Source of the DNA: Rhodospirillales bacterium
GTDB lineage: Bacteria > Pseudomonadota > Alphaproteobacteria > Acetobacterales > Acetobacteraceae
NCBI GenBank assembly: GCA_025352565.1
Contig: JANXTF010000128.1
Span: forward strand, 1-64,000
Length of the DNA stretch: 64,000 nucleotides
Direction of reading: 5' to 3'
Of this stretch, positions 1 through 64,000 are shown in pieces. Made by a program: the position numbers and the translations under genes. The notes beneath the pieces are model-generated. The model was not told the DNA's origin, made no database searches, and saw only the letters and a program-made list of their open reading frames with translations. Each line of letters opens with the position of its first letter. Positions within the stretch are counted from its first letter, which is position 1.

Positions 1-366
1 CAGTTCGCCGGTCATGACCCGCTCGATGGCGTACAGCGTCTTGCCGATTCGATGATCCGACACGCGCCCCTGGGGAACGTTATAGGTGCGGATGCGCTCG
101 CTGCGGTCGCCGGTGCCGACCTGGGAGCGGCGGTCGGCGGCGCGGGTGCTGGCGAGGCTGGCGCGCTGCTTCTCGTAGATGCGGGCGCGCAGGATCTTCA
201 TCGCCTTCGCCTTGTTCTTGTGCTGGCTGCGCTCCTCCTGCATCGCGACCACCGTGCCGGTGGGGATGTGGGTGATCCGCACCGCGCTCTCGGTCTTGTT
301 GACGTGCTGCCCGCCGGCGCCGGACGCGCGGTACACGTCGATGCGGAGGTCGCCCTCGTCGATCTC
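1..366 (-). pseudogene. Inverted fragment of peptide chain release factor 1 (C-terminal part), open to the left edge
   Basis: Read on the minus strand from about 366 down to 1, this stretch encodes an RF1-type C-terminal region: the GGQ loop ([13 protein letters not shown] codons at 307-315), then the RF1-specific [17 protein letters not shown] segment, still open at base 1. It is homologous to the plus-strand copy that starts at the same point, and the two meet head to head at a hairpin-like junction (TCGTCGAT at 356-363, six bases, ATCGACGA at 370-377). By eye the last 220 bases of the copies are about 88% identical, with many third-codon differences. The GGQ segments are much less alike. 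No N-terminal half of an RF1 is present for this copy. It may be an assembly or amplification chimera or a real inverted duplication; the sequence alone does not decide. Confidence 0.7.
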
Positions 367-798
367 CACATCGACGAAGCGAAAGACCTGGAAATCAGCA
401 TCGCCGCGAGCGGTGGCCCCGGCGGACAAGGGGTCAACACCACCAACAGCGCGGTGCAGCTCCTCCACAAGCCGACGGGGATGATCGTCAAGTGCCAGGA
501 CGAGCGCTCGCAGATCAAGAACAAGGCGAAGGCGATGAAGATCCTGCGCGCCCGCATCTACGAGCGGCAGCGTGCCAGCCTGCACGCGAACCGCGCCGCC
601 GACCGCCGCTCCCAGGTCGGCACCGGCGACCGCAGCGAACGCATCCGCACCTACAACTTCCCGCAAGGCCGCGTGTCGGACCACCGCATAGGCAAGACGC
701 TGTATGCCATCGAGCGCGTGATGGCCGGCGATCTCGACGAGTTCGTAGATGCGCTGACCGCCGAGGACCAGGCGGCGCGGCTCGCGGCCGAGGAGTGA
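367..798 (+). CDS. prfA: Peptide chain release factor 1, 3' part only
   Basis: RF1 recognises UAA and UAG in the ribosomal A site and triggers peptide release through its GGQ loop. Visible here are the GGQ (codons 421-429, context GGPGGQGVN), the [21 protein letters not shown] segment and an intact C-terminus ending at 798. The N-terminal half and the codon-recognition domain are missing, because sequence left of about 366 switches to an inverted RF1 copy. The stop overlaps the GTG of prmC, the usual alphaproteobacterial prfA-prmC arrangement, so the 3' end looks native. The GGQ flank is of a different style from the alphaproteobacterial SGAGGQHVN form seen in the inverted copy, so this gene may be mosaic. 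As written it cannot encode a working RF1. Confidence 0.75.
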
Positions 799-1682
799 GC
801 GAATCCGTCGGCGCCGCAATGCGCCGGGCATCGCTGGCCCTCTCAGCCGCCGGGATCGAGGCCGCCTCGCATGAGGCAAGGCTGCTGCTGGCGTTCGCGC
901 TGGATGAGCCGGCCGCGGCGCTGGTGGACCGCCAGCGGCTGGTGGACGCACGGCATTTCGACGGGCTGCTGTCCCGGCGCCTCGCCCGCGAGCCGATGGC
1001 TCATATCATCGGAACCCAAGGCTTCTGGACGCTCGACCTGTTGGTGAGCCCAGCCACCCTCATTCCCCGCGCGGACAGCGAGACGCTGATCGAGGCGGCG
1101 GCCGCCGCGTTCCCCGACCGGCGCGCGGTGTCCCGCGTGCTCGATCTCGGCACCGGCACCGGCTGTCTGCTGCTCGCGGCGTTGACGGAATTTCCCGGTG
1201 CTTTCGGCATCGGCGTCGATTTTTCTTCCGCCGCCGCCGCCATCGCCCGCGCCAACGCCACGCGGGCGGACCTCGCCTCCCAGGCCGCCTTCCTGGTCGG
1301 CGACTGGTCGGCACCCCTCGGCGGCACGTTCGACCTCGTGCTCGCCAACCCGCCTTACATCCGCGCCGACGAGATGGCCGGGCTGATGCCCGAAGTCTCG
1401 CTTCATGAACCGCGTCTCGCACTCGATGGCGGCAGCGACGGGCTCGACGCCTACCGGCTCATTGTCCGTCGCTTGCCAGGCCTTTTACGGCCGGCCGGGC
1501 GGGCGGTGCTGGAACTGGGCGCGGGGCAGGAGGAAGCCCTCGGGGTGCTCGCCCACGCGGCCGGCCTCATTGTCCATACGGTGCGGCCCGACCTCGGCGG
1601 CATTCCCCGCGCGATGGTGCTCGGGTTGGGGCTTGGGCCGGCCGCGAAAAAACCGTTTGGCACAACGCGCGAGCAAGGCTAG
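795..1682 (+). CDS. prmC: Release factor glutamine methyltransferase PrmC (HemK)
   Basis: Methylates the glutamine of the GGQ motif in release factors 1 and 2 using S-adenosylmethionine. The 295-residue product has the N-terminal helical domain, the SAM-binding motif DLGTGTG near residue 116 and the diagnostic NPPY motif near residue 185, which holds the target amide. The chosen start is GTG at 795, overlapping the prfA stop as GTGA and suggesting translational coupling; an ATG at 819 in the same frame is the alternative. Length and both motifs are normal for the family. The neighbour upstream is its own substrate gene, prfA, although here that gene is damaged or chimeric. Confidence 0.93.
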
Positions 1683-1908
1683 TCTAGCGGTGCGGTCGGG
1701 TTTGCCACGACTCCGGCAATCCAGGGCATCTTGGCTTCCGTATCCGTCGCAGGGCGAACGGGCTGGCCGAGGTGGTGCCGCTTGAAGCCCACGGAAAGTA
1801 TTGGTCCGGATGCCGGCCTGGGCTGGGACCTTTTGGGAGGGCCGGCAAGGCCTGTCCCCGGCGATCCGCGAACAGAACGGACGACACTCGTATGAAGTCA
1901 GAACTCTC
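1683..1908. other. Noncoding gap with one REP-like core
   Basis: 226 bases between prmC and the DUF4167 gene. I find no convincing gene. Bases 1715-1728 carry GGCAATCCAGGGCA, which recurs exactly at 2438-2451 and in related form inside the hairpin at 3961-4005. The rest is GC-rich sequence with no clear promoter or terminator that I can support. Confidence 0.5.
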
Positions 1909-2412
1909 ATGAACATAAAGCGCATGCGTGGCCGCAACAACCGTGGCGGCCAAGGCGGTCAAAGCAGCGGCGGCGGAGGCGGCAGCGGCGGGATGCGCCA
2001 CCACGCCACCGGCGGCGGTACCCCGCTGAACCGCAACCATGTGTTCGACAGCAGCGGCCCAGACCTGCGTATTCGCGGCACGGCCCAGCAACTGTTTGAA
2101 AAATACCTTCAACTCGGGCGTGACGCCTCGGGTTCCGGCGATCGGGTGATGGCGGAAAGCTATTTCCAGCATGCCGAGCATTATTTCCGCATCCTGAACG
2201 CCATGCAGCAAATTCAGCAGCAAAATCCGCAGCCTCAGGGTGGCCAGCAGAACGGCCAGCCGAACAACGGCTATCAGCAGCCGCGTCGCTCGATGCATGA
2301 GAACGACGACACCGAGTCCGAGGAAGAACTCAACAACGAGTTGAACAGCAACAGCGACCAGCCGATGCTGGAAAGCCATGACATCCCGATCAACGCCGTC
2401 CCGCCGGATTAG
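1909..2412 (+). CDS. DUF4167 domain protein
   Basis: 167 residues, beginning with a basic, Arg/Asn/Gly-rich tail (MNIKRMRGRNN), then a Ser/Gly linker, then the conserved DUF4167 core around residues 40-100 (contains the motif LRIRGTAQQLFEKYLQLGRD). The C-terminal half is rich in Gln, Asn and acidic residues and is probably disordered. The domain is a standard alphaproteobacterial marker found next to prmC, as here. Its molecular role is not established; the basic N-terminus suggests nucleic-acid contact, which is inference only. ATG at 1909 is preferred because the conserved tail begins there; the frame is open further upstream without conserved sequence. Confidence 0.88.
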   Translation: MNIKRMRGRNNRGGQGGQSSGGGGGSGGMRHHATGGGTPLNRNHVFDSSGPDLRIRGTAQQLFEKYLQLGRDASGSGDRVMAESYFQHAEHYFRILNAMQQIQQQNPQPQGGQQNGQPNNGYQQPRRSMHENDDTESEEELNNELNSNSDQPMLESHDIPINAVPPD

Positions 2413-2429
2413 CTTGCCAGCCGCTGTCT

Positions 2430-2451
2430 GGCGGCGTGGCAATCCAGGGCA
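2430..2451. repeat. REP-like element fragment
   Basis: Just after the DUF4167 stop. Contains GGCGGCGTGGCAATCC followed by AGGGCA; it matches, with one mismatch, the reverse complement of bases 3972-3991 inside the hairpin repeat near 3980, and shares a 14-base core with 1715-1728. Confidence 0.5.
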
Positions 2452-2453
2452 AA

Positions 2454-3062
2454 CTACTGATTGAGCCTCCCCGGCCCGCTGACGTATCGGCTGCCCCGGA
2501 GGTAAAACCGTAGCGGCCGGTGGGCATCCCGCGTGATGCCGATCCGCGTGCTGACGCCGATCTCGCCGGTCGGCTCATCGTCCGTCGCCAGCCAAAGCGG
2601 CCCCGGCTCGCAGACGTCCATCCCGTCCAGGGCGCGGTCGATGCCCAGCGCCTGCGCCAGCCGCCCCGGCCCGCGCGCGATATCGGTCAGTCGCGCGGTG
2701 CCCCGCCGCGCCATCATGTGCGCCACGCCCGCCAGCGGTTCCATCGCGCGGAACAGCACCCCCGCGCCGATGCCGTCCATCTCGCTGCTGACGTTGAGCA
2801 TCTGGGAGACGCCGTAGCAAAGATACACGTAGGCGTGGCCATGCTGCTTGAACAACGATCTGTTGCGCGGCGTGATGCCCCGATAGGCATGCAGCGCCGC
2901 GTCCCCTGGCGGATAGGCCTCGGTCTCGACCACCCGGCCGCTGGCCAGACCCTCGGGCAATTCCCGCATCAGGATCTTGCCCAGCAGGAAGCGCGCAAGC
3001 TCCACCGTCGTCACCGGCAGTTCCGCCCGGCCGAGTGGGCGGCCGAGGGGGCGGATCGTCAC
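2454..3062 (-). CDS. mpg: 3-methyladenine DNA glycosylase (AAG/MPG family)
   Basis: Base-excision repair enzyme that removes alkylated purines such as 3-methyladenine and hypoxanthine. The 202-residue protein has the family landmarks: VVETEAY (residues 44-50, with the catalytic-site Glu), the HAYRGITPRN segment (58-67) and HAYVYLCYG (76-84). Length is normal. The start is GTG at 3062, overlapping the stop of the upstream ABC ATPase gene (GTGA), so the two are probably co-transcribed and coupled even though their functions look unrelated. Confidence 0.92.
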   Translation of the reverse strand: MTIRPLGRPLGRAELPVTTVELARFLLGKILMRELPEGLASGRVVETEAYPPGDAALHAYRGITPRNRSLFKQHGHAYVYLCYGVSQMLNVSSEMDGIGAGVLFRAMEPLAGVAHMMARRGTARLTDIARGPGRLAQALGIDRALDGMDVCEPGPLWLATDDEPTGEIGVSTRIGITRDAHRPLRFYLRGSRYVSGPGRLNQ

Positions 3063-3823
3063 GCGGCAGCGCGCGAGAGCACCCCGCGCGACAGGAATAT
3101 CTCGGTGATCTCCTCCTCGATCCGCAGAAACTCCGGGTCGCGCCGCGCCCGCAGGCCGCGTGGCCGCTCCATGTCGATCTTGATGATCCGCTCGATCCGC
3201 CCAGGACGCGGCGACATCACCACCACGCGATCGGCCAGCAGCACCGCCTCGTCCACGCTGTGGGTCACGAACAGCACCGTCATCCGCCGGCGCAGCCAGA
3301 GCGCCTCGAGATCGAGCCGCATCTGCTCGCGGGTGAGCGCGTCCAGCGCCCCGAACGGCTCGTCCATCAGCAGCAGGCCAGGGTCATGCACCAAGGCACG
3401 CGCGATCGCCACGCGCTGCTTCATGCCGCCCGACAACTGATGCGGGTGGGCGTTCGCGAAATCCTTGAGCCCCACCTGATCCAGCAGCGCCATCGCGCGC
3501 GCGCGGTAGTCCCGCGCCGGCAGGCCGCGCATCTCCACCTGAAACAGCACGTTGCCGAGCGCGGTGCGCCACTCCAGCAATGTCGATTGCTGGAAAACGA
3601 AGCCAAGCTGGGTCACCGGCCCCTTGATCGCGCGGCCGTCGATCTCGACCCGCCCCTCGGTCACCGGCAACAGGTTCGAAACCAGCCGCAGCAGCGTCGA
3701 TTTGCCGCAGCCGGAGGGACCGACGATGGCCACGAACTCGCCATCGGCCACCTCGAGGTCGACCGGGGCAAGCGCCCGGACCGTTCCGAAGGTTTTGCCG
3801 GCGCCGCTGAGCAGGACGTGCAT
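3059..3823 (-). CDS. NitT/TauT-family ABC transporter, ATP-binding subunit
   Basis: Cytoplasmic ATPase of an importer of the nitrate/sulfonate/taurine class (SsuB/TauB/NrtD-like). 254 residues with Walker A GPSGCGKST (35-43), the ABC signature LSGGMKQR (130-137) and Walker B with D-loop LLMDEPFGALD (151-161). The ATG at 3823 begins the conserved strand; upstream in-frame codons look noncoding. It is divergent from the permease gene at 4043 and the binding-protein gene at 4856, which must be its partners. The 219 bases between contain a REP-like hairpin. Substrate cannot be read from the sequence. Confidence 0.9.
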   Translation of the reverse strand: MHVLLSGAGKTFGTVRALAPVDLEVADGEFVAIVGPSGCGKSTLLRLVSNLLPVTEGRVEIDGRAIKGPVTQLGFVFQQSTLLEWRTALGNVLFQVEMRGLPARDYRARAMALLDQVGLKDFANAHPHQLSGGMKQRVAIARALVHDPGLLLMDEPFGALDALTREQMRLDLEALWLRRRMTVLFVTHSVDEAVLLADRVVVMSPRPGRIERIIKIDMERPRGLRARRDPEFLRIEEEITEIFLSRGVLSRAAA

Positions 3824-3960
3824 GGGGTTTGCCTCCCTGTGTCGAATGGGCCGATCGCGGCGAGCCTCGCGGCGGTATCGGCAAATGCGGCCGCGATATA
3901 TGATCTCACGCCGAGACATTACCCTGAGCCGGGAGAGCCGCGTGAACAAACATCGTCATT

Positions 3961-4005
3961 GCGAGCCGCCTCCCTGGATCGCCACGCCGCCAATAGGCGG
4001 CTCGC
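3961..4005. repeat. REP-like palindromic repeat
   Basis: GCGAGCCGCCT at 3961-3971 is the exact reverse complement of AGGCGGCTCGC at 3995-4005, giving an 11-bp perfect stem around a 23-base loop. The loop holds CCCTGGATCGCCACGCC, which is related to the elements at 1715 and 2430. The start GTCATTGCGAGCC is typical of dispersed REP sequences in high-GC alphaproteobacteria. It lies between divergent ABC transporter genes. Confidence 0.65.
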
Positions 4006-4042
4006 GATTTCCACTGACCGCCATCTAGCGGCACACGCCGAC

Positions 4043-4816
4043 ATGCTGCGCATCGCGCGCTCGCTCGCGGGCTTCGTGGCCTTCCTTGCCATCTGGGAAG
4101 TGGCGGGGCGGGGCCTCCATCTGCCCGAATACATCCTGCCCGTGCCGTCGATGATCGCGGCCGGCATCGGCGCCAAGTGGCGGAGCCTGCTGACGGCGGC
4201 GGCCTTCACCGCGCAGCCGATGGTGCTGGGCTTCGCGCTGGCGGCCGTGCTGGGCATCGCGATCGCGCTCGGCATTGCCTTCAGCCGAACCATCCAGGGC
4301 ATCGCCTACCCGCTGCTCGTGTTCCTCCAGATCGTGCCCAAGATCGCGGTCGCGCCCCTGTTCATCATATGGTTCGGCTTCGGCCTGACGCCCAAGGTGC
4401 TGCTGGTGTTCCTGCTCTCATTCTTCCCGGTCGTGGTCGCCGCCATCACCGCGTTCCGCTCCATCGAGCCGGAAATCCTGGAAATGGCGCGCGCCACCGG
4501 CGCCGGCCGGATGCGGACCTTTCGCATGGTGCAGTTGCCGCACGCGCTGCCCGCCCTGTTCGGCGGGCTCAAGGTCGCCGCCGCTCTGGCCGCGACCGCC
4601 GCCGTGGTGGCGGAGTTCGTAGCGTCCGACCGGGGGCTCGGCTACCTGCTCATGGAATACAACGGCAACCTCGACACCCGCATGAGCTTCGCCGCCATCT
4701 TCGTGCTCTCGGCCATGGGCCTCGCCCTTTACGGCCTGGTGGAATTGGCCGAACGCTTCGCCATCCCGTGGCACGTCTCGCGCCGCCGCGACGCGGGCGA
4801 CGTGCCGGCGCTCTGA
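4043..4816 (+). CDS. NitT/TauT-family ABC transporter, permease subunit
   Basis: Integral membrane subunit of a SsuC/TauC-like importer. 257 residues, about six hydrophobic segments, and the cytoplasmic EAA-type loop EILEMARATGAGRMRTF near residue 150 that contacts the ATPase. Length matches the family. The ATG at 4043 is the first start after the REP-like hairpin and leads straight into the first membrane segment; no strong ribosome-binding site precedes it. It is followed by the binding-protein gene after 39 bases, and the ATPase is encoded divergently on the other strand. Confidence 0.9.
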   Translation: MLRIARSLAGFVAFLAIWEVAGRGLHLPEYILPVPSMIAAGIGAKWRSLLTAAAFTAQPMVLGFALAAVLGIAIALGIAFSRTIQGIAYPLLVFLQIVPKIAVAPLFIIWFGFGLTPKVLLVFLLSFFPVVVAAITAFRSIEPEILEMARATGAGRMRTFRMVQLPHALPALFGGLKVAAALAATAAVVAEFVASDRGLGYLLMEYNGNLDTRMSFAAIFVLSAMGLALYGLVELAERFAIPWHVSRRRDAGDVPAL

Positions 4817-4855
4817 ACCACAAAAAGACACCGAGAAAACCAAGGGAACGCCCAC

Positions 4856-5815
4856 ATGAAACGACTGCTTCTGGCCGCCCTGCTGGCCTTCGCCGCAGGC
4901 CCGGCACATGCCGAGGACAAGGTTTCGCTGCGTCTCAACTGGCTGGTCTACGGCTTCCACATGCCGTTCCAGCTCGGCATCGAGCGCGGCATCTACAAGC
5001 GCCACGGCATCGAGCTCACGGTCGGCGACGGCCAGGGCTCGGGCCGCGCGGTGCAGGTCGTGGCGGCCGGGTCCGACACGTTCGGTCTGTCGGACGGCGC
5101 CTCGATCATCGCCGGCGCCACCAAGGGCGCGCCCGTCGTGGCCATCATGGGCATCATGAACCGCAGCCCCTTCGCGGTGATCGCACGCGTCGATTCCGGG
5201 GTCACGGACTTCCCAAGCCTCGCCGGCAAGACCATCGCGGCGACCACCGGAGAAGCCGGGCTGGTCATCTTCCCGGCCCTGCTGAGCGCCAACAAGATGG
5301 CGCCCGACGCGGTGAAGTTCCTCCGCATCGACGGGGCCGCCAAGCTGGTTGCGGTGCTCGAGAACCGGGTTCCCGCCATGCTGGGCGGCCTGGAGAACCA
5401 GACGCTGATCCTCGAACAGAAGAACCTGAAGGTGGTGACGCTGGGCTATGCCGATAACGGCGTGAACACCGAGGGCCTGGCCATCCACACCACCCGCGAC
5501 ACGCTGCGCGACAAGCCCGACATGGTGCGACGCTTCATCCTGGCCACCCGCGAATCGTTCGAGGCCGCCATGGCCGACCCGGCGGCCACCATCGCGGCGG
5601 GGTTGAAGGCGAAGCCCGACCTGGACGGCGCGCTGTCCCTGCGTCAGCTCGAGGCGGGCCTCAAGCTGGTCCGCAGCCCCGCCGGCCCGAACCAGAAGAT
5701 TGGCTGGATGGCCGCCGAGGACTGGTCGCAGACGCTGGCGCTCATGAAGCAGTACCAGGAACTGGTCACCGACCTGCCGGCCTCCGCGTTCTGGACCAAC
5801 GATTACCTGCCGTGA
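4856..5815 (+). CDS. NitT/TauT-family ABC transporter, periplasmic binding protein
   Basis: 319 residues. A Sec signal peptide (MKRLLLAALLAFAAGPAHA, cleavage about residue 19) precedes a NMT1/SsuA-like fold. The start KVSLRLNWLVYGFHMPFQLG followed by IERGIYKRHGIEL is the usual opening of this family. Members bind sulfonates, nitrate, pyrimidine or thiamine precursors, or aromatic acids; the ligand here cannot be assigned. The stop overlaps the GTG of the SDR gene (GTGA), tying transport to that enzyme and, downstream, to the EthD-like protein. Confidence 0.9.
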   Translation: MKRLLLAALLAFAAGPAHAEDKVSLRLNWLVYGFHMPFQLGIERGIYKRHGIELTVGDGQGSGRAVQVVAAGSDTFGLSDGASIIAGATKGAPVVAIMGIMNRSPFAVIARVDSGVTDFPSLAGKTIAATTGEAGLVIFPALLSANKMAPDAVKFLRIDGAAKLVAVLENRVPAMLGGLENQTLILEQKNLKVVTLGYADNGVNTEGLAIHTTRDTLRDKPDMVRRFILATRESFEAAMADPAATIAAGLKAKPDLDGALSLRQLEAGLKLVRSPAGPNQKIGWMAAEDWSQTLALMKQYQELVTDLPASAFWTNDYLP

Positions 5816-6525
5816 CGAAAGGCGCCGCCATCGTCACCGGCGGGGCCGGTGGCATCGGCCAGGCCCTGATCGCGCGGCTTGGCCGGGACGGCTTCACCAC
5901 CGTCTCGTGGGACCGCGTGCCCGGCGCCCCGGCGGACCACGCATTGGCCGTCGATGTGACCGACGATGCGGCGCTGGCGCGTGCTGCTTCCGAGACGCGG
6001 GCTGCGGCGGGGCCGATCCGGGCACTCGTGGTCAATGCGGGCATCCTCGGCCCGGTGGCCAACGTCTGGGAGGCCTCGCCCGCGGAAATCCGCGCGGTGA
6101 TCGACACCAACCTCGTCGCAGGCTTCCTCACGCTCCGCGCGGTGATCCCGCTGATGCTCGCCAACGCAAGGCCGGACCGGGGCCGCGTCGTGCTGATGTC
6201 CTCGCTCCAGGCCAAGGAGGGCACCGCCATGGCGGGCCCATACGCGGCGGCGAAGGCGGGGCTGATCGCGTTGACCAAGGTGCTGGGCAAGGAACTCGCC
6301 GACCAGGGCATCCTGGTGAACGCGGTCACGCCCACCGTGGTCCGCACCGCCATGGAACACGATCTGAGCGACGACCGGCGCCGGTTTTTGCGTGAAAAGA
6401 TCCCGATGGGCCGGTTCGCCGAGGTCGCGGAGGTGGCTGCCATGGTGAGTTTCCTGTGCGGGCCGGAATGCAGCTTTTCCACGGGCGCGGTGTTCGACCT
6501 GTCCGGCGGGCGGGGGACGTCATGA
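5812..6525 (+). CDS. Short-chain dehydrogenase/reductase (SDR)
   Basis: 237-residue classical SDR. NAD(P)-binding glycine motif TGGAGGIG at 9-16, the VNAGI structural motif, catalytic Ser at about 130-131 (LMSS) and the Tyr/Lys pair in YAAAK (144-148). GTG start at 5812 overlaps the stop of the binding-protein gene. The C-terminal FDLSGGRG ending is typical. The reaction is likely reversible oxidation of an alcohol on a compound brought in by the adjacent importer; that link is inferred from gene coupling, and the substrate is unknown. Confidence 0.9.
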   Translation: MTKGAAIVTGGAGGIGQALIARLGRDGFTTVSWDRVPGAPADHALAVDVTDDAALARAASETRAAAGPIRALVVNAGILGPVANVWEASPAEIRAVIDTNLVAGFLTLRAVIPLMLANARPDRGRVVLMSSLQAKEGTAMAGPYAAAKAGLIALTKVLGKELADQGILVNAVTPTVVRTAMEHDLSDDRRRFLREKIPMGRFAEVAEVAAMVSFLCGPECSFSTGAVFDLSGGRGTS

Positions 6526-6526
6526 C

Positions 6527-7183
6527 ATGCTGACGGGCGAAGCGGTGGTCGCGATCTGGAACGGCATCGCCGATGCCGGGCGCGCGGAGTTCTATGCGTG
6601 GCATTTGCACGAGCACATGCCCGAGCGCGTCGGCATCCCCGGCTTCCGGCGCGGCCGGCGCTACATCGCGATCGATGCCGCAACCCATCCCGAGTTCTTC
6701 ACGCTGTACGAGGCCGTCACCTTCCAGGTGCTGCAAGGCCAGGACTACGCCAACCGGCTGAACGCGCCCACCGTCTGGACCAGGACCGCGACATCGCATT
6801 TCCAGAACACCGCCCGCGCGCTGGCCCGCGTGGTCGCGAGCGACGGGCCCGGCATGGGCGGGGTGGCGCTGACGCTGCGCTTCCACGTCGCCGACCCCGC
6901 TGGCGTGGCCGAACTCATTCGCCGTTGCGCCGCGGCGCCCCGCATCTGCGGCGCCCATCTCTGCGCCGGCGACTCCGCCGCCTCGGACGTGCGAACCGCC
7001 GAAAGCCGCGAGCGCACCGACATCGAGGCGCCCCCTGGCTGGTTCGCCATGATCGAGGCGACCGACCCGGCGGCGGTCGGCGAGCTGTTGTCGGATGCGG
7101 TGCTGACGGATGCCGGGTGTTCACGGATCGCACGCGGGACGTATCGGCTGGAATACGCGCGCGCCAAAACCGCCTGGGCCTGA
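6527..7183 (+). CDS. Hypothetical protein with EthD-like dimeric alpha/beta-barrel features
   Basis: 218 residues with no signal peptide or membrane segment. The opening (AVVAIWNGIADAGRAEFYAW then HLHEHMPER) has the strand, helix and His-rich pattern of EthD/dimeric ferredoxin-like barrel proteins, and a second half-domain begins near residue 108 (VALTLRFHVADPAGV), so it may be two tandem barrels in one chain. It starts one base after the SDR stop and ends the transporter-SDR run. Such barrels often act in breakdown of aromatic or ether compounds. Assignment rests on pattern only; the function is unknown. Confidence 0.6.
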   Translation: MLTGEAVVAIWNGIADAGRAEFYAWHLHEHMPERVGIPGFRRGRRYIAIDAATHPEFFTLYEAVTFQVLQGQDYANRLNAPTVWTRTATSHFQNTARALARVVASDGPGMGGVALTLRFHVADPAGVAELIRRCAAAPRICGAHLCAGDSAASDVRTAESRERTDIEAPPGWFAMIEATDPAAVGELLSDAVLTDAGCSRIARGTYRLEYARAKTAWA

Positions 7184-7285
7184 GGCATTTCTGGAGCGGC
7201 TTTCGAGGAACCTTGCGGCCTCGGTTGCCCGCGCCTAGCTTCCCGCGTCCAGGCCCAGAGGGGCCGCGCAACCGGAGCCTCGTCG

Positions 7286-8164
7286 ATGTTCAAAGGGTCG
7301 CTCGTCGCCCTGCTTACGCCCATGCGCCCGGATGGCAGCGTGGACGAAAAGGCCTTCGCGGCATTCGTGGACTGGCAGATCCGCGAAGGCACGCAAGGCA
7401 TCGTGCCGGTCGGCACCACGGGCGAAAGTCCCACGCTGAACCATGCCGAGCACAAGCGCGTGGTCGAGGTCGCGGTCGAGGTCTCGGCCGGGCGCGTCCC
7501 CGTCATCGCGGGCGCCGGTTCCAACAGCACGGCCGAGGCCATCGAGTTCGCCCGCCACGCCAAATCCGTCGGCGCCGACGCAACCCTCGTGGTCGCGCCC
7601 TACTACAACAAGCCCACCCAGGAGGGTCTGTTCCTGCACTTCACCGCCATCGCCGACGCGGCCGACATTCCCATGATCGTGTACAATATTCCCTCGCGCA
7701 GCGTGGTCGATATCAGTACCGAGACCATGGCGCGGCTGGCCAAACATCCCAACATCGTGGGCGTGAAGGACAGCACCGCCAACCTCGCCCGCCCGCTGCA
7801 CACGCGGCGTGAATGCGGCGTGGATTTCGTCCAGCTTTCCGGCGAGGACCACACGGCGCTGGCGTTCCTGGCGGCCGGCGGCGTGGGCTGCATCAGCGTG
7901 ACCGCCAACATCGCCCCCCGCCTGCTGCGGGAGATGCACACGGCCTGGCACGACGGCCGCCATGCCGAGGCCATGGCGATCCAGGATCGCCTCGTGCCGC
8001 TGCATGACGCATTGTTCGCTGAAACCAGCCCCGCGCCAGTCAAGTTCGGCGCCAGCCTGCTCGGCCATAGTACCGACTTTGTGCGTCTGCCGCTCGCCGC
8101 CTGTTCCAAGCCCGGCCGCGCGCGCGTGCGCGCCGCGATGACGGAAGTGGGGCTGCTCAACTGA
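7286..8164 (+). CDS. dapA: 4-hydroxy-tetrahydrodipicolinate synthase
   Basis: Condenses pyruvate with aspartate semialdehyde in lysine and diaminopimelate synthesis. 292 residues forming a TIM barrel. The key residues are in place: Thr-Thr in GTTGESPT (44-45), the proton-relay Tyr133 in VYNIPSRS and the Schiff-base Lys161 in VGVKDSTAN, the same numbering as the E. coli enzyme. A 102-base gap precedes it, so it probably has its own promoter. smpB follows after 7 bases, a pairing common in alphaproteobacteria. Confidence 0.95.
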   Translation: MFKGSLVALLTPMRPDGSVDEKAFAAFVDWQIREGTQGIVPVGTTGESPTLNHAEHKRVVEVAVEVSAGRVPVIAGAGSNSTAEAIEFARHAKSVGADATLVVAPYYNKPTQEGLFLHFTAIADAADIPMIVYNIPSRSVVDISTETMARLAKHPNIVGVKDSTANLARPLHTRRECGVDFVQLSGEDHTALAFLAAGGVGCISVTANIAPRLLREMHTAWHDGRHAEAMAIQDRLVPLHDALFAETSPAPVKFGASLLGHSTDFVRLPLAACSKPGRARVRAAMTEVGLLN

Positions 8165-8171
8165 GCGGATC

Positions 8172-8657
8172 ATGGCCGAGACCAAGAAGAAATCGGGGCT
8201 GATCTCCCACGGCATCGCGTCGCAGAACCGCCGCGCGCGCTTCGACTACACGATCAAGCAGACGGTCGAGGCCGGCATCGTACTGAAGGGCCCCGAGGTG
8301 AAATCCCTCCGCCTGGGGCGCGCGAGTCTCGCCGAGGCATGGGCCGGAGAGCGGGAAGGGGAGTTGTTCCTGTTCAACGCCTACATCCCCGAATACCAGG
8401 GCGGCCTGCTGTCGCGCTTCGAGCCGCGCGCGCCGCGCAAGCTGCTGGTCAAGCGCAAGGAGATGGGCACCCTGCTCGGCGCCGTCGCGCGCGATGGCGC
8501 CACGCTGGTGCCGCTGCAGATCCACTTCAACGACAAGGGCCTGGCCAAGGTTCTTCTGGGTCTCGGCGAGGGTCGCAAGAACGTCGACAAGCGCCACGCC
8601 ATCGCCGCGCGCGACTGGCAGCGCGACAAGGCGCGGCTGATGCGGGCAAAGGGGTGA
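8172..8657 (+). CDS. smpB: SsrA-binding protein SmpB
   Basis: Binds tmRNA and brings it to stalled ribosomes for trans-translation. 161 residues with the conserved SHGIASQNRRARFDY opening, the GIVLKGPEVKSLR segment, AYIPEY and a basic C-terminal tail (IAARDWQRDKARLMR), which occupies the empty mRNA channel. Length is normal. It lies directly behind dapA. No tmRNA gene is visible in the window. Confidence 0.96.
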   Translation: MAETKKKSGLISHGIASQNRRARFDYTIKQTVEAGIVLKGPEVKSLRLGRASLAEAWAGEREGELFLFNAYIPEYQGGLLSRFEPRAPRKLLVKRKEMGTLLGAVARDGATLVPLQIHFNDKGLAKVLLGLGEGRKNVDKRHAIAARDWQRDKARLMRAKG

Positions 8658-8658
8658 C

Positions 8659-9534
8659 GTGCGGTCGCGCCGCCGCCTGATCGGTGCGGCGATCGCCTTA
8701 TTGTCGCTCGCGAGCTGCGGCACGACACGCGCCGTGATCGGGCGGGCGCAGGCCCTGGTCGGCGGCCCGTCGGATATCGTGCGCATTCCTGACCAGGATC
8801 AATACGGCCAGCCCTTCGCGCTGGAAGCCCGGCTGTGCCGCCCGCGCGGCGCCTCGCCCGCGCCCGTGGCGGTGCTGAACCACGGGCCGGCCAGCTGGGC
8901 ACTCCTCGCCGATATGCGCCCGCTCGCCTGCACCGACCCGGCGGTCGCGTGGTTCACCGCCCAGGGCTACATCGTGCTGCTCCCGATGCGGCGCGGCTTC
9001 GGGGCGAGCGGCGGCGACTGGGCAGAAAGTCCCGGACCCTGCGCCAGCCCCGACTACGCCGCCGCCGCCCAGGCCGGCGCCCACGACATCGCGCTCGCGG
9101 TCGGTTTCGCCAGGACGCTTCCCGGCCTGCGCCCCGACCCGCCCGTGGTCGTCGGCTGGGACAGCGGCGCGCTCGCGACCCTGGCCTACGCCGCCGCCGC
9201 CTTGCGCGGCACCAAGGCGGTCGCCATGGCGCCGGCCATCGGCACTTTGGGCGGGGCAGGGGCCGGGCATGTCTGCCGCCCCGACCTGCTGGTCGAGGCC
9301 GCCGGCCGGCTCGGCGCCACCGCCCGCATCGCGACGCTTTGGGTGGTCGCGGGCAATGACGGCTTCATCCCGCCCGAACTCGCCACCGACATGGCCGCCG
9401 CCTTCCGCGCCGCCGGCGGCAAGGCCGCGCTGGAGCTGCCCGAGACCTCGCTGCCAGAAGGCCACGACCTGTTCTTCGCCCCAGCCGGCGTGGCAATCTG
9501 GGGGCCGATCGTCCAGCGATTCCTGCGCTCGTGA
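8659..9534 (+). CDS. Secreted alpha/beta-hydrolase-like lipoprotein with Asp at the nucleophile position
   Basis: 291 residues. A lipobox-like LASC (about residues 17-20) follows a hydrophobic N-terminus, so it is probably a periplasmic lipoprotein. It is a clear paralogue of the next gene, and both have the dienelactone-hydrolase-like fold. The nucleophile elbow here reads GWDSG at 166-170 where the paralogue has GQSSG, putting Asp168 where a Ser is expected. The acid (Asp234 in GNDGFIP) and His269 (EGHDLFF) are present. Asp nucleophiles occur in haloalkane dehalogenases and epoxide hydrolases, so the protein may have a changed reaction or be inactive. GTG start at 8659, one base after the smpB stop. 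Confidence 0.75.
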   Translation: MRSRRRLIGAAIALLSLASCGTTRAVIGRAQALVGGPSDIVRIPDQDQYGQPFALEARLCRPRGASPAPVAVLNHGPASWALLADMRPLACTDPAVAWFTAQGYIVLLPMRRGFGASGGDWAESPGPCASPDYAAAAQAGAHDIALAVGFARTLPGLRPDPPVVVGWDSGALATLAYAAAALRGTKAVAMAPAIGTLGGAGAGHVCRPDLLVEAAGRLGATARIATLWVVAGNDGFIPPELATDMAAAFRAAGGKAALELPETSLPEGHDLFFAPAGVAIWGPIVQRFLRS

Positions 9535-10358
9535 AGCCGGGCGCGCTGCTGCTCGGGTTGCTCGTGCTCGCGATGCCGGCGCGGGCCGCCGAGACCGCGC
9601 TTCGCATCCCCTTCACCGACGAGCAGGGCCACCACGGCGAACTCGCTTCACGCCTGTGCCGACCGCCCGGCCCCGGACCCTTCGCGCTCGTGGTCATCAA
9701 CCACGGCGCGCCCCGCGCGCGAGGCGACCTCCCGCGCCTCGTCCCCGCATCCTGCCAGTCGGTTCCCGCCAAGTGGTTCCTGACGCGCGGCACCGCCGTT
9801 TTGTTCGCATTGCGGCGCGGCTTCGGCACTAGCACCGGCACCATGGCGAGCAGCGGCCTGTGCGCCCAGGCCGATTTCGCCGGCGCCGGCCGCGCCGAGG
9901 CGCGCGACGTGGCCGCCATCGTCGCCTTCGGCCGCAATTTGCCCGCCATCCTGCCCGACCGCATCGTCGTCATCGGCCAATCCAGCGGCGGCTTCGCGAC
10001 GCTGGCCTTCGACGCGATGCCGCACCCCCCGGTCTCCGGCATCATCATCATGGCCGGCGGCCGCGGCGAGCGCCCCGGCGAGGATTGCAACTCGGCCCTG
10101 CTGGTCGACGCCGTGGCCGGCTTCGGCGCCATTTCGCGCACCGACATGTTGTGGATTTATGCGCGGCGCGACCCGTCCTTCGGCCCCGCGCTGGCCACCG
10201 AGATGCACCAGGCCTTCACGGCGGCGGGCGGTTCGGCCCGGCTGGAGCAGCCGGATTTCGACGGCCCGAACCCGCACCAGATGCTGTATTCGCCGCTCTG
10301 GGTGAAAATTTGGGCGCCGCTTTTCGACCGCTATCTCGCCGCACGCCCCCGTCGTTAG
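9531..10358 (+). CDS. Secreted alpha/beta hydrolase
   Basis: 275 residues with a Sec signal peptide (MKPGALLLGLLVLAMPARA). Dienelactone-hydrolase-like serine hydrolase: nucleophile elbow GQSSG at 149-153 (Ser151), acid in YARRDPSFG and a His in NPHQM near the C-terminus. It is the tandem paralogue of the upstream gene and overlaps its stop (GTGA), so the two are made together, one with Ser and one with Asp at the active-site elbow. Substrate unknown. The protein would act in the periplasm. Confidence 0.82.
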   Translation: MKPGALLLGLLVLAMPARAAETALRIPFTDEQGHHGELASRLCRPPGPGPFALVVINHGAPRARGDLPRLVPASCQSVPAKWFLTRGTAVLFALRRGFGTSTGTMASSGLCAQADFAGAGRAEARDVAAIVAFGRNLPAILPDRIVVIGQSSGGFATLAFDAMPHPPVSGIIIMAGGRGERPGEDCNSALLVDAVAGFGAISRTDMLWIYARRDPSFGPALATEMHQAFTAAGGSARLEQPDFDGPNPHQMLYSPLWVKIWAPLFDRYLAARPRR

Positions 10359-10366
10359 GAAACCCC

Positions 10367-10450
10367 ATGGCACCCCTCCGCTTCCTCGGCATCTCCGGCA
10401 GCCTGCGCGACATCGCGCTCGATGACGACGATGCCCGCCTCGCCGCCTGA
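10367..10450 (+). pseudogene. Stub of an NAD(P)H-dependent FMN reductase gene
   Basis: A 27-codon frame begins MAPLRFLGISGSLR, the signature opening of NAD(P)H-dependent FMN reductases (phosphate-binding loop GSLR), then continues with 13 unrelated-looking acidic residues and a stop. Family members are about 170-200 residues. It looks like a gene deleted after its first 14 codons, or fused to a short remnant. It sits in the convergent gap before the phosphatase gene at 10505. Confidence 0.6.
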
Positions 10451-10504
10451 ACCGGACGGCCGTCTGCCACCCGTCAAACCTTCATCCACGCGCCCGCAAA
10501 CCCA

Positions 10505-11209
10505 TCACCCATCCCCCGGAATATCGATCCAAGACAAATGCCCCCCCTTGCCCGCCCCCGTATCCAGGAACACCGCCGTCCCCCCCTGCGCGTTTTGCCG
10601 CACATAAGGCCGCCCATCCGTACTCCGCCGGTCATGCCCGCAATACACCGTCAGCCCCTCCGGAATCCGATCCACCCAGCGCAGGCTGCGCTCCGGGTAG
10701 CCGTCGGCCTGCACGCGCCCCGTTGGCTCGCCATACAGCGCGCGGGCCAGCACGCCATGCACGCGGCCTTCGGGCACCGGGGGCGGGTCGCTGTCCAGCA
10801 TCGCGGTGTGGAAGCCGCCATGCACGAACAGCATCCGCCGCTCCGGCTCGCACCCGTGCGGCACCCAGGCCGGGGCGCGGGCCAACTCGTGCAGCGCCCG
10901 CGCCCGCAGCGCGTCGTCGAGCTGCGACAACGTGCGGGTCAGTGCCTCGTCGATCCGCACCAAGCTCCCGGCCAGCGCGCGCTTCAGCTTCAAATCGTGG
11001 TTGCCGAGCAAAAATAGCCCGCGCCCCTCGTCGATCAGCCCGAACATGATCCGCAACGCCGCGGCACTGTCCGGGCCGTTGTCGATCAGGTCGCCCAGTT
11101 GCAGCACGAACAAATCGGTCGCGGCGGCGGCGGCGAAGGCCCGCGCGTCGCCATGCACGTCGCCCACGATCCGGATGCCCCGGCCACGCGGAATGCGCGG
11201 ATGCATCAT
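10505..11209 (-). CDS. PPP-type metallophosphoesterase (ApaH/PrpA-like)
   Basis: 234 residues with the two-metal phosphoesterase motifs in order: GDVHGD near residue 16, GDLIDNGPDS near 42, GNHDLKL near 67, then VHGGFH and CGHD. The GDxxDxGPDS form fits the PPP family (bacterial serine/threonine phosphatases and diadenosine-tetraphosphatase relatives) rather than UDP-sugar hydrolases. ATG at 11209 overlaps the stop of the GPH transporter gene (ATGA), making it the last gene of the run that includes the photolyase. Natural substrate unknown. Confidence 0.85.
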   Translation of the reverse strand: MMHPRIPRGRGIRIVGDVHGDARAFAAAAATDLFVLQLGDLIDNGPDSAAALRIMFGLIDEGRGLFLLGNHDLKLKRALAGSLVRIDEALTRTLSQLDDALRARALHELARAPAWVPHGCEPERRMLFVHGGFHTAMLDSDPPPVPEGRVHGVLARALYGEPTGRVQADGYPERSLRWVDRIPEGLTVYCGHDRRSTDGRPYVRQNAQGGTAVFLDTGAGKGGHLSWIDIPGDG

Positions 11210-12540
11210 GCGGCGGCCCGGGGGACAAGGATTCGCGCGCGGATGCGGGCCTGTTCGGCCGCGTCGATCGGGAACCGCCACACCAGCCGCACCGCGCCCA
11301 GCTTCAGCAGCACCGGAACGAGGCAGTACAGCACGATGAGAGTATCGAGCTGCACCGCGTCGTGCTCGCCGCCGGCCTGGAACCCGACCAGTCCCAACAC
11401 GCCCAGCCCGACACCGGCGGCCAGCGCCGTGCCCGCCTTCTGCGCCATGGTCCATGCGGCAAAGAACAGCCCGGCGCGCTGCTCGCCCGAGTTCGCCTCG
11501 TCCAGCTCCACCACATCGGCCTGCATGGCGGGCGGCAGAGCGAGGTCGGCCCCCAGCCCGGCGCCGCTGGCGAGGCACACCGCGCCGAACAGCCACACAT
11601 CGCCCGGCCCCAGCAGCAGCACCGGCAGGAACGCGGCGGAGGACCACAGCATCGCGACCGCCCATGCCCGATGCTTGCCAAGCCGCCGCGCAAGCCAGGT
11701 CCAAAACGGCACGAACGCGATCCCGGCCAGGAAATACGCCAGCAGCAGCTGCCCCGTCGCCTCCGGCGCACGCAGCAGGTCGCGGCACAGCAGCACGAAC
11801 AGCACCGCCGGCAGCCCGTTGGCCACCCCGTTCACCAGCCACGCCCCCAGCAGCAGCCGGAACGGCAGGTTCGCCCAGGCCGCGCGCAACGCCACCCCGA
11901 TGCTGGCGGGCGCGGCAGCCACGCGCAGCACGGGCTCGGGCACGCCGCGCAGCAGCCAGACGAGGGAAGGGAGCGCGAGCACGCAGGTCATGACAGCCAG
12001 AACGTGCAAGATGGCATCCGGCTGCACCAGCCCGAGCGCCGCCGGCACGATCGCCGATGCGGCCACTCCCAGCAGCGTGCCGGTCTCGCGCCAGGCGGCG
12101 ATCCGGGTGCGCTCGCCATACTCCGGCGACAGCTCCGCCCCCCAGGCCTGCCAGGGGAGCGAGATCATGCTCCAGGCCAGCGTCACCAGCGCATAGCCTG
12201 CGAACAGATCGAGCGCACCTGCCCCTTGCCGCGGAAAAAACAGCAGCGCGCCGCCCACAAGCCCCACCGGCACGCCCGCCGCGATCACCGGCCGCCGCCG
12301 CCCGAAACGGCTCCGAAGCCGGTCCGACACGCGGCCGATGGTCGGGTCGAACACCACGTCGAGCAGCCGCACCGAGGCCAGCACCAGCCCCACGCTCGCC
12401 AGACTCAGCCCCATCTGGCCGCTCCAGAACGGCGGCAGATACACGGCCAGCGGCAGCCCCAGCAGCGCCAGAGAGACCGACGGCGCCGCATAGGCCAGCA
12501 GATGCGGCCAGGAGAGCGGCCGGGAAAGCCGGGGCGTCAC
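11206..12540 (-). CDS. GPH-family (MelB-like) major facilitator transporter
   Basis: 444 residues, about twelve membrane segments. The cytoplasmic loop motif DPTIGRVSDRLRSRFGRRRP matches the glycoside-pentoside-hexuronide:cation symporter family. The start is GTG at 12540, overlapping the stop of the cyclopropane-type methyltransferase gene. Related transporters of unknown cargo occur beside light- and singlet-oxygen-induced lipid genes in Rhodobacter (the RpoE-ChrR regulon), so a lipid-linked or osmolyte role rather than sugar uptake is possible. That is inference from context. Confidence 0.85.
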   Translation of the reverse strand: MTPRLSRPLSWPHLLAYAAPSVSLALLGLPLAVYLPPFWSGQMGLSLASVGLVLASVRLLDVVFDPTIGRVSDRLRSRFGRRRPVIAAGVPVGLVGGALLFFPRQGAGALDLFAGYALVTLAWSMISLPWQAWGAELSPEYGERTRIAAWRETGTLLGVAASAIVPAALGLVQPDAILHVLAVMTCVLALPSLVWLLRGVPEPVLRVAAAPASIGVALRAAWANLPFRLLLGAWLVNGVANGLPAVLFVLLCRDLLRAPEATGQLLLAYFLAGIAFVPFWTWLARRLGKHRAWAVAMLWSSAAFLPVLLLGPGDVWLFGAVCLASGAGLGADLALPPAMQADVVELDEANSGEQRAGLFFAAWTMAQKAGTALAAGVGLGVLGLVGFQAGGEHDAVQLDTLIVLYCLVPVLLKLGAVRLVWRFPIDAAEQARIRARILVPRAAA

Positions 12541-13763
12541 ACGGCCGTGAGCACGATTTGCCCCACGTCGGTCCAGCCGGCGCGGAACCCGGTCTCGCAA
12601 TAGGCGAGGTAGTATTCCCACAACCGCTTGAACCGCCCGTCATACCGTGCCCGGCGCGAGATCACGCGCGGCCATGCGGCCTGGAACGCCAGATGCCAGC
12701 GATGCAGCGTCTCGGCGTAGTCCTGCCCGAACCAGTGTTCGCTGTGCCAGCGCAGCCCGGCATTGGCGATCTGCGTCCGCAGCCCGCTCGGGCTTGGCAA
12801 CATGCCCCCCGGAAAAACGTGCCGCTGAATGAAGTCCGCGGTGCGGCTGTAATCGGCGAACAGCCTGTCGGCGATGGTGATGGTCTGCAATCCCGCCAGC
12901 CCGCCCGGCGCCAGCCGGTCGCGCAACGTGGCGAAATAGGCCGGCCAGAACGCCTCGCCCACCGCCTCGAACATCTCGATCGAGGCGATGCGGTCGAATG
13001 TGCCGGTCACGTCGCGGTAATCCTGCAGCCGCAGCTCGACCAGATCGGACAGGCCGGCCGCCGCCATGCGCGCCTGGGCGTATTCCAGCTGCGACGGCGA
13101 CAGCGTGATCCCGGTCACGCGGCAGCCGTAATCCCGTGCGGCGATTTCGGCGAAGCCGCCCCAGCCGCAGCCGATTTCCAGCACATGCAGCCCCGGCCGC
13201 AGCTCCAATGCGTCGCACATGCGCCGGACCTTGCGCGATTGCGCGTCCTCCAACGTCTCCTCCGGCGAGGCGAACAGCGCGCTCGAATACGACATCGAGG
13301 GGTCGAGCCACGCGGCATAGAACTCGTTACCCAGATCGTAATGCTCCATGATGTTGCGGCTGGCGCCCTTGCGGGTGTTCGGCTTCAGCCGGTGCAGCAG
13401 GCGTGAGAACGCCCGGATCCAGGGGCGCCCGGCCAGCAGCTTCTCCCACTCCGCCTCGTTGGCGGCCGCCACCGCCATCACGCCGCGAATATCCGGGCTT
13501 TCCCACCAGCCCTCGATATAGGCCTCTGCCAGCCCAAGGCTGCCGCCCGTCACCAGCCGGCTGACCGCGCGCGCGTCTTTCAGCGCCACCGTCGCCACCG
13601 GGAAGGGCGAGCGTGCCACCCGGTGGGCGCTGCCATCCGGCATCACCACGGTGAGCGTGCCGACACGGATCATGTGTGCGAGGCGAAGCGCCAGCCGCAG
13701 CCGGCGGTCGCGCGGCAAAGCGGGGATGGCGGCCGGCATCGTCGCGGCGTCGATCATGGTCAT
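12537..13763 (-). CDS. cfa: Cyclopropane-fatty-acyl-phospholipid synthase family methyltransferase
   Basis: SAM-dependent enzyme that adds a methylene or methyl group to the double bond of an unsaturated phospholipid acyl chain. 408 residues: an N-terminal lipid-binding region, then the EHYDLGNEFY signature, the SAM motif LEIGCGWGG near residue 190, and the C-terminal WEYYLAYCETGFR helix. ATG at 13763 overlaps the DUF1365 stop (ATGA). Next to DUF1365 and a flavin oxidoreductase, it may be the methylase of a furan- or branched-chain fatty-acid pathway (UfaM-like) rather than a plain cyclopropane synthase. Confidence 0.9.
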   Translation of the reverse strand: MTMIDAATMPAAIPALPRDRRLRLALRLAHMIRVGTLTVVMPDGSAHRVARSPFPVATVALKDARAVSRLVTGGSLGLAEAYIEGWWESPDIRGVMAVAAANEAEWEKLLAGRPWIRAFSRLLHRLKPNTRKGASRNIMEHYDLGNEFYAAWLDPSMSYSSALFASPEETLEDAQSRKVRRMCDALELRPGLHVLEIGCGWGGFAEIAARDYGCRVTGITLSPSQLEYAQARMAAAGLSDLVELRLQDYRDVTGTFDRIASIEMFEAVGEAFWPAYFATLRDRLAPGGLAGLQTITIADRLFADYSRTADFIQRHVFPGGMLPSPSGLRTQIANAGLRWHSEHWFGQDYAETLHRWHLAFQAAWPRVISRRARYDGRFKRLWEYYLAYCETGFRAGWTDVGQIVLTAV

Positions 13764-14527
13764 GCGCGCACCTCCAGCGCTTGTTTCGATGGTTCGGGAA
13801 CAGGGTGATAGCGGGCGCCCTTCAGCCATAATCGCAAGGCCTGCCAGTGGATCGCGGCCACCACCTTCAGCGGCATCAGCGGCATCGCGGCCACCAGCCG
13901 CAGCACGGTCGCGGTCGTGAACGGCCGCGCCCGCAGCCTCATCGTCGCCGTCATCCGCACTGCCCCGCGCGTGCCATAGCGGATCGTCATCGTGAAATCG
14001 CCGCCGGGTTTCACGAAATCCGGCGGCGAGAAGGCGAAGCGGTAACCGCCCGCCATATCGAAGAAAGGCGACACATGCAGCCGCTTCTGGGCGGACTGGC
14101 GGATCGGGGCGGTGCCCGCCTCGACCGGCAGCACGTACGCGGTCTGGCCGCCGAACGTGTTCTTCACCTGATGGATCACCGCACCCAGCCGTCCGGCCGC
14201 GTCATGGCAGAAGAAGAACGCGATCGGGTTGAACGCGAAGCCGGCCACGCGCGGAATGAACATGAAGCGGATGCTGGCGGAAAACGCCCCAAGCCCCGCG
14301 CCATCCAGCATTTCCGCCACCCAGGGCCGCAAGCCCGTGCCGTCGCGCGGCCCATGGTCCCGGTCATACAGCGCGAGCAATCCGCGCCTGTTGTGGCCGA
14401 ACAGGCGGGACGCCGGCAGATCATGCAGATCGACCGACAGCATCCACATCCGGTAGCCGAAGCCGTGGCGGAACGGCGTGAAGCGGCGATGCGTCACCGC
14501 ACCCACATGCAGCAACGCCGCGCTCAT
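13760..14527 (-). CDS. DUF1365 family protein
   Basis: 255 residues, typical for DUF1365. Conserved blocks visible: VTHRRFTPFRHGFGYRMWML at the N-terminus, FNPIAFFFCHD near the middle, and a hydrophobic C-terminal segment. DUF1365 genes almost always neighbour a flavin amine-oxidase-like protein and a cyclopropane-type methyltransferase, as here. In Rhodobacter this gene group belongs to the singlet-oxygen response and has been linked to methylated or furan fatty acids; the exact step is not something I can read from the sequence. ATG at 14527 overlaps the preceding stop. Confidence 0.9.
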   Translation of the reverse strand: MSAALLHVGAVTHRRFTPFRHGFGYRMWMLSVDLHDLPASRLFGHNRRGLLALYDRDHGPRDGTGLRPWVAEMLDGAGLGAFSASIRFMFIPRVAGFAFNPIAFFFCHDAAGRLGAVIHQVKNTFGGQTAYVLPVEAGTAPIRQSAQKRLHVSPFFDMAGGYRFAFSPPDFVKPGGDFTMTIRYGTRGAVRMTATMRLRARPFTTATVLRLVAAMPLMPLKVVAAIHWQALRLWLKGARYHPVPEPSKQALEVRA

Positions 14528-15825
14528 GCCGCCGCCGGCCATGCGGCCGCCTCCCCCACCGGCGCCTCCCATGTCGGGGGGGCGCCAAGCGCCGTCGCCA
14601 CCTGGACCGCCGAGGCGATCCCATCCTCGTGGAATCCCCAGCCGGTCCAGGCACCGGCGAACCACACGCGGTCCACGCCCTGAATGTCTCCCAGCGCCTC
14701 CTGCGCCCGCATCGCGGGACCGTCGAATTGCGGATGGCGGTAATGCTTTTCACACAGCACCTTCGCGGGATCGGGCGCGCGCAACGGGTTCAGCGACACC
14801 AGCAGCGGCTCTCGCGTCGCCATGCCTTGCAGGCGGTTCATCCAATAGGTGAGGCTCACCTGGCGTCCATGGTCGCCGCGCCCGTTGGACAGGTAGTTCC
14901 ACGCCGACCACGCGCCCTTGCGGCGCGGCATGAGCCGCCGGTCGGTGTGCAGCACGGCCACGTTGTCGCGGCACGTGATGGCACCCAGCAATTCGGCCTC
15001 CCGCGCAGTTGGTGCGGCAAGCAGCGCAAGCGTCTGGTCGGCATGGCACGCCATCACGACATGGGCGAATTTCTCCGCACCCGCCGCCGTCGCGACCGCA
15101 ACGCCCTCCGCCCCCCGCGTCACCGAGATGGCGGCCGCTCCGAGGCGCACGTCCGGCAGGTCGCGCAGCACCCGCGCCACGTAGCGGCGCGAGCCCCCGA
15201 CCACGGTGCGCCAGTTCGGCCGGTCGGTCAGGCTCAGCAGCCCGTGATTGTGGAAGAAGCGGGCAAAATGCCGCGCCGGGAAATCCCGCATCCCGGTCAC
15301 CGAGGCTGACCAGATCGCGGCCCCCATCGGCAGCAGATGATCCTCGATGAACGGCGCGCCATAGCGGCGACGGTCCAAAAACTCCCCGAGCGATTCCGTG
15401 CTGGTGCCGCGCAGCAGGGCAGGGGCCTCGCGGTAGAACCGCATCACGTCGCGCAGCATCCACCAGAACCGGGGCCGCAGCATGTTGCGCTTCTGGGCGA
15501 ATAATTGCAGCAATTCGCCGCCCGCATATTCCAGCGCGCCGTCGCCGATCGACACGCCGAACGACATGTCGGAAGCGCGCGTCTCCACCCCAAGCGCGGC
15601 GAAAAAAGCCGTCAGATGCGGGTAGTTGCGGTCGTTGTACACGATAAACCCGGTATCGACCGCGACCTCCGCGCCATCCACCGTCACCAGCTGCGTGTCG
15701 GCATGTCCGCCCGCGCGTGACTCGGCCTCGAACAGCGTCACGTCGTAACGACCGCGCAGCAGCCACGCCGCCGACAAACCGGCGATGCCGGCACCGATCA
15801 CCGCGATGCGGGGCAGGGCGGTCAT
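14524..15825 (-). CDS. FAD-dependent amine-oxidase/desaturase-like oxidoreductase
   Basis: 433 residues. The dinucleotide-binding motif VIGAGIAGLSAAWLL lies at residues 8-22, the second FAD motif FEAESRAGGHA near 33, and the C-terminal FAD contact FAGAWTGWGFHEDGIASA near 390. The family includes flavin desaturases of lipids and carotenoids. It is coupled on both sides, overlapping the photolyase stop upstream and the DUF1365 start downstream. The likely role is oxidation or desaturation of a methylated membrane acyl chain, by analogy with the UfaD/UfaO pathway; this is an inference. Confidence 0.87.
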   Translation of the reverse strand: MTALPRIAVIGAGIAGLSAAWLLRGRYDVTLFEAESRAGGHADTQLVTVDGAEVAVDTGFIVYNDRNYPHLTAFFAALGVETRASDMSFGVSIGDGALEYAGGELLQLFAQKRNMLRPRFWWMLRDVMRFYREAPALLRGTSTESLGEFLDRRRYGAPFIEDHLLPMGAAIWSASVTGMRDFPARHFARFFHNHGLLSLTDRPNWRTVVGGSRRYVARVLRDLPDVRLGAAAISVTRGAEGVAVATAAGAEKFAHVVMACHADQTLALLAAPTAREAELLGAITCRDNVAVLHTDRRLMPRRKGAWSAWNYLSNGRGDHGRQVSLTYWMNRLQGMATREPLLVSLNPLRAPDPAKVLCEKHYRHPQFDGPAMRAQEALGDIQGVDRVWFAGAWTGWGFHEDGIASAVQVATALGAPPTWEAPVGEAAAWPAAA

Positions 15826-17249
15826 GCCGCTTTATTCAGGCCGGCAAAGGCTTCCAACGCCCGTGCCCGCCCGGCGGCGAGATCGACGATCGGGCGCGGA
15901 TAGGTCTCGCCCAGCCGAACGCCAGCCGCTGCAAGCTCCTCCTCCGAGGCGTCCCACGGATTCTGCAACGCCTTGTCGGGCAGCCGCGCCAGTTCCGGCA
16001 CCCAGCGCCGCACATAGTCGCCTTTCGGGTCGAACTTCCAGCCTTGCAGCACCGGGTTGAACACACGGAAATACGGCGCGGCGTCGGCGCCCGAGCCGGC
16101 CACCCATTGCCATTGCGCGCTGTTGGACGCCAGATCGGCGTCCACCAGCGTGTCCCAGAACCAGGCCTCGCCGTCCTGCCACGGCAGCAGCAGGTGCTTG
16201 ATCAGAAACGACGCCACCACCATCCGCACCCGGTTGTGCATCCAGCCGGTGTTCCACAACTGCCGCATTCCCGCGTCCACGAGCGGGATTCCGGTCTGAC
16301 CGCGCTGCCACGCCCGCAGGCCCGCCGCGTCGCGCCGCCACGGCATCGCCGCGAATTCCGGGCGCAGCGGCTTCTCGGGCAAATCCGGATGGTGCCACAG
16401 CAGGTTCGCGCTGAATTCCCGCCACAGCAGTTCGTTCACGAAGGTCGTGCGCCCTTTGGATTCGATGCCCTCGACGGCGTGCCATATTTGACCCGGCGAC
16501 AACTCGCCCCAATGCAGCCGGGGCGACAGCGCGGAAGTGCCGTCCTGCCCTGGGAAGTTGCGGGTCTGGTCGTACCCTTTCACCACATCGGCCACCACGC
16601 GCTTCAGCCGCTGCGCCGCCCCCGCCTCGCCGGGCACCCAGCGCGCGCGCAGCCCAGCCGCCCAATCCGGGCGCGCCGGCAAAAGCTTCCAGTCCGCCAG
16701 CTCGTCCGAAGGCGCGGACACTCCCTTGAACGAAAGGGGCGCCGACAGCGGTTTGTCGGGCGCGCCGCGCGCGAGGCAGGCGCGGGAGAACGGCGTGAAC
16801 ACGCCATAGGCGCCGCCCGACTGCGTGCGGATGCCGTCCGGCTCATAGAGCAGCGCGGTGCGGTGCAGATGCAGCTTCGCGCCCGAAGTGGAGACCACTT
16901 CGTCCATTACCTTGCGCGCCCAGGGCTCGATCGCACGGCCCGCATGGATTTCGGCCGCCCCCACTTCATGCACGAGATGACGCAAGACCTCGACCGCCGC
17001 CCCCCGGCGCAGGATCAGCTTCGCACCGGCCTTCTCCAAGGATTCTCCCAGCGAAACCAGGCTGTGATGCAGCCACCAAAGGCTGGCACCCCCCGGCGCC
17101 CACCGTCCGGGCGTCTCCCGATCCAGGATGAACAATGGCAGTACCGGCCGCCCGCTCGCGATAGCCGCGACCAGTGCCGGATTGTCGTGCATCCGAAGCT
17201 CGCGGCGGAGCCACAGGATCACGGGGGCGGTGGGCGAAACGATTGGCAT
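15822..17249 (-). CDS. phrB: Deoxyribodipyrimidine photo-lyase (class I CPD photolyase)
   Basis: Uses blue light and reduced FAD to split cyclobutane pyrimidine dimers. 475 residues: N-terminal antenna-binding domain beginning ILWLRRELRMHDNPAL, then the FAD domain with LLWREFSANLLWHHP, GMRQLWNTGWMHNR and the Trp-rich WFWDTLVDADLASN and QWQWVAGSG blocks. Start ATG at 17249; 74 bases separate it from pdeM, enough for a promoter, so it may head a sub-operon with the lipid genes downstream. I could not assign a convincing RpoE-type promoter there. Confidence 0.93.
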   Translation of the reverse strand: MPIVSPTAPVILWLRRELRMHDNPALVAAIASGRPVLPLFILDRETPGRWAPGGASLWWLHHSLVSLGESLEKAGAKLILRRGAAVEVLRHLVHEVGAAEIHAGRAIEPWARKVMDEVVSTSGAKLHLHRTALLYEPDGIRTQSGGAYGVFTPFSRACLARGAPDKPLSAPLSFKGVSAPSDELADWKLLPARPDWAAGLRARWVPGEAGAAQRLKRVVADVVKGYDQTRNFPGQDGTSALSPRLHWGELSPGQIWHAVEGIESKGRTTFVNELLWREFSANLLWHHPDLPEKPLRPEFAAMPWRRDAAGLRAWQRGQTGIPLVDAGMRQLWNTGWMHNRVRMVVASFLIKHLLLPWQDGEAWFWDTLVDADLASNSAQWQWVAGSGADAAPYFRVFNPVLQGWKFDPKGDYVRRWVPELARLPDKALQNPWDASEEELAAAGVRLGETYPRPIVDLAAGRARALEAFAGLNKAA

Positions 17250-17323
17250 GACACAACTCGATACGGGCAACATGGCACTGTAGATGTGGCTCACGCGCCC
17301 ACGAGCAAGCGCCGCCTCGATCG

Positions 17324-18001
17324 TCACGCCGCCAAGCGGTTGAAGGCGAAGGTGAAAAGCCGGTCGCGTCCCAGCAGGAACACCCGGAACCCGCGCGGAA
17401 AAAGCCGCGCGATGGCCGGGTCGCGCACATCGAGCCCGCCCGTGTAGGCCCCCAAGGCCGGCAGCATCAGCCGCTTGCCGTCGAACACGAAGCAGGGCCG
17501 GGTCACCGTCGTCCCCCGCGCCGGGATCTGGGCCTTCGGGTGATGATGCCCGCAAATTTCCCCGGCAATGGCCCCCGTGATCGCCTCGTGGCGGAACAGC
17601 AGGGAGCCGAGTTCGCAAGCTTCGACCGAGACTCCGCCGATCCCGTCCGGGGGCGCCGGATCATGGTTGCCCAGCACCCAGGTGAACGCGGCCGCCTCCG
17701 TCATGCGCTGCAGCCGCGTCCGATCGGCTGTCTGCATCCGTGCCGCTCCGTGGCGGTCATGGAAACTGTCTCCCAGCGCGATCACCCGCTCCGGCGAGAA
17801 CCGCCGCATCAGCAGCGCCAGCCGCTCCAGCGTGGCGTGCGTGTCCCACGGCGGCAGCAGGCTCCCGCGCGTCGCCGCCGCCGACCCTTTTTCCAGGTGC
17901 ATGTCCGACACGATCAGCGTCTTGCGCGCCGGCCAGAACAACGCGCCCCCAGGGTCGAGCATCAGCCGCTCGCCCGCGAAGTGAATCGGGGCGGCGGTCA
18001 T
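17324..18001 (-). CDS. pdeM: Ligase-associated DNA-damage-response metallophosphoesterase PdeM
   Basis: 225 residues with calcineurin-like motifs: VSDMHLEKG near residue 32, GDSFHD near 79, GNHDP near 112 and CGHHHPK near 153. The last motif and the position next to the ligase-associated DEXH helicase identify PdeM, a putative DNA-damage-response endonuclease. The usual partners, an ATP-dependent DNA ligase and an exonuclease-like protein, are not next to it here. ATG at 18001 starts the conserved region. Confidence 0.88.
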   Translation of the reverse strand: MTAAPIHFAGERLMLDPGGALFWPARKTLIVSDMHLEKGSAAATRGSLLPPWDTHATLERLALLMRRFSPERVIALGDSFHDRHGAARMQTADRTRLQRMTEAAAFTWVLGNHDPAPPDGIGGVSVEACELGSLLFRHEAITGAIAGEICGHHHPKAQIPARGTTVTRPCFVFDGKRLMLPALGAYTGGLDVRDPAIARLFPRGFRVFLLGRDRLFTFAFNRLAA

Positions 18002-18074
18002 TTGCTTTCCCTCCCCCCGCAAGCGGCCCAGCAAGCGGAGGGGCGAAACCAGACCATGACGGCATCCGCAAATC

Positions 18075-20573
18075 TCACTGGAACAGCATCCCCCCGCCGC
18101 GCGAAGTCCTGCCTCGCTTCAGGTTCGGGCGCAACACCGCCGGTACCCGGATCGGCACGAAAGGCGGCGGGTCGGCCGCGCCGGTCGCCTCCGCCACCAG
18201 CGCCTCCGCGTCCTCCAGCAACGCGTCGTCGCCCCCCTCATGGCGCACGCTCTCACGCCCGATATCCAGCAGCACCGGAACCGCCAGCGGCGACACGCGG
18301 GACAGCGCCATGTGCGTGATCCGCCCCTGCACCCGCTCCAGCATTCCCGCGATCCGCCCCAGATCGGTCAAACCGCCAGCCGCATCCGCCCGCGTCGCGC
18401 GCAACAGGATGTGGTCCGGCTGGTGCCGCCGCAACACGTCGTAGATCAGGTCGCTGTTCACCGTCACCTGCCGGCGGTTCTTCTGCGCGCCCGGCAGGTT
18501 GCGCTCGATGAGCCCCGCGATCACCGCCACGTTGCGGAACGTCCGCCGGAGCATCGAGCTTTCAGCCATCCAGGCTTCCACATCGTCGCCCAGCATGTCC
18601 TGCTCGAACAGCCGCGCGACGTTGAACGGCGCGCGCGCGCACCAGCACGCCAGTACGTAATCCGTCGCGACAAACCCCAGCGGCGCGAACCCGAACCGCT
18701 CCAGCCGGCGTGTCAGCAGCATCCCCAGGGTCTGGTGCGCCTGCCGCCCCTCGAAGCAATACGCCACCAGATAATACCGGTCGCCGCGCGGGAACGTCTC
18801 CACCAGCAGATCGTGCCGACCCGGCATCCGCGAGCGGGATTTCTGGAGCTCCAGCCACTCGCGCACCGGTTCGGGGAAGGCGTGCCAACTCGACGAGTCC
18901 TGCAACATGGCCCGCACGCGGTCCGCGAGGTTGGTCGTCATCGGCATCCGCCCGCCCGCATAGGCCGGCACCTTGGGCTCACCGGTGCCGCCATCGGCGA
19001 CCTCGACGACGTTCTCCCGCAACCTGATGAAGCGCAGCAGACGGCCGGCGAACATGAAGGTGTCATCCGGCACCAGCATGTTCACGAACGCTTCCTCCAC
19101 CTCGCCGAGATTGCCGCCGCCCCGCCCGGCGTAGCGCACCTTCAGCACCGGCGCCTCGACGATGGTGCCGATGTTCATGCGGTGCTGCCGCGCGATCCGC
19201 TCCGAGCGGACCTGAACCTTCCCTTCGGCATCGCGGAACAATTTCCGGTAACGGTCATACGCCTTCAACGCGTAGCCGCCGTCCTCAACGAACTCCAGCA
19301 CGTCGTCGAAGTCCTTTCGGCTCAACATGCTGTACGGCGCGGCTGACGTGACCTCCGCGAACATCGCATCCGGATGGAACGGCTGGCCGCACGCGCACCC
19401 CAGCAGGTGCTGCGCCAGCACATCGAGCCCGCCCGGCCGCGGCGGGTCGCCGTCCAGCTCCATTGCGGCGACGCCGAGGATCGCGGCCTCGCATTCGAGT
19501 ACCTCGAAGCGGTTGGCCGGCACCAATATCGCCTTCGAGGCCTCGTCCATTCGGTGATTGGCCCGCCCCACGCGCTGCAACAGCCGGCTCACGCCCTTCG
19601 GCGCGCCCACTTGGAGCACCTGATCCACCCCGCCCCAGTCGATCCCCAGGTCGAGCGACGAGGTCGCGATCACTCCCCGCAGCCTGCCCGCCGCCATGGC
19701 CTCTTCCACCCGCTTGCGTTGATCGAGGTCGAGGCTGCCGTGATGCAGCGCGATCGGCAGCGTCTCCTCGTTCAGCCGCCACAGCGCCTGGAACAGCAAT
19801 TCGGACTGCGCGCGCGTGTTGACGAACACGATGGTGGTGCCCGCCGCCCGGATGCGCGCCAGGATCTCCGGCGCGCTGAACAGCCCCATATGGCCGGACC
19901 ATGGCAGCCGCCCGGCCGGCAACATCATGGTGATCTCCGGCGGAGTGCCGCCTCGCACCTCAATGATGCGATCGGCCGCCACATAGGCCAACAGCGCCGC
20001 CGGATGCGCCACCGTGGCCGACAGCCCGATTCGCCGCGCGTCGGGGGCGATCGCCGCCAGTCGCGACAGGCACAGCGCCAGTTGGTCGCCGCGCTTGATG
20101 CCGGCCAGCGCATGCACCTCGTCGATGACGATGCGCTTCAGGCCGCCGAAGAACACCGGGGCGTCCGGGATGCTCAGCAGCAAAGCGAGGCTTTCCGGCG
20201 TCGTCAGGAACAAATTCGGCGGCGCCTCCCGCTGCTTGCGTCGCCGCTCGGTCGGCGTGTCGCCGCTGCGCGTGTCCACGCTCACCTGCAGCCCCATCTC
20301 CTCGATCGGCCGCATCAGGTTGCGCGCGATATCGGTCGCCAGCGCCTTCAGCGGACTCACATACAGCGTGTGGAGCCCTGGGCGCGGCGCTTCGGCCAAC
20401 TCCACCAGACTCGGCAGGAACCCCGCCAGAGTCTTGCCGCCCCCGGTCGGCGCGATCAGCAGCGTGCTCTCGCCGCGCCGCGCCGCCGCCAGCACCTCAA
20501 GCTGATGCGGCCGCGCCGTCCAGCCGGATCGCGCGAACCAGCGCCCGAAGAGCTCCGGCAATATTCCCGTCAT
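18075..20573 (-). CDS. Ligase-associated DEXH-box (Lhr-type) DNA helicase
   Basis: 832 residues, superfamily 2 helicase of the Lhr-core/ligase-associated type. Walker A APTGGGKTL near residue 41, DEVH box IDEVHALAG near 148, and motif VI in the LQRVGRANHRMDE region, then a long winged-helix and C-terminal domain characteristic of Lhr. It probably unwinds or anneals nucleic acid during DNA repair. It precedes pdeM by 73 bases and follows lpxB by 10. In other genomes it clusters with an ATP-dependent ligase and exonuclease, both absent locally. Confidence 0.92.
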   Translation of the reverse strand: MTGILPELFGRWFARSGWTARPHQLEVLAAARRGESTLLIAPTGGGKTLAGFLPSLVELAEAPRPGLHTLYVSPLKALATDIARNLMRPIEEMGLQVSVDTRSGDTPTERRRKQREAPPNLFLTTPESLALLLSIPDAPVFFGGLKRIVIDEVHALAGIKRGDQLALCLSRLAAIAPDARRIGLSATVAHPAALLAYVAADRIIEVRGGTPPEITMMLPAGRLPWSGHMGLFSAPEILARIRAAGTTIVFVNTRAQSELLFQALWRLNEETLPIALHHGSLDLDQRKRVEEAMAAGRLRGVIATSSLDLGIDWGGVDQVLQVGAPKGVSRLLQRVGRANHRMDEASKAILVPANRFEVLECEAAILGVAAMELDGDPPRPGGLDVLAQHLLGCACGQPFHPDAMFAEVTSAAPYSMLSRKDFDDVLEFVEDGGYALKAYDRYRKLFRDAEGKVQVRSERIARQHRMNIGTIVEAPVLKVRYAGRGGGNLGEVEEAFVNMLVPDDTFMFAGRLLRFIRLRENVVEVADGGTGEPKVPAYAGGRMPMTTNLADRVRAMLQDSSSWHAFPEPVREWLELQKSRSRMPGRHDLLVETFPRGDRYYLVAYCFEGRQAHQTLGMLLTRRLERFGFAPLGFVATDYVLACWCARAPFNVARLFEQDMLGDDVEAWMAESSMLRRTFRNVAVIAGLIERNLPGAQKNRRQVTVNSDLIYDVLRRHQPDHILLRATRADAAGGLTDLGRIAGMLERVQGRITHMALSRVSPLAVPVLLDIGRESVRHEGGDDALLEDAEALVAEATGAADPPPFVPIRVPAVLRPNLKRGRTSRGGGMLFQ

Positions 20574-20583
20574 CGACGCCCAG

Positions 20584-21747
20584 CTAAACCGTCGCCGGGG
20601 CCGGGAGCAACCGGAGCACCGCGGCCGCCGCCATTTCCGATGGCTTGCCGAAGGCCGGGCGCAGCGTGGCCATCACTGCTTTGAATGCGTCGCGTTGCGC
20701 GCCCGCCGCGTCCGCATCGTTGAGCAATCGCCGCATCGCGTCGGCCAGCCGCGCCGGCGTGCAGTCATTTTGCAGCAACTCGGGAACCACCAGCCGGCCG
20801 GCCAGCAGGTTCACCATCGCCACATGATTGACCCGGATCAGCCGCCGCGCGATCAGGGCCGTGATGGGATTGACTCGGTATGCAACCGCCATTGGCACCC
20901 CGGCAAGGGCCAGTTCCAGCGTCGAGGTGCCGGACTTGGTCAACGCCGCTTCGGCAGCCGCGTAGGCGTCGTGTTTCTCGGCGAGGTCGCGAACGATGAT
21001 CGGCCGCACCGGCCAGGAGGCCGCCAGGCGGGTGACCGTGTCGGCCACCGCCGATGCCACCGGCAGCACCGGGACGACGCCGGGCGTGCAGTCCCGCAGC
21101 AGCCCCAGCATCGCGCCGTACACCGGCATCAGCCGCCCCACTTCGCTGCGCCGGCTGCCCGGCATAAGCACGATGATCTTGTGCTCCGGCCCGATCCCGT
21201 GCCGTTCCCTGAACCGCGCGGCCACGCCCTTGTCCGCATCCGATTCCAGCACCGGGTGGCCGACGAATTCGGCCGGCAGTCCGTGGCCGGCGAAAAAACC
21301 CACTTCGAACGGCAGCAGGCACAGCAGGCCGTCCCATAGGCCCGGAAATTCACGCACCCGATGCTCGCGCCATGCCCATACCTGTGGCGCCACATAGTGT
21401 AGCCGCCGGATGCCCGCATCGCGCAACCGCAGCAGCAGCCGCAGGGTGAAGCCCGGGCTGTCGATGGTCACCAGGATGTCCGGCCGACGCGCGCGGATAT
21501 CGGCCTCCGCCTCGCGCATCCGGCGGGCGAGGCGGCGGATGCGGGGCAGGATCTCCAGCAATCCCATCACCGCCAACTCGTCCATCGGAAACAGCGGCAC
21601 GAGCCCCTCGGCCACCATGCGCGGCCCCCCGACGCCGGCGAATTCCAGGTCGGCATCGGCCGCGCGCAATGCAGCCATCAGGCGGCCGCCGAGCACGTCC
21701 CCGCTTTGCTCGCCCGCGACCAGATAGACCAGCCTCCGGCCGGTCAT
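20584..21747 (-). CDS. lpxB: Lipid-A-disaccharide synthase
   Basis: Glycosyltransferase (GT19) that condenses UDP-2,3-diacylglucosamine with lipid X in lipid A synthesis at the inner membrane. 387 residues with the opening [12 protein letters not shown], the [10 protein letters not shown] block near 120, VGHPVLE near 160 and the sugar-nucleotide region with [11 protein letters not shown] and [12 protein letters not shown] at 21747 overlaps the hisI stop (ATGA). Other Raetz-pathway genes are not in the window, so lpxB has moved away from the usual lpxD-fabZ-lpxA group or lies at a secondary site. Confidence 0.94.
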
Positions 21748-22127
21748 CCGTAGAGAGCTGCGGGGTCCACCAGCACGGGCGCAACCGTCGACAATTCCTC
21801 GCCCCGCGCCGCCCGGAAGAAACAGTCGCGGTGGCCGGTGTGGCAAGCCACCCCCGTCTGGTCCACCAGCAGCAACAAGGTATCCCCGTCGCAATCCACC
21901 CGCAGCTCGACCAGGCGCTGCGTCTGTCCCGAACTCTCGCCCTTGCGCCACAACCCATTGCGGCTGCGACTGAAATAACAGACCCGCCCCGTCGCCAACG
22001 TCTCGGCCACCGCCGCGCGGTTCATCCAGGCCAGCATCAGCACCTCGCCCGTGTCGTGCTGCTGGGCAATCGCCGGCACCAGCCCGGCGCCATCGAAAGC
22101 TATGGCGTCGAGAACTGCCGCGTTCAT
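21744..22127 (-). CDS. hisI: Phosphoribosyl-AMP cyclohydrolase
   Basis: Third step of histidine synthesis: opens the purine ring of phosphoribosyl-AMP. 127 residues, the single-domain form without a HisE part. Family landmarks: VLMLAWMN near residue 29, [17 protein letters not shown] at 51-67, a metal-binding DCDGDTLL and the Cys-His-Thr-Gly block [12 protein letters not shown]. Starts by 4-base overlap with metC and overlaps lpxB at its end. No other his genes are nearby. Confidence 0.95.
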
Positions 22128-23344
22128 GGCACGGAGTTGGCCTGAAGGCGCGGGAAGGCAGCCTCCAGGTCGGCGATCAGATCGCCCGGGTCCTCCAGTC
22201 CGACATGCAGCCGCAGCAGCTGGCCGCCGAAATCTCCGCTGCCCGCCGTCCGCGTGACGCTCGTCGGCAAGGCCAGACTCTCGAAGCCACCCCACGAGGC
22301 ACCCATGCCGAACAGTTCCAGCGCCTCGGTCATCCCATGCACCGACGCCTCCGAATACCCCGGCTGGAACACCACGCCGAACAGGCTGCATGCCCCGGTG
22401 AAATCGCGTTTCCAGATCTCGTGACCAGGAGCGCCCGGCAGCGCCGGATACAGCACCTGCTTCACCTCGTGGCGCCCCTCCAGCCAGCGCGCCACCGTGA
22501 GCGCCGACTGCATCTGACGCTGCATCCGCACCGCCATGGTCCGCGCGCCCCGCAGGGCCAGCCAGCAATCATCGGGGCTCGCATACTGCCCGAGCGCCAG
22601 CGTGGTGCCGCGCACGATCTCCCAGTCCTCGACCGAATTGGTCGTCATGCTGCCCAGCAGCACGTCGGAATGGCCGACCACGTATTTGGTCAGCGCCTGG
22701 ATCGAGACGTCCACGCCGTGCAGGAACGGCTGGAAGAAATGGATGCCCCAGGTGTTGTCCATCAGCACCTTGGCGCCGCGCGCATGGGCCACGGCGGCGA
22801 GGGCCGGCACGTCCTGCACCTCGAAGGTGTGGCTTCCTGGGCTCTCCGTGTAGAGCACCTTCGTGTTCGGCCGGAACAGGGCCGACAGCGCGTCGGCGCC
22901 GATGCAAGGGTCGTAATAGGTGGTTTCGACGCCCATCCGCGCGAGCAGACCATCGCAGAAGCCGCGCGCCGGGCCATAGACCGCGTCGGGCATCAGGCAG
23001 TGATCGCCAGCCGACAGATAGGCCAGCAGCGGCGTGGTCACGGCGGCGAGGCCCGACGAGACGATCTGGCAGCGCGTTCCGCCCTCGATCTCGGCGACCA
23101 CGTCCTCCAGCGCGTGATGCGTCGGGCCGCCGAGCACGCCATACACCATAGCCTGCTCGAACCGCGCGTTGCCCATCGCCGCGCGGGTCGCCATGTCCGG
23201 ATACAGCACCGTCGAGCCGCGATGCACCGGCGGATTGACGAAGCCATGCACATGCGTGCCGGCGCGCCCGGCGTGGGAGAGGCGGGTCGCGAGGCTCGGC
23301 TTCGGACGGCCCGACTTTGGAAAGGTGGCATGATCGTCGGGCAT
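22124..23344 (-). CDS. metC: Cystathionine beta-lyase
   Basis: PLP enzyme that cleaves cystathionine to homocysteine, pyruvate and ammonia in methionine synthesis. 406 residues, Cys/Met-metabolism fold. The PLP Lys lies in [16 protein letters not shown], preceded by the VLMDNTWG cofactor Asp block, and the N-terminal [13 protein letters not shown] pattern is typical of MetC. The ATG directly abuts the stop of the sulfurtransferase gene. Two sulfur-related genes in a row (sseA, metC) suggest shared expression. Confidence 0.92.
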
Positions 23345-24193
23345 CTAAATCTCCACGGGAGTGTCGGGGCGGCCGCCCCATTCGGTCCACGACCCGTCAT
23401 ACACCGCACCCGGCGGAAGTCCCGCCTGAACCATGGCCAGCGTCAGGATCGTGGCGGTCACGCCGCTGCCGCAACTGGTGACGATCGGGCGCGTGCCATC
23501 CACACCGGCGCGCAACAGCCGCGCGCGCAACTGGTCTCGCGGCAGCATGGTCTGGTCCGCCGCCAGCAACTCGCCGTAGGGCAGGTTGACGCTTCCGGGA
23601 ATATGCCCCGAGCGCATTCCGGCACGCGGCTCCGGAACCTCGGCCCTGAACCGCGGGCCGGCCCGCGCATCGAGCACCAGGGATCGTGCCGTCGCCACAT
23701 TTTCCAGCACGTCTCCGATCCCGCGCAGCCGGCTCGGCCGATAGTCCGGCCGAAATGCCTTTCCCGCCGGCGCCGTCGCCGCGCCCGCCTCGACCGGCCG
23801 CCCCTCGGTCCGCCATTTCAGCAGCCCGCCATCGAGCACCGCCGCCCGGTCGTGCCCGAACAGCCCCATCATCCACCAGCCCCGCGACGCCGAGGCCAGG
23901 CCTTTCTGGTCGTAGAACACACAGAAATCCGCATTCGACACACCGAGCGCCCCCACCAGCCGGGCGAAGCGTCCCGGCGTCGGCACCATGTGGGGCAGGT
24001 CGGTGTCATCGTCGGCGATCGCGTCGATGTCGAAAAACCGCGCGCGGGGTAGGTGGCCCGCCAGGAACTCGGCGGCGCCGTCCTTGGGTTCGTTGGGCAG
24101 ATACTTCGTCGCGTCGAACACGATCAGGTCGGGCTCCGCCAGATGGGCGGCAAGCCAGTCGGTCGAGACCAGCGGACCAGAGACTGAAATCAT
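23345..24193 (-). CDS. sseA: 3-mercaptopyruvate sulfurtransferase (two rhodanese domains)
   Basis: Transfers sulfur from 3-mercaptopyruvate to an acceptor such as thioredoxin or cyanide. 282 residues with two rhodanese domains. The N-terminal one is inactive (DQKG in place of the Cys loop). The C-terminal one has the active loop CGSGVTA, the signature of the mercaptopyruvate enzymes rather than thiosulfate sulfurtransferase. ATG at 24193 overlaps the stop of the alanyl-tRNA editing gene. Confidence 0.92.
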   Translation of the reverse strand: MISVSGPLVSTDWLAAHLAEPDLIVFDATKYLPNEPKDGAAEFLAGHLPRARFFDIDAIADDDTDLPHMVPTPGRFARLVGALGVSNADFCVFYDQKGLASASRGWWMMGLFGHDRAAVLDGGLLKWRTEGRPVEAGAATAPAGKAFRPDYRPSRLRGIGDVLENVATARSLVLDARAGPRFRAEVPEPRAGMRSGHIPGSVNLPYGELLAADQTMLPRDQLRARLLRAGVDGTRPIVTSCGSGVTATILTLAMVQAGLPPGAVYDGSWTEWGGRPDTPVEI

Positions 24194-24900
24194 GCGGGCG
24201 CTCCCAGCGCGATTGAGATGCGCCGGTTCTGCCGGCCCTTGTTTTCGATCTTCAATACCCGGACCAGCCCGATCTCGCCGGTGCGGGCAACATGGGTGCC
24301 GCCGCAGGGCTGCAGATCGACCGTCCCGATGCGAACCAGCCGCAGCCGGCCGGTGCCGCGCGGCGGCTGCACCGACAGCGTCCGCACCAGCGCCGGGTTT
24401 TCGTCGAGCACGGCCTCGTCGACCCACTCCGTGCTCACGGGATGATCTCCCGCGACGAGCGCGTTCAACGCCGCCTCCACCGCCTCGCGCGTCGGCGGCT
24501 CCGGCAGATCGAAGTCCAGCCGCGACTTGTCCGCGCCGATCTGGCCACCCGTGACCGACGCGCCGGGAAGAGCGGCACAGAGCAGATGCAGCGCCGTGTG
24601 CATCCGCATCAGCGGATGGCGCCGCGACCAGTCCAGCGCGCCCACGACCTTGGCCCCGACCGGGGGGAGTGCCGCCTCAGCCGCCGGCACGTGGCGGATC
24701 GTGGCATCGTCGCCTTTGACGGTGTCGATCACCGCGGCCTCGCCGCCCGCCCAACGCAATATGCCCACATCGCCGGGCTGACCGCCGGAGCGGGCGTAGA
24801 ACACGGTCCGGTCGAGCACGATGCCGTCCGCCTGCGCCGCGATCACGACCGCCTCCATTCCGCGTCCCTGGGAGTCGTCCAGAAAAAGCCGCTCGGTCAT
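24190..24900 (-). CDS. Alanyl-tRNA editing protein, AlaX type
   Basis: Stand-alone homologue of the AlaRS editing domain that deacylates mischarged Ser- or Gly-tRNA-Ala. 236 residues. Zn-binding motifs present: HTALH near residue 100 (HxxxH) and CGGTHVARTGEIG near 200 (CxxxH), plus the FYARSGGQPGD block at 35-45. Length fits the AlaX-M group with an extra N-terminal segment. Overlaps its neighbours at both ends by 4 bases. Confidence 0.9.
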   Translation of the reverse strand: MTERLFLDDSQGRGMEAVVIAAQADGIVLDRTVFYARSGGQPGDVGILRWAGGEAAVIDTVKGDDATIRHVPAAEAALPPVGAKVVGALDWSRRHPLMRMHTALHLLCAALPGASVTGGQIGADKSRLDFDLPEPPTREAVEAALNALVAGDHPVSTEWVDEAVLDENPALVRTLSVQPPRGTGRLRLVRIGTVDLQPCGGTHVARTGEIGLVRVLKIENKGRQNRRISIALGAPA

Positions 24901-25529
24901 GCGATGCCCCACGTCCCACGCAGCCAATCCCGGCGCGACGCCATCCACAGCAGCGCGATCGCGGCCACCGAGTTGGCGATGCGTCCATCCAGCGCCGCCG
25001 CGACCGCATCGGCGAGCGGCCAAAGCCGCGCCCGGATATCCTCGTCCTCGGCGCGCAGGCCGCCGACGCCGATGATCCCGTCCGCGGTGGCCGCGGGTGC
25101 CGCGACCTCCCCCACATAGACCGCGCAATTCTCGTCGCTGCCGCCCGGCGTGAGCAGAAAATCGCCGACATGGTGAAGCCGGGCGGGGGCGATGCCGACC
25201 TCCTCCATCGCCTCGCGCCGAATAGTGGCTTCCGGCGTCTCGTCCCCGTCGCACAGCCCGGCCGGCAATTCGGTCATCACGGGGTCCATCCCGGCCGCGA
25301 GCGCGGGCAGGCGGAACTGCTCGATCAGCACCACGGTGTCCGTCGCCGGATCGTACGGCAGCAGCGCCGCCGCCCGGCCACGCCGCCACAGCTCCCAGGT
25401 GCGCATCCCCGACATCGCGCCATCGAAGCGGCGGTTGCGGAAGCGGACGCGCTCCAGCGGGAACCGTCCGTTCCAAACCGTCTCGCTGTCACATATCTGA
25501 AGGTCGGGGTAGGGCGGCAGAGTGAACAT
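24897..25529 (-). CDS. Nudix hydrolase, ADP-ribose pyrophosphatase-like
   Basis: 210 residues. Good Nudix box: GLCDGDETPEATIRREAMEE with VGI following (Gly, then Glu and the REAMEEVG core), preceded by the ELPAGL strand typical of the NudF/ADP-ribose class, followed by LLTPGGSDE. Probably hydrolyses ADP-ribose or another nucleoside diphosphate derivative. ATG at 25529 is preferred; an in-frame ATG 27 bases upstream is possible. It is the first gene of the long minus-strand run. Confidence 0.88.
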   Translation of the reverse strand: MFTLPPYPDLQICDSETVWNGRFPLERVRFRNRRFDGAMSGMRTWELWRRGRAAALLPYDPATDTVVLIEQFRLPALAAGMDPVMTELPAGLCDGDETPEATIRREAMEEVGIAPARLHHVGDFLLTPGGSDENCAVYVGEVAAPAATADGIIGVGGLRAEDEDIRARLWPLADAVAAALDGRIANSVAAIALLWMASRRDWLRGTWGIA

Positions 25530-25587
25530 GGGCACAACGATAGATCGGCCAGTCATGGCTGCCCACCCCACCCCAGCGCGCGCCTGT

Positions 25588-26466
25588 TCAGTCCGCGAAC
25601 TCGGCCAGCAGCACGCGCACGCGCGCGGCGCCGGCGGGCCCGCGTGTCGCCTCGCGCCATTGCGCCTCGGCCACGCGTTGATGCGCTGCCACCGCATCAT
25701 CGGCCGACGTCACCATCGCGACGCCGGTCAGCGCGCCCGGCACTCCGTCGGATCGGAAGGGATTGACGCCGAGGGTGGCCCGCTCCCTCCCGCGCAGGAT
25801 GACGTAGCCGCCGTCGGGTTCGGCGCCGACGAGCAGTCCGAACTGCAGCCCCATCGGTTCGGCCTCCATCAACCGCGCCACGTTTTCCACCTCCGCGAAG
25901 GCCGTCGCGCGGCACATCGCGCGGGTAGCCGCGGACACGGGTGCGCCTGGCGCGATCCCTTCCGTCAGCAGCGACCGGAGCCGCGCGGGAGTCAGGATGC
26001 AGATGATGTTCGGCCGGCGCGCGGTATGCATGCGCTTGCGCGTGACCAGCAGCCCCAGCACCTGTTCGGCCATCGTGCGGGCGGTCGCCCGATCCGCGCC
26101 CGCTTCGGCCGCGGCTTCGTCGAGTGCTCCCCGCAGCGCCGCATCGTAGCTGTCCGACGTGGTCAGGTAGCAGAGCGGAGAGGCCAGTTCGAGGATCTGG
26201 TCGGCACTCTCCTCCAATTGTCGCAGCCGCTCGAAATAGGCCACCGGGCGGCTGTAGTACTCCATCCCGATCCCGAGCAGCGACAGCGCCGACACCTTGA
26301 GCAATTCGGCGAGCCGCTGGATCGTGTCCAGCTTGATGACCTCGCCCTTCTCGTAGCGATAGAGCGCCGCCCTGGAGACACCGAGCCGCGCCGCGATCTC
26401 CTCGGCACGCAGACCCGACTCGAGACGATAGGCGCGGAGCTGTTGGCCGATTTCATTGAAACGCAT
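25588..26466 (-). CDS. XRE-family transcriptional regulator
   Basis: 292 residues. N-terminal helix-turn-helix (LRAEEIAARLGVSRAALYRYEKGEV, about residues 18-42), then a helical stretch and a C-terminal domain of about 200 residues with no enzyme motif I recognise, presumably ligand-sensing. It is transcribed away from the indolepyruvate oxidoreductase gene, an arrangement seen in many alphaproteobacteria, so that enzyme is the likely target. A 19-bp near-perfect palindrome at 26611-26629 is a candidate operator. ATG at 26466 opens the HTH domain. Confidence 0.9.
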   Translation of the reverse strand: MRFNEIGQQLRAYRLESGLRAEEIAARLGVSRAALYRYEKGEVIKLDTIQRLAELLKVSALSLLGIGMEYYSRPVAYFERLRQLEESADQILELASPLCYLTTSDSYDAALRGALDEAAAEAGADRATARTMAEQVLGLLVTRKRMHTARRPNIICILTPARLRSLLTEGIAPGAPVSAATRAMCRATAFAEVENVARLMEAEPMGLQFGLLVGAEPDGGYVILRGRERATLGVNPFRSDGVPGALTGVAMVTSADDAVAAHQRVAEAQWREATRGPAGAARVRVLLAEFAD

Positions 26467-26538
26467 GGCAGAAAGCTTCCGGTTAGGTTCGCGTGAAGGG
26501 TTATCGATCGAGCCGAGGATAGAAGTGATCTGGGTCAC

Positions 26539-26565
26539 ATTGTCTAAGAAAAGATAGCGTGTCAA
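26539..26565 (-). promoter_or_regulatory. Candidate promoter for the XRE regulator gene
   Basis: Minus-strand TTGACA (26565-26560) is a perfect -35 hexamer, followed after 15 bases by GACAAT (26544-26539) as a weak -10. The spacing is short, so this is tentative. A transcript would start near 26532, about 65 bases before the ATG at 26466. Confidence 0.35.
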
Positions 26566-26610
26566 AAAATGCCGCTACAATCGCTTTAATCCTCGTTGGT
26601 GTGCTCACCA

Positions 26611-26629
26611 TGGATTGCATTGCATTCCA
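26611..26629. promoter_or_regulatory. Candidate operator, 19-bp palindrome
   Basis: TGGATTGCATTGCATTCCA: half-sites TGGA-T-TGCA and TGCA-T-TCCA around a central T, all pairs complementary except one T/T. It lies between the divergent XRE regulator and oxidoreductase genes, 64 bases before the oxidoreductase start, where a bound regulator could block or activate transcription. Function is inferred from symmetry and position. Confidence 0.5.
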
Positions 26630-26692
26630 CGACGAACGGGCGCGAGAATAGGGCAATCAAGCTGCCGTAGTTGGCGCACCATGGAGTGTGGC

Positions 26693-29600
26693 GTGAAACA
26701 TTCAGCCGTGACCCTCGACGACAAGTATTCCGCCGACGTCGAGCGCGTGTATCTCACGGGAACCCAGGCGCTCGTCCGCCTCACACTCCTGCAACGGCAA
26801 CGCGACACGGCGATGGGCCTCAACACGGCTGGCTTCGTGTCTGGCTATCGCGGCTCTCCGCTCGGCACTGTCGACATCCAGATGTGGCAGGCGGGACGTC
26901 ATCTCGCGGATAACCACATCCAGTTTCGCCCGGGCGTGAACGAGGAACTGGCCGCGACCGCCGTTTGGGGCACGCAGCAGGTCGCCCTTCTGCAACAAGC
27001 GAAATACGACGGCGTGTTCGCCTTGTGGTACGGCAAGGGCCCCGGAGTCGATCGTTGCGGCGACGTGTTCAAGCACGCCAACTTCGCCGGCACCGCCCGC
27101 AACGGCGGCGTTCTGCTCGTGGCGGGCGACGACCACGCCTGCAAATCATCCACCGTGCCGCATCAGAGCGAGCAGGCCTTCATCGCGGCCTCGGTGCCGG
27201 TGCTGGTCCCGTCCGACGTCCACGACATCCTCGAATTCGGCCTCCACGGCTGGGCCATGTCGCGCTGGTCCGGCCGCTATGTCGGCCTCAAGACCGTGGC
27301 CGACGTGGTCGACAGCTCGGCCTCGATCGGCTTCGACCTCGCGGCCTTCCGCACCCTGAACCCCGACGGCCCGCACCCCGATGTCTCGATCCGCCTGCCT
27401 GACACGCCGCTCGACCAGGAGGCGCGCCTGATGACGCTCGGCCTGCCGGCGGCGCAGGCCTATGCGCGGGCGAATCGGCTGGACCGGCTGGTCGCCGATC
27501 CGCCGGGCGCGCGCTTCGGCATCGTCACCGCCGGCAAATCCTACCACGACACCCGCCAGGCCCTGGCCGAGTTGGGCCTGGAGGGCAAAGGCGGCATCCG
27601 CATCCTGAAGCTCGCGATGACCTGGCCGATCGACCCCGCCACCATCCGCGACTTCGCCGCCGGCCTGGAAGAAATCCTCGTGGTCGAGGAAAAGGCGCCG
27701 CTCATCGAGCAGCAGCTGCGCGATATCCTCTACGATCAGCTTGAACGCCCGCGCATCGTGGGCAAGCACGACCATCGCGGCGAGCCCCTGCTGCGCCCGC
27801 ACGCCGATCTTTCCTCGGCCGACATCGCGCTGGCACTCGCCCGCGGGATCGGGCGCTTCGTCTCGTCCGACCAGCTCCATGCCCGCGCCTCCTACCTCGA
27901 ACAACAGGCCGAGCAGCTTGCCCGAACCGAGATCGCGGCCCAGCGCAAGCCGTTCTTCTGTTCCGGCTGCCCGCACAACACCTCCACCAAGGTCATCGAC
28001 GGCAGCCGCGCGCTGGCCGGCATCGGATGCCACACGCTCGCCCTATGGATGGACCGCTCGACCGAGACCTTCAGCCAGATGGGCGGCGAAGGCATCCAGT
28101 GGCTTGGCCAAGCCCCGTTCACCGAGGAGAACCACGTCTTCGCCAACCTCGGCGACGGCACCTATTTCCACTCCGGCCTCATGGCCATCCGCGCCGCCGT
28201 CGCCGGCAAGGTGAACATCACCTACAAATTGCTGTTCAACGATGCGGTGGCGATGACCGGCGGGCAGCACGTCGATGGCGAGCTGACCGTGCCGGAAATC
28301 ACCCGCCAGCTCGCGGCCGAGGGCGTCGGCCGCGTCGCGGTCGTCACCGACGAGCCGGAGAAGCACGACGGCGTCACGGATTTCGCCCCCGGCGTCACCG
28401 TGCATCCCCGCGCGCTGATGCAGGAGGTCGAGCGTCAGTTCCGCGACACGCCGGGTGCCACGGTCATCATCTATGACCAGACCTGCGCCTCCGAAAAGCG
28501 CCGCCGCCGGAAGCGCGGCACCATGGTCGACCCGCAGAAGCGCGTGTTCATCAACGCCGCCGTCTGCGAGGCGTGCGGCGACTGCTCCCGCGCGTCCAAC
28601 TGCGTCTCGGTCGCCCCCCTCGAGACCGAATTCGGCACCAAGCGCCAGATCGACCAATCGAGCTGCAACAAGGACTATTCCTGCGTCGACGGCTTCTGCC
28701 CCAGCTTCGTGACCGTACACGGCGGCGGCACGCGCAAGCGGGCAGGGGCCGCGCCCGACGCGGACGGCCTGCCCGAGCCCACGCTGCCCGACCTCGTGCG
28801 CCCCTGGAATATCCTGGTCACCGGCGTCGGCGGCACCGGCATCGTCACCATCGGCGCCCTGCTGGGCATGGCCGCCCACACGGAAGGCAAATTCGTCAGC
28901 GTGCTCGACCAGATGGGCATGGCGCAGAAGGGCGGCAGCGTGTTCAGCCACATCCGCCTCGCGGCCGATGAGGCGCAGCTGAGCGGCCTGCGCATCGGGC
29001 GCGGCGAGGCCGATCTGCTGTTCGGTGGCGACCTCGTGGTGGCTGCGGCGCGCGACAGTCTTGCCACATTGCGCCTCGGCCACACCCGTGCCGTGCTCAA
29101 CATCCATGAGACGCCGACCGCCGATTTCGTCCACGACACCGACACGCGGCTTCCCGCCGCCCGCTTGCGCGGCAGCGTGGCCGACGCCGTGGGCGCCGGG
29201 AACGTCGATCTGCTGGATGCCTCGGCTCTGGCCACCTCGCTGCTCGGCGACGCTATCGGCTCCAACATGCTGCTGCTCGGCTTCGCCTGGCAGCAGGGCC
29301 TGCTGCCGCTCGGCCGCGACAGCCTGATGCGCGCGATCGAGTTGAACGGCACGGCGGTCGAAGCCAACAAGGCCGCCTTCACCTGGGGCCGCCACGCGGC
29401 CATCGACCTGCCGCGCGTGATGGACGCGGCCGGGCTGGTCGCCACCGCGCCCACGCCGAAAACGCTCGACGAACTCATAGCCAGCCGCACCCAGCACCTC
29501 ATCCTCTACCAGGGCCGACGCCTCGCCCAACGCTACCGCGCGCGGGTTGCCGCCGTCCGCGAGATTGAAGGCCGCATGTTCTCCGGCTCCACGGCGCTCA

Positions 29601-30118
29601 CCGAGGCGGTGGCCAGCGGCTACCATCGCGTACTCGCCTACAAGGACGAATACGAGGTCGCCCGCCTGTATCGGGCGCCCGCGTTCCGCGCCGCGCTGGA
29701 CGCCCAGTTCGCCGGCGCCACGCGGCTGGAGTTCCATCTCGCCCCCCCGATCATGGCGACCCGCGACAAGCGCACCGGCCATGCCCAAAAACGCGCCTTC
29801 GGCCCATGGATCCTGTCCGCCTTTGCCGTACTGGCTCCCTTCAAGATGCTGCGCGGCACCCCGCTCGACCCGTTCGGCCGATCCGACGAGCGGCGCGCCG
29901 AACGCGCGCTGATCGGCCAATATGAAACCGACATCGCCGAAATCCTCGCCGGCCTGTCGCCGGCCAATCTCGCCGCCTCTGTGGCGCTCGCCGCCATTCC
30001 CGAGCGCATCCGGGGCTTCGGCCACATCAAGGAACGCGCCATGCGCCTCGCCGCCGAGGAACGCGTCCGCCTTTTGGAACGGCTGCGCGCGCCGGCGGAG
30101 AAACTTGCCGCCGACTGA
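26693..30118 (+). CDS. Indolepyruvate ferredoxin oxidoreductase family protein, single-chain
   Basis: About 1141 residues. TPP-dependent oxidoreductase fusing the alpha (pyrimidine and TPP) and gamma parts in one chain; such enzymes convert aryl- or branched 2-oxo acids to acyl-CoA with ferredoxin-type electron transfer. The N-terminal GFVSGYRGSPLG, the TPP-binding region with FFCSGCPHNTS and ANLGDGTYFHSG, a Cys cluster near residues 623-680 (CEACGDCSRASNC and CNKDYSC) that probably holds an iron-sulfur centre, and the gamma-like domain from about 709 (TGVGGTGIVTIGALLG) are all visible. GTG at 26693 has GGAG six bases upstream; ATG at 26681, in frame, lacks one. Probably controlled by the divergent XRE protein. 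Confidence 0.9.
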   Translation: MKHSAVTLDDKYSADVERVYLTGTQALVRLTLLQRQRDTAMGLNTAGFVSGYRGSPLGTVDIQMWQAGRHLADNHIQFRPGVNEELAATAVWGTQQVALLQQAKYDGVFALWYGKGPGVDRCGDVFKHANFAGTARNGGVLLVAGDDHACKSSTVPHQSEQAFIAASVPVLVPSDVHDILEFGLHGWAMSRWSGRYVGLKTVADVVDSSASIGFDLAAFRTLNPDGPHPDVSIRLPDTPLDQEARLMTLGLPAAQAYARANRLDRLVADPPGARFGIVTAGKSYHDTRQALAELGLEGKGGIRILKLAMTWPIDPATIRDFAAGLEEILVVEEKAPLIEQQLRDILYDQLERPRIVGKHDHRGEPLLRPHADLSSADIALALARGIGRFVSSDQLHARASYLEQQAEQLARTEIAAQRKPFFCSGCPHNTSTKVIDGSRALAGIGCHTLALWMDRSTETFSQMGGEGIQWLGQAPFTEENHVFANLGDGTYFHSGLMAIRAAVAGKVNITYKLLFNDAVAMTGGQHVDGELTVPEITRQLAAEGVGRVAVVTDEPEKHDGVTDFAPGVTVHPRALMQEVERQFRDTPGATVIIYDQTCASEKRRRRKRGTMVDPQKRVFINAAVCEACGDCSRASNCVSVAPLETEFGTKRQIDQSSCNKDYSCVDGFCPSFVTVHGGGTRKRAGAAPDADGLPEPTLPDLVRPWNILVTGVGGTGIVTIGALLGMAAHTEGKFVSVLDQMGMAQKGGSVFSHIRLAADEAQLSGLRIGRGEADLLFGGDLVVAAARDSLATLRLGHTRAVLNIHETPTADFVHDTDTRLPAARLRGSVADAVGAGNVDLLDASALATSLLGDAIGSNMLLLGFAWQQGLLPLGRDSLMRAIELNGTAVEANKAAFTWGRHAAIDLPRVMDAAGLVATAPTPKTLDELIASRTQHLILYQGRRLAQRYRARVAAVREIEGRMFSGSTALTEAVASGYHRVLAYKDEYEVARLYRAPAFRAALDAQFAGATRLEFHLAPPIMATRDKRTGHAQKRAFGPWILSAFAVLAPFKMLRGTPLDPFGRSDERRAERALIGQYETDIAEILAGLSPANLAASVALAAIPERIRGFGHIKERAMRLAAEERVRLLERLRAPAEKLAAD

Positions 30119-30155
30119 GTGGTAACCATCGGCGTTTCCATGCGAAGCCTGCGTC

Positions 30156-30731
30156 ATGCGCCCAAACCCTCTCGCCGACGCCCTGGCCTTCATGGTCAAG
30201 CCCTCCGCCTTCACGCCGGTGTTCGACGCCCTGCTGGTGGCCGCGATCTTCCTCGCGGTGCTCGTCTGGCGCCGCCAGCCCGCCCAGCGCGATGCCCGCC
30301 ACGCGGGCATATGGCTCATGCGCGTGCTGACCGGATGCATGTGGTGGCAGCAGACCACCTGGAAAATCCCGCCCAACTACGATGGCCTCACCTACTTCCT
30401 CAAGCAGATGACCGCCCACGCCGCGATCCCGCTGTATGGCGACTTCGTCGGCGCCATCGTGCTGCCGAATGTCCGCCTGTTCGGCCCTCTGGTCTGGGGC
30501 ATCGAAATCGTGGTCGCCGTTTCGCTGCTGCTTGGCCTGTGGTCCCGCGCCGGTGCGCTGATCGGCCTGCTGATGATGCTGAACCTCTGGCTCGGCCTCT
30601 ATTCGGCCGATGGCGAATGGCCCTGGACCTACTTCATGATCGTCATTGTGCAGGTCCTGTTCGTGATCGACCCGCCCGGCCGCGTCCTTGGCGCCGACGC
30701 CCTGTTGCGCCGCCACCGGCTGCTCGGATGA
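30156..30731 (+). CDS. DoxD/DoxX-like membrane protein
   Basis: 191 residues with about five hydrophobic segments (for example near residues 22-36, 100-125 and 150-165). The sequence resembles the DoxD-like/TQO small subunit family, quinone-linked membrane proteins first described for thiosulfate oxidation. No partner subunit is nearby, so that reaction should not be assumed. Its stop overlaps the ATG of the nucleoside phosphorylase gene. Confidence 0.75.
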   Translation: MRPNPLADALAFMVKPSAFTPVFDALLVAAIFLAVLVWRRQPAQRDARHAGIWLMRVLTGCMWWQQTTWKIPPNYDGLTYFLKQMTAHAAIPLYGDFVGAIVLPNVRLFGPLVWGIEIVVAVSLLLGLWSRAGALIGLLMMLNLWLGLYSADGEWPWTYFMIVIVQVLFVIDPPGRVLGADALLRRHRLLG

Positions 30732-31519
30732 ACCAATCCCCTCTCGGCCCGCGCCGTCACTTCGAGCCCTCCGTCTTCCATCCCGAGAACCTGCTCCGCG
30801 AAGCCCGCCGCCAGCGCGGACGCCCCGACGGCCCGGTCCCCGCCTTCTGCGTGCTCGACCCTGATGGAGACCTCGTCCGTGCCCTGCGCGACGCCGGCAG
30901 GTGCCACGAGGTCGCCGAATGGGCCTGCTACCACACCGCCATGGTTGCCACCGCGCTGCCCTGCGGCGTGGAGATCGGCATCGTCGGCTGTGCCGTGGGC
31001 GGCCCCTTCGCGGTGCTGGTCGCCGAGCAGATCTTCGCCGCCGGCGGCCGCATCCTCGTCAGCATCACCTCGGCCGGCCGCATCGCTGCCGTCGCGGAGC
31101 CGCCCTATTTCATCCTGCTCGACCGCGCCCTGCGCGACGAGGGCACCAGCGGCAACTACCTGCCCACCGAACCCTACGCCGCCGCCGACCCGGCCCTGGC
31201 CCACGCAGCCGCGGCCGTGCTCGACGCGGCCGGCTTTGGCTTCATCCGCGGCTGCAGCTGGACCACCGACGCGCCCTATCGCGAGACCGAGGCGGCGATC
31301 GCGGCCGCCGAGCGCGCCGGCATCCTCGCGGTCGAGATGGAGGCCGCCAGCCTCTACGCGTTCGCCACCGCCCGCGCCCGAAGCGTGCTGTGCTTCGCCC
31401 ATGTCACCAACCAGATGGCCCGCACCGAGGGCGACTTCGAGAAGGGCGCCCAGGACGGTGCGGCCGAAGTCCTCGCCTTGCTCGACGCCCTCGCGCGCGC
31501 CGGCCTGGGTTTGCCATAG
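30728..31519 (+). CDS. Nucleoside phosphorylase (PNP/UDP family)
   Basis: 263 residues. It has the phosphorylase-family segments VGCAVGGPFAVLVAEQI and ITSAGRI (N-terminal half), and near the end VEMEAASLYAFA, the signature of purine nucleoside and uridine phosphorylases that contacts the nucleoside ribose. Likely cleaves nucleosides with phosphate for salvage; base specificity is not readable. Starts inside the DoxD-like gene stop (ATGA), so the pair is co-expressed. Confidence 0.85.
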   Translation: MNQSPLGPRRHFEPSVFHPENLLREARRQRGRPDGPVPAFCVLDPDGDLVRALRDAGRCHEVAEWACYHTAMVATALPCGVEIGIVGCAVGGPFAVLVAEQIFAAGGRILVSITSAGRIAAVAEPPYFILLDRALRDEGTSGNYLPTEPYAAADPALAHAAAAVLDAAGFGFIRGCSWTTDAPYRETEAAIAAAERAGILAVEMEAASLYAFATARARSVLCFAHVTNQMARTEGDFEKGAQDGAAEVLALLDALARAGLGLP

Positions 31520-31555
31520 CGCACGAATACGTCGTCGCTGCCCGGGCCAGCTATC

Positions 31556-32338
31556 TCAAAGCATTCCCAGCCGGCCGAACAGGTCGATCAGCACGAGGTT
31601 CACGTTGAACTTGAAATCCACCGTGTCCCGCACCGTTTCGTACACCCGCTCCACCGGCCAAAGCTCGAACCCCGCCACCTCGCCATCTCCCGAACGCGGC
31701 ACGAAATCGTCGGGCAGGTCGAGGTCGAAGCAATGCAGCCAGTCCCGCCGCAAACCCTCGTCCCGCTCCATCGCATAGGCCAACCGCCCGACCTCGATGG
31801 CGCGCTCCGCCAGCGCCTCCGGCACGCAGGCTTCTTCCGCCGCCTCCTTCACCAGCGTGTCCGTCACGCCCATCCCGGCACACACGCCGCCCGCGACGAT
31901 GTGGTCGAGTTTGCCCGGATCGAGCAGCTTGTCCGCCGCCCGACGCGCGATCCACACATGCAGCCCTTGGGGCCGCCGGACCAACCCGTTCACATGCACG
32001 CCCGTGGCCGAGATGCCGAAGCTCGGCAGCATTCCCCGGTCGATGCGCGACAGGACTGGGCCGTCCGGCCACGCCCGCACGTCGAATTCCTCACCGCGCA
32101 TTCGCCCGAACCCGCGTGCCACCAGCGCCTGCGCCATCCCCGGCAAGTCCGCTGCCCGGTCGGCCGCGAGGGCCACGAAGCCTTGCCCCTCTCGCACCCC
32201 ATCGAAATCGCCCAGCGCCGCCGCCAGCGCCGGTCTGAGCCATCCCACCGCCTCGGTGCCGATCCGGAACGCCAGCCGCTCCCCCGGCAGAACGGCGTTG
32301 TTGCAGGTGGCGATGTGGCGGGCGAAGCGGTGGTCCAT
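31556..32338 (-). CDS. DUF4743-type Nudix hydrolase
   Basis: 260 residues: an N-terminal DUF4743 domain (about 1-110) and a C-terminal Nudix domain. The Nudix box is divergent: AGGVCAGMGVTDTLVKEAAE has Met where the first Glu should be, Lys for Arg in the REUXEE core and Cys for Gly at its end, but keeps the metal-binding Glu residues of KEAAEE. Eukaryotic and bacterial relatives remove damaged thiamine diphosphate; that assignment is by family, not shown here. ATG at 32338. Convergent with the phosphorylase gene and divergent from the Atm1-type exporter. Confidence 0.85.
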   Translation of the reverse strand: MDHRFARHIATCNNAVLPGERLAFRIGTEAVGWLRPALAAALGDFDGVREGQGFVALAADRAADLPGMAQALVARGFGRMRGEEFDVRAWPDGPVLSRIDRGMLPSFGISATGVHVNGLVRRPQGLHVWIARRAADKLLDPGKLDHIVAGGVCAGMGVTDTLVKEAAEEACVPEALAERAIEVGRLAYAMERDEGLRRDWLHCFDLDLPDDFVPRSGDGEVAGFELWPVERVYETVRDTVDFKFNVNLVLIDLFGRLGML

Positions 32339-32408
32339 ACGTGCCAACTGGCGACGGGCAGCAGCCCCGCCAAGCGGGCGGCTAGCGAAATAGTGCTCTC
32401 CATGCCAC

Positions 32409-34259
32409 ATGCAACCGATGAGAAGAGCCGCCGCCGGCCCAACGGCAGTCATCCCCGGAACCGAACGCACGGGGTGGCAAACCATCCGTTCGCTGCTGCC
32501 GTTCATCTGGCCCAGGCACGAGCCGATGGCGCGCTTTCGCGTGTCGGTCGCCATCCTGTTCATGGTGTTGGCCAAAATCGCCACCGTCTATATCCCGTTG
32601 GTGTACAGCCGCGCGGTCGACGCGCTCGCCCCGCGCGACGCGGCCACGGCCATGGTCAGCATCCCGATCTTCTTGATTATCGGCTACGGCCTGCTCCGCG
32701 TCGCGTCCGCGGGCTTCGGCGAGATGCGCGACGCGGTGTTCTCCGCCGTCCAGCAGCGCACCGTCCGCAAGGTGGGCCTGCGGACCTTCAGGCACATCCA
32801 CCGCCTCTCGCTGCGCTTCCATCTCGACCGCCGCACCGGCGGCCTGTCGCGCGCCATGGAGCGCGGCACGGCGGGCATCGAGACGGTATTGCGGCTGGCC
32901 GTATTCAACATCCTGCCCACGCTGCTGGAGGTGGTGCTCGTCACCGTTATCCTGTGGAGCATGTTCGATTGGCGCTACGCGGCGCTGACCTTCGCGGCGG
33001 TCGCGCTGTATTTGACGTTCACCTTCATGTTCACCGGGTGGCGGGTGAAGTTCCGCCGCACCATGAACGAGATGGACAGCGAGGCGCAGAGCCGCGCCGT
33101 GGACAGCCTGCTCAACTACGAAACGGTGAAATACTTTGGCAACGAGGCGCATGAGAGCCGCCGCTTCGACGATGCGCTGGCCCGCTACGAGCGCGCCGCG
33201 GTCAAAAGCCAGGTCACGCTCAACATGCTCAACCTCGGCCAGGCCACCATCATCGCCATCGGCCTCGCCCTCATCATGCTGATGGCCGCCGACGGCGTGC
33301 GCGCGGGCAACATGACGGTCGGCAAGTTCGTGCTGGTGAACACCTACCTGATGCAGCTCTATCAGCCGCTGAACTTCCTCGGCTTCGTCTATCGCGAGAT
33401 CAAGCAGGGCATGGTTGACATGGAGCAGCTGTTCCGCCTGCTCGCCCAGCACGAGGAGGTCGCCGACAAGCCCGACGCGCTGACGCTGCCGGCGCACCTG
33501 TCCGAGCGTCCAGCGGGGGAGGTGGTGTTCGACAACGTCCATTTCGGCTACGGCCCCGATCGGGAGATCCTCAAGGGCGTCAGCTTCCGCGTGCCCGCCG
33601 GCCGCTCGCTCGCCATCGTGGGCCCGACCGGCGCCGGCAAATCCACCATCAACCGCCTGCTGTTCCGCTTCTACGACGTGACCGGGGGCCGCATCCTGAT
33701 CGACGGCCACGATCTGCGCGACCTGACGCAGGACAGCCTGCGCGCCGCCATCGGGGTGGTGCCGCAGGACACGGTGCTGTTCAACGACACCATCCGCTAC
33801 AACATCGCCTATGGCCGGCCAGGGGCCACCCAGGACCAGATCGAGCACGCGGCGAGGCTCGCGCAGGTGCATGATTTCGTGCTGCGCCTGCCGGACGGCT
33901 ACGCCACCAAGGTGGGCGAGCGCGGCCTGAAGCTGTCCGGCGGCGAGAAGCAGCGCGTGGCGATCGCCCGCACCATTCTCAAGGACCCCCGCATCCTGGT
34001 GCTCGACGAGGCGACCAGCGCGCTGGACACCCGCACCGAGCAGGAAATCCAATCGGCCCTCCGCACGGTGTCCCGCCACCGCACCTCGCTCACCATCGCC
34101 CACCGCCTCTCGACCGTGATCGACGCCGACGAGATCATCGTGCTGGAGCACGGCGCCATCGTCGAGCGCGGCGACCACAACGAGTTGCTGGCGCGCGGCG
34201 GCGTCTATGCGAGGATGTGGGCCTTGCAGGCCGAGCAGCAGGAGCAGGCGGCGGCTTAG
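32409..34259 (+). CDS. Atm1-type ABC exporter (AtmA/HMT1-like)
   Basis: 616-residue half-transporter: six membrane segments, then an ATPase domain with Walker A GPTGAGKST near residue 404, signature LSGGEKQRV near 516 and Walker B LVLDEATSALD near 537. The AHE-rich loop (YFGNEAHESRRFDDAL) and overall length match bacterial Atm1 homologues, which export glutathione-linked metal or sulfur species and support iron-sulfur or heavy-metal homeostasis. The last 4 bases overlap the end of the convergent 80-residue gene. Confidence 0.9.
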   Translation: MQPMRRAAAGPTAVIPGTERTGWQTIRSLLPFIWPRHEPMARFRVSVAILFMVLAKIATVYIPLVYSRAVDALAPRDAATAMVSIPIFLIIGYGLLRVASAGFGEMRDAVFSAVQQRTVRKVGLRTFRHIHRLSLRFHLDRRTGGLSRAMERGTAGIETVLRLAVFNILPTLLEVVLVTVILWSMFDWRYAALTFAAVALYLTFTFMFTGWRVKFRRTMNEMDSEAQSRAVDSLLNYETVKYFGNEAHESRRFDDALARYERAAVKSQVTLNMLNLGQATIIAIGLALIMLMAADGVRAGNMTVGKFVLVNTYLMQLYQPLNFLGFVYREIKQGMVDMEQLFRLLAQHEEVADKPDALTLPAHLSERPAGEVVFDNVHFGYGPDREILKGVSFRVPAGRSLAIVGPTGAGKSTINRLLFRFYDVTGGRILIDGHDLRDLTQDSLRAAIGVVPQDTVLFNDTIRYNIAYGRPGATQDQIEHAARLAQVHDFVLRLPDGYATKVGERGLKLSGGEKQRVAIARTILKDPRILVLDEATSALDTRTEQEIQSALRTVSRHRTSLTIAHRLSTVIDADEIIVLEHGAIVERGDHNELLARGGVYARMWALQAEQQEQAAA

Positions 34260-34498
34260 TTCGCCTCGTGCGGCACGCCGCGCCGCAATTCGCCAGATCG
34301 TACGCTGCCCAGCGCGCTGTTCAGGATGCTCTCGATCGACCCATCGTCCACGCTGCGCGCCAACAGGCCCAGCGACCCGCCGAGGAGGGCAGATGCGATG
34401 GCGATCGAACTGATGTTCTGGCTGATCATGTACTCGATCGCCTTGTCCACAACGGCTCCGGCATGGCTCAGATCGGCGGGGGCTGCAGGCTCGTCCAT
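34256..34498 (-). CDS. Small hypothetical protein next to chpT
   Basis: 80 residues, no recognised domain. It has an acidic N-terminus (MDEPAAPADLSHAG), a central Ile/Ala/Ser/Gly-rich stretch (SSIAIASALLGGSLGLLARS, residues about 30-49) that could be a membrane or amphipathic helix, and a polar tail. It lies 35 bases downstream of the ChpT-like gene on the same strand, so co-transcription is likely. Codon composition resembles its neighbours, which supports a real gene. Confidence 0.6.
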   Translation of the reverse strand: MDEPAAPADLSHAGAVVDKAIEYMISQNISSIAIASALLGGSLGLLARSVDDGSIESILNSALGSVRSGELRRGVPHEAN

Positions 34499-34533
34499 CG
34501 GCGTCGCTCCTTATGTCCTTCGCCAGATATGGT

Positions 34534-35214
34534 TCAGCACGCCGATCCGGAAAGACGCAGCAGCAGCGGCGCCGCCGCTTCCGCGCGACCTGACATGAGC
34601 ATCGAGACGGCCATGCCACCGTCATGGGCGATCAACGCGGTGAGAGCGCCCTGCAATCCTCGGTCATCGCTGTCGTCCTCACGGGACAGGTAGTCCCAGG
34701 CAGCCTTCGGCGCGGCAAGCCAGGCGGCGAACCCGGCGGGCCAAGCCGCGCCATGCCCGGCGATCGCGACCAGCAGATCATTTCGCTCGTCGCCTTCCAT
34801 CGCGATGATGCCGCCCCGAGGGAGGCTCTCGGCCGCCAGCAGAAGCATGTTGAGAACCAGGCGCGCGACATTTGCGGGAAGCAGCGTCTGCGGGTCGATA
34901 CCGGACAGCCGAACCTCGATCCGTCCCCGGCCCAGATTCGCGGCAAGCTTCAGCAGGTCGGCCAGGCTTGCGGCCTCGTTGCCGTCACCCCATGCCGCGC
35001 GCATCAATCGCAGGCGTTGCACCACCTCGTCGGCTGCCTCCTCCGCAAGGTCCAGTGCTTCGCGTGCGTCGTCGGGTGCCTCGCGCGCGAATTGCAGCGA
35101 GTTGCGCACGGTCCCGAGGCCGCCGGCGAAGTCGTGGCAAAGGCGGGACGCGAGCAGAGCGGCGAGCTTCAGGCCGTCTGGGCCCGCGACGGCAGGGAAC
35201 GGAGGTTGCGCCAT
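34534..35214 (-). CDS. chpT: ChpT-like histidine phosphotransferase
   Basis: 226 residues. The N-terminal LASRLCHDFAGGLGTVRNSL has the phosphorylated His in the CHD motif of ChpT, which relays phosphate from CckA to CtrA and CpdR in alphaproteobacterial cell-cycle control. The C-terminal half resembles a degenerate histidine-kinase ATPase fold, as expected. ATG at 35214. No cckA or ctrA is in the window. The small gene at 34256 follows on the same strand. Confidence 0.82.
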   Translation of the reverse strand: MAQPPFPAVAGPDGLKLAALLASRLCHDFAGGLGTVRNSLQFAREAPDDAREALDLAEEAADEVVQRLRLMRAAWGDGNEAASLADLLKLAANLGRGRIEVRLSGIDPQTLLPANVARLVLNMLLLAAESLPRGGIIAMEGDERNDLLVAIAGHGAAWPAGFAAWLAAPKAAWDYLSREDDSDDRGLQGALTALIAHDGGMAVSMLMSGRAEAAAPLLLRLSGSAC

Positions 35215-35343
35215 GCTCTCACCAATCCCAGAATGCGGAAAGCAGGGGCTTACGCCGTCCGATGAAACATTGTCGATGGTCGACCGCCCCGACCGACGGT
35301 TTCGCGTGGGACGCGCATAACATCGCACTCGAGTGGAGGTTCC

Positions 35344-35538
35344 GTGTCATCTGCAGGAGGCATTGGCGGCACGTCGTTCCTCGAACCGGGCCAATGGGTA
35401 CGCCATCCCGGCCAGCCCGACTGGGGGGAGGGGCAGGTGCAATCGGCGCTCGGAGAGCGGATCACGGTCAATTTCGAGGGCGCCGGCAAGGTGCTCATCA
35501 ACGCCAGTGTCGTGAAGCTGGAGGTTATCTCGCGGTAG
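35344..35538 (+). CDS. DUF3553 protein
   Basis: 64 residues. The motif FLEPGQWVRHPGQPDWGEGQVQ followed by ITVNFEGAGKVLIN matches DUF3553, a small all-beta domain also found at the end of UvrD-like helicases. As a free protein its role is unknown. Start is GTG at 35344. It lies between chpT (divergent) and moaA. Confidence 0.85.
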   Translation: MSSAGGIGGTSFLEPGQWVRHPGQPDWGEGQVQSALGERITVNFEGAGKVLINASVVKLEVISR

Positions 35539-35577
35539 AGGGTTGCGAACACGGCCTCGCAAAGCGATGTTCGAGAT

Positions 35578-36588
35578 ATGTCCCTGGGAATAACGCCTGC
35601 CGTGATCGACCCGTTCGGCCGGGCCATCACCTATCTCCGCGTGTCCGTCACCGACCGCTGTGACCTTCGCTGTGTCTACTGCATGGCCGAGGACATGCAT
35701 TTTCTGCCCAAGGCGGAATTGCTGAGCCTCGAGGAATTGTACCGGGTCTGTGCCGCCTTCATGCGCCTCGGCACCCGCAAGCTTCGGATCACCGGAGGCG
35801 AGCCGTTGGTGCGCCGCGATGTGATGTCGCTGTTTCGCGGGTTGGGGTCGCGCATCGGCGAAGGGCTGGACGAGGTGACGCTTACCACCAACGGCACCCT
35901 GCTCGACCGTCATGCCGCCGATTTGTTCGCGGCCGGCGTGCGCCGCGTGAACGTGAGTCTCGACACGCTCGATCCGGCGCGTTTCGCCGCGATCACGCGC
36001 TGGGGCAAGATCGAGAAGACGCTCGAGGGCATCTTCGCGGCCAAAACCGCCGGCCTGGCCGTGAAGATCAACGCGGTGGCGCTCAAGGGCGTGAACGAGC
36101 ACGAATTCGACACCATGCTGGCTTGGTGCGGCGAACACGGTTTCGATCTCTGCCTGATCGAGACGATGCCGCTCGGCGCGATCGACGGCGATCGCGCCGA
36201 TCAATACCTGCCGCTTTCCCTGGTGCGCGCCCGTCTGCGCCAGACCTGGACGCTGGAGGAGACCGGCTACCGCACCGGCGGCCCGGCCCGCTATTTCACC
36301 GTCGCCGAAACCGGACACCGCATCGGCTTCATCACGCCGCTCACCCATAATTTCTGCGAAAGCTGCAACCGCGTGCGGCTGACCTGCACCGGCACGCTGT
36401 ATATGTGCCTCGGCCAGGACGATCAGGCGGATCTGCGCCAGACGCTCCGCTCAGGCGCCAGCGACGAGGCCCTGGAAGCCGCGATCCGGGCGGCAATCGC
36501 GCGCAAGCCGAAGGGCCACGATTTCATCATCGACCGTCGACACACCCAGCCGGCACTCGAGCGTCACATGAGTGTGACGGGCGGGTGA
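35578..36588 (+). CDS. moaA: GTP 3',8-cyclase (molybdenum cofactor synthesis)
   Basis: Radical-SAM enzyme catalysing the first step of molybdenum cofactor synthesis with MoaC. 336 residues. The radical-SAM cluster motif [10 protein letters not shown] places Cys at 28, 32 and 35; GGEPLVRRD is the SAM-binding GGE motif; the second iron-sulfur cluster is in [15 protein letters not shown] near residue 260. The C-terminus ends VTGG, close to the Gly-Gly tail usual for MoaA. No other moa genes are present. Confidence 0.94.
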
Positions 36589-36668
36589 CACTGGCCGCCG
36601 CGCCCTGGTCGCAAAAGATTTTTGTTCACAAAGGCGTGATCAAATCGCTAGTCTGTACTCGAACATTC

Positions 36669-38558
36669 ATGATCGGGGATCGGGTGGCAAATTGGCGGGT
36701 TATGGCGGTGATGGTCGCCGGAATGGCGGCGCTTGGTGCCTGTCCCGCATGGTCGTCCGCAGAAACGCCGCTGAAGATCCTGCTGGCCGACAACAGCTAC
36801 GATGTCGCCGCCGATGGCACCTATATCCAGACCTACCGCTTCGAATTCCGGCCCACCAACGATGCCGCCGCCCGGCGCGAGGCGCAGCAGGCCGTCTCCT
36901 ACAGCCCCTCGCTCGAAGACCTCACCATCACCGAGGCCTACACGCAGAAGCCTGATGGCCGCCGCATCCCGGTGGCGCCGTCGGCGATCCACGACCAGCT
37001 TCCACGGGGTGGGCCGGACCTTGCGAGCTTCAGCGACCAGCGACAGAAGGTGCTGGTGTTTCCCGACGTGGGAGGGGGCGACACCCTGGTCTATGCGTGG
37101 CGCCGTGACGTGCACAAGCCGGTGTTTCCCGGTCAGTTCATGACCAGCGTGTACATGTCCAGCAACAATCCCTGGGGCGAAATGAGCCTCACGGTGCGGG
37201 CGCCCGCCTCCCTGGCGCTGCACACCGAGGCACATGACATGGCCGGGTCGGTCGAGCACGACGGTGCGGCGGTGGTCTATCGCTGGAGTGCCAGCAACCC
37301 CACGCCGCAATCCAGCAATGCCGCGGCGGTCGGGCCGTATGATCGCCTGCCGCGCGTGTTCGTATCGAGCTTCGCCGGATATCAGGAGTTCGCCGCCGCC
37401 TATGGCGGGCTCGCCAACCAAAAAGCCCGCGTGACGCCCGCGATCCAGGCGCTCGCGGACCGCCTCACCGCCGGCATCGCGGACCGGCACGAGCAGGCGC
37501 GGGTAATCTACGACTGGGTAAGCGTGAATATCCGCTACGTCGCGGTCTATCTCAACATGGGAGCCCTGGAGCCCCATGAGGCCGATGCCGTGATCGCGGA
37601 CGGCTACGGCGATTGCAAGGACCATGTCGTGCTGTTCAACGCGCTGCTGGCCGCTCGCGGCATCGCGGCCGAACTGGTGATGATCAACCTTGGCACGCAC
37701 TACACGCTGAGCGCCCCGCCGACCTTCGCCCAACTGAACCACGCCATCACGTATCTGCCGGAGTTCGGGATCTACGCCGACACGACGGCCGGGACCGCGC
37801 CGTTCGGCACCCTGCCTTTCGAGGAATACGGCAAGCCGGTGGTACACGCGGTCGCCTCTGGCATCGCGCTTCGCCATGTGCCGACGCTGGCGCCGGGACA
37901 GGCGACGATGGAGCTTCGCACCGACGCCACGATGGACGACGACGGTGCCATCACGGGCACCACGACCACGTTGGCCCATGGCCCGTTCGCCGTCGATCTG
38001 CGTCGCACCGCCGCCTGGGCCGAGGCGACCGGCATCGCGAACGCGGCGGCCGCGCAACTGCGAGCCCTCGGTACCGAGGGCTCCGGCGCCTTCAGTTTCG
38101 AACCGCCCAACGGTTTGCTGGCGAGTTATGCGATGAGCGGCCAATTCCAACTCGATGCGCGCGCGGAGATCGTCGAGGGCGATGGCTTCATGCCGCCCAC
38201 TGGGCTGCGGGTGCTGACCCGCCCCGGAGACCTTCTGCTGGGGCCGCTGTCGATGCGCAAGCTTGCCGACACTGAACCGACCCCCTGCTTCGCCGGCCGC
38301 CAGAGGGAGGACATCGTGTTGCGGCTGCCCAAGGGACGCCACCTGATCCGGCTACCTAAAAAAGTTATCCTCGAAAACAGCCTGCTAGACTATCATTCCT
38401 CGTGGGAAATGGACGGACCGAGCTTGGTCATGCATCGGGAATTGGTCAGTCATCCCGGCGGTCAGCTGTGCATCGGCGCCGAGAGGCGCGCGGCGGCCGA
38501 GGCCATGGCCGTGATCCGTCACGATGAACGCCGACAGATCGCGCTCGCGGACGAGTAG
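36669..38558 (+). CDS. Secreted DUF3857/transglutaminase-like protein
   Basis: 629 residues. N-terminal signal sequence (hydrophobic stretch about residues 12-30 with an ALGAC-like site; ATG at 36669, alternative ATG 36 bases later). A DUF3857 domain (about 35-230) is followed by a transglutaminase-like fold with the Cys-His-Asp set: YGDCKDHVVLFN (Cys near 315), NHAITYL and YADTT. Paired domains of this type act on peptides or polysaccharides in the periplasm; the substrate is not known. A strong hairpin follows the stop. Confidence 0.85.
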   Translation: MIGDRVANWRVMAVMVAGMAALGACPAWSSAETPLKILLADNSYDVAADGTYIQTYRFEFRPTNDAAARREAQQAVSYSPSLEDLTITEAYTQKPDGRRIPVAPSAIHDQLPRGGPDLASFSDQRQKVLVFPDVGGGDTLVYAWRRDVHKPVFPGQFMTSVYMSSNNPWGEMSLTVRAPASLALHTEAHDMAGSVEHDGAAVVYRWSASNPTPQSSNAAAVGPYDRLPRVFVSSFAGYQEFAAAYGGLANQKARVTPAIQALADRLTAGIADRHEQARVIYDWVSVNIRYVAVYLNMGALEPHEADAVIADGYGDCKDHVVLFNALLAARGIAAELVMINLGTHYTLSAPPTFAQLNHAITYLPEFGIYADTTAGTAPFGTLPFEEYGKPVVHAVASGIALRHVPTLAPGQATMELRTDATMDDDGAITGTTTTLAHGPFAVDLRRTAAWAEATGIANAAAAQLRALGTEGSGAFSFEPPNGLLASYAMSGQFQLDARAEIVEGDGFMPPTGLRVLTRPGDLLLGPLSMRKLADTEPTPCFAGRQREDIVLRLPKGRHLIRLPKKVILENSLLDYHSSWEMDGPSLVMHRELVSHPGGQLCIGAERRAAAEAMAVIRHDERRQIALADE

Positions 38559-38568
38559 CCGTCGCAAG

Positions 38569-38599
38569 GACATGGCGGGGCACCGTGCCCCGCCATGTC
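38569..38599. terminator. Bidirectional terminator hairpin
   Basis: ACATGGCGGGGCA (38570-38582), three-base loop, TGCCCCGCCATGT (38586-38598): a perfect 13-bp stem, extended by one more G-C pair. It sits between the convergent transglutaminase-like and lipoprotein genes and could stop transcription from both sides. Confidence 0.8.
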
Positions 38600-38616
38600 T
38601 CAGGTCGGCCCCGGGA

Positions 38617-38802
38617 TCAGTAAGGCTTCACGATCACGCTGCCTGACGGCACGAGGGTCGGGGTGGTGGGCGATACCAGAACGGCTGACGGCACGACCGC
38701 TATCGGGGTTGGCGCGGGCGCATTGTCGACCCTGCTGTAGCAGGCGGCAACCGGAAGAGTGAGCGCTGCCAGCGCCGCCGCCCGTATCAGGAACATATTC
38801 AT
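38617..38802 (-). CDS. Small lipoprotein
   Basis: 61 residues beginning MNMFLIRAAALAALTLPVAAC: a short signal with lipobox PVAAC and modified Cys at residue 21. The mature part is only 40 residues and rich in Pro, Val, Ser and Thr. GGAG lies just upstream of the ATG at 38802. No domain recognised; probably an outer-membrane or periplasmic lipid-anchored peptide. Confidence 0.75.
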   Translation of the reverse strand: MNMFLIRAAALAALTLPVAACYSRVDNAPAPTPIAVVPSAVLVSPTTPTLVPSGSVIVKPY

Positions 38803-38833
38803 TGGAGTTCTCCTGCGTAATGTGACGCGGCTG

Positions 38834-39727
38834 TTACGCGGGGCGTGCCGGAAGGTTCCTGTTCCGATCCGGTTGATCTTCCAGAACACTTGCGAGCGAC
38901 GTCGCGGCACTGCCCGGACGGAGCGCCTTTGGCTGCCCCGGTCCCGGCGCCCAACCCGTCAGCACAGCAAAACGCAGCGTGGCGGCGTGGCGTTCACCCG
39001 CTCGCGGCAACGCCGCCAGCGCGCGGGGCAGGAGCGAGGCAGGCGTTGGACCCCTGTCGCGCAACGCCAACGCGTTGGTCTCCCCCGCGGCCCGCAGATC
39101 GCGGGCGAGATCCATCGGGTCGGCGTAAAGCAGGCGAAGATCCTCGATATCGGCCACCGGCAGCGCGAACCCGGCGCGTTGAAGCAGGCTCGCGCAATCG
39201 CGCAGTTCAGGGAACGGCGAGACCCGGGGCGAGGCGCCGCCCGCGAGACCGATCTCCGCATCGGTCAACGCCGCGCGCAATTCGGCCAGCGTGCCGAGCG
39301 CGGGCAGGCTGGCCAGCAGCAGCCCGTCCGGCCGCAAGGCCCGGCGCAACTGGATCAGCGCGCCCGGCAGGTCATTGACCCAGTGCAGCGACAGGCTGGC
39401 TACGACGAGGTCGAAGCTGGCGGGCGCGAATGGCAGGAACTCCTCATCGCCCGCCACCGCCAGGCCGCTCCCATCGAGCCGCGCCATCGCGGGCGAGAGG
39501 TCGCATGTCACGGTCACGATGCCCCGCGCGCGCAACAGCGGCGCCACCACGCCCCGGCCGCCCACATCGAGCGCCAAGGTGAACCGGCGCGTGGTGTCGT
39601 CCAGCCGGTCGAGCAGGCGCTCGGCGCAGTCTCGCAGCACATCCTCCACCCGGCCCACGAGGGGCGCTGCCCGGTCGCGATGGCGGCGAACAACGATACG
39701 ATCGAAAATGACGGGTGGCGCGGACAT
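38834..39727 (-). CDS. BioC/NDUFAF5-like SAM-dependent methyltransferase
   Basis: 297 residues. Class I methyltransferase: opening FDRIVVRRHRDRAAP, weak SAM motif LALDVGGRGVVAPLL near residue 53, VTCDLSPAMA near 73 and LVVASLSLHWVNDLPGAL near 108, which is the family's diagnostic LHWVND segment. Relatives are BioC and NDUFAF5, a complex I assembly factor that acts as an arginine hydroxylase. Alphaproteobacteria often have it facing comF; here two sulfur genes lie between. Confidence 0.85.
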   Translation of the reverse strand: MSAPPVIFDRIVVRRHRDRAAPLVGRVEDVLRDCAERLLDRLDDTTRRFTLALDVGGRGVVAPLLRARGIVTVTCDLSPAMARLDGSGLAVAGDEEFLPFAPASFDLVVASLSLHWVNDLPGALIQLRRALRPDGLLLASLPALGTLAELRAALTDAEIGLAGGASPRVSPFPELRDCASLLQRAGFALPVADIEDLRLLYADPMDLARDLRAAGETNALALRDRGPTPASLLPRALAALPRAGERHAATLRFAVLTGWAPGPGQPKALRPGSAATSLASVLEDQPDRNRNLPARPA

Positions 39728-39808
39728 GCACGAGCATGTGCATCCGCGCCGCGTTGCTGCCAAGGCGCCGCCGGGCCTAGTCTGCCGCAATCACGCAGGA
39801 GGAACGTC

Positions 39809-40432
39809 ATGAACGCGCCCGTGGACATCGCCACCGAGATCGCCACCGCCCGAGCCGAGGCGGTCGCCGCGGCCTTGGACCGCATCCGGGAGATCGAGAC
39901 ACGCGACGGCGTCACCCGGGCCTCGCTCGACGCGATCAAGGCGGAGATGCTGGCGCTGGCGTCCCATGAGCGGCTGTTTCCATCGGCTGAATTCCCGCCG
40001 CTGCCGGACGGCGAGAAGGGCTCCAAGCGCTATCTGCTGCAGGAGGACCCGGGTGGTCGTTTCGCCATGTACATGCTGGCGCTGAACCCCGGCAATTCCA
40101 CCAAGCCGCACGACCACACCACCTGGGCCGTGGTGGCCGCCGTCGAGGGGCAGGAATTGAACAAGGTCTATCGCCGCACCGATGACGGCGCGGTTCCCGG
40201 CCATTGCGAGCTGGAACTGGCGCACGAGGTGGTGGTCGAACCCGGCATCGGCATCGCGCTCATGCCCGAGGACATCCACTCGATCCACACAACCGGCAGC
40301 CACCCCACGCGGCATCTGCACGTTTATGGCCTGGCGCTGGAGAAGCTGGACCGGCGCCTCGCCTACGACGCCGAGACGGGGGTCGTGAAACCCTACAACG
40401 CCAGCTTCATGCAGCCGACCGCGAATCGCTGA
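39809..40432 (+). CDS. Thiol dioxygenase (cysteine/3-mercaptopropionate dioxygenase family)
   Basis: Iron-dependent cupin that oxidises a thiol to a sulfinic acid. 207 residues with the iron ligands in PHDHTTW (His101, His103) and a third His in SIHTTGSHPTRHLHVYG. Cysteine and 3-mercaptopropionate dioxygenases cannot be separated by eye. A strong AGGAGG at 39798-39803 precedes the ATG at 39809. The multi-rhodanese gene starts directly at its stop, which points to a sulfur oxidation and transfer unit. Confidence 0.9.
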   Translation: MNAPVDIATEIATARAEAVAAALDRIREIETRDGVTRASLDAIKAEMLALASHERLFPSAEFPPLPDGEKGSKRYLLQEDPGGRFAMYMLALNPGNSTKPHDHTTWAVVAAVEGQELNKVYRRTDDGAVPGHCELELAHEVVVEPGIGIALMPEDIHSIHTTGSHPTRHLHVYGLALEKLDRRLAYDAETGVVKPYNASFMQPTANR

Positions 40433-42019
40433 ATGCGCCGCATCGCTGCCGCCACCTTGCGCAGCTGGATCATGGATGGCGGTGAACTCGCTCTCCTCGA
40501 CGCCCGCGAGGAAGGCGAATTCGGCACCGGCCATCTGTTCTGGGCGGTGCCGTGCCCGCTTTCGCGCCGCGAGGAGCGCGCGGCCGCGCTGCTGCCCCGG
40601 ATCGGCACTCGCATCGTGTGCGTCGATGACGGGCGCGGCCTGGCCGAGAAGCTGGCCGACTATCTGGCCGAGTTAGGCGCCACCGATATCGCGGTTCTGG
40701 ATGGCGGCACGCCGGCATGGAATGCCGCGGGTTTCGTGCTGTTCACCGGCGTCAACGTGCCCTCCAAGGCATTCGGCGAATGGGCGGAGCACCATTACGG
40801 CACCGAGAGCGTCGACGCTGCGGAACTCCATGCCTGGCTCGCCGACGGCCGCGACATGATCGTGCTCGACAGCCGCCCGATGGCCGAATTTCATCGCATG
40901 TCGATCCCGACCGGCATCAACGTGCCCGGCGGAGAGCTGGCCTATCGCATCGGCGACCTGGTCCCGGACCCTGACACGCTCATCGTCGTCAACTGCGCCG
41001 GGCGCACCCGCTCGATCATGGGCGCCGAAAGCCTGCGCCGTGCCGGCGTGCCGAACCGCGTGGTGGCGTTGCGCAACGGGACCATGGGCTGGGAGTTGGC
41101 CGGGTTCTCGTGCGCGCGCGGCCGCGGCGAGCGTTATCCGGCCGGCAAGCCGATCACCGCAGCCGTCGCGCTGGAGCGGGCGGCCGCTTTCGCCCAGAGT
41201 GCCGGGGTGCGACTGATCGGGCCGATCGGACTGGCCCAGTTCACTGCCGACCCCACGCGCACCTGCTACGTGCTCGACGTGCGCGACCCGGCCGAATTCG
41301 GCGCCGGATATCGCCCAGGCAGCGTCTCGGCCCCCGGCGGCCAGCTGATACAGGGCACCGACACATGGGTTGGCGTGCGTGGCGCCCGCATCGCACTGAT
41401 CGACGATGACGGCGTTCGCGCCCGCATGAGCGCCGCATGGCTCCGCCTGATGGGACATCGCGACGTGTTCGTGGTCGAGGGCGGTCTCGATGAGATCGAG
41501 ATCGACCGCGACCCGGTGGATGGCGCCTCGGTGGATGGCGACCCGGTGGATGGCGCCCCGGCGGATGGGGCCCCGGTGGATGGGGCCCCGGTGGATGGGG
41601 CGTTGGTGATCGACCTCGCGGTGAGCGTGGCGTTCCGCGAGGGCCATATCCCCGGCGCCGTCTGGGGTGTCCGGTCCAGGCTGGACGCTCTCCGCTCCGT
41701 CCTGCAGGCCGCCGAACGGGTGGTCCTCACCTCGTCGGACGGCGCTCTGGCCCACCGCGCGGCCGCCGAGGCGCGGGGGCTGACGCGCGCGCCGGTCGCT
41801 GTACTGGCGGGTGGCACCGCCGCCTGGATCGCTGCCGGCGGCAAGCTGGAAGCGGATAGCACCGTGCCGGCGGACGCGGATTGCATCGATTTTTACCTTC
41901 GCCCCTACGACCGAAATTCCGGCATCGAGGCGGCCATGAAGGCCTACCTCTCCTGGGAGATCGATCTCGTGCGCGAGATCGCGCGCGACGGCACCGCGTC
42001 GTTCGGCCCGCCCGGATGA
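40433..42019 (+). CDS. Four-domain rhodanese sulfurtransferase
   Basis: 528 residues with four rhodanese-like domains (about 1-105, 125-240, 255-365, 395-470). Only the second keeps the catalytic Cys, Cys188 in VVNCAGRTRS; the other loops read CVDDGRG, IDDDGVRA and TSSDGALA. A 30-residue Asp/Pro/Val/Gly linker built from six 15-bp repeats joins domains 3 and 4. The C-terminal tail (AMKAYLSWEIDLVREIARDG) is helical. The ATG abuts the dioxygenase stop and the gene end overlaps comF. Probably handles sulfite or sulfane products of thiol oxidation; exact donor and acceptor unknown. Confidence 0.88.
   Translation: MRRIAAATLRSWIMDGGELALLDAREEGEFGTGHLFWAVPCPLSRREERAAALLPRIGTRIVCVDDGRGLAEKLADYLAELGATDIAVLDGGTPAWNAAGFVLFTGVNVPSKAFGEWAEHHYGTESVDAAELHAWLADGRDMIVLDSRPMAEFHRMSIPTGINVPGGELAYRIGDLVPDPDTLIVVNCAGRTRSIMGAESLRRAGVPNRVVALRNGTMGWELAGFSCARGRGERYPAGKPITAAVALERAAAFAQSAGVRLIGPIGLAQFTADPTRTCYVLDVRDPAEFGAGYRPGSVSAPGGQLIQGTDTWVGVRGARIALIDDDGVRARMSAAWLRLMGHRDVFVVEGGLDEIEIDRDPVDGASVDGDPVDGAPADGAPVDGAPVDGALVIDLAVSVAFREGHIPGAVWGVRSRLDALRSVLQAAERVVLTSSDGALAHRAAAEARGLTRAPVAVLAGGTAAWIAAGGKLEADSTVPADADCIDFYLRPYDRNSGIEAAMKAYLSWEIDLVREIARDGTASFGPPG
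41511..41600 (+). repeat. Six 15-bp tandem repeats inside the rhodanese gene
   Basis: Six in-frame 15-base units, consensus CCCCGGTGGATGGCG, encode a DPVDG/APVDG peptide repeat. Units differ at a few positions, so the array is not brand-new, but it is the kind of tract that changes copy number by slippage. It lies exactly between rhodanese domains 3 and 4. Confidence 0.9.
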
Positions 42020-42777
42020 TCCTGCCCGCGCGTGCCGTCGCGCATTACGCCACCCGCGCGTTGCTCGACCTGCTGCTGCCGCCGACCTGTCTCACCTGCG
42101 ACCAGCAGGTTGATGCACCGGGCCGCTTCTGCGTCACCTGTTTCGGGCTCACCAGCTTCATTACCGACCCGTGTTGCCATGCCTGCGGGCTGCCGTTCGA
42201 GGTGGCCGGGCAGGGGGGGCGGGAGCGCATCTGCCACACCTGCCGCGCCAATCCACCGCCGTGGGAGCGTGCCCGCGCCGCACTCCGCTACGATAAGCAG
42301 GCCCGGCGGCTGTTGCTGCCGCTTAAATACCACGACCGGGTGGAGCTTGCCGCCTCGCTCGGAGCGATGATGGCGCGGGCGGGCGCGGTTCTATTGGCCG
42401 AAGCCGATGTGGTGGTGCCGGTTCCGCTGCACCGCCAGCGTTTGCGGGCGCGCCGCTACAACCAGGCTGCCCTGCTCGCGCGCCAGGTCGCCCGTGGCGC
42501 CAAGCGTCCGTTGATCGTGGACGCCCTGCGGCGCATCCGGGCCACGCCCTCGCTCGCCTTCCTGTCCGCCGAACGACGGCAAGCGGCCGTGGACGGCGCC
42601 TTCTGGGTGCCGGACACGCGCGTCGCCGACATCGAGGGACGCCGTGTTCTGCTGGTCGACGACGTACTCACCTCGGGCGCCACCTGTGCCGGCTGCGCCG
42701 AGGCGCTGCTCGATGCGGGTGCGGCCGCCGTGGACGTGCTCGTCGCCGCGCGCGTGTCCAATCCCCGCGCACACTGA
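42016..42777 (+). CDS. comF: ComF family phosphoribosyltransferase-like protein
   Basis: 253 residues. N-terminal zinc-ribbon cysteines (CLTCDQQ, FCVTCF, CCHACG, CHTC), then a phosphoribosyltransferase fold with the PRPP loop VLLVDDVLTSGAT near residue 215. ComF proteins take part in DNA uptake or in handling of damaged nucleotides; the role in this organism is not known. ATG at 42016 overlaps the stop of the rhodanese gene, so it may be read from the dioxygenase promoter. Confidence 0.9.
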   Translation: MILPARAVAHYATRALLDLLLPPTCLTCDQQVDAPGRFCVTCFGLTSFITDPCCHACGLPFEVAGQGGRERICHTCRANPPPWERARAALRYDKQARRLLLPLKYHDRVELAASLGAMMARAGAVLLAEADVVVPVPLHRQRLRARRYNQAALLARQVARGAKRPLIVDALRRIRATPSLAFLSAERRQAAVDGAFWVPDTRVADIEGRRVLLVDDVLTSGATCAGCAEALLDAGAAAVDVLVAARVSNPRAH

Positions 42778-42832
42778 CGCCGCTTGCTTAAATGCCCTGG
42801 CCTCCGCAGATATCCCCTTGAAGGAGACCGCA

Positions 42833-43093
42833 ATGGCCGACGTCGAGATCTACACCCAGCGCTGGTGTCCGTTCTGCACCCGCGCCGTCAATCTTTTGGC
42901 CAAAAAAGGCGTCGAGTACCGTGAGATCGAGGCGCCGTCCGGCACGCCTGAGCGCGCCGAAGCGACCAAACGCTCCGGCGGTCGTTCCAGCGTGCCCCAG
43001 ATATTCATCGGCGGCACGCATGTCGGCGGCAGCGACGAGCTTGCGGCGCTCGAACGCGAGGGTAAGCTAGATGCGCTGCTGAAGGCGGCCTGA
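42833..43093 (+). CDS. grxC: Glutaredoxin 3
   Basis: 86 residues. Thiol-disulfide oxidoreductase using glutathione. Active site CPFC in YTQRWCPFCTRA, the cis-Pro loop SSVPQIFI and the GG pair VGGSDELAAL are all as expected for GrxC. AAGGAG lies upstream of the ATG at 42833. It follows comF and precedes the DUF1178 gene, a common alphaproteobacterial order. Confidence 0.95.
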   Translation: MADVEIYTQRWCPFCTRAVNLLAKKGVEYREIEAPSGTPERAEATKRSGGRSSVPQIFIGGTHVGGSDELAALEREGKLDALLKAA

Positions 43094-43098
43094 ATCCA

Positions 43099-43590
43099 AT
43101 GATCCACTACGACCTGCTATGCGCGGCCGACCACCGTTTCGACGGCTGGTTCCGCGACAGCGCCTCCTTCGAGATGCAGGCCGCGAGCCATCTGCTGGAA
43201 TGCCCGGTCTGCGGCGACCTGTCCGTGACGCGGGCGCTCATGTCCCCCGCCATCCCGCGCAAGGGCCGCAAGCCTCCGCCGCACGCAGTCGAGGCCGCGA
43301 GCGAAGCCGCCGAGACGCCCTCCGCCGCCCCGGCCGACCAGCCGGTTGCCGTCGCAGGCCAGAAGATGCCGGACCAGGTCCGGGCCGCGCTGCAGCGCAT
43401 CCGCGCCGAGGTTGAACGCAACTGCGACTATGTGGGCACCGGGTTCGCCGATGAGGCCGTGCGGATGCACCGGGGCGAATTGGAGAAACGCGGCATCTAC
43501 GGCGAAACCACTCCCGAGCAGGCCGAAATGCTGGCCGACGAAGGAGTGCAGGTCGCCAGCATCCCCTGGCTCCCGCGCTCCGACGGCTGA
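43099..43590 (+). CDS. DUF1178 protein with zinc-ribbon start
   Basis: 163 residues. N-terminal CxxC pattern (LLCAADH and ECPVCGD) resembling a zinc ribbon, an Ala/Pro-rich linker, and a C-terminal helical domain with NCDYVGTGFADEAVRMHRGE and IYGETTPEQAEML. DUF1178 proteins are found next to glutaredoxin in alphaproteobacteria; no reaction is known. Starts 5 bases after grxC. Confidence 0.88.
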   Translation: MIHYDLLCAADHRFDGWFRDSASFEMQAASHLLECPVCGDLSVTRALMSPAIPRKGRKPPPHAVEAASEAAETPSAAPADQPVAVAGQKMPDQVRAALQRIRAEVERNCDYVGTGFADEAVRMHRGELEKRGIYGETTPEQAEMLADEGVQVASIPWLPRSDG

Positions 43591-43601
43591 GAAACATCGC
43601 T

Positions 43602-43624
43602 GGGCGGCGGAATTCTCGCCGCCC
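43602..43624. terminator. Terminator hairpin
   Basis: GGGCGGCG (43602-43609), loop GAATTCT, CGCCGCCC (43617-43624). It lies between the convergent DUF1178 and dehydrogenase genes. No run of T follows, but the strong GC stem and position fit a terminator serving both genes. Confidence 0.6.
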
Positions 43625-43649
43625 TTGGCCCGAGCTCAGGCCAGAAAGC

Positions 43650-44723
43650 TCAGGCGTTCGCTCCCCGGATCGCATCGCAGACGGCGCGCGTCACATCCCG
43701 TGTGGTCGCCGTGCCGCCAATATCGGGCGTCAGGATGCCGGCGGCGCAGACCTGCTCGATCGCCGTCATCAAGGCGGCGGCGGCCTTCGGTTCGCCGAGA
43801 TGTTCCAACATCATGGATGCGGTCCAAAAGGTTGCCACGGGATTGGCGATGCCCTTGCCGGTGATATCGAAGGCGGAGCCATGGATCGGCTCGAACATGG
43901 ACGGGAATCGTCGCTGCGGATCGATATTGCCGGTGGGCGCCAGGCCCACGCTGCCGGCCAGCGCGGCGGCGAGATCCGACAGGATGTCCGCATGCAGATT
44001 GGTCGCCACCACGGTGTCGATCGAGCGCGGCTTGCCGACCATTCGCATGGTCATCGCATCGACCAACTCCTTGTCCCACGTCACGTCTGGATAATCGGCC
44101 GCGACCAGCGCCGCGATCTCGTCCCAGAACACCATGCCATGGCGTTGGGCGTTGGATTTCGTGACCACGGTCAGCAGCTTGCGGGGCCGGGCGCGGGCGC
44201 GCTCGAACGCATAGCGCATGATGCGTTCCACACCGACGCGGGTGAATATGGCGGTCTCAGTCGCCACCTCCTCTGGCAGGCCACGATGCGCGCGGCCGCC
44301 ATGGCCCGCGTATTCGCCCTCGCTGTTCTCACGAATGATGAGCCAGTCCAGATCGCCCGGCCCGACATCGCGCAGCTTGCTCTCGACGCCGGGGAATATC
44401 CGGGTCGGGCGGACATTGGCGTATTGGTCGAAGCCCTGGCAGATCGGCAGGCGCAAGCCCCACAGGGTGATGTGGTCGGGGATGTCGGGGGCGCCGACCG
44501 CGCCGAAAAAGATCGCATCGGCGGATTTCAACTGCGCCAGCCCGTCTTCGGGCATCATTGCCCCGATGCGGCGATAGCGGGCCGAGCCCCAGTCATGGGT
44601 TTCGACCTGGAGCGCGAACTGGCCCGAGCGCGTGGCCAGCGCGTCGAGAACCTCCAGGCCCGCGCCGATCACTTCTGGGCCGATGCCGTCCGCTGGAATG
44701 GCGGCGATCCGATAGGTCCGCAT
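43650..44723 (-). CDS. Tartrate-dehydrogenase-like isopropylmalate-dehydrogenase family enzyme
   Basis: 357 residues of the isocitrate/isopropylmalate dehydrogenase fold. PADGIGPEV at the N-terminus, substrate-loop Arg residues in YANVRPTRIFPGVES, and the NAD-binding EPIHGSAFDITGKGIANPVA block near 275. The RENSEGEYAGHGG segment and total length resemble TtuC/tartrate dehydrogenase/decarboxylase rather than LeuB. D-malate is an alternative substrate. It is divergent from the DUF1028 gene. Confidence 0.85.
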   Translation of the reverse strand: MRTYRIAAIPADGIGPEVIGAGLEVLDALATRSGQFALQVETHDWGSARYRRIGAMMPEDGLAQLKSADAIFFGAVGAPDIPDHITLWGLRLPICQGFDQYANVRPTRIFPGVESKLRDVGPGDLDWLIIRENSEGEYAGHGGRAHRGLPEEVATETAIFTRVGVERIMRYAFERARARPRKLLTVVTKSNAQRHGMVFWDEIAALVAADYPDVTWDKELVDAMTMRMVGKPRSIDTVVATNLHADILSDLAAALAGSVGLAPTGNIDPQRRFPSMFEPIHGSAFDITGKGIANPVATFWTASMMLEHLGEPKAAAALMTAIEQVCAAGILTPDIGGTATTRDVTRAVCDAIRGANA

Positions 44724-44770
44724 GATGTTCTCCCTTGAAGCGGCGGCTGCCCGGCGCCAGACTTGCCCTC

Positions 44771-45493
44771 ATGACATGGTCCATTCTGGTGCGCGACCCC
44801 CAATCCGGCGAATTGGGCGCGGCGGTCGCGACACGCTTCTTCGCGGTCGGCGCGCTCTGCCTTCACGTGGAAGGTGGCGTCGCCGCCCTGGCCACACAGG
44901 CGTTGATCAATCCGATGTATGGCATCGACGGCATGGTCCGGCTCCGCTTGGGCGAGGCGCCGGAAGGCGTGGCACGGGCAATGCTCGCCGCCGATGACGG
45001 GCGGGAGAGCCGGCAGCTTCATATTCTGGATGCACGGGGACGCATGGCCCAGCACACCGGCGAGAATTGCGTCGGGTGGTGCGGCATGGTGCGCGGCGTC
45101 GATGTTTCCGTGGCCGGCAATATGCTGGCCGGCGCCGCCGTGGTGAACGCCACGCTATCGGCGTTCGAGACCAGCAAGGGCGCCCTGGCCGAGCGGCTGC
45201 TGACGGCGCTCGAAGCCGGCGAAGCCGAAGGAGGCGACAAGCGCGGCCGGCAATCCGCGGCACTGCGAATTTGCAGCGTGGACCCGTATCCCGACCTCGA
45301 CATCCGCGCCGACGACCACCCGGACCCACTGGCCGAACTGCGTCGCCTGCACCGAGTGAGCCAGGAAAGATTCGCCATCTTCCGGCGCTTCCTCCCAGGC
45401 CGCGCCAATCCATCCGGCGTGTTCGATCGTGCCGCGATCGATCGCGCCGTGATCGACGGGGCGGTCGACCGGGCGATCGCCGACGGCCATTGA
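44771..45493 (+). CDS. DUF1028 family protein
   Basis: 240 residues. N-terminal MTWSILVRDPQSGELGAAVA and GVAALATQAL are the conserved start of DUF1028, an Ntn-hydrolase-like fold of unknown activity. The last 25 residues are a simple Asp/Arg/Ala/Ile stretch (DRAAIDRAVIDGAVDRAIADG) beyond the conserved domain, probably a later extension. ATG at 44771 opens the conserved domain. Divergent from the dehydrogenase gene with a 47-base gap. Confidence 0.85.
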   Translation: MTWSILVRDPQSGELGAAVATRFFAVGALCLHVEGGVAALATQALINPMYGIDGMVRLRLGEAPEGVARAMLAADDGRESRQLHILDARGRMAQHTGENCVGWCGMVRGVDVSVAGNMLAGAAVVNATLSAFETSKGALAERLLTALEAGEAEGGDKRGRQSAALRICSVDPYPDLDIRADDHPDPLAELRRLHRVSQERFAIFRRFLPGRANPSGVFDRAAIDRAVIDGAVDRAIADGH

Positions 45494-45573
45494 TCGCGAC
45501 GCTAATTGTTCTTTCCATAATATATCTTCTGCGACATAAGCCGCAAGCATTCCTACGGGCCGCCGATGGGCAC

Positions 45574-46971
45574 CTATCCCGCCGCCCGATCCTCGGAGCT
45601 GATGCCGAGCTGCTTCAGCTTGCGATGCAATGCACTGCGTTCCATGCCCACAAAACCCGCCGTGCGGCTGATATTGCCGCCGAAACGCACCAGCTGTGCT
45701 TGAAGGTACTGCGTCTCGAACACGTCCCGCGCCTCTCGCAAAGGCAGCGCCAGGATGTCGGCGGACGGGTCCGAATTGAACAAGGCGGGGGCACCCGAGC
45801 CGATCTCGGGTGGCAGCATATCGGCACGGATCGGGTCGGCCGCGGTGCCTGGGGCCATGATGAGCAGCCAATCCATGAGGTTGCGCAGCTGGCGCACGTT
45901 GCCCGGCCAGTCATAGGACTGCAAAGCTGTCACCGCATCGGTGGACAACTCGCGGTTGGCAATGCCGGACAGCTCCGCCGAACGGGCGAGGAAGCGCCGC
46001 GCCAGAAGCGGGACATCATCCCGCCTCTCCTTCAAAGCAGGCACGCGCAGCGGGACCACGGCGAGGCGATAATACAAATCCTCACGAAAACGCCCTGCCG
46101 CGATTTCGGACTGCAAGTCCTTGTTTGTGGTCGAAAGAACGCGGATATCGACCTTCACACGCGTTGATCCGCCGAGGCGCTCGAATGTCTGGTCCTGCAG
46201 GGCACGCACAATCTTGCCCTGGGTTTCCAGTGGCATGTCGGAGACTTCGTCCAGCAGCAGCGTGCCACCATGGGCGCGTTCCAGCACGCCCGCCCGGCGC
46301 GGTGCGGTCACCGGATCGGCGCCGCCTTCCACGCCGAACAACTCCTCCTCGAACCGCGCGGGGTTGAGCGTGGCGCAGTTCAGGGCCACGAACGGCCCGT
46401 CCGCGCGGCGGGATCGGGCATGGATCAGGCGTGTGACCACCTCCTTTCCCGAACCGGCCGGCCCGGTGATGAGCACGCGCGACCCGGTCGGCGCCACCTT
46501 TTCCACCGCTGCCCGCAGCAGCGATAAGGCGGCGCTCTCGCCGGTCAGCTCGTTTTCAGCACCGGCGCGAAGCTTGAGTTCCGCGTTTTCGCGGGCCAAA
46601 GCCGCCGCTTCGAGCGCGCGGCGCACCACGACGAGCAGGCGGTCGGACTGGAACGGCTTCTCGATGAAATCATAGGCGCCGTATTGCAGCGCGGAAACGG
46701 CCGTCTCGATGTTGCCGTGGCCCGACACCATGATGACCGGAACATGCGGCTCCTCGGTGTGCAGGATCTGCAGGATGCCAAGTCCGTCGAGCTTGGAGCC
46801 TTGCAGCCAGACATCCAGCACCACCAGCGCTGGCCGCCGCGCCCTGAACGCCGCGATCGTCGCATCGGAATCCGCCGCCTGGCGCGTGTCGTAGCCCTCG
46901 TCGCGCAAGATGCCTTCCACGAGCATCCGGATATCGGGCTCGTCATCGACGATCAGAATCTCATGCGGCAT
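45574..46971 (-). CDS. ntrX: NtrX response regulator
   Basis: 465 residues: receiver domain (Asp in VVLDVWLQG near residue 53), AAA+ domain with Walker A TGPAGSGKE near 167, and a Fis-type helix-turn-helix at the end (SRTAGFVGMERSALHRKLKQ). The GAFTGA loop that contacts sigma-54 is missing, replaced by a shorter loop, as known for NtrX. Partner of NtrY in control of nitrogen metabolism and respiration. It is the last gene of the dusB-ntrBCYX run. Confidence 0.93.
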   Translation of the reverse strand: MPHEILIVDDEPDIRMLVEGILRDEGYDTRQAADSDATIAAFRARRPALVVLDVWLQGSKLDGLGILQILHTEEPHVPVIMVSGHGNIETAVSALQYGAYDFIEKPFQSDRLLVVVRRALEAAALARENAELKLRAGAENELTGESAALSLLRAAVEKVAPTGSRVLITGPAGSGKEVVTRLIHARSRRADGPFVALNCATLNPARFEEELFGVEGGADPVTAPRRAGVLERAHGGTLLLDEVSDMPLETQGKIVRALQDQTFERLGGSTRVKVDIRVLSTTNKDLQSEIAAGRFREDLYYRLAVVPLRVPALKERRDDVPLLARRFLARSAELSGIANRELSTDAVTALQSYDWPGNVRQLRNLMDWLLIMAPGTAADPIRADMLPPEIGSGAPALFNSDPSADILALPLREARDVFETQYLQAQLVRFGGNISRTAGFVGMERSALHRKLKQLGISSEDRAAG

Positions 46972-46976
46972 CGGAT

Positions 46977-49295
46977 TTACCCATCGACGGTCTCCAGCGG
47001 GAGGACGAGCGTGGCGACTGCCCCGGCAGACGCACCGGGATCGCCGCTTCGTGCAGGCCAATCATGCCCTGCTTCACGATCAAGCAGCAGTACCTTGCCG
47101 CCATGGTCCTCCATGATCTTCTTCACGATTGCCAGACCGAGCCCCGTGCCCTTCGGCTTGTGCGTGACATATGGCTCCATCAGACGGTCGCGGTCGACCG
47201 TCGGCAACCCCATCCCGTCATCGGCCACGGTGATGACGGCGTGCCCGTGCTCCACGCCAACCCGCACCTCGATGATGCCCCGAGAGGGTCTGCTCCCCTC
47301 GCCGCCTTGCGACTCGGCCTCGTGCCCGCCGCGGAGCAACACGGAATCCGCGGCGTTCTGCAGCAGGTTGGTCAGCGCCTGTCCGATCAGCCGGCGGTCG
47401 CACGGCGCGAAAGGCCCCTGGGCGGGAATATCGGTGCGCCAGACGATCTCGGGCCGCGCCTGACGTTGCAGCACCAGCGCGTCGCGGGCGATGCGGCCGA
47501 TATCCTCGGATTTGATGACCGGCAGCGGCATACGCGCGAACGCGGAGAACTCGTCCACCATCCGGCCGATGTCCCCGACATGGCGCACGATCGTGTCGGC
47601 GCATTGGGCGAAGGTGTCGGGGTCGGACTTGATCTCCTTCAAGAACCGACGCTTGAGCCGTTCGGCTGAAAGTTGGATCGGGGTGAGCGGGTTCTTGATC
47701 TCATGAGCGATCCGGCGGGCGACGTCGGCCCAGGCCGCCTTACGTTGCGCGGATTGCAGTTCGGTAATGTCGTCGAAAGTCGCCACGAAGCCGAATTCGC
47801 GGCCAGGTACACGGGGGCCGGAGGATTTTGGGCTCCGGTGGGCGCCGATGCGGACCAGCACCGTGCGGCGGGCGGAGGATGGGCCGATTTGCATCTCGGC
47901 GGTGCGCGGCTTTTCGGGCGCCTCGCGCACGGCCGAGATCAGGGGCGCGAACTCGGGCACGATTTCGGCCAGAGGCAAGCCGATCGCCGCCAGCAAATCG
48001 GTTGCCAGCAGGTCGCTCGCCGCGCGGTTGGGCAATTCGATGCGGCCCTCCTCGTCGAGCCCGATCACGCCCGCGGAAACGCCGGACAGCACCGCCTCGG
48101 TGAAGCGCCGTCGCTCGTCGATCTGGCTGTAGGCATCCATGAGTTCGCTGCGCTGCGAGGCGAGCTGCCCGGTCATGCGGTTGAAGGCGCGCGATAGACC
48201 GGCCACCTCGTCCCCGCTCGCCACCTCCGGCACGCGCACGGACAGGTCTCCGCCGCGCACCCGCTCGGCAGCCGTGATGAGGCCACCGATCGGGCGGGCG
48301 ATCTGGTTGGCCATTACCAGGCCGATCAGCGCCGCCGCGCACAGCACCAGCAGCGCCACCACGGCGAAGATCAGCGCCAGATAGATCTGCAGCCCGGAGC
48401 GGTTCTGGTCCAGCCGGTCGTATTGCGCGACCGCCTGCTCGGTGCGCGCCATGTGGGCGAGAATGGTTGGGTCGATCGGGCGGCCGATCACCAGCATCAC
48501 CGGGGGCGTGGTATCGAGCTGGACCACGGCGCGAACCCGCGTGCCGTCCTCCGAGCCGAGCACCGCCACTTCGCCCGTGCGTGCCATCTCGACCGCCCAA
48601 GGCGGCGGCGGATTGACGCCCAAGCCGGACATGAGGCCGGTTGAAACAAGTACTTGGCCGGTGCCGCTCTCATACACGATCGCCTCGGTAATGCCCCGCG
48701 TCTCGGCCTGCTGGGCCAGCACCTGGCCGAAGCGATTGGGGTCGTAGCCAAACATCGCACCGGCCTGCATCAACTCGTTCGCCATGCCAAGCGCGTCGCC
48801 CCGAATGTTGATCTTGTGCTCTTCGAGGTAGCCGCGCGACGCCTGGAGGCTTTCGCTGAGGGCGATGCGGACCGGCTCGTTGAACCAGGCCTGGATGCCA
48901 AGGTTGAAGAAGAACGTGGCGAATACCGCGACCACGATCGCGGGTGTCACGGCCACGCCGCTGAACAGCAACACCAGCCGCACATGCAGCCGCGAGCCGG
49001 CCGATCCCCGCCGCCGCTCCACCCACACGCGCGTGACCCGCCCGGCGAGCGCCGCCCCCAGCAGCAGCAGCACGACCAGATTGGCCAGCACAAGCACGTA
49101 GATCACGTTCGGGTCCACCCCGAGCGACACGCCCCCCGCCAGCACCGCAAACGTGGCCACCCCAAGCGCCAGCGCGCCGGCCGCCAGCACCAGCGTCAGC
49201 ACCTTGCCCAGCAGGAAATCCATCGTGCGGCGCAGCCGCGAGACGGCCGGCATCGCCACGTCGTCGGGCGGCAGCGGGACCAGCTGCCGCGACAT
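46977..49295 (-). CDS. ntrY: NtrY sensor histidine kinase
   Basis: 772 residues. Membrane segments near 28-55, 62-85 and 105-130, a periplasmic-side sensor region, a fourth membrane segment near 315, then HAMP, PAS, and kinase core with the phosphorylated His in RIAHEIKNPLTPIQLSAERL and ATP-binding motifs (NLLQNAADS, VADDGMGLP, GTGLGLAIVKK). Starts 11 bases after ntrC and ends 5 bases before ntrX. Length and domain order are normal for NtrY. Confidence 0.94.
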   Translation of the reverse strand: MSRQLVPLPPDDVAMPAVSRLRRTMDFLLGKVLTLVLAAGALALGVATFAVLAGGVSLGVDPNVIYVLVLANLVVLLLLGAALAGRVTRVWVERRRGSAGSRLHVRLVLLFSGVAVTPAIVVAVFATFFFNLGIQAWFNEPVRIALSESLQASRGYLEEHKINIRGDALGMANELMQAGAMFGYDPNRFGQVLAQQAETRGITEAIVYESGTGQVLVSTGLMSGLGVNPPPPWAVEMARTGEVAVLGSEDGTRVRAVVQLDTTPPVMLVIGRPIDPTILAHMARTEQAVAQYDRLDQNRSGLQIYLALIFAVVALLVLCAAALIGLVMANQIARPIGGLITAAERVRGGDLSVRVPEVASGDEVAGLSRAFNRMTGQLASQRSELMDAYSQIDERRRFTEAVLSGVSAGVIGLDEEGRIELPNRAASDLLATDLLAAIGLPLAEIVPEFAPLISAVREAPEKPRTAEMQIGPSSARRTVLVRIGAHRSPKSSGPRVPGREFGFVATFDDITELQSAQRKAAWADVARRIAHEIKNPLTPIQLSAERLKRRFLKEIKSDPDTFAQCADTIVRHVGDIGRMVDEFSAFARMPLPVIKSEDIGRIARDALVLQRQARPEIVWRTDIPAQGPFAPCDRRLIGQALTNLLQNAADSVLLRGGHEAESQGGEGSRPSRGIIEVRVGVEHGHAVITVADDGMGLPTVDRDRLMEPYVTHKPKGTGLGLAIVKKIMEDHGGKVLLLDREAGHDWPARSGDPGASAGAVATLVLPLETVDG

Positions 49296-49306
49296 GGGCG
49301 AGACGT

Positions 49307-50773
<1,467 letters not shown>

Positions 50774-50826
50774 CAGGCGCCTCGGGGTTGGCTTGGGAAA
50801 AATTACTGCATGAGCCGGCGACGATT

Positions 50827-51975
50827 TCAGTCGGTCGTATCCTCGATCATCATCGGCAGATGAAGGCGGAATTCGGTGCGGCCTGGACGGTCGTCCACTT
50901 CGATCAGACCACCATGATCGCTGATGATCTTTGCCACCAGCGCGAGGCCGAGCCCACTGCCCGAAGGCTTGGACGAGACGAAAGCGTCGAACAGATTGGG
51001 GCGGATATCACCCGGAATGCCGGGGCCGTTGTCGCGGACGGTCACCACGAGGGGCAGGTGCATGCGGTGGTCGGACCCTGGCACAGCCAGGCGCATGCCC
51101 TGCCGGAACGCCGTGGTCAGCACGATTTCCCCGGTGGCGTGGTCGGATGCCACGATCGATTCGGCGGCGTTCTTCACCAGATTGAGCAGCACCTGCACCA
51201 ACTGGTCACGATTTCCGAACACCGGCGGCAGCGAGGGATCGTAGATCTCGCTGAACCGGATCGAAGCCGCAAAGCCCGACTGGGCGAGACGTCGAACATG
51301 CCCGAGGACGCGATGGATGTTCACCGGCCCGCGCTCGATGGGCTTTTCGCCGAACGCCTCCATCCGATCGACGAGGTCGCGGATGCGATCCGCCTCGTCG
51401 CGGATCAGGACCGTCAGTTCCTTGTCGGCCTCGGCCACGCTGCCTTCCAGCAGTTGCGCGGCCCCGCGGATGCCAGAAAGCGGGTTCTTCACCTCATGGG
51501 CCAGGATCGCCGCCATGCCGGTCACGCTGCGGGCGGCGCTGCGAAAGGTCAACTGCCGGTCCAGCGCGCGCGCAGCCGAGGCGTCCTGCAGGACAAGCAC
51601 CACGGAACCCGGCTCCTCCGGCAAGGGCGCCCCCTGCACGGTGATGGCGGTCTTGTGCAGGCGCGGGCTTTCCAGCGTCAGATCGTGGTCGGAGATGGTG
51701 AGATCGCCGGAGCGCACCTGTTCGATCAACTGAAAGATCGGGTTGTCTTCGGGCACCAGGTCGGCGAGCGAAAGCTGCGTAAGCTGCGCCATGGAGATGC
51801 CGAGGAACTGCTCGGCGGCATGATTGGCGAAGCGGAACCTGTTCATGGATCCCAGCACAAGCAAGGGCACCGGCAATGCCGAAAGCAGCGCCGCCGGGTC
51901 GGGGCGGGGCGGGATTGCCGGCCCGGCCGGCCGGCCCACGACCTCCAGCACGCCTCGCGCGACCGCGCTCTTCAT
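50827..51975 (-). CDS. ntrB: NtrB nitrogen sensor kinase
   Basis: 382 residues, soluble. PAS domain (about 30-140), then the kinase core with His in [19 protein letters not shown] near 170 and ATP-binding motifs [16 protein letters not shown] and [11 protein letters not shown]. It phosphorylates NtrC under PII control. ATG at 51975 overlaps the dusB stop (ATGA), the classical nifR3-ntrB coupling in alphaproteobacteria. Confidence 0.95.
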
Positions 51976-53021
51976 GCCGCCTCGGCGAGGATGGCACGGT
52001 CTGGCGCTACGCGCGACGCGCCGTTCTCGATCAGTGGGTCGTAGAACCGATCGAGCAGATCCAGCACTTCCTCGGACGTCGGAAGGCGGTTCATCGCGGC
52101 CCGAAATTCCGCCGAGCCGTGCAGGCCGCGCGAGTACCAGGCCAGATGCTTGCGCGCGAGGCGGACGCCGCCGAACTCGCCGAAATGCTCCCGCACGGAG
52201 CGGTAGTGGTCGAGCACGATCGCCTTCTGGGCGGCGAGCGGCGGGTCGGGCAGGCGTTCGCCGGTGCGGAGATAATGCGCGACCTGGGCTGGGAACCAGG
52301 GCCGGCCGTAACAGCCGCGGCCGATCATCACGCCATCGGCGCCGGAGCGGCGCATGGCCGTCGCGGCGTCGTCTTCGGTCAGGATGTCGCCGTTGGCGAT
52401 CACCGGCAGGTCGGTTGCCTGCTTCACCGACGCGATGAAGTCCCAGTCGGCGACGCCGGTGTAGAATTGCTGGCGGGTGCGGCCGTGCACCGCGATCATG
52501 CGGATGCCGCAGGACTGCGCGATGCGGGCGAGCGCGGGCGCGTTGAGGTTGGCGTGGTCCCAGCCCATGCGCATCTTCAACGTGACCGGCACATTCACCG
52601 CTTCGACGGTGGCCGTCAGGATGCGCGACGCCGCGATCTCGTCGCGCATCAGCGCGCTGCCGGCCGCCTGGCCAATCGCCACCTTTTTGACCGGGCAGCC
52701 GAAATTGATATCGATGATGTCGGCGCCGCGCCCGACCGCAATGCGCGCCGCCTCGGCCATCGCCGCCGGGTCGCAGCCGGCGAGCTGGATCGACGAGGGC
52801 GAGCCATCGAGCTCGGCCATCCGCATCGTATTGCGGTTTTCCCGCACCATCGCCCACGACGCGATCATCTCGGACACGACGAGACCCGCGCCAAGTTTCC
52901 GGGCGAGGCGGCGGAACGGCAGGTCGGTCACGCCCGACATGGGTGCCACAATGACCGGCGTGGCAATCCGCGCGCGGCCGCCCAAATCGATCGGCTGCAA
53001 ATTTGTCGGGCTGATGCTCAT
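51972..53021 (-). CDS. dusB: tRNA-dihydrouridine synthase DusB (NifR3)
   Basis: Flavin enzyme that reduces uridine to dihydrouridine in tRNA. 349 residues, TIM barrel with VAPMSGVTDLPFRRLARKLG near the start, the catalytic Cys in NFGCPVKKV near 103 and the FMN-phosphate region GADGVMIGRGCYGRPW. It heads the ntrBC-ntrYX run as in many alphaproteobacteria. Divergent from ispDF, with short repeats between. Confidence 0.94.
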   Translation of the reverse strand: MSISPTNLQPIDLGGRARIATPVIVAPMSGVTDLPFRRLARKLGAGLVVSEMIASWAMVRENRNTMRMAELDGSPSSIQLAGCDPAAMAEAARIAVGRGADIIDINFGCPVKKVAIGQAAGSALMRDEIAASRILTATVEAVNVPVTLKMRMGWDHANLNAPALARIAQSCGIRMIAVHGRTRQQFYTGVADWDFIASVKQATDLPVIANGDILTEDDAATAMRRSGADGVMIGRGCYGRPWFPAQVAHYLRTGERLPDPPLAAQKAIVLDHYRSVREHFGEFGGVRLARKHLAWYSRGLHGSAEFRAAMNRLPTSEEVLDLLDRFYDPLIENGASRVAPDRAILAEAA

Positions 53022-53049
53022 GGTTTGAGCAATCTAGCGTTCGCCGCCC

Positions 53050-53112
53050 GGTCACGCAATCAAGACCCCGGGTCACGCAATCGAGAGAGGCGCGGTTGAG
53101 AGAGGCGCGGTT
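53050..53112. repeat. Short direct repeats in the dusB/ispDF intergenic region
   Basis: GGTCACGCAATC occurs at 53050-53061 and 53071-53082, and GAGAGAGGCGCGGTT occurs twice back to back at 53083-53097 and 53098-53112. They lie upstream of both dusB and ispDF, so they could bind a regulator or simply be slippage products. Confidence 0.6.
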
Positions 53113-53147
53113 GACTGGGCGGCGGACGGCGGCGAGGTTGCGCGCGC

Positions 53148-54296
53148 ATGAGCCCTCTCCCTCGCATCGCCGCGATCCTGGTCGCCGGCGGCACCGGCAG
53201 CCGCTTCGGCGCCGAAACGCCCAAACAATTCCTGCCGCTGCTCGGCCGCGCGGTCATCCGCCACGCGGCCGAGGCTTTGGCCGCGGAGGGGACGCTTTTG
53301 CAGCCGGTGGGCGATGCGACGGCGATCGACGCAGCGCTCGGGGGTGTCCCGCATCTTCCCGCGGTCCCCGGCGGCGCCACGCGCCAGGCGAGCGTCCGCG
53401 CCGGATTGGAAGCACTGGCGCCGCACGCTCCCGACATCGTGCTGGTGCATGACGCGGCAAGGCCGGTCATCCCCGGCGGAACGGTCACGGCCCTGGTCGC
53501 GGCACTTGCCGAGGCCGCGGGAGCCATCCCCGCCGTGGCCGTGACCGACACGCTGAAACGCGCGACGGACGGACGGATCGACGCCACCATTTCCCGCGAG
53601 AACCTGTTCCGGGCGCAGACCCCGCAGGCGTTCCATTTCCCCCTGTTGCTGGCACTGCATCGCGCGGCCCGCGAGGACGCCACCGACGATGCTTCGATCC
53701 TGGAGGCGGCGGGCCATAAGGTGGCGCTGGTGGCGGGCCACGAGGACAATATCAAGCTTACCTTCGCGGAGGATTTCGTGCGGCTGGAGAACACGCTGCT
53801 TCGCGCCATGGTCCCGCGCGTGGGCACCGGCTACGACGTCCATGCGATGGAGACGGGCCGCAAGCTCATTCTCTGCGGCGTCGAGGTGGCGCATGAACGG
53901 GGGCTGGCAGGGCATTCGGACGCCGATGTCGGCATCCATGCTTTGTGCGACGCGATCTATGGCGCGCTCGCCGAGGGCGATATCGGCCGCCATTTCCCGC
54001 CCAGCGAGGCCGCTTGGAAAGATGCGGACAGTGCCCGCTTCCTCGTCCATGCCGCCGGCCGGGTGGCTGCGCGCGGCGGCGTGCTGGCCAATGTGGACGT
54101 GACGCTGATTTGCGAGCGGCCGACGATCGCGCCCCACGCGCCCGCCATGATCTCGCGGATCGCGGAACTGCTCGGCATCCCGCCCGGGAAGGTATCGGTG
54201 AAAGCGACCACCACCGAGCGGCTCGGCTTCACCGGCCGCATGGAAGGGATCGCCGCGCAAGCCGTGGCCACCATCATGCTGCCGTTTGGCGGCTGA
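53148..54296 (+). CDS. ispDF: Bifunctional IspD/IspF isoprenoid synthesis enzyme
   Basis: 382 residues carrying two steps of the MEP pathway. IspD part (1-223): [14 protein letters not shown] nucleotide-binding start, HDAARPVIP and ETPKQFL motifs. IspF part from residue 224: GTGYDVHAM with the metal-binding Asp/His, [16 protein letters not shown] and [13 protein letters not shown]. The fusion is typical of alphaproteobacteria. It is divergent from dusB. Confidence 0.95.
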
Positions 54297-54338
54297 TCCG
54301 GTATCGGGCATGATTGCGGCTCATTAAGGAGGTTCGCG

Positions 54339-54677
54339 ATGCGCCCGACCCGGCCTTTGCTCAGAATCCTATCCACCCTCGCCCCCCTCGGCCTCGCTTC
54401 CCTGGCGCTCGCCGGCTGCGTCGCCGTGGCCACTACAGCGTATGGCCCCTACCCCGCCCCGCCGCCGCCCCAGGCGGAGATCATCATCAAACCGCCGGTG
54501 TCAGAGGCGGCGCTGGTCTGGCAGCCCGGCCACTGGGACTGGATCAGCGGCGGCTATGCCTGGACCGGCGGCGCGTGGGTGAGCCAGGCCGGCCACGGGC
54601 GGGTCTGGCAGTTCGGTTCGTGGTCGAATGCCACGGGGGCCTGGGTGTGGAACCCCGCGCGCTGGATCGAGGGCTGA
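54339..54677 (+). CDS. YXWGXW-repeat lipoprotein
   Basis: 112 residues. Signal sequence ending LASLALAGC (lipobox Cys near residue 27), a Pro-rich stretch, then the Trp/Gly-rich YXWGXW-type repeats (WQPGHWDWISGGYAWTGGAW, VWNPARW). A strong AAGGAGG precedes the ATG at 54339. Such proteins are envelope-anchored with no known enzyme activity. A hairpin terminator follows. Confidence 0.85.
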   Translation: MRPTRPLLRILSTLAPLGLASLALAGCVAVATTAYGPYPAPPPPQAEIIIKPPVSEAALVWQPGHWDWISGGYAWTGGAWVSQAGHGRVWQFGSWSNATGAWVWNPARWIEG

Positions 54678-54693
54678 GAACGAATGGTCAAAA

Positions 54694-54718
54694 CTGACGC
54701 TCGCCACCTGAGCGTCAG
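54694..54718. terminator. Terminator hairpin
   Basis: CTGACGCTC (54694-54702), loop GCCACCT, GAGCGTCAG (54710-54718), followed by AGAATTTT. A nine-pair stem with a T run; it serves the lipoprotein gene and can also stop hemF transcription from the other side. Confidence 0.8.
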
Positions 54719-54744
54719 AGAATTTTGCCCAAAAAGTTGAACCG

Positions 54745-55635
54745 CTATGGCCAGCGCGCCTCGGGCGGCAGGCTCATCAGGATCGCTTCCACGTTGCCAC
54801 CGGTCTTGAGGCCGAACAGCGTGCCGCGGTCGTGGATCAGGTTGAATTCGACGTAGCGGCCCCGGCGGATGAGTTGGTGATCGCGGTCGGCCTGCGTCCA
54901 AGGCTCGCGCATCCGGCGGCGAACGATCGCGGGGTAGGCGGCCTCGAATGCGCGGCCGACATCCTGGGTGAAGGCGAAGCCGGCGCCAGCGTCCGATTCA
55001 AGGTGGTCGTAGAAAATGCCGCCTGCGCCACGTGGCTCGTTGCGGTGGGACAGGAAGAAGTAGCGGTCGCACCATGCCTTGAACTTCGGATAATACTCCG
55101 GGTCGTGCTTGTCGCAGGCCGCCTGCAACCCGGCGTGGAAGCTCGCGGCATCCGCCACGGCCTCCGGCGCGTCGAGTCGCATCGGCGTGAGATCGCCCCC
55201 GCCGCCGAACCAGCCCTTCGTGGTGACCAGCATCCGCGTGTTGAAATGCGCCGCCGGAACGCGCGGACTCGCCATGTGGGCCACGACCGAAATGCCGCTG
55301 GCCCAGAAGCGCGGGTCCTCCGCGGCACCGGGGATTTGCGCGCGGAAATCGGGGCTGAACTCGCCCCACACGGTCGAGACGTTGACGCCCACCTTCTCGA
55401 AGACCCGCCCGTGCATGAGGCTGATGACCCCTCCCCCACCCGGCGCGCCGTCCTCGGTGGGGCGTTGCCAGGGGCTGCGGACGAAGCGGCCGGCGGGCAT
55501 GTCGCCGCCGAAGACGTCCTCGATCGCCTCGAACGCGGAGCACAGGCTGTCGCGCAGCCCCTCGAACCAGGCGCGCGCATCGGGCTTCAGCGACGCATGA
55601 GTGACGTGGATCGCGGGGTCGGTATCTTGCGGCAT
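54745..55635 (-). CDS. hemF: Oxygen-dependent coproporphyrinogen III oxidase
   Basis: Heme synthesis enzyme that oxidatively decarboxylates two propionates using oxygen. 296 residues. Family blocks visible: [40 protein letters not shown] and the C-terminal [21 protein letters not shown] at 55635 overlaps nothing and is divergent from petA, so heme supply and the heme-containing bc1 complex share a control region. Confidence 0.94.
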
Positions 55636-55722
55636 GGGCGAGCGGCCTAAATGGGCATGTTGCAGGGGCGAACACCGGCACTTATAGATGACCCGGCTTG
55701 AACGAAAAGGATTGCCGCCACG

Positions 55723-56289
55723 ATGTCTGCGAGCACGCACGATGCACCAATGGGAGCCCCCCACGGCGAGGACATCGGCAAACGGGACTTCCTGAAGCTG
55801 ATCGCCGGCGCCGGTGCCGCCGTGGGCCTGGGCGCCCTGGCCTGGCCGCTGATCGACAGCATGAACCCGTCATCCGATGTGCTGGCGCTGTCGTCGGTCG
55901 AGCTGGATATCGCGCCGATCCCGGAGGGCTCGGGCATCACCATCGTCTGGCGCGGCAAGCCGATCTTCGTCCGCCACCGCACGGCCGCCGAGATCAAGTC
56001 CGCGCGGGACGTGAAGCTGACCGAGCTGACCGAGCCGGCGGCCGACAAGGACCGCGTGAAGGCGGGTCACGAGGCGTGGCTGGTGGTGATCGGCATCTGC
56101 ACCCATCTCGGCTGCGTGCCGCTGGGCAACAAGCCGACCGATTCGCGCGGCGATTTCGGCGGCTGGCTGTGCCCGTGCCATGGCAGCCAGTACGATACGT
56201 CGGGCCGAGTCCGGCGCGGCCCGGCGCCGATCAATCTGCCGCTGCCCCCTTACGCGTTCACCAGCGATACCAAGATCAAGATCGGCTGA
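55723..56289 (+). CDS. petA: Rieske iron-sulfur protein of the bc1 complex
   Basis: 188 residues. Twin-arginine-like start region and a single membrane anchor ([20 protein letters not shown], about 25-44), then the Rieske cluster ligands in CTHLGC and CPCHGSQYD. Accepts electrons from ubiquinol on the periplasmic side and passes them to cytochrome c1. First gene of petABC. Confidence 0.95.
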
Positions 56290-56324
56290 CGCCGACTTTT
56301 CAGATCTCCTTCCGGAGCGCCCCC

Positions 56325-57596
56325 ATGCCTGGCCTGCACAAGAGCGAATTCACCAACCCCGTCGTCAACTGGATCGACACGCGGCTTCCCGTGTTCACCA
56401 TGCTGACGAAAGAATACGCGGTGTTCCCGACGCCGCGTAACTTCAACTATTTCTGGAATTTCGGCGCGCTGGCCATGATCAACCTCATGATCATGATCGC
56501 CACCGGCATCTTCCTGGCGATGAACTACACGCCTAATACTTTGATGGCGTTCGACAGCGTCGAGCGCATCATGCGCGACGTGAATTATGGCTGGCTGCTG
56601 CGCTACGTGCATGCCAACGGTGCCTCGATGTTCTTCGTCGTGGTCTATATCCACATGTTCCGCAGCCTGTACTACGGCTCCTACAAGGCGCCGCGCGAGC
56701 TGCTGTGGATGCTGGGCGTGGTGATCCTGCTTCTGATGATGGCGACCGCGTTCATGGGCTACGTGCTGCCCTGGGGACAGATGTCCTATTGGGGTGCGAC
56801 CGTCATCACCAACCTGTTTTCCGCCATACCCCTCGTTGGCGACAGCATCGTGACCTTCCTGTGGGGCGGCTTCTCGGTCGACAACGCGACACTGAACCGC
56901 TTCTTCAGCCTGCATTATCTGCTGCCCTTCGTGATCACGGGCGTGGTGTTCCTGCACATCGTGGCGCTGCATATCACCGGCTCGAACAATCCGCTCGGCA
57001 TCGACCCCAAGGGGCCGCAGGACACGCTGCCGTTCCATCCTTACTACACCATCAAGGACAGCGTCGGCATCGGCGTTTATCTGATCGTGTTCGCGGTTCT
57101 GGTGTTCTTCGCGCCCAACTTCCTGGGCCACGTGGACAACTACGTGCCGGCCAACCCGCTGGTGACGCCGGCCGACGTGGTGCCCGAATGGTACTTCCTG
57201 CCGTTCTACGCCATCCTGCGCTCGGTCCCGTCAAAGCTCGGCGGCGTGACGCTGATGTTCGGCGCCATCGCGGTGCTGTTCGTGCTGCCCTGGCTCGACA
57301 CCAGCCCGATCCGCAGCGCCCGCTTCCGGCCGATCTACCGCCAGCTGATCTTTGTGCTGGTGGCCGCGATCATCGTGCTCGGCATGGTCGGCGGGCACCC
57401 CCCGCAGGGCATCTGGGTGGTGCTCGGCCGCATCGCGACCGCTTACTACTTCCTGCACTTCTTGGTGATCCTGCCGCTGCTCGGCAAGCTGGAGCGTCCG
57501 CTGCCGCTGCCCGAGAGCATCAGCAGCCCGGTGATCCGCAAGGGCGGCGGCCCGCTCCCATATGGGGCCGCGGCCGCGCCCATGGAGAAGAACTGA
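56325..57596 (+). CDS. petB: Cytochrome b of the bc1 complex
   Basis: 423 residues, eight membrane segments. The four heme-binding His residues lie in [17 protein letters not shown] and [21 protein letters not shown], and the quinol-site PEWYF is near residue 287. Follows petA after 35 bases and overlaps petC (TGATG). Confidence 0.95.
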
Positions 57597-58351
57597 TGCG
57601 CCTCGCCTCTCTTGCCGTTCTGGGCGCGCTCGCGCTCTGCACGGCTGCGCCCGCTTTCGCCGAAGACGAGATCAAGCTGCCGGAGCAGATCTGGAGCTTC
57701 GACGGGGCGTTCGGCACCTATAACCGCGCCTCGGCGCAGCGCGGGTTCCAAGTCTATAAGGAGGTCTGCTCGGCCTGCCACTCGATCAAGGAGGGCTATT
57801 ACCGGAACCTGACCGGGATCGGGCTGTCCGAGGAGCAGATCAAGGCGATCGCGGCCAGCGTCACGATCCCAACGTTGAACGATGACGGCCAGCCGGCCGA
57901 GCGCCCAGGGCTTCCCAGCGACCATTTTCGCTCGCCGTTCCCCAACGAGCGTGCCGCCCGCGCGGCAAACAACGGCGCGCTGCCGCCGGATCAGTCGGTG
58001 ATCGAGAAGGCCCGCGAGGGAGGCGCGGATTACATCCACGCCCTGCTGACCGGCTACGCCGAACCGCCGGCCGACATGAAGATGGCCGCCGGGATGAACT
58101 ACAACAAATACTTCCCCGGCCATCAGATCGCCATGGCGCAGCCGATCCATGACGGCCAGGTGACGTATTCGGACGGCACGACGGCGACCGTCGAGCAGAT
58201 GGCGCTGGACGTGACGACGTTCCTGAGCTTCATCGCCAATCCGGAAATGGAGCAGCGTAAGCAGATGGGCGTGAAGATCGTGATCTTCCTGGCCCTGCTC
58301 ACCGGCGTCACCTACGTGGTAAAGCGACGCGTCTGGTCCGACGTTCACTGA
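57596..58351 (+). CDS. petC: Cytochrome c1 of the bc1 complex
   Basis: 251 residues. Signal peptide [22 protein letters not shown], heme c site CSACH near residues 58-62, the axial Met region (MKMAAGMNYNKYFPG) and a C-terminal membrane anchor (IVIFLALLTGVTYVV). Completes the bc1 operon. mtnP follows after only 4 bases and is probably co-transcribed. Confidence 0.95.
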   Translation: MRLASLAVLGALALCTAAPAFAEDEIKLPEQIWSFDGAFGTYNRASAQRGFQVYKEVCSACHSIKEGYYRNLTGIGLSEEQIKAIAASVTIPTLNDDGQPAERPGLPSDHFRSPFPNERAARAANNGALPPDQSVIEKAREGGADYIHALLTGYAEPPADMKMAAGMNYNKYFPGHQIAMAQPIHDGQVTYSDGTTATVEQMALDVTTFLSFIANPEMEQRKQMGVKIVIFLALLTGVTYVVKRRVWSDVH

Positions 58352-58355
58352 CGCC

Positions 58356-59237
<882 letters not shown>

Positions 59238-59321
59238 AGGCCGCGGCAACGACCGCACCCGGTCTCCCCAGCGGCGCCTGGCTTTAAACCATGCACGAAG
59301 GCCGGCCCCCTCCACCGCGTG

Positions 59322-60338
59322 CTACAAGATCGGCAGAAACCGCGTGTCGATGATGGTGGCGGGATCGATGTGCTGCTTCACAAGCCCCTGTTCCTCGAAC
59401 CAGGCAACCTGGCGGCTTACGTCGGCCACGTCGAGCGCGGCGCCGACATCGTACCATCCGACCCCGTCGCGTATCTTGTCGGCGGCCTTGGGGTCGCCGG
59501 TGAACACGTATTTCTCGATGGCAGGGATCGCGGCGTCGGTCGCGGCGTCATAGATCGGTTTGCCGGCGGCAGAGAACCGCAGGAAGGCCGCGCGATATGT
59601 CGCCACGCCGCGCTGGTAGCCGGCGCAGAATTTCCGCAACGCGTCGGGTCTCTTGGCAATCATGTCCCCGGTGGTGAACAGCGCGGTGAGCTGATAGGGG
59701 ACCACGTCGCCCACCCAGGCGATGATGCGCGCCTCGCCGCTGGCCTCGAGCCCGCGTGCCTGGGATGCCACCGCCATGGTTGCGTCAACCTGACCGCTGC
59801 GGACGGCGGCGATCATGTTTGTCACCTGCTGCACCGGGCGCAGCGTCACCGACTTCATGTCAAACCCGGAGGTCTGCGCGATGCGGCCGAGCATGTAGTG
59901 AAACGACGAACCATACTGGGTGATCGCGAAGCTGCTGCCGGGCAGCTTGTCGAGCGACGTCAGCCCGGCGTCGAACGCCTTGCGCGAAACCAGCAAGGCG
60001 GTGCCCTCGAATCCTTTCTGTTCGTGCAGCCCGCCGCCGATGACCTTCAATTCGCCCTTGCCGGCCAGGCTGAAGAAGCCACCGGTCAGGGCGGTGATGC
60101 CGACATCGATGTCGCCCGACACGGCCGCGGCGGCGATCGGCTGGGCGGCGTCGAAGAAGCGGAACTGCACCTCGATACCGGCGTCGCGGAAGAAGCCCAG
60201 TTCTTGCGCCATGTAGATCGGCGCGGGCGAAAGGGTGTGGAGCAATCCGAGGCGGATCGCTTCCGCGGCGCGAGCGGGGCGCACCGCTGAAGCCGCGGCC
60301 AAAAGTGTCAAGCCGGACCGGCGGGTGATGATGTTCAT
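59322..60338 (-). CDS. TauA/NMT1-type periplasmic binding protein
   Basis: 338 residues. A signal with twin arginines (MNIITRRSGLTLLAAASAVRP) and the NMT1/SsuA-type opening IRLGLLHTLSPAPIYMAQEL then GFFRDAGIEVQFRFFDAAQ. This fold normally serves NitT/TauT importers, yet the gene lies directly downstream of Liv-type transporter genes on the same strand and no matching permease or ATPase is next to it. It may be the ligand-binding part of the Liv complex, or an orphan. Ligand unknown. Confidence 0.85.
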   Translation of the reverse strand: MNIITRRSGLTLLAAASAVRPARAAEAIRLGLLHTLSPAPIYMAQELGFFRDAGIEVQFRFFDAAQPIAAAAVSGDIDVGITALTGGFFSLAGKGELKVIGGGLHEQKGFEGTALLVSRKAFDAGLTSLDKLPGSSFAITQYGSSFHYMLGRIAQTSGFDMKSVTLRPVQQVTNMIAAVRSGQVDATMAVASQARGLEASGEARIIAWVGDVVPYQLTALFTTGDMIAKRPDALRKFCAGYQRGVATYRAAFLRFSAAGKPIYDAATDAAIPAIEKYVFTGDPKAADKIRDGVGWYDVGAALDVADVSRQVAWFEEQGLVKQHIDPATIIDTRFLPIL

Positions 60339-60397
60339 TGACGTGACCCTCCCATGGGTTTCGTTCATCAATGCCACAGACGCCGCCTGTGGAGAAG

Positions 60398-61135
60398 CTA
60401 CGCCGGCGCCACCTGCATCTCGCCCAGATAGGCCTCCTTGATCGCCGGATTCTCCCGCAATTCGGCGGCCGTGCCGGACAGCACGACGTGGCCGGTCTGT
60501 AGAACATAGGCCCGGTGCGCGATTGACAGCGCCATGGCGGCATTCTGCTCGACCATGAAGATCGTGGTGCCCTGGCGGTTTATTTCCACGATGATATCGA
60601 ACACCTGCTCCACATACAGCGGTGACAAGCCCATCGAGGGCTCGTCCATGCAGATCAACCGGGGCCGCGCCATCAGCGCGCGTCCGATGGCCACCATCTG
60701 CTGCTCGCCGCCGGACAGCGTGCCGGCGAGTTGCGAGCGGCGTTCCTTCACGCGCGGGAACAGACCGTAGACGCGGTCGAGGTCGTCGGCGAATTGTGCG
60801 TCGCGCTTCTGGGTGTAGGCGCCCATCTCCAGATTCTCGTAGATGGTCATGCGCGGGAACAGCCGCCGCGCCTCCAGCACCGGCGCGATGCCGCGCCGCA
60901 CGCGCTCGCTGGTGGACAGGCGCTGGATCTCCTGGCCGTCGAAGGCGACGCTGCCGGTGGTCGGGCGCACGATACCCATGATGGTTTTCATGGTGGTGGA
61001 TTTGCCGGACGCATTGCCGCCGAGCAGCGAGACGATCTCGCCGCGGCCGATGGTGTAGTTCACGCCCTTCAGCACATGCAGGTCGCCATAATGCGTGTTC
61101 ACGTCGCGGAACGACAGGAGCGTGTCAGGCTGCAT
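60398..61135 (-). CDS. livF: Branched-chain-type ABC transporter ATPase LivF
   Basis: 245 residues. Walker A LGGNASGKST near residue 38, signature LSGGEQQMV near 142 and Walker B LICMDEPSMGLSPLY near 162, the MGLSPLY form marking LivF. ATG at 61135 lies inside the last 11 bases of the fused livMG gene. One of two ATPase domains of the importer, the other being fused to LivM. Confidence 0.93.
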   Translation of the reverse strand: MQPDTLLSFRDVNTHYGDLHVLKGVNYTIGRGEIVSLLGGNASGKSTTMKTIMGIVRPTTGSVAFDGQEIQRLSTSERVRRGIAPVLEARRLFPRMTIYENLEMGAYTQKRDAQFADDLDRVYGLFPRVKERRSQLAGTLSGGEQQMVAIGRALMARPRLICMDEPSMGLSPLYVEQVFDIIVEINRQGTTIFMVEQNAAMALSIAHRAYVLQTGHVVLSGTAAELRENPAIKEAYLGEMQVAPA

Positions 61136-63134
61136 TCGCCGCCTCCCCTGCCGCCCGGCCGAGATAGGCGCGGAGCACTTCCTCGTTGCGTCGCACCTCC
61201 TCCGGCCGGCCTTCGGTGATCTTGTCGCCATGGTCGAGCACGATGACCGTATCCGCGAGCCGTGTGACCACATCGAGCTTGTGCTCGATCAGCAGGATGG
61301 TGAGCCCAAGGTTGTTCAGGCTTTTGATCTGTTCGGCGAGTTCCAGGGTTTCCGCCGGATTCATGCCGGCGGTGGGTTCGTCGAGAAGGAGTATCTTGGG
61401 CTGGGAGGCGAGTGCCCTGGCAATCTCGACCCTGCGGCGGTTGGCGTAGGAAAGCGCGCTGACCATCTGGTTCGCGCGCGGTGTCAGGCGGTTGCCGAAC
61501 AAAGCGATGATGTTCAGCGCCCAGTCGCGCGCACGTGCCTCCTCCGCGCGCACCCAGGCCAGGCGAAGCACCGCGCCGAACGGGCCTGTGCGGAGGCGCG
61601 CATGCTGGCCAACCAGCACGTTCTCCAGCACTGTGAGGTTGGGGAACAGCCGGATGTTCTGGAAGGTACGCGCGACGCCAACCTTCAGGATGTCATGCGG
61701 TGCCAGGCCGATCAGTTCGCGGCCATGGAATTTGATGCTGCCGCCATCGGCCGGCGTGAGGCCGGTGATGACGTTGAACAAGGTGGACTTGCCCGAACCG
61801 TTCGGCCCGATCACTGCCACAACGCCACCCGCGGGCACGGTGATGTCCACCTTGTTGAGCGCGGTGAGCCCGCCGAAGCGGACGATGACGCCGCGCACGT
61901 CAAGCGCGTTGCCCGTTTCGCGATCCTGGGTGCCAAGAGCTTCCAATCCGGTGAAACCACCGCGCCGCACCACGGCATGTTGCGCGTCGAGGCTGAGCGC
62001 GGCGGTCTTGCGGGTGGCGGGAATGAGACCCTCGCGGCGGAACAACATCATCACCACAAGGATGATGCCGAAGATCAACTCGATGCTCTCCACCAGATCG
62101 ACGCGGCCGAGCGCCCCGATTCCGGTCAGTTCGCCGAGCGCGTGGATCCATTGCGTGAGATCCTGGAGGAACCATGATTGCAGCAGTTGCAGGATCGCGG
62201 CACCCAGCACCACGCCCCACACGCTGCCCATGCCGCCGAGCACGACCATGACCAGGATCATGGTGGAGACCGGGAAGCCGAACATCTCGGGTGTCGCGGT
62301 CTGCAGCTTGGCCACGAAGAACACGCCCGTCATGCCGGCGAAGGCCGCACCGATGGCAAACGCAAGCAGCTTGAAGCGCATGACGTTGACGCCCATCGCG
62401 CTTGCCGCGACCTCGTCCTCGCGGATCGACATCCAGGCACGCCCGATGCGGCTGTCGCGCAGGCGGATGGAGACGAAGATCAGCAGCGCCACCATCGCCA
62501 TGCCGACATAGTAGTACGGCGTCGCGCTGACGCCGAAGCTGGTGCCGAACAGGCGCGGCGCCTGCACGCCGTTGAGCCCGGCCGCGCCGTTGGTCACCTT
62601 GTCCATGTTGCGGGCCACGATCGGCACGATCTCGCCGAAGCCCAATGTCACGATGGCGAGGTAGTCGCCGCGCAGCCGCAATGTCGGTGCGCCGAACAGC
62701 ACGCCGAAGAAGGCCGCGACGACGGCAGCCGTCGGCAGCGCGATCCAGAAGGACAGCGTGAAATGCACGAGGTCCGGGCCGCCTTGGTTGATCTTCTCGA
62801 CGAGCCCCACGAACGCCAGAGGGTCCCAGAACGAGGTCCATGGCGGCATCACCTGGAACGCGGTGAAGATGCCGTAATAATAGGCGCCGATGGCGAAGAA
62901 CGCGGCGTAGCCGAGGTCGAGCAGTCCAGCGAACCCGACTACGATGTTCAGGCCGAGCGCCAGCGTCGCGTAGGCGCTGGCATTGGCCATGCTGTCAATG
63001 TCGGCGTCGTTGTCGTGCAGCACCGGAAACAGCAAAATGAACAGCGTCAGCAGCCCGACCCCGATCTGCTTGCGGCGAGCGAACGGCAGCGCCATGAACG
63101 GGCGGGCGAGGCGCGCGGCGGCAAGTGAGACCAT
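61125..63134 (-). CDS. Fused LivM permease - LivG ATPase
   Basis: 669 residues in one frame. Part 1 (about 1-370) is a LivM permease with eight or more membrane segments and the GGMGSVWGVVLGA motif; a linker of about 40 residues follows; part 2 (about 415-669) is a LivG ATPase with Walker A GPNGSGKST, RTFQNIRLFPNLTVLENVLV, and Walker B LLLDEPTAGMNP. Usually livM and livG are separate. The chain is intact, so this is a gene fusion, not a frameshift. Ligands of the family include branched amino acids, amides and aromatic acids. Confidence 0.92.
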   Translation of the reverse strand: MVSLAAARLARPFMALPFARRKQIGVGLLTLFILLFPVLHDNDADIDSMANASAYATLALGLNIVVGFAGLLDLGYAAFFAIGAYYYGIFTAFQVMPPWTSFWDPLAFVGLVEKINQGGPDLVHFTLSFWIALPTAAVVAAFFGVLFGAPTLRLRGDYLAIVTLGFGEIVPIVARNMDKVTNGAAGLNGVQAPRLFGTSFGVSATPYYYVGMAMVALLIFVSIRLRDSRIGRAWMSIREDEVAASAMGVNVMRFKLLAFAIGAAFAGMTGVFFVAKLQTATPEMFGFPVSTMILVMVVLGGMGSVWGVVLGAAILQLLQSWFLQDLTQWIHALGELTGIGALGRVDLVESIELIFGIILVVMMLFRREGLIPATRKTAALSLDAQHAVVRRGGFTGLEALGTQDRETGNALDVRGVIVRFGGLTALNKVDITVPAGGVVAVIGPNGSGKSTLFNVITGLTPADGGSIKFHGRELIGLAPHDILKVGVARTFQNIRLFPNLTVLENVLVGQHARLRTGPFGAVLRLAWVRAEEARARDWALNIIALFGNRLTPRANQMVSALSYANRRRVEIARALASQPKILLLDEPTAGMNPAETLELAEQIKSLNNLGLTILLIEHKLDVVTRLADTVIVLDHGDKITEGRPEEVRRNEEVLRAYLGRAAGEAANAA

Positions 63135-63142
63135 GTGCGCTC

Positions 63143-64000
63143 CTAGCTTTTGTTGGGGGCCACGCGGCCGAGCAGGCCCGACGGTCGGAACACCAGCACG
63201 AGCACGAGGATCGAGAAGATGATGACGTCGGTCCAGCCGGTCGCGATCATCTGCCCGCTGACCGCCTCGATCAGGCCGATGATGACGCCGCCGAGCATCG
63301 CCCCTGGCACGTTGCCGATGCCGCCGAGCACGGCGGCGGTGAAGGCGCGGAGCCCCGCGTTGAAGCCGACGATGAAGCTCGTGAAATTATAGTACAGCCC
63401 GAAAATCATGCCTCCTGCGCCGGCGAGGGCCGAGCCCAGGAAAAACGCCGTCATGATGACGCGATCGACCTCGACGCCCATCATCCGCGCGGCCTCGGGG
63501 TCTTGCGCCGTCGCGCGCATCGCTTTGCCGAGGCGGGTGTACTGAACGAAATAGGTGAGGCCACCCATGAGCAGAAGCGCGATCACCCAGATCAGCACCT
63601 CGCGCAGCCGCAACACCGCGCCGCCGATGGCCCACTGGATCGGGGGCAGCGGATTGGGGAAATTCTTGGCGTCCGCGCCGATGGTGAGCAGCACGATGTT
63701 GAACAGGATGTAGGACACGCCGATCGTGGTGATCATCGCCGCCGGACCCTTCACCCCCCGCAAGGGCCGCAGCAGAAAGCGGTAAATCAGCACGCCCAGC
63801 GTGCCGGTGAACATCGTCGTGGCCAAAAACGCCACGAAGAGAACGCCGACCAACGGAAAGCCGCTCATCACCGTCTGCTGCCCGACCACGCCCATCGCCT
63901 CGAGCGCCATCAGCGCCACGAAGCTGCCCACCATGAAGATGTTGAAGTGGGAGAAGTTGATGAGTTCGAGAATACCGTAGACCAGCGTGAAGCCGAGGGC
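63143..64000 (-). CDS. livH: Branched-chain-type ABC transporter permease LivH (5' end outside)
   Basis: 285 residues visible; the frame is open through base 64000, so the start lies beyond the window. The N-terminal part seen reads TLVYGILELINFSHFN, the usual LivH first segment, and the cytoplasmic loop has RATAQDPEAARMMGV, the EAA-type ATPase contact. Ends 8 bases before the fused livMG, so the order is livH-livMG-livF-binding protein. Confidence 0.92.
   Translation of the reverse strand, partial: ALGFTLVYGILELINFSHFNIFMVGSFVALMALEAMGVVGQQTVMSGFPLVGVLFVAFLATTMFTGTLGVLIYRFLLRPLRGVKGPAAMITTIGVSYILFNIVLLTIGADAKNFPNPLPPIQWAIGGAVLRLREVLIWVIALLLMGGLTYFVQYTRLGKAMRATAQDPEAARMMGVEVDRVIMTAFFLGSALAGAGGMIFGLYYNFTSFIVGFNAGLRAFTAAVLGGIGNVPGAMLGGVIIGLIEAVSGQMIATGWTDVIIFSILVLVLVFRPSGLLGRVAPNKS

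Follow-up and report, generated by a model that had tools for sequence, protein, structure and literature searches.

Genes at the Locus

The window analyzed here, a 64,000-nucleotide stretch of DNA from a Rhodospirillales bacterium, carries two genes, called A and B, that lie head to tail on the plus strand downstream of genes that, from their sequences, we take to be dapA and smpB (Table 1). The TGA stop codon of A and the GTG start codon of B overlap by four bases. The two products are paralogs: BLASTP aligns them over 255 columns with 41% identity (E 7e-53) and pairs GWDSG in A with GQSSG in B, D234 with D214, and H269 with H249. The open reading frames and this alignment through the elbow, with acid and His present in both proteins, bear out the coordinates, residues, and A/B pairing given in an earlier note on this DNA. 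At the elbow, A reads GGC TGG GAC AGC GGC and B reads GGC CAA TCC AGC GGC, and a Ser-to-Asp exchange requires at least two base changes. By sequence motifs, the N terminus of A is presumably of the lipoprotein type (LASC, Cys20), and that of B presumably resembles a cleavable signal (AMPARA/AE). A protein search of the window's own genome returned A itself and B as the sole family members; the family profile gave further matches there, all of them weak and distant.

Table 1. Features of the locus, with positions in the window
Feature	Position	Strand	Basis and remarks
dapA (dihydrodipicolinate synthase), upstream of smpB	7286..8164	+	ORF; 86% identical in L152
smpB	8172..8657	+	ORF; 1 base between its stop and the start of A; 92.5% identical in L152
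Gene A, lipoprotein-type alpha/beta-hydrolase-fold protein, Asp168 at the elbow	8659..9534	+	ORF, 291 aa, GTG start
Gene A nucleophile elbow G166-W167-D168-S169-G170	9154..9168	+	Sequence, alignment column 168, model
Gene A putative catalytic acid, Asp234 codon, after strand beta7 (225-229)	9358..9360	+	Alignment, model
Gene A putative catalytic base, His269 codon, after strand beta8 (255-259)	9463..9465	+	Alignment, model
Gene B, secreted Ser-type paralog, elbow GQSSG (Ser151), Asp214, His249	9531..10358	+	ORF, 275 aa, GTG start; BLASTP with A; model

The order dapA-smpB-hydrolase recurs in Acetobacteraceae-type genomes, so called after those family loci whose source is named. Sequence homology together with smpB adjacency places A in the secreted hydrolase family of this locus, and both A and its ortholog A' depart from the G-x-S-x-G pattern of that family by carrying Asp at the Ser position. 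A family gene lies directly downstream of smpB at 38 loci, which seem to represent one genome each. The first such gene specifies Ser at 34 loci, Asp at two (the window and genome G010), and Gly at two (G104 and G307). Second or third tandem family genes exist at seven of the 38 loci, one of these being cut by a contig end, and every complete tandem copy outside the window's genus is of the Ser type.

Two side observations concern reading frames. Downstream of B, a short plus-strand ORF (10367-10450) reads MAPLRFLGISGSLRDIALDDDDARLAA and then stops. Its start presumably resembles those of NADPH-dependent FMN reductases, and it may be a gene remnant; among the loci compared, its motif occurs in none except those covering the window. 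Elsewhere, one family gene (L010, G001:C3:74737-75582) contains an in-frame TAG.

Occurrence of Asp168

The window's genus is represented by two sampled genomes, and both possess the A-B pair. The partner genome, G010, is the MAG Rhodospirillales bacterium GL140_3_metabat_233. Locus L152 (contig JANXXW010000281.1), which we take to be the G010 contig because length and gene pair agree, encodes A' and the B counterpart, B'. A' is 59% identical to A, displays the elbow GWDTG, and uses the identical Asp codon. The gene order at L152, namely dapA, smpB, A', B', and then a metallophosphatase-like gene on the opposite strand, matches that of the window. An identical Asp codon and gene order in an independent assembly rule out an orphan, and sequencing error is very unlikely given that at least two base changes are needed and the codon recurs. 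Because the sister species carries the same exchange, the Ser-to-Asp change in A is real and maintained, and among the sampled genomes it is restricted to one genus.

Across 171 distinct family sequences, the nucleophile column contains Ser in 164, Gly in three, and Asp in two, with the site uncovered in the remaining two. This set comprises 165 sequences that attained E 1e-10 against a family profile (158 with Ser, two with Asp, three with Gly, two uncovered) and six later additions, all with Ser. Asp occurs in A and A' alone. Among the matches listed (profile E to 1e-10), no further Asp member appeared in the family, order, class, and genus samples or in the named genomes. Those samples, which overlap, yielded family matches in 57 of 299 same-family genomes, 73 of 395 genomes of the order, 87 of 385 of the class (by profile), and 85 of 397 in a second same-family draw. 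A plasmid search produced six records, with a best identity of 35%. The literature searched, with subscription journals outside its coverage, held no report of the A/B family or of a Ser-to-Asp exchange within it.

The earlier note had placed Asp168 at the nucleophile position and proposed aligning homologs of A to learn whether it is conserved. That alignment finds Asp168 in the single available ortholog, so it is not unique to the window. In the model of A, strand 163-167 ends just before this residue and helix 169-177 starts just after it, so that it occupies precisely the turn joining the two, which rules out an elbow elsewhere and accords with the alpha/beta-hydrolase layout. Ser169 is Thr in A' and is therefore no conserved shifted nucleophile. 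The placement thus stands, with its reach limited to one genus.

Fold and Family Membership

AlphaFold2 models built with 29 sequences reached pLDDT 89.9 and pTM 0.85 for A and pLDDT 91.7 and pTM 0.90 for B. The alpha/beta-hydrolase fold of A is recovered in structural comparison, with all 1000 of 1000 compared PDB chains at Z of at least 8. The top Foldseek match, at E 2.3e-10, is the dienelactone hydrolase 1din. In VIA-align, 7qjm, 7d78, and 6lzh score Z 21-22, superposing 206-218 residues at rmsd 2.7-3.2. With respect to sequence families, A scores 17.9 bits against PF02129 (Peptidase_S15), below the 23-bit gathering score, and B scores 26.4, above it; A reaches no Pfam gathering score, and B reaches that of PF02129 only. 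PF01738 (dienelactone hydrolase) has no listed match to A, and 16 of 28 family members match it with E up to 0.01. The earlier description of A as dienelactone-hydrolase-like therefore holds for its fold, but A lies below every Pfam gathering score.

Epoxide hydrolases insert a cap domain after strand beta6, and the cap supplies the Tyr or His that opens the ring. Haloalkane dehalogenases combine a cap with a Trp directly after the Asp, which serves as halide ligand. In A, only 17 residues separate strand 186-190 (beta6) from helix 208-221, so A has no cap domain, and residues 191-207 contain no Tyr. A thus shares with epoxide hydrolases the Asp at the nucleophile position and not the cap. The residue after the Asp is Ser169 in A and Thr in A'. 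Neither epoxide hydrolases nor haloalkane dehalogenases appeared among the 50 structure matches listed, a result compatible with some structural similarity. Because it has no cap and no Trp after the nucleophile, A falls outside both Asp-nucleophile families. By the features tested, A is neither an epoxide hydrolase nor a haloalkane dehalogenase, and its likeness to them is convergence at one residue.

Residues Changed and Kept

Across 96 reference sequences, 51 columns show at least 85% conservation, and the references themselves keep a median of 96% and a minimum of 81% of them. A keeps 41, A' 43, B 41, and B' 46. Eight columns (146, 168, 193, 194, 196, 225, 237, and 267) are altered in both A and A'. 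At half of these, the two proteins have the same new residue (L146, D168, T196, and E267); at 193, 194, 225, and 237, their replacements differ from each other, as expected if the constraint of an old substrate had been released. Trp167, just before the Asp, is common to A and A', and no more than 3% of other sequences have it. Neither protein has lost Asp234, His269, Asn233, or the oxyanion-loop His-Gly. Two positions beyond the acid, A has Phe and A' has Thr; a residue at this site is reported to help keep the catalytic His in place (PMC7034887).

B is itself an unusual family member. Both B proteins (window 9531-10358; L152:3762-4610) have lost the conserved equivalent of Glu123, and the otherwise invariant Asn before the acid is replaced, by Arg in the window's B and by Ser in B'. 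The window's B further has Pro in place of the Gly before His249. A split active site, in which A and B would have complementary losses, was considered and rejected: the two A proteins have eight lost columns in common and the two B proteins four, with 196 in both sets, which is too few to show complementarity.

Other nucleophile losses exist in the family. In L063 and L098 (genomes G104 and G307), which adjoin smpB, the nucleophile is Gly (GVGSG) and the acid and His are gone, a second and independent loss of the triad at this locus. In a tandem pair elsewhere (L119/L146, G842:C2:26144-28110), one copy combines a Gly nucleophile with Ala for His, and the other has an intact Ser.

Tree and Selection

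The tree was built from 100 rows, the first 100 of the 143 remaining after removal of rows shorter than 230 aa or more than 85% identical to another. SH-aLRT is 99 for the A pair and 98 for the B pair. A joins three Ser-type genes (L006, L011, and L014) with 96, and the set uniting A, B, and these sisters has 93, below the star line. These groupings place the Asp change most simply on the branch to the A pair and make B an old paralog, not a fresh copy.

Between the window and L152, Nei-Gojobori estimates, which are rough at dS near 1, give identity 0.588, dS 1.09, and omega 0.314 for A; identity 0.546 and omega 0.359 for B; identity 0.860 and omega 0.111 for dapA; and identity 0.925 and omega 0.065 for smpB. 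A and B thus evolve much faster than their upstream neighbors. For 45 Ser-type pairs at the smpB locus, the median omega is 0.36 (range 0.11-0.61); these pairs were restricted to smpB identity of at least 0.88, the all-pairs set being mostly saturated, and omit both L022, which is almost identical to L015, and loci that repeat a genome already represented. Ser-type pairs of similar divergence have omega 0.29 (L011-L014) and 0.31 (L018-L027). Because its omega resembles that of Ser-type pairs at the same locus, A is constrained like Ser-type proteins. The Gly pair L063-L098 has no triad, yet its omega is 0.26. Constraint is therefore no proof of catalysis, and the dapA-smpB locus can keep non-catalytic versions.

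What A May Do

The Ser-to-Asp exchange either inactivated an enzyme that then took on another role or brought a new chemistry. An Asp that attacks a carboxylic ester would form an anhydride, so A has probably lost the esterase reaction of its ancestors. Our preferred reading, which we favor slightly and with roughly even confidence, is that A is a non-catalytic protein: inactive, ligand-binding, or a partner. A is the positional relative of the secreted Ser-type, esterase-like protein found directly downstream of dapA-smpB in many Acetobacteraceae-type genomes. Ser would have become Asp in the genus lineage after A split from its Ser-type sister genes, accompanied by a Gln-to-Trp change just before it and by loosening of loops conserved in the Ser family. 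A has stayed under purifying selection next to the Ser-type copy B, and it would have given up ester hydrolysis and would work without an acyl-enzyme. As an outer-membrane-type lipoprotein, it may use its pocket to bind a ligand or partner, perhaps the substrate of B or the B protein. The earlier suggestion that the pair could combine an active enzyme with an altered partner fits this arrangement, which remains putative.

Several observations argue for a non-catalytic A. Asp168 is present in both genomes of the genus and Ser in sisters L006, L011, and L014; the family-conserved loops and the residue two after the acid (Phe or Thr) diverge between A and A'; and the cap and second catalytic group of known Asp-nucleophile enzymes are missing. 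Omega for A (0.31) and B (0.36) lies near the Ser-type median, and the triad-less L063/L098 proteins are likewise constrained. DPP6, in which Asp also replaces Ser, is inactive, and reinstating the Ser does not revive it (PMC4350108). Against it, both species retain the acid, the His, Asn233, and the oxyanion His-Gly, whereas the other nucleophile-loss lineages (L063/L098 and the second G842 copy) lost the His, and L063/L098 the acid too. Moreover, the new residue in both species is Asp, the one residue other than Ser and Cys that is known to act as nucleophile in this fold. Epoxide hydrolases use it in this way (PMC5340866).

These same retentions keep alive, as a serious if rather doubtful candidate, an active enzyme in which Asp168 attacks an alkylating substrate (an epoxide, a halide, or an alkyl carbon of a lactone) and the His269-Asp234 dyad activates water to hydrolyze the resulting Asp ester. 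Epoxide hydrolases and haloalkane dehalogenases work in this manner, but here the mechanism would have arisen separately, in a dienelactone-hydrolase-like family that has no cap. Asp nucleophiles are known to form ester intermediates with epoxides and halides, and a designed precedent exists: an esterase acquired weak epoxide hydrolase activity after a loop exchange (PMC5340866 and PMC3962183 for the former, PMC3962183 for the latter). The shared new residues (L146, D168, T196, and E267, plus W167), preservation of Asp168, Asp234, His269, and the oxyanion-loop His-Gly in both species, purifying selection (omega 0.31), and His loss in the other two lineages are as such an enzyme would predict. 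However, the stretch between the end of beta6 (190) and the next helix (208) offers no cap and hence no cap tyrosines, Ser or Thr and not Trp follows the nucleophile, the family-conserved loops differ between A and A', and DPP6 demonstrates that Asp at this site need not mean activity (PMC4350108). With only two sequences carrying Asp, the preserved dyad has little statistical weight for or against either reading.

We consider improbable a catalyst without a covalent intermediate, in which Asp168 would act with His269 as general base or acid, a role that Ser plays in hydroxynitrile lyases. Conservation of the Asp and the His, together with purifying selection, agrees with it, and hydroxynitrile lyases of this fold indeed work without a covalent intermediate (PMC3962183), but neither family resemblance nor genomic context suggests a lyase or decarboxylase substrate. 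More improbable still, and disfavored, is gene decay, with A a degenerating duplicate whose Asp arose by neutral chance. Several residues conserved in the family are missing from A and several from B, and both genes change far more quickly than dapA and smpB, as decay would have it; yet the frame is intact in two species at 59% identity with the same Asp codon and gene order, and the omega of 0.31 is inside the Ser-type range.

To our knowledge, switches among Ser, Cys, and Asp nucleophiles in known alpha/beta-hydrolase families are old. The switch in A is young enough that its Ser-type sisters, a tandem Ser paralog, and the same chromosomal position are available for comparison. A thus offers a tractable test of whether an Asp at the nucleophile site creates new chemistry or marks lost catalysis.

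Comparison with Known Systems

The closest comparison is with the Ser-type hydrolases linked to dapA-smpB. They share with A the fold, four conserved Cys residues, the RRG and NHG motifs, the acid, the His, and the gene neighborhood. They differ in their Ser elbow, GQSxGGW, where A has GWD, and in a conserved GGRG loop and Phe237, both lost in A. Among the closest solved folds are dienelactone hydrolase (1din) and feruloyl esterases, which employ a Cys or Ser nucleophile and are approximately 14-23% identical to A among the matches listed. Epoxide hydrolases and haloalkane dehalogenases have the Asp at the nucleophile position, the His, and the acid, as A does. They possess in addition a cap with substrate-activating residues and usually a Trp after the Asp; A has neither.

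DPP6 and DPP10, inactive relatives of DPP4, are unlike A in being membrane proteins of eukaryotes, in having a beta-propeller, and in their known ion-channel partners. DPP6 nonetheless resembles A in that its nucleophile Ser was naturally replaced by Asp within an alpha/beta-hydrolase fold, the likeness being at the level of the fold, and restoring the Ser gave no activity (PMC4350108). In the active relative DPP4, Trp precedes the Ser (GWSYGG; PMC4350108), as Trp precedes the Asp in A.
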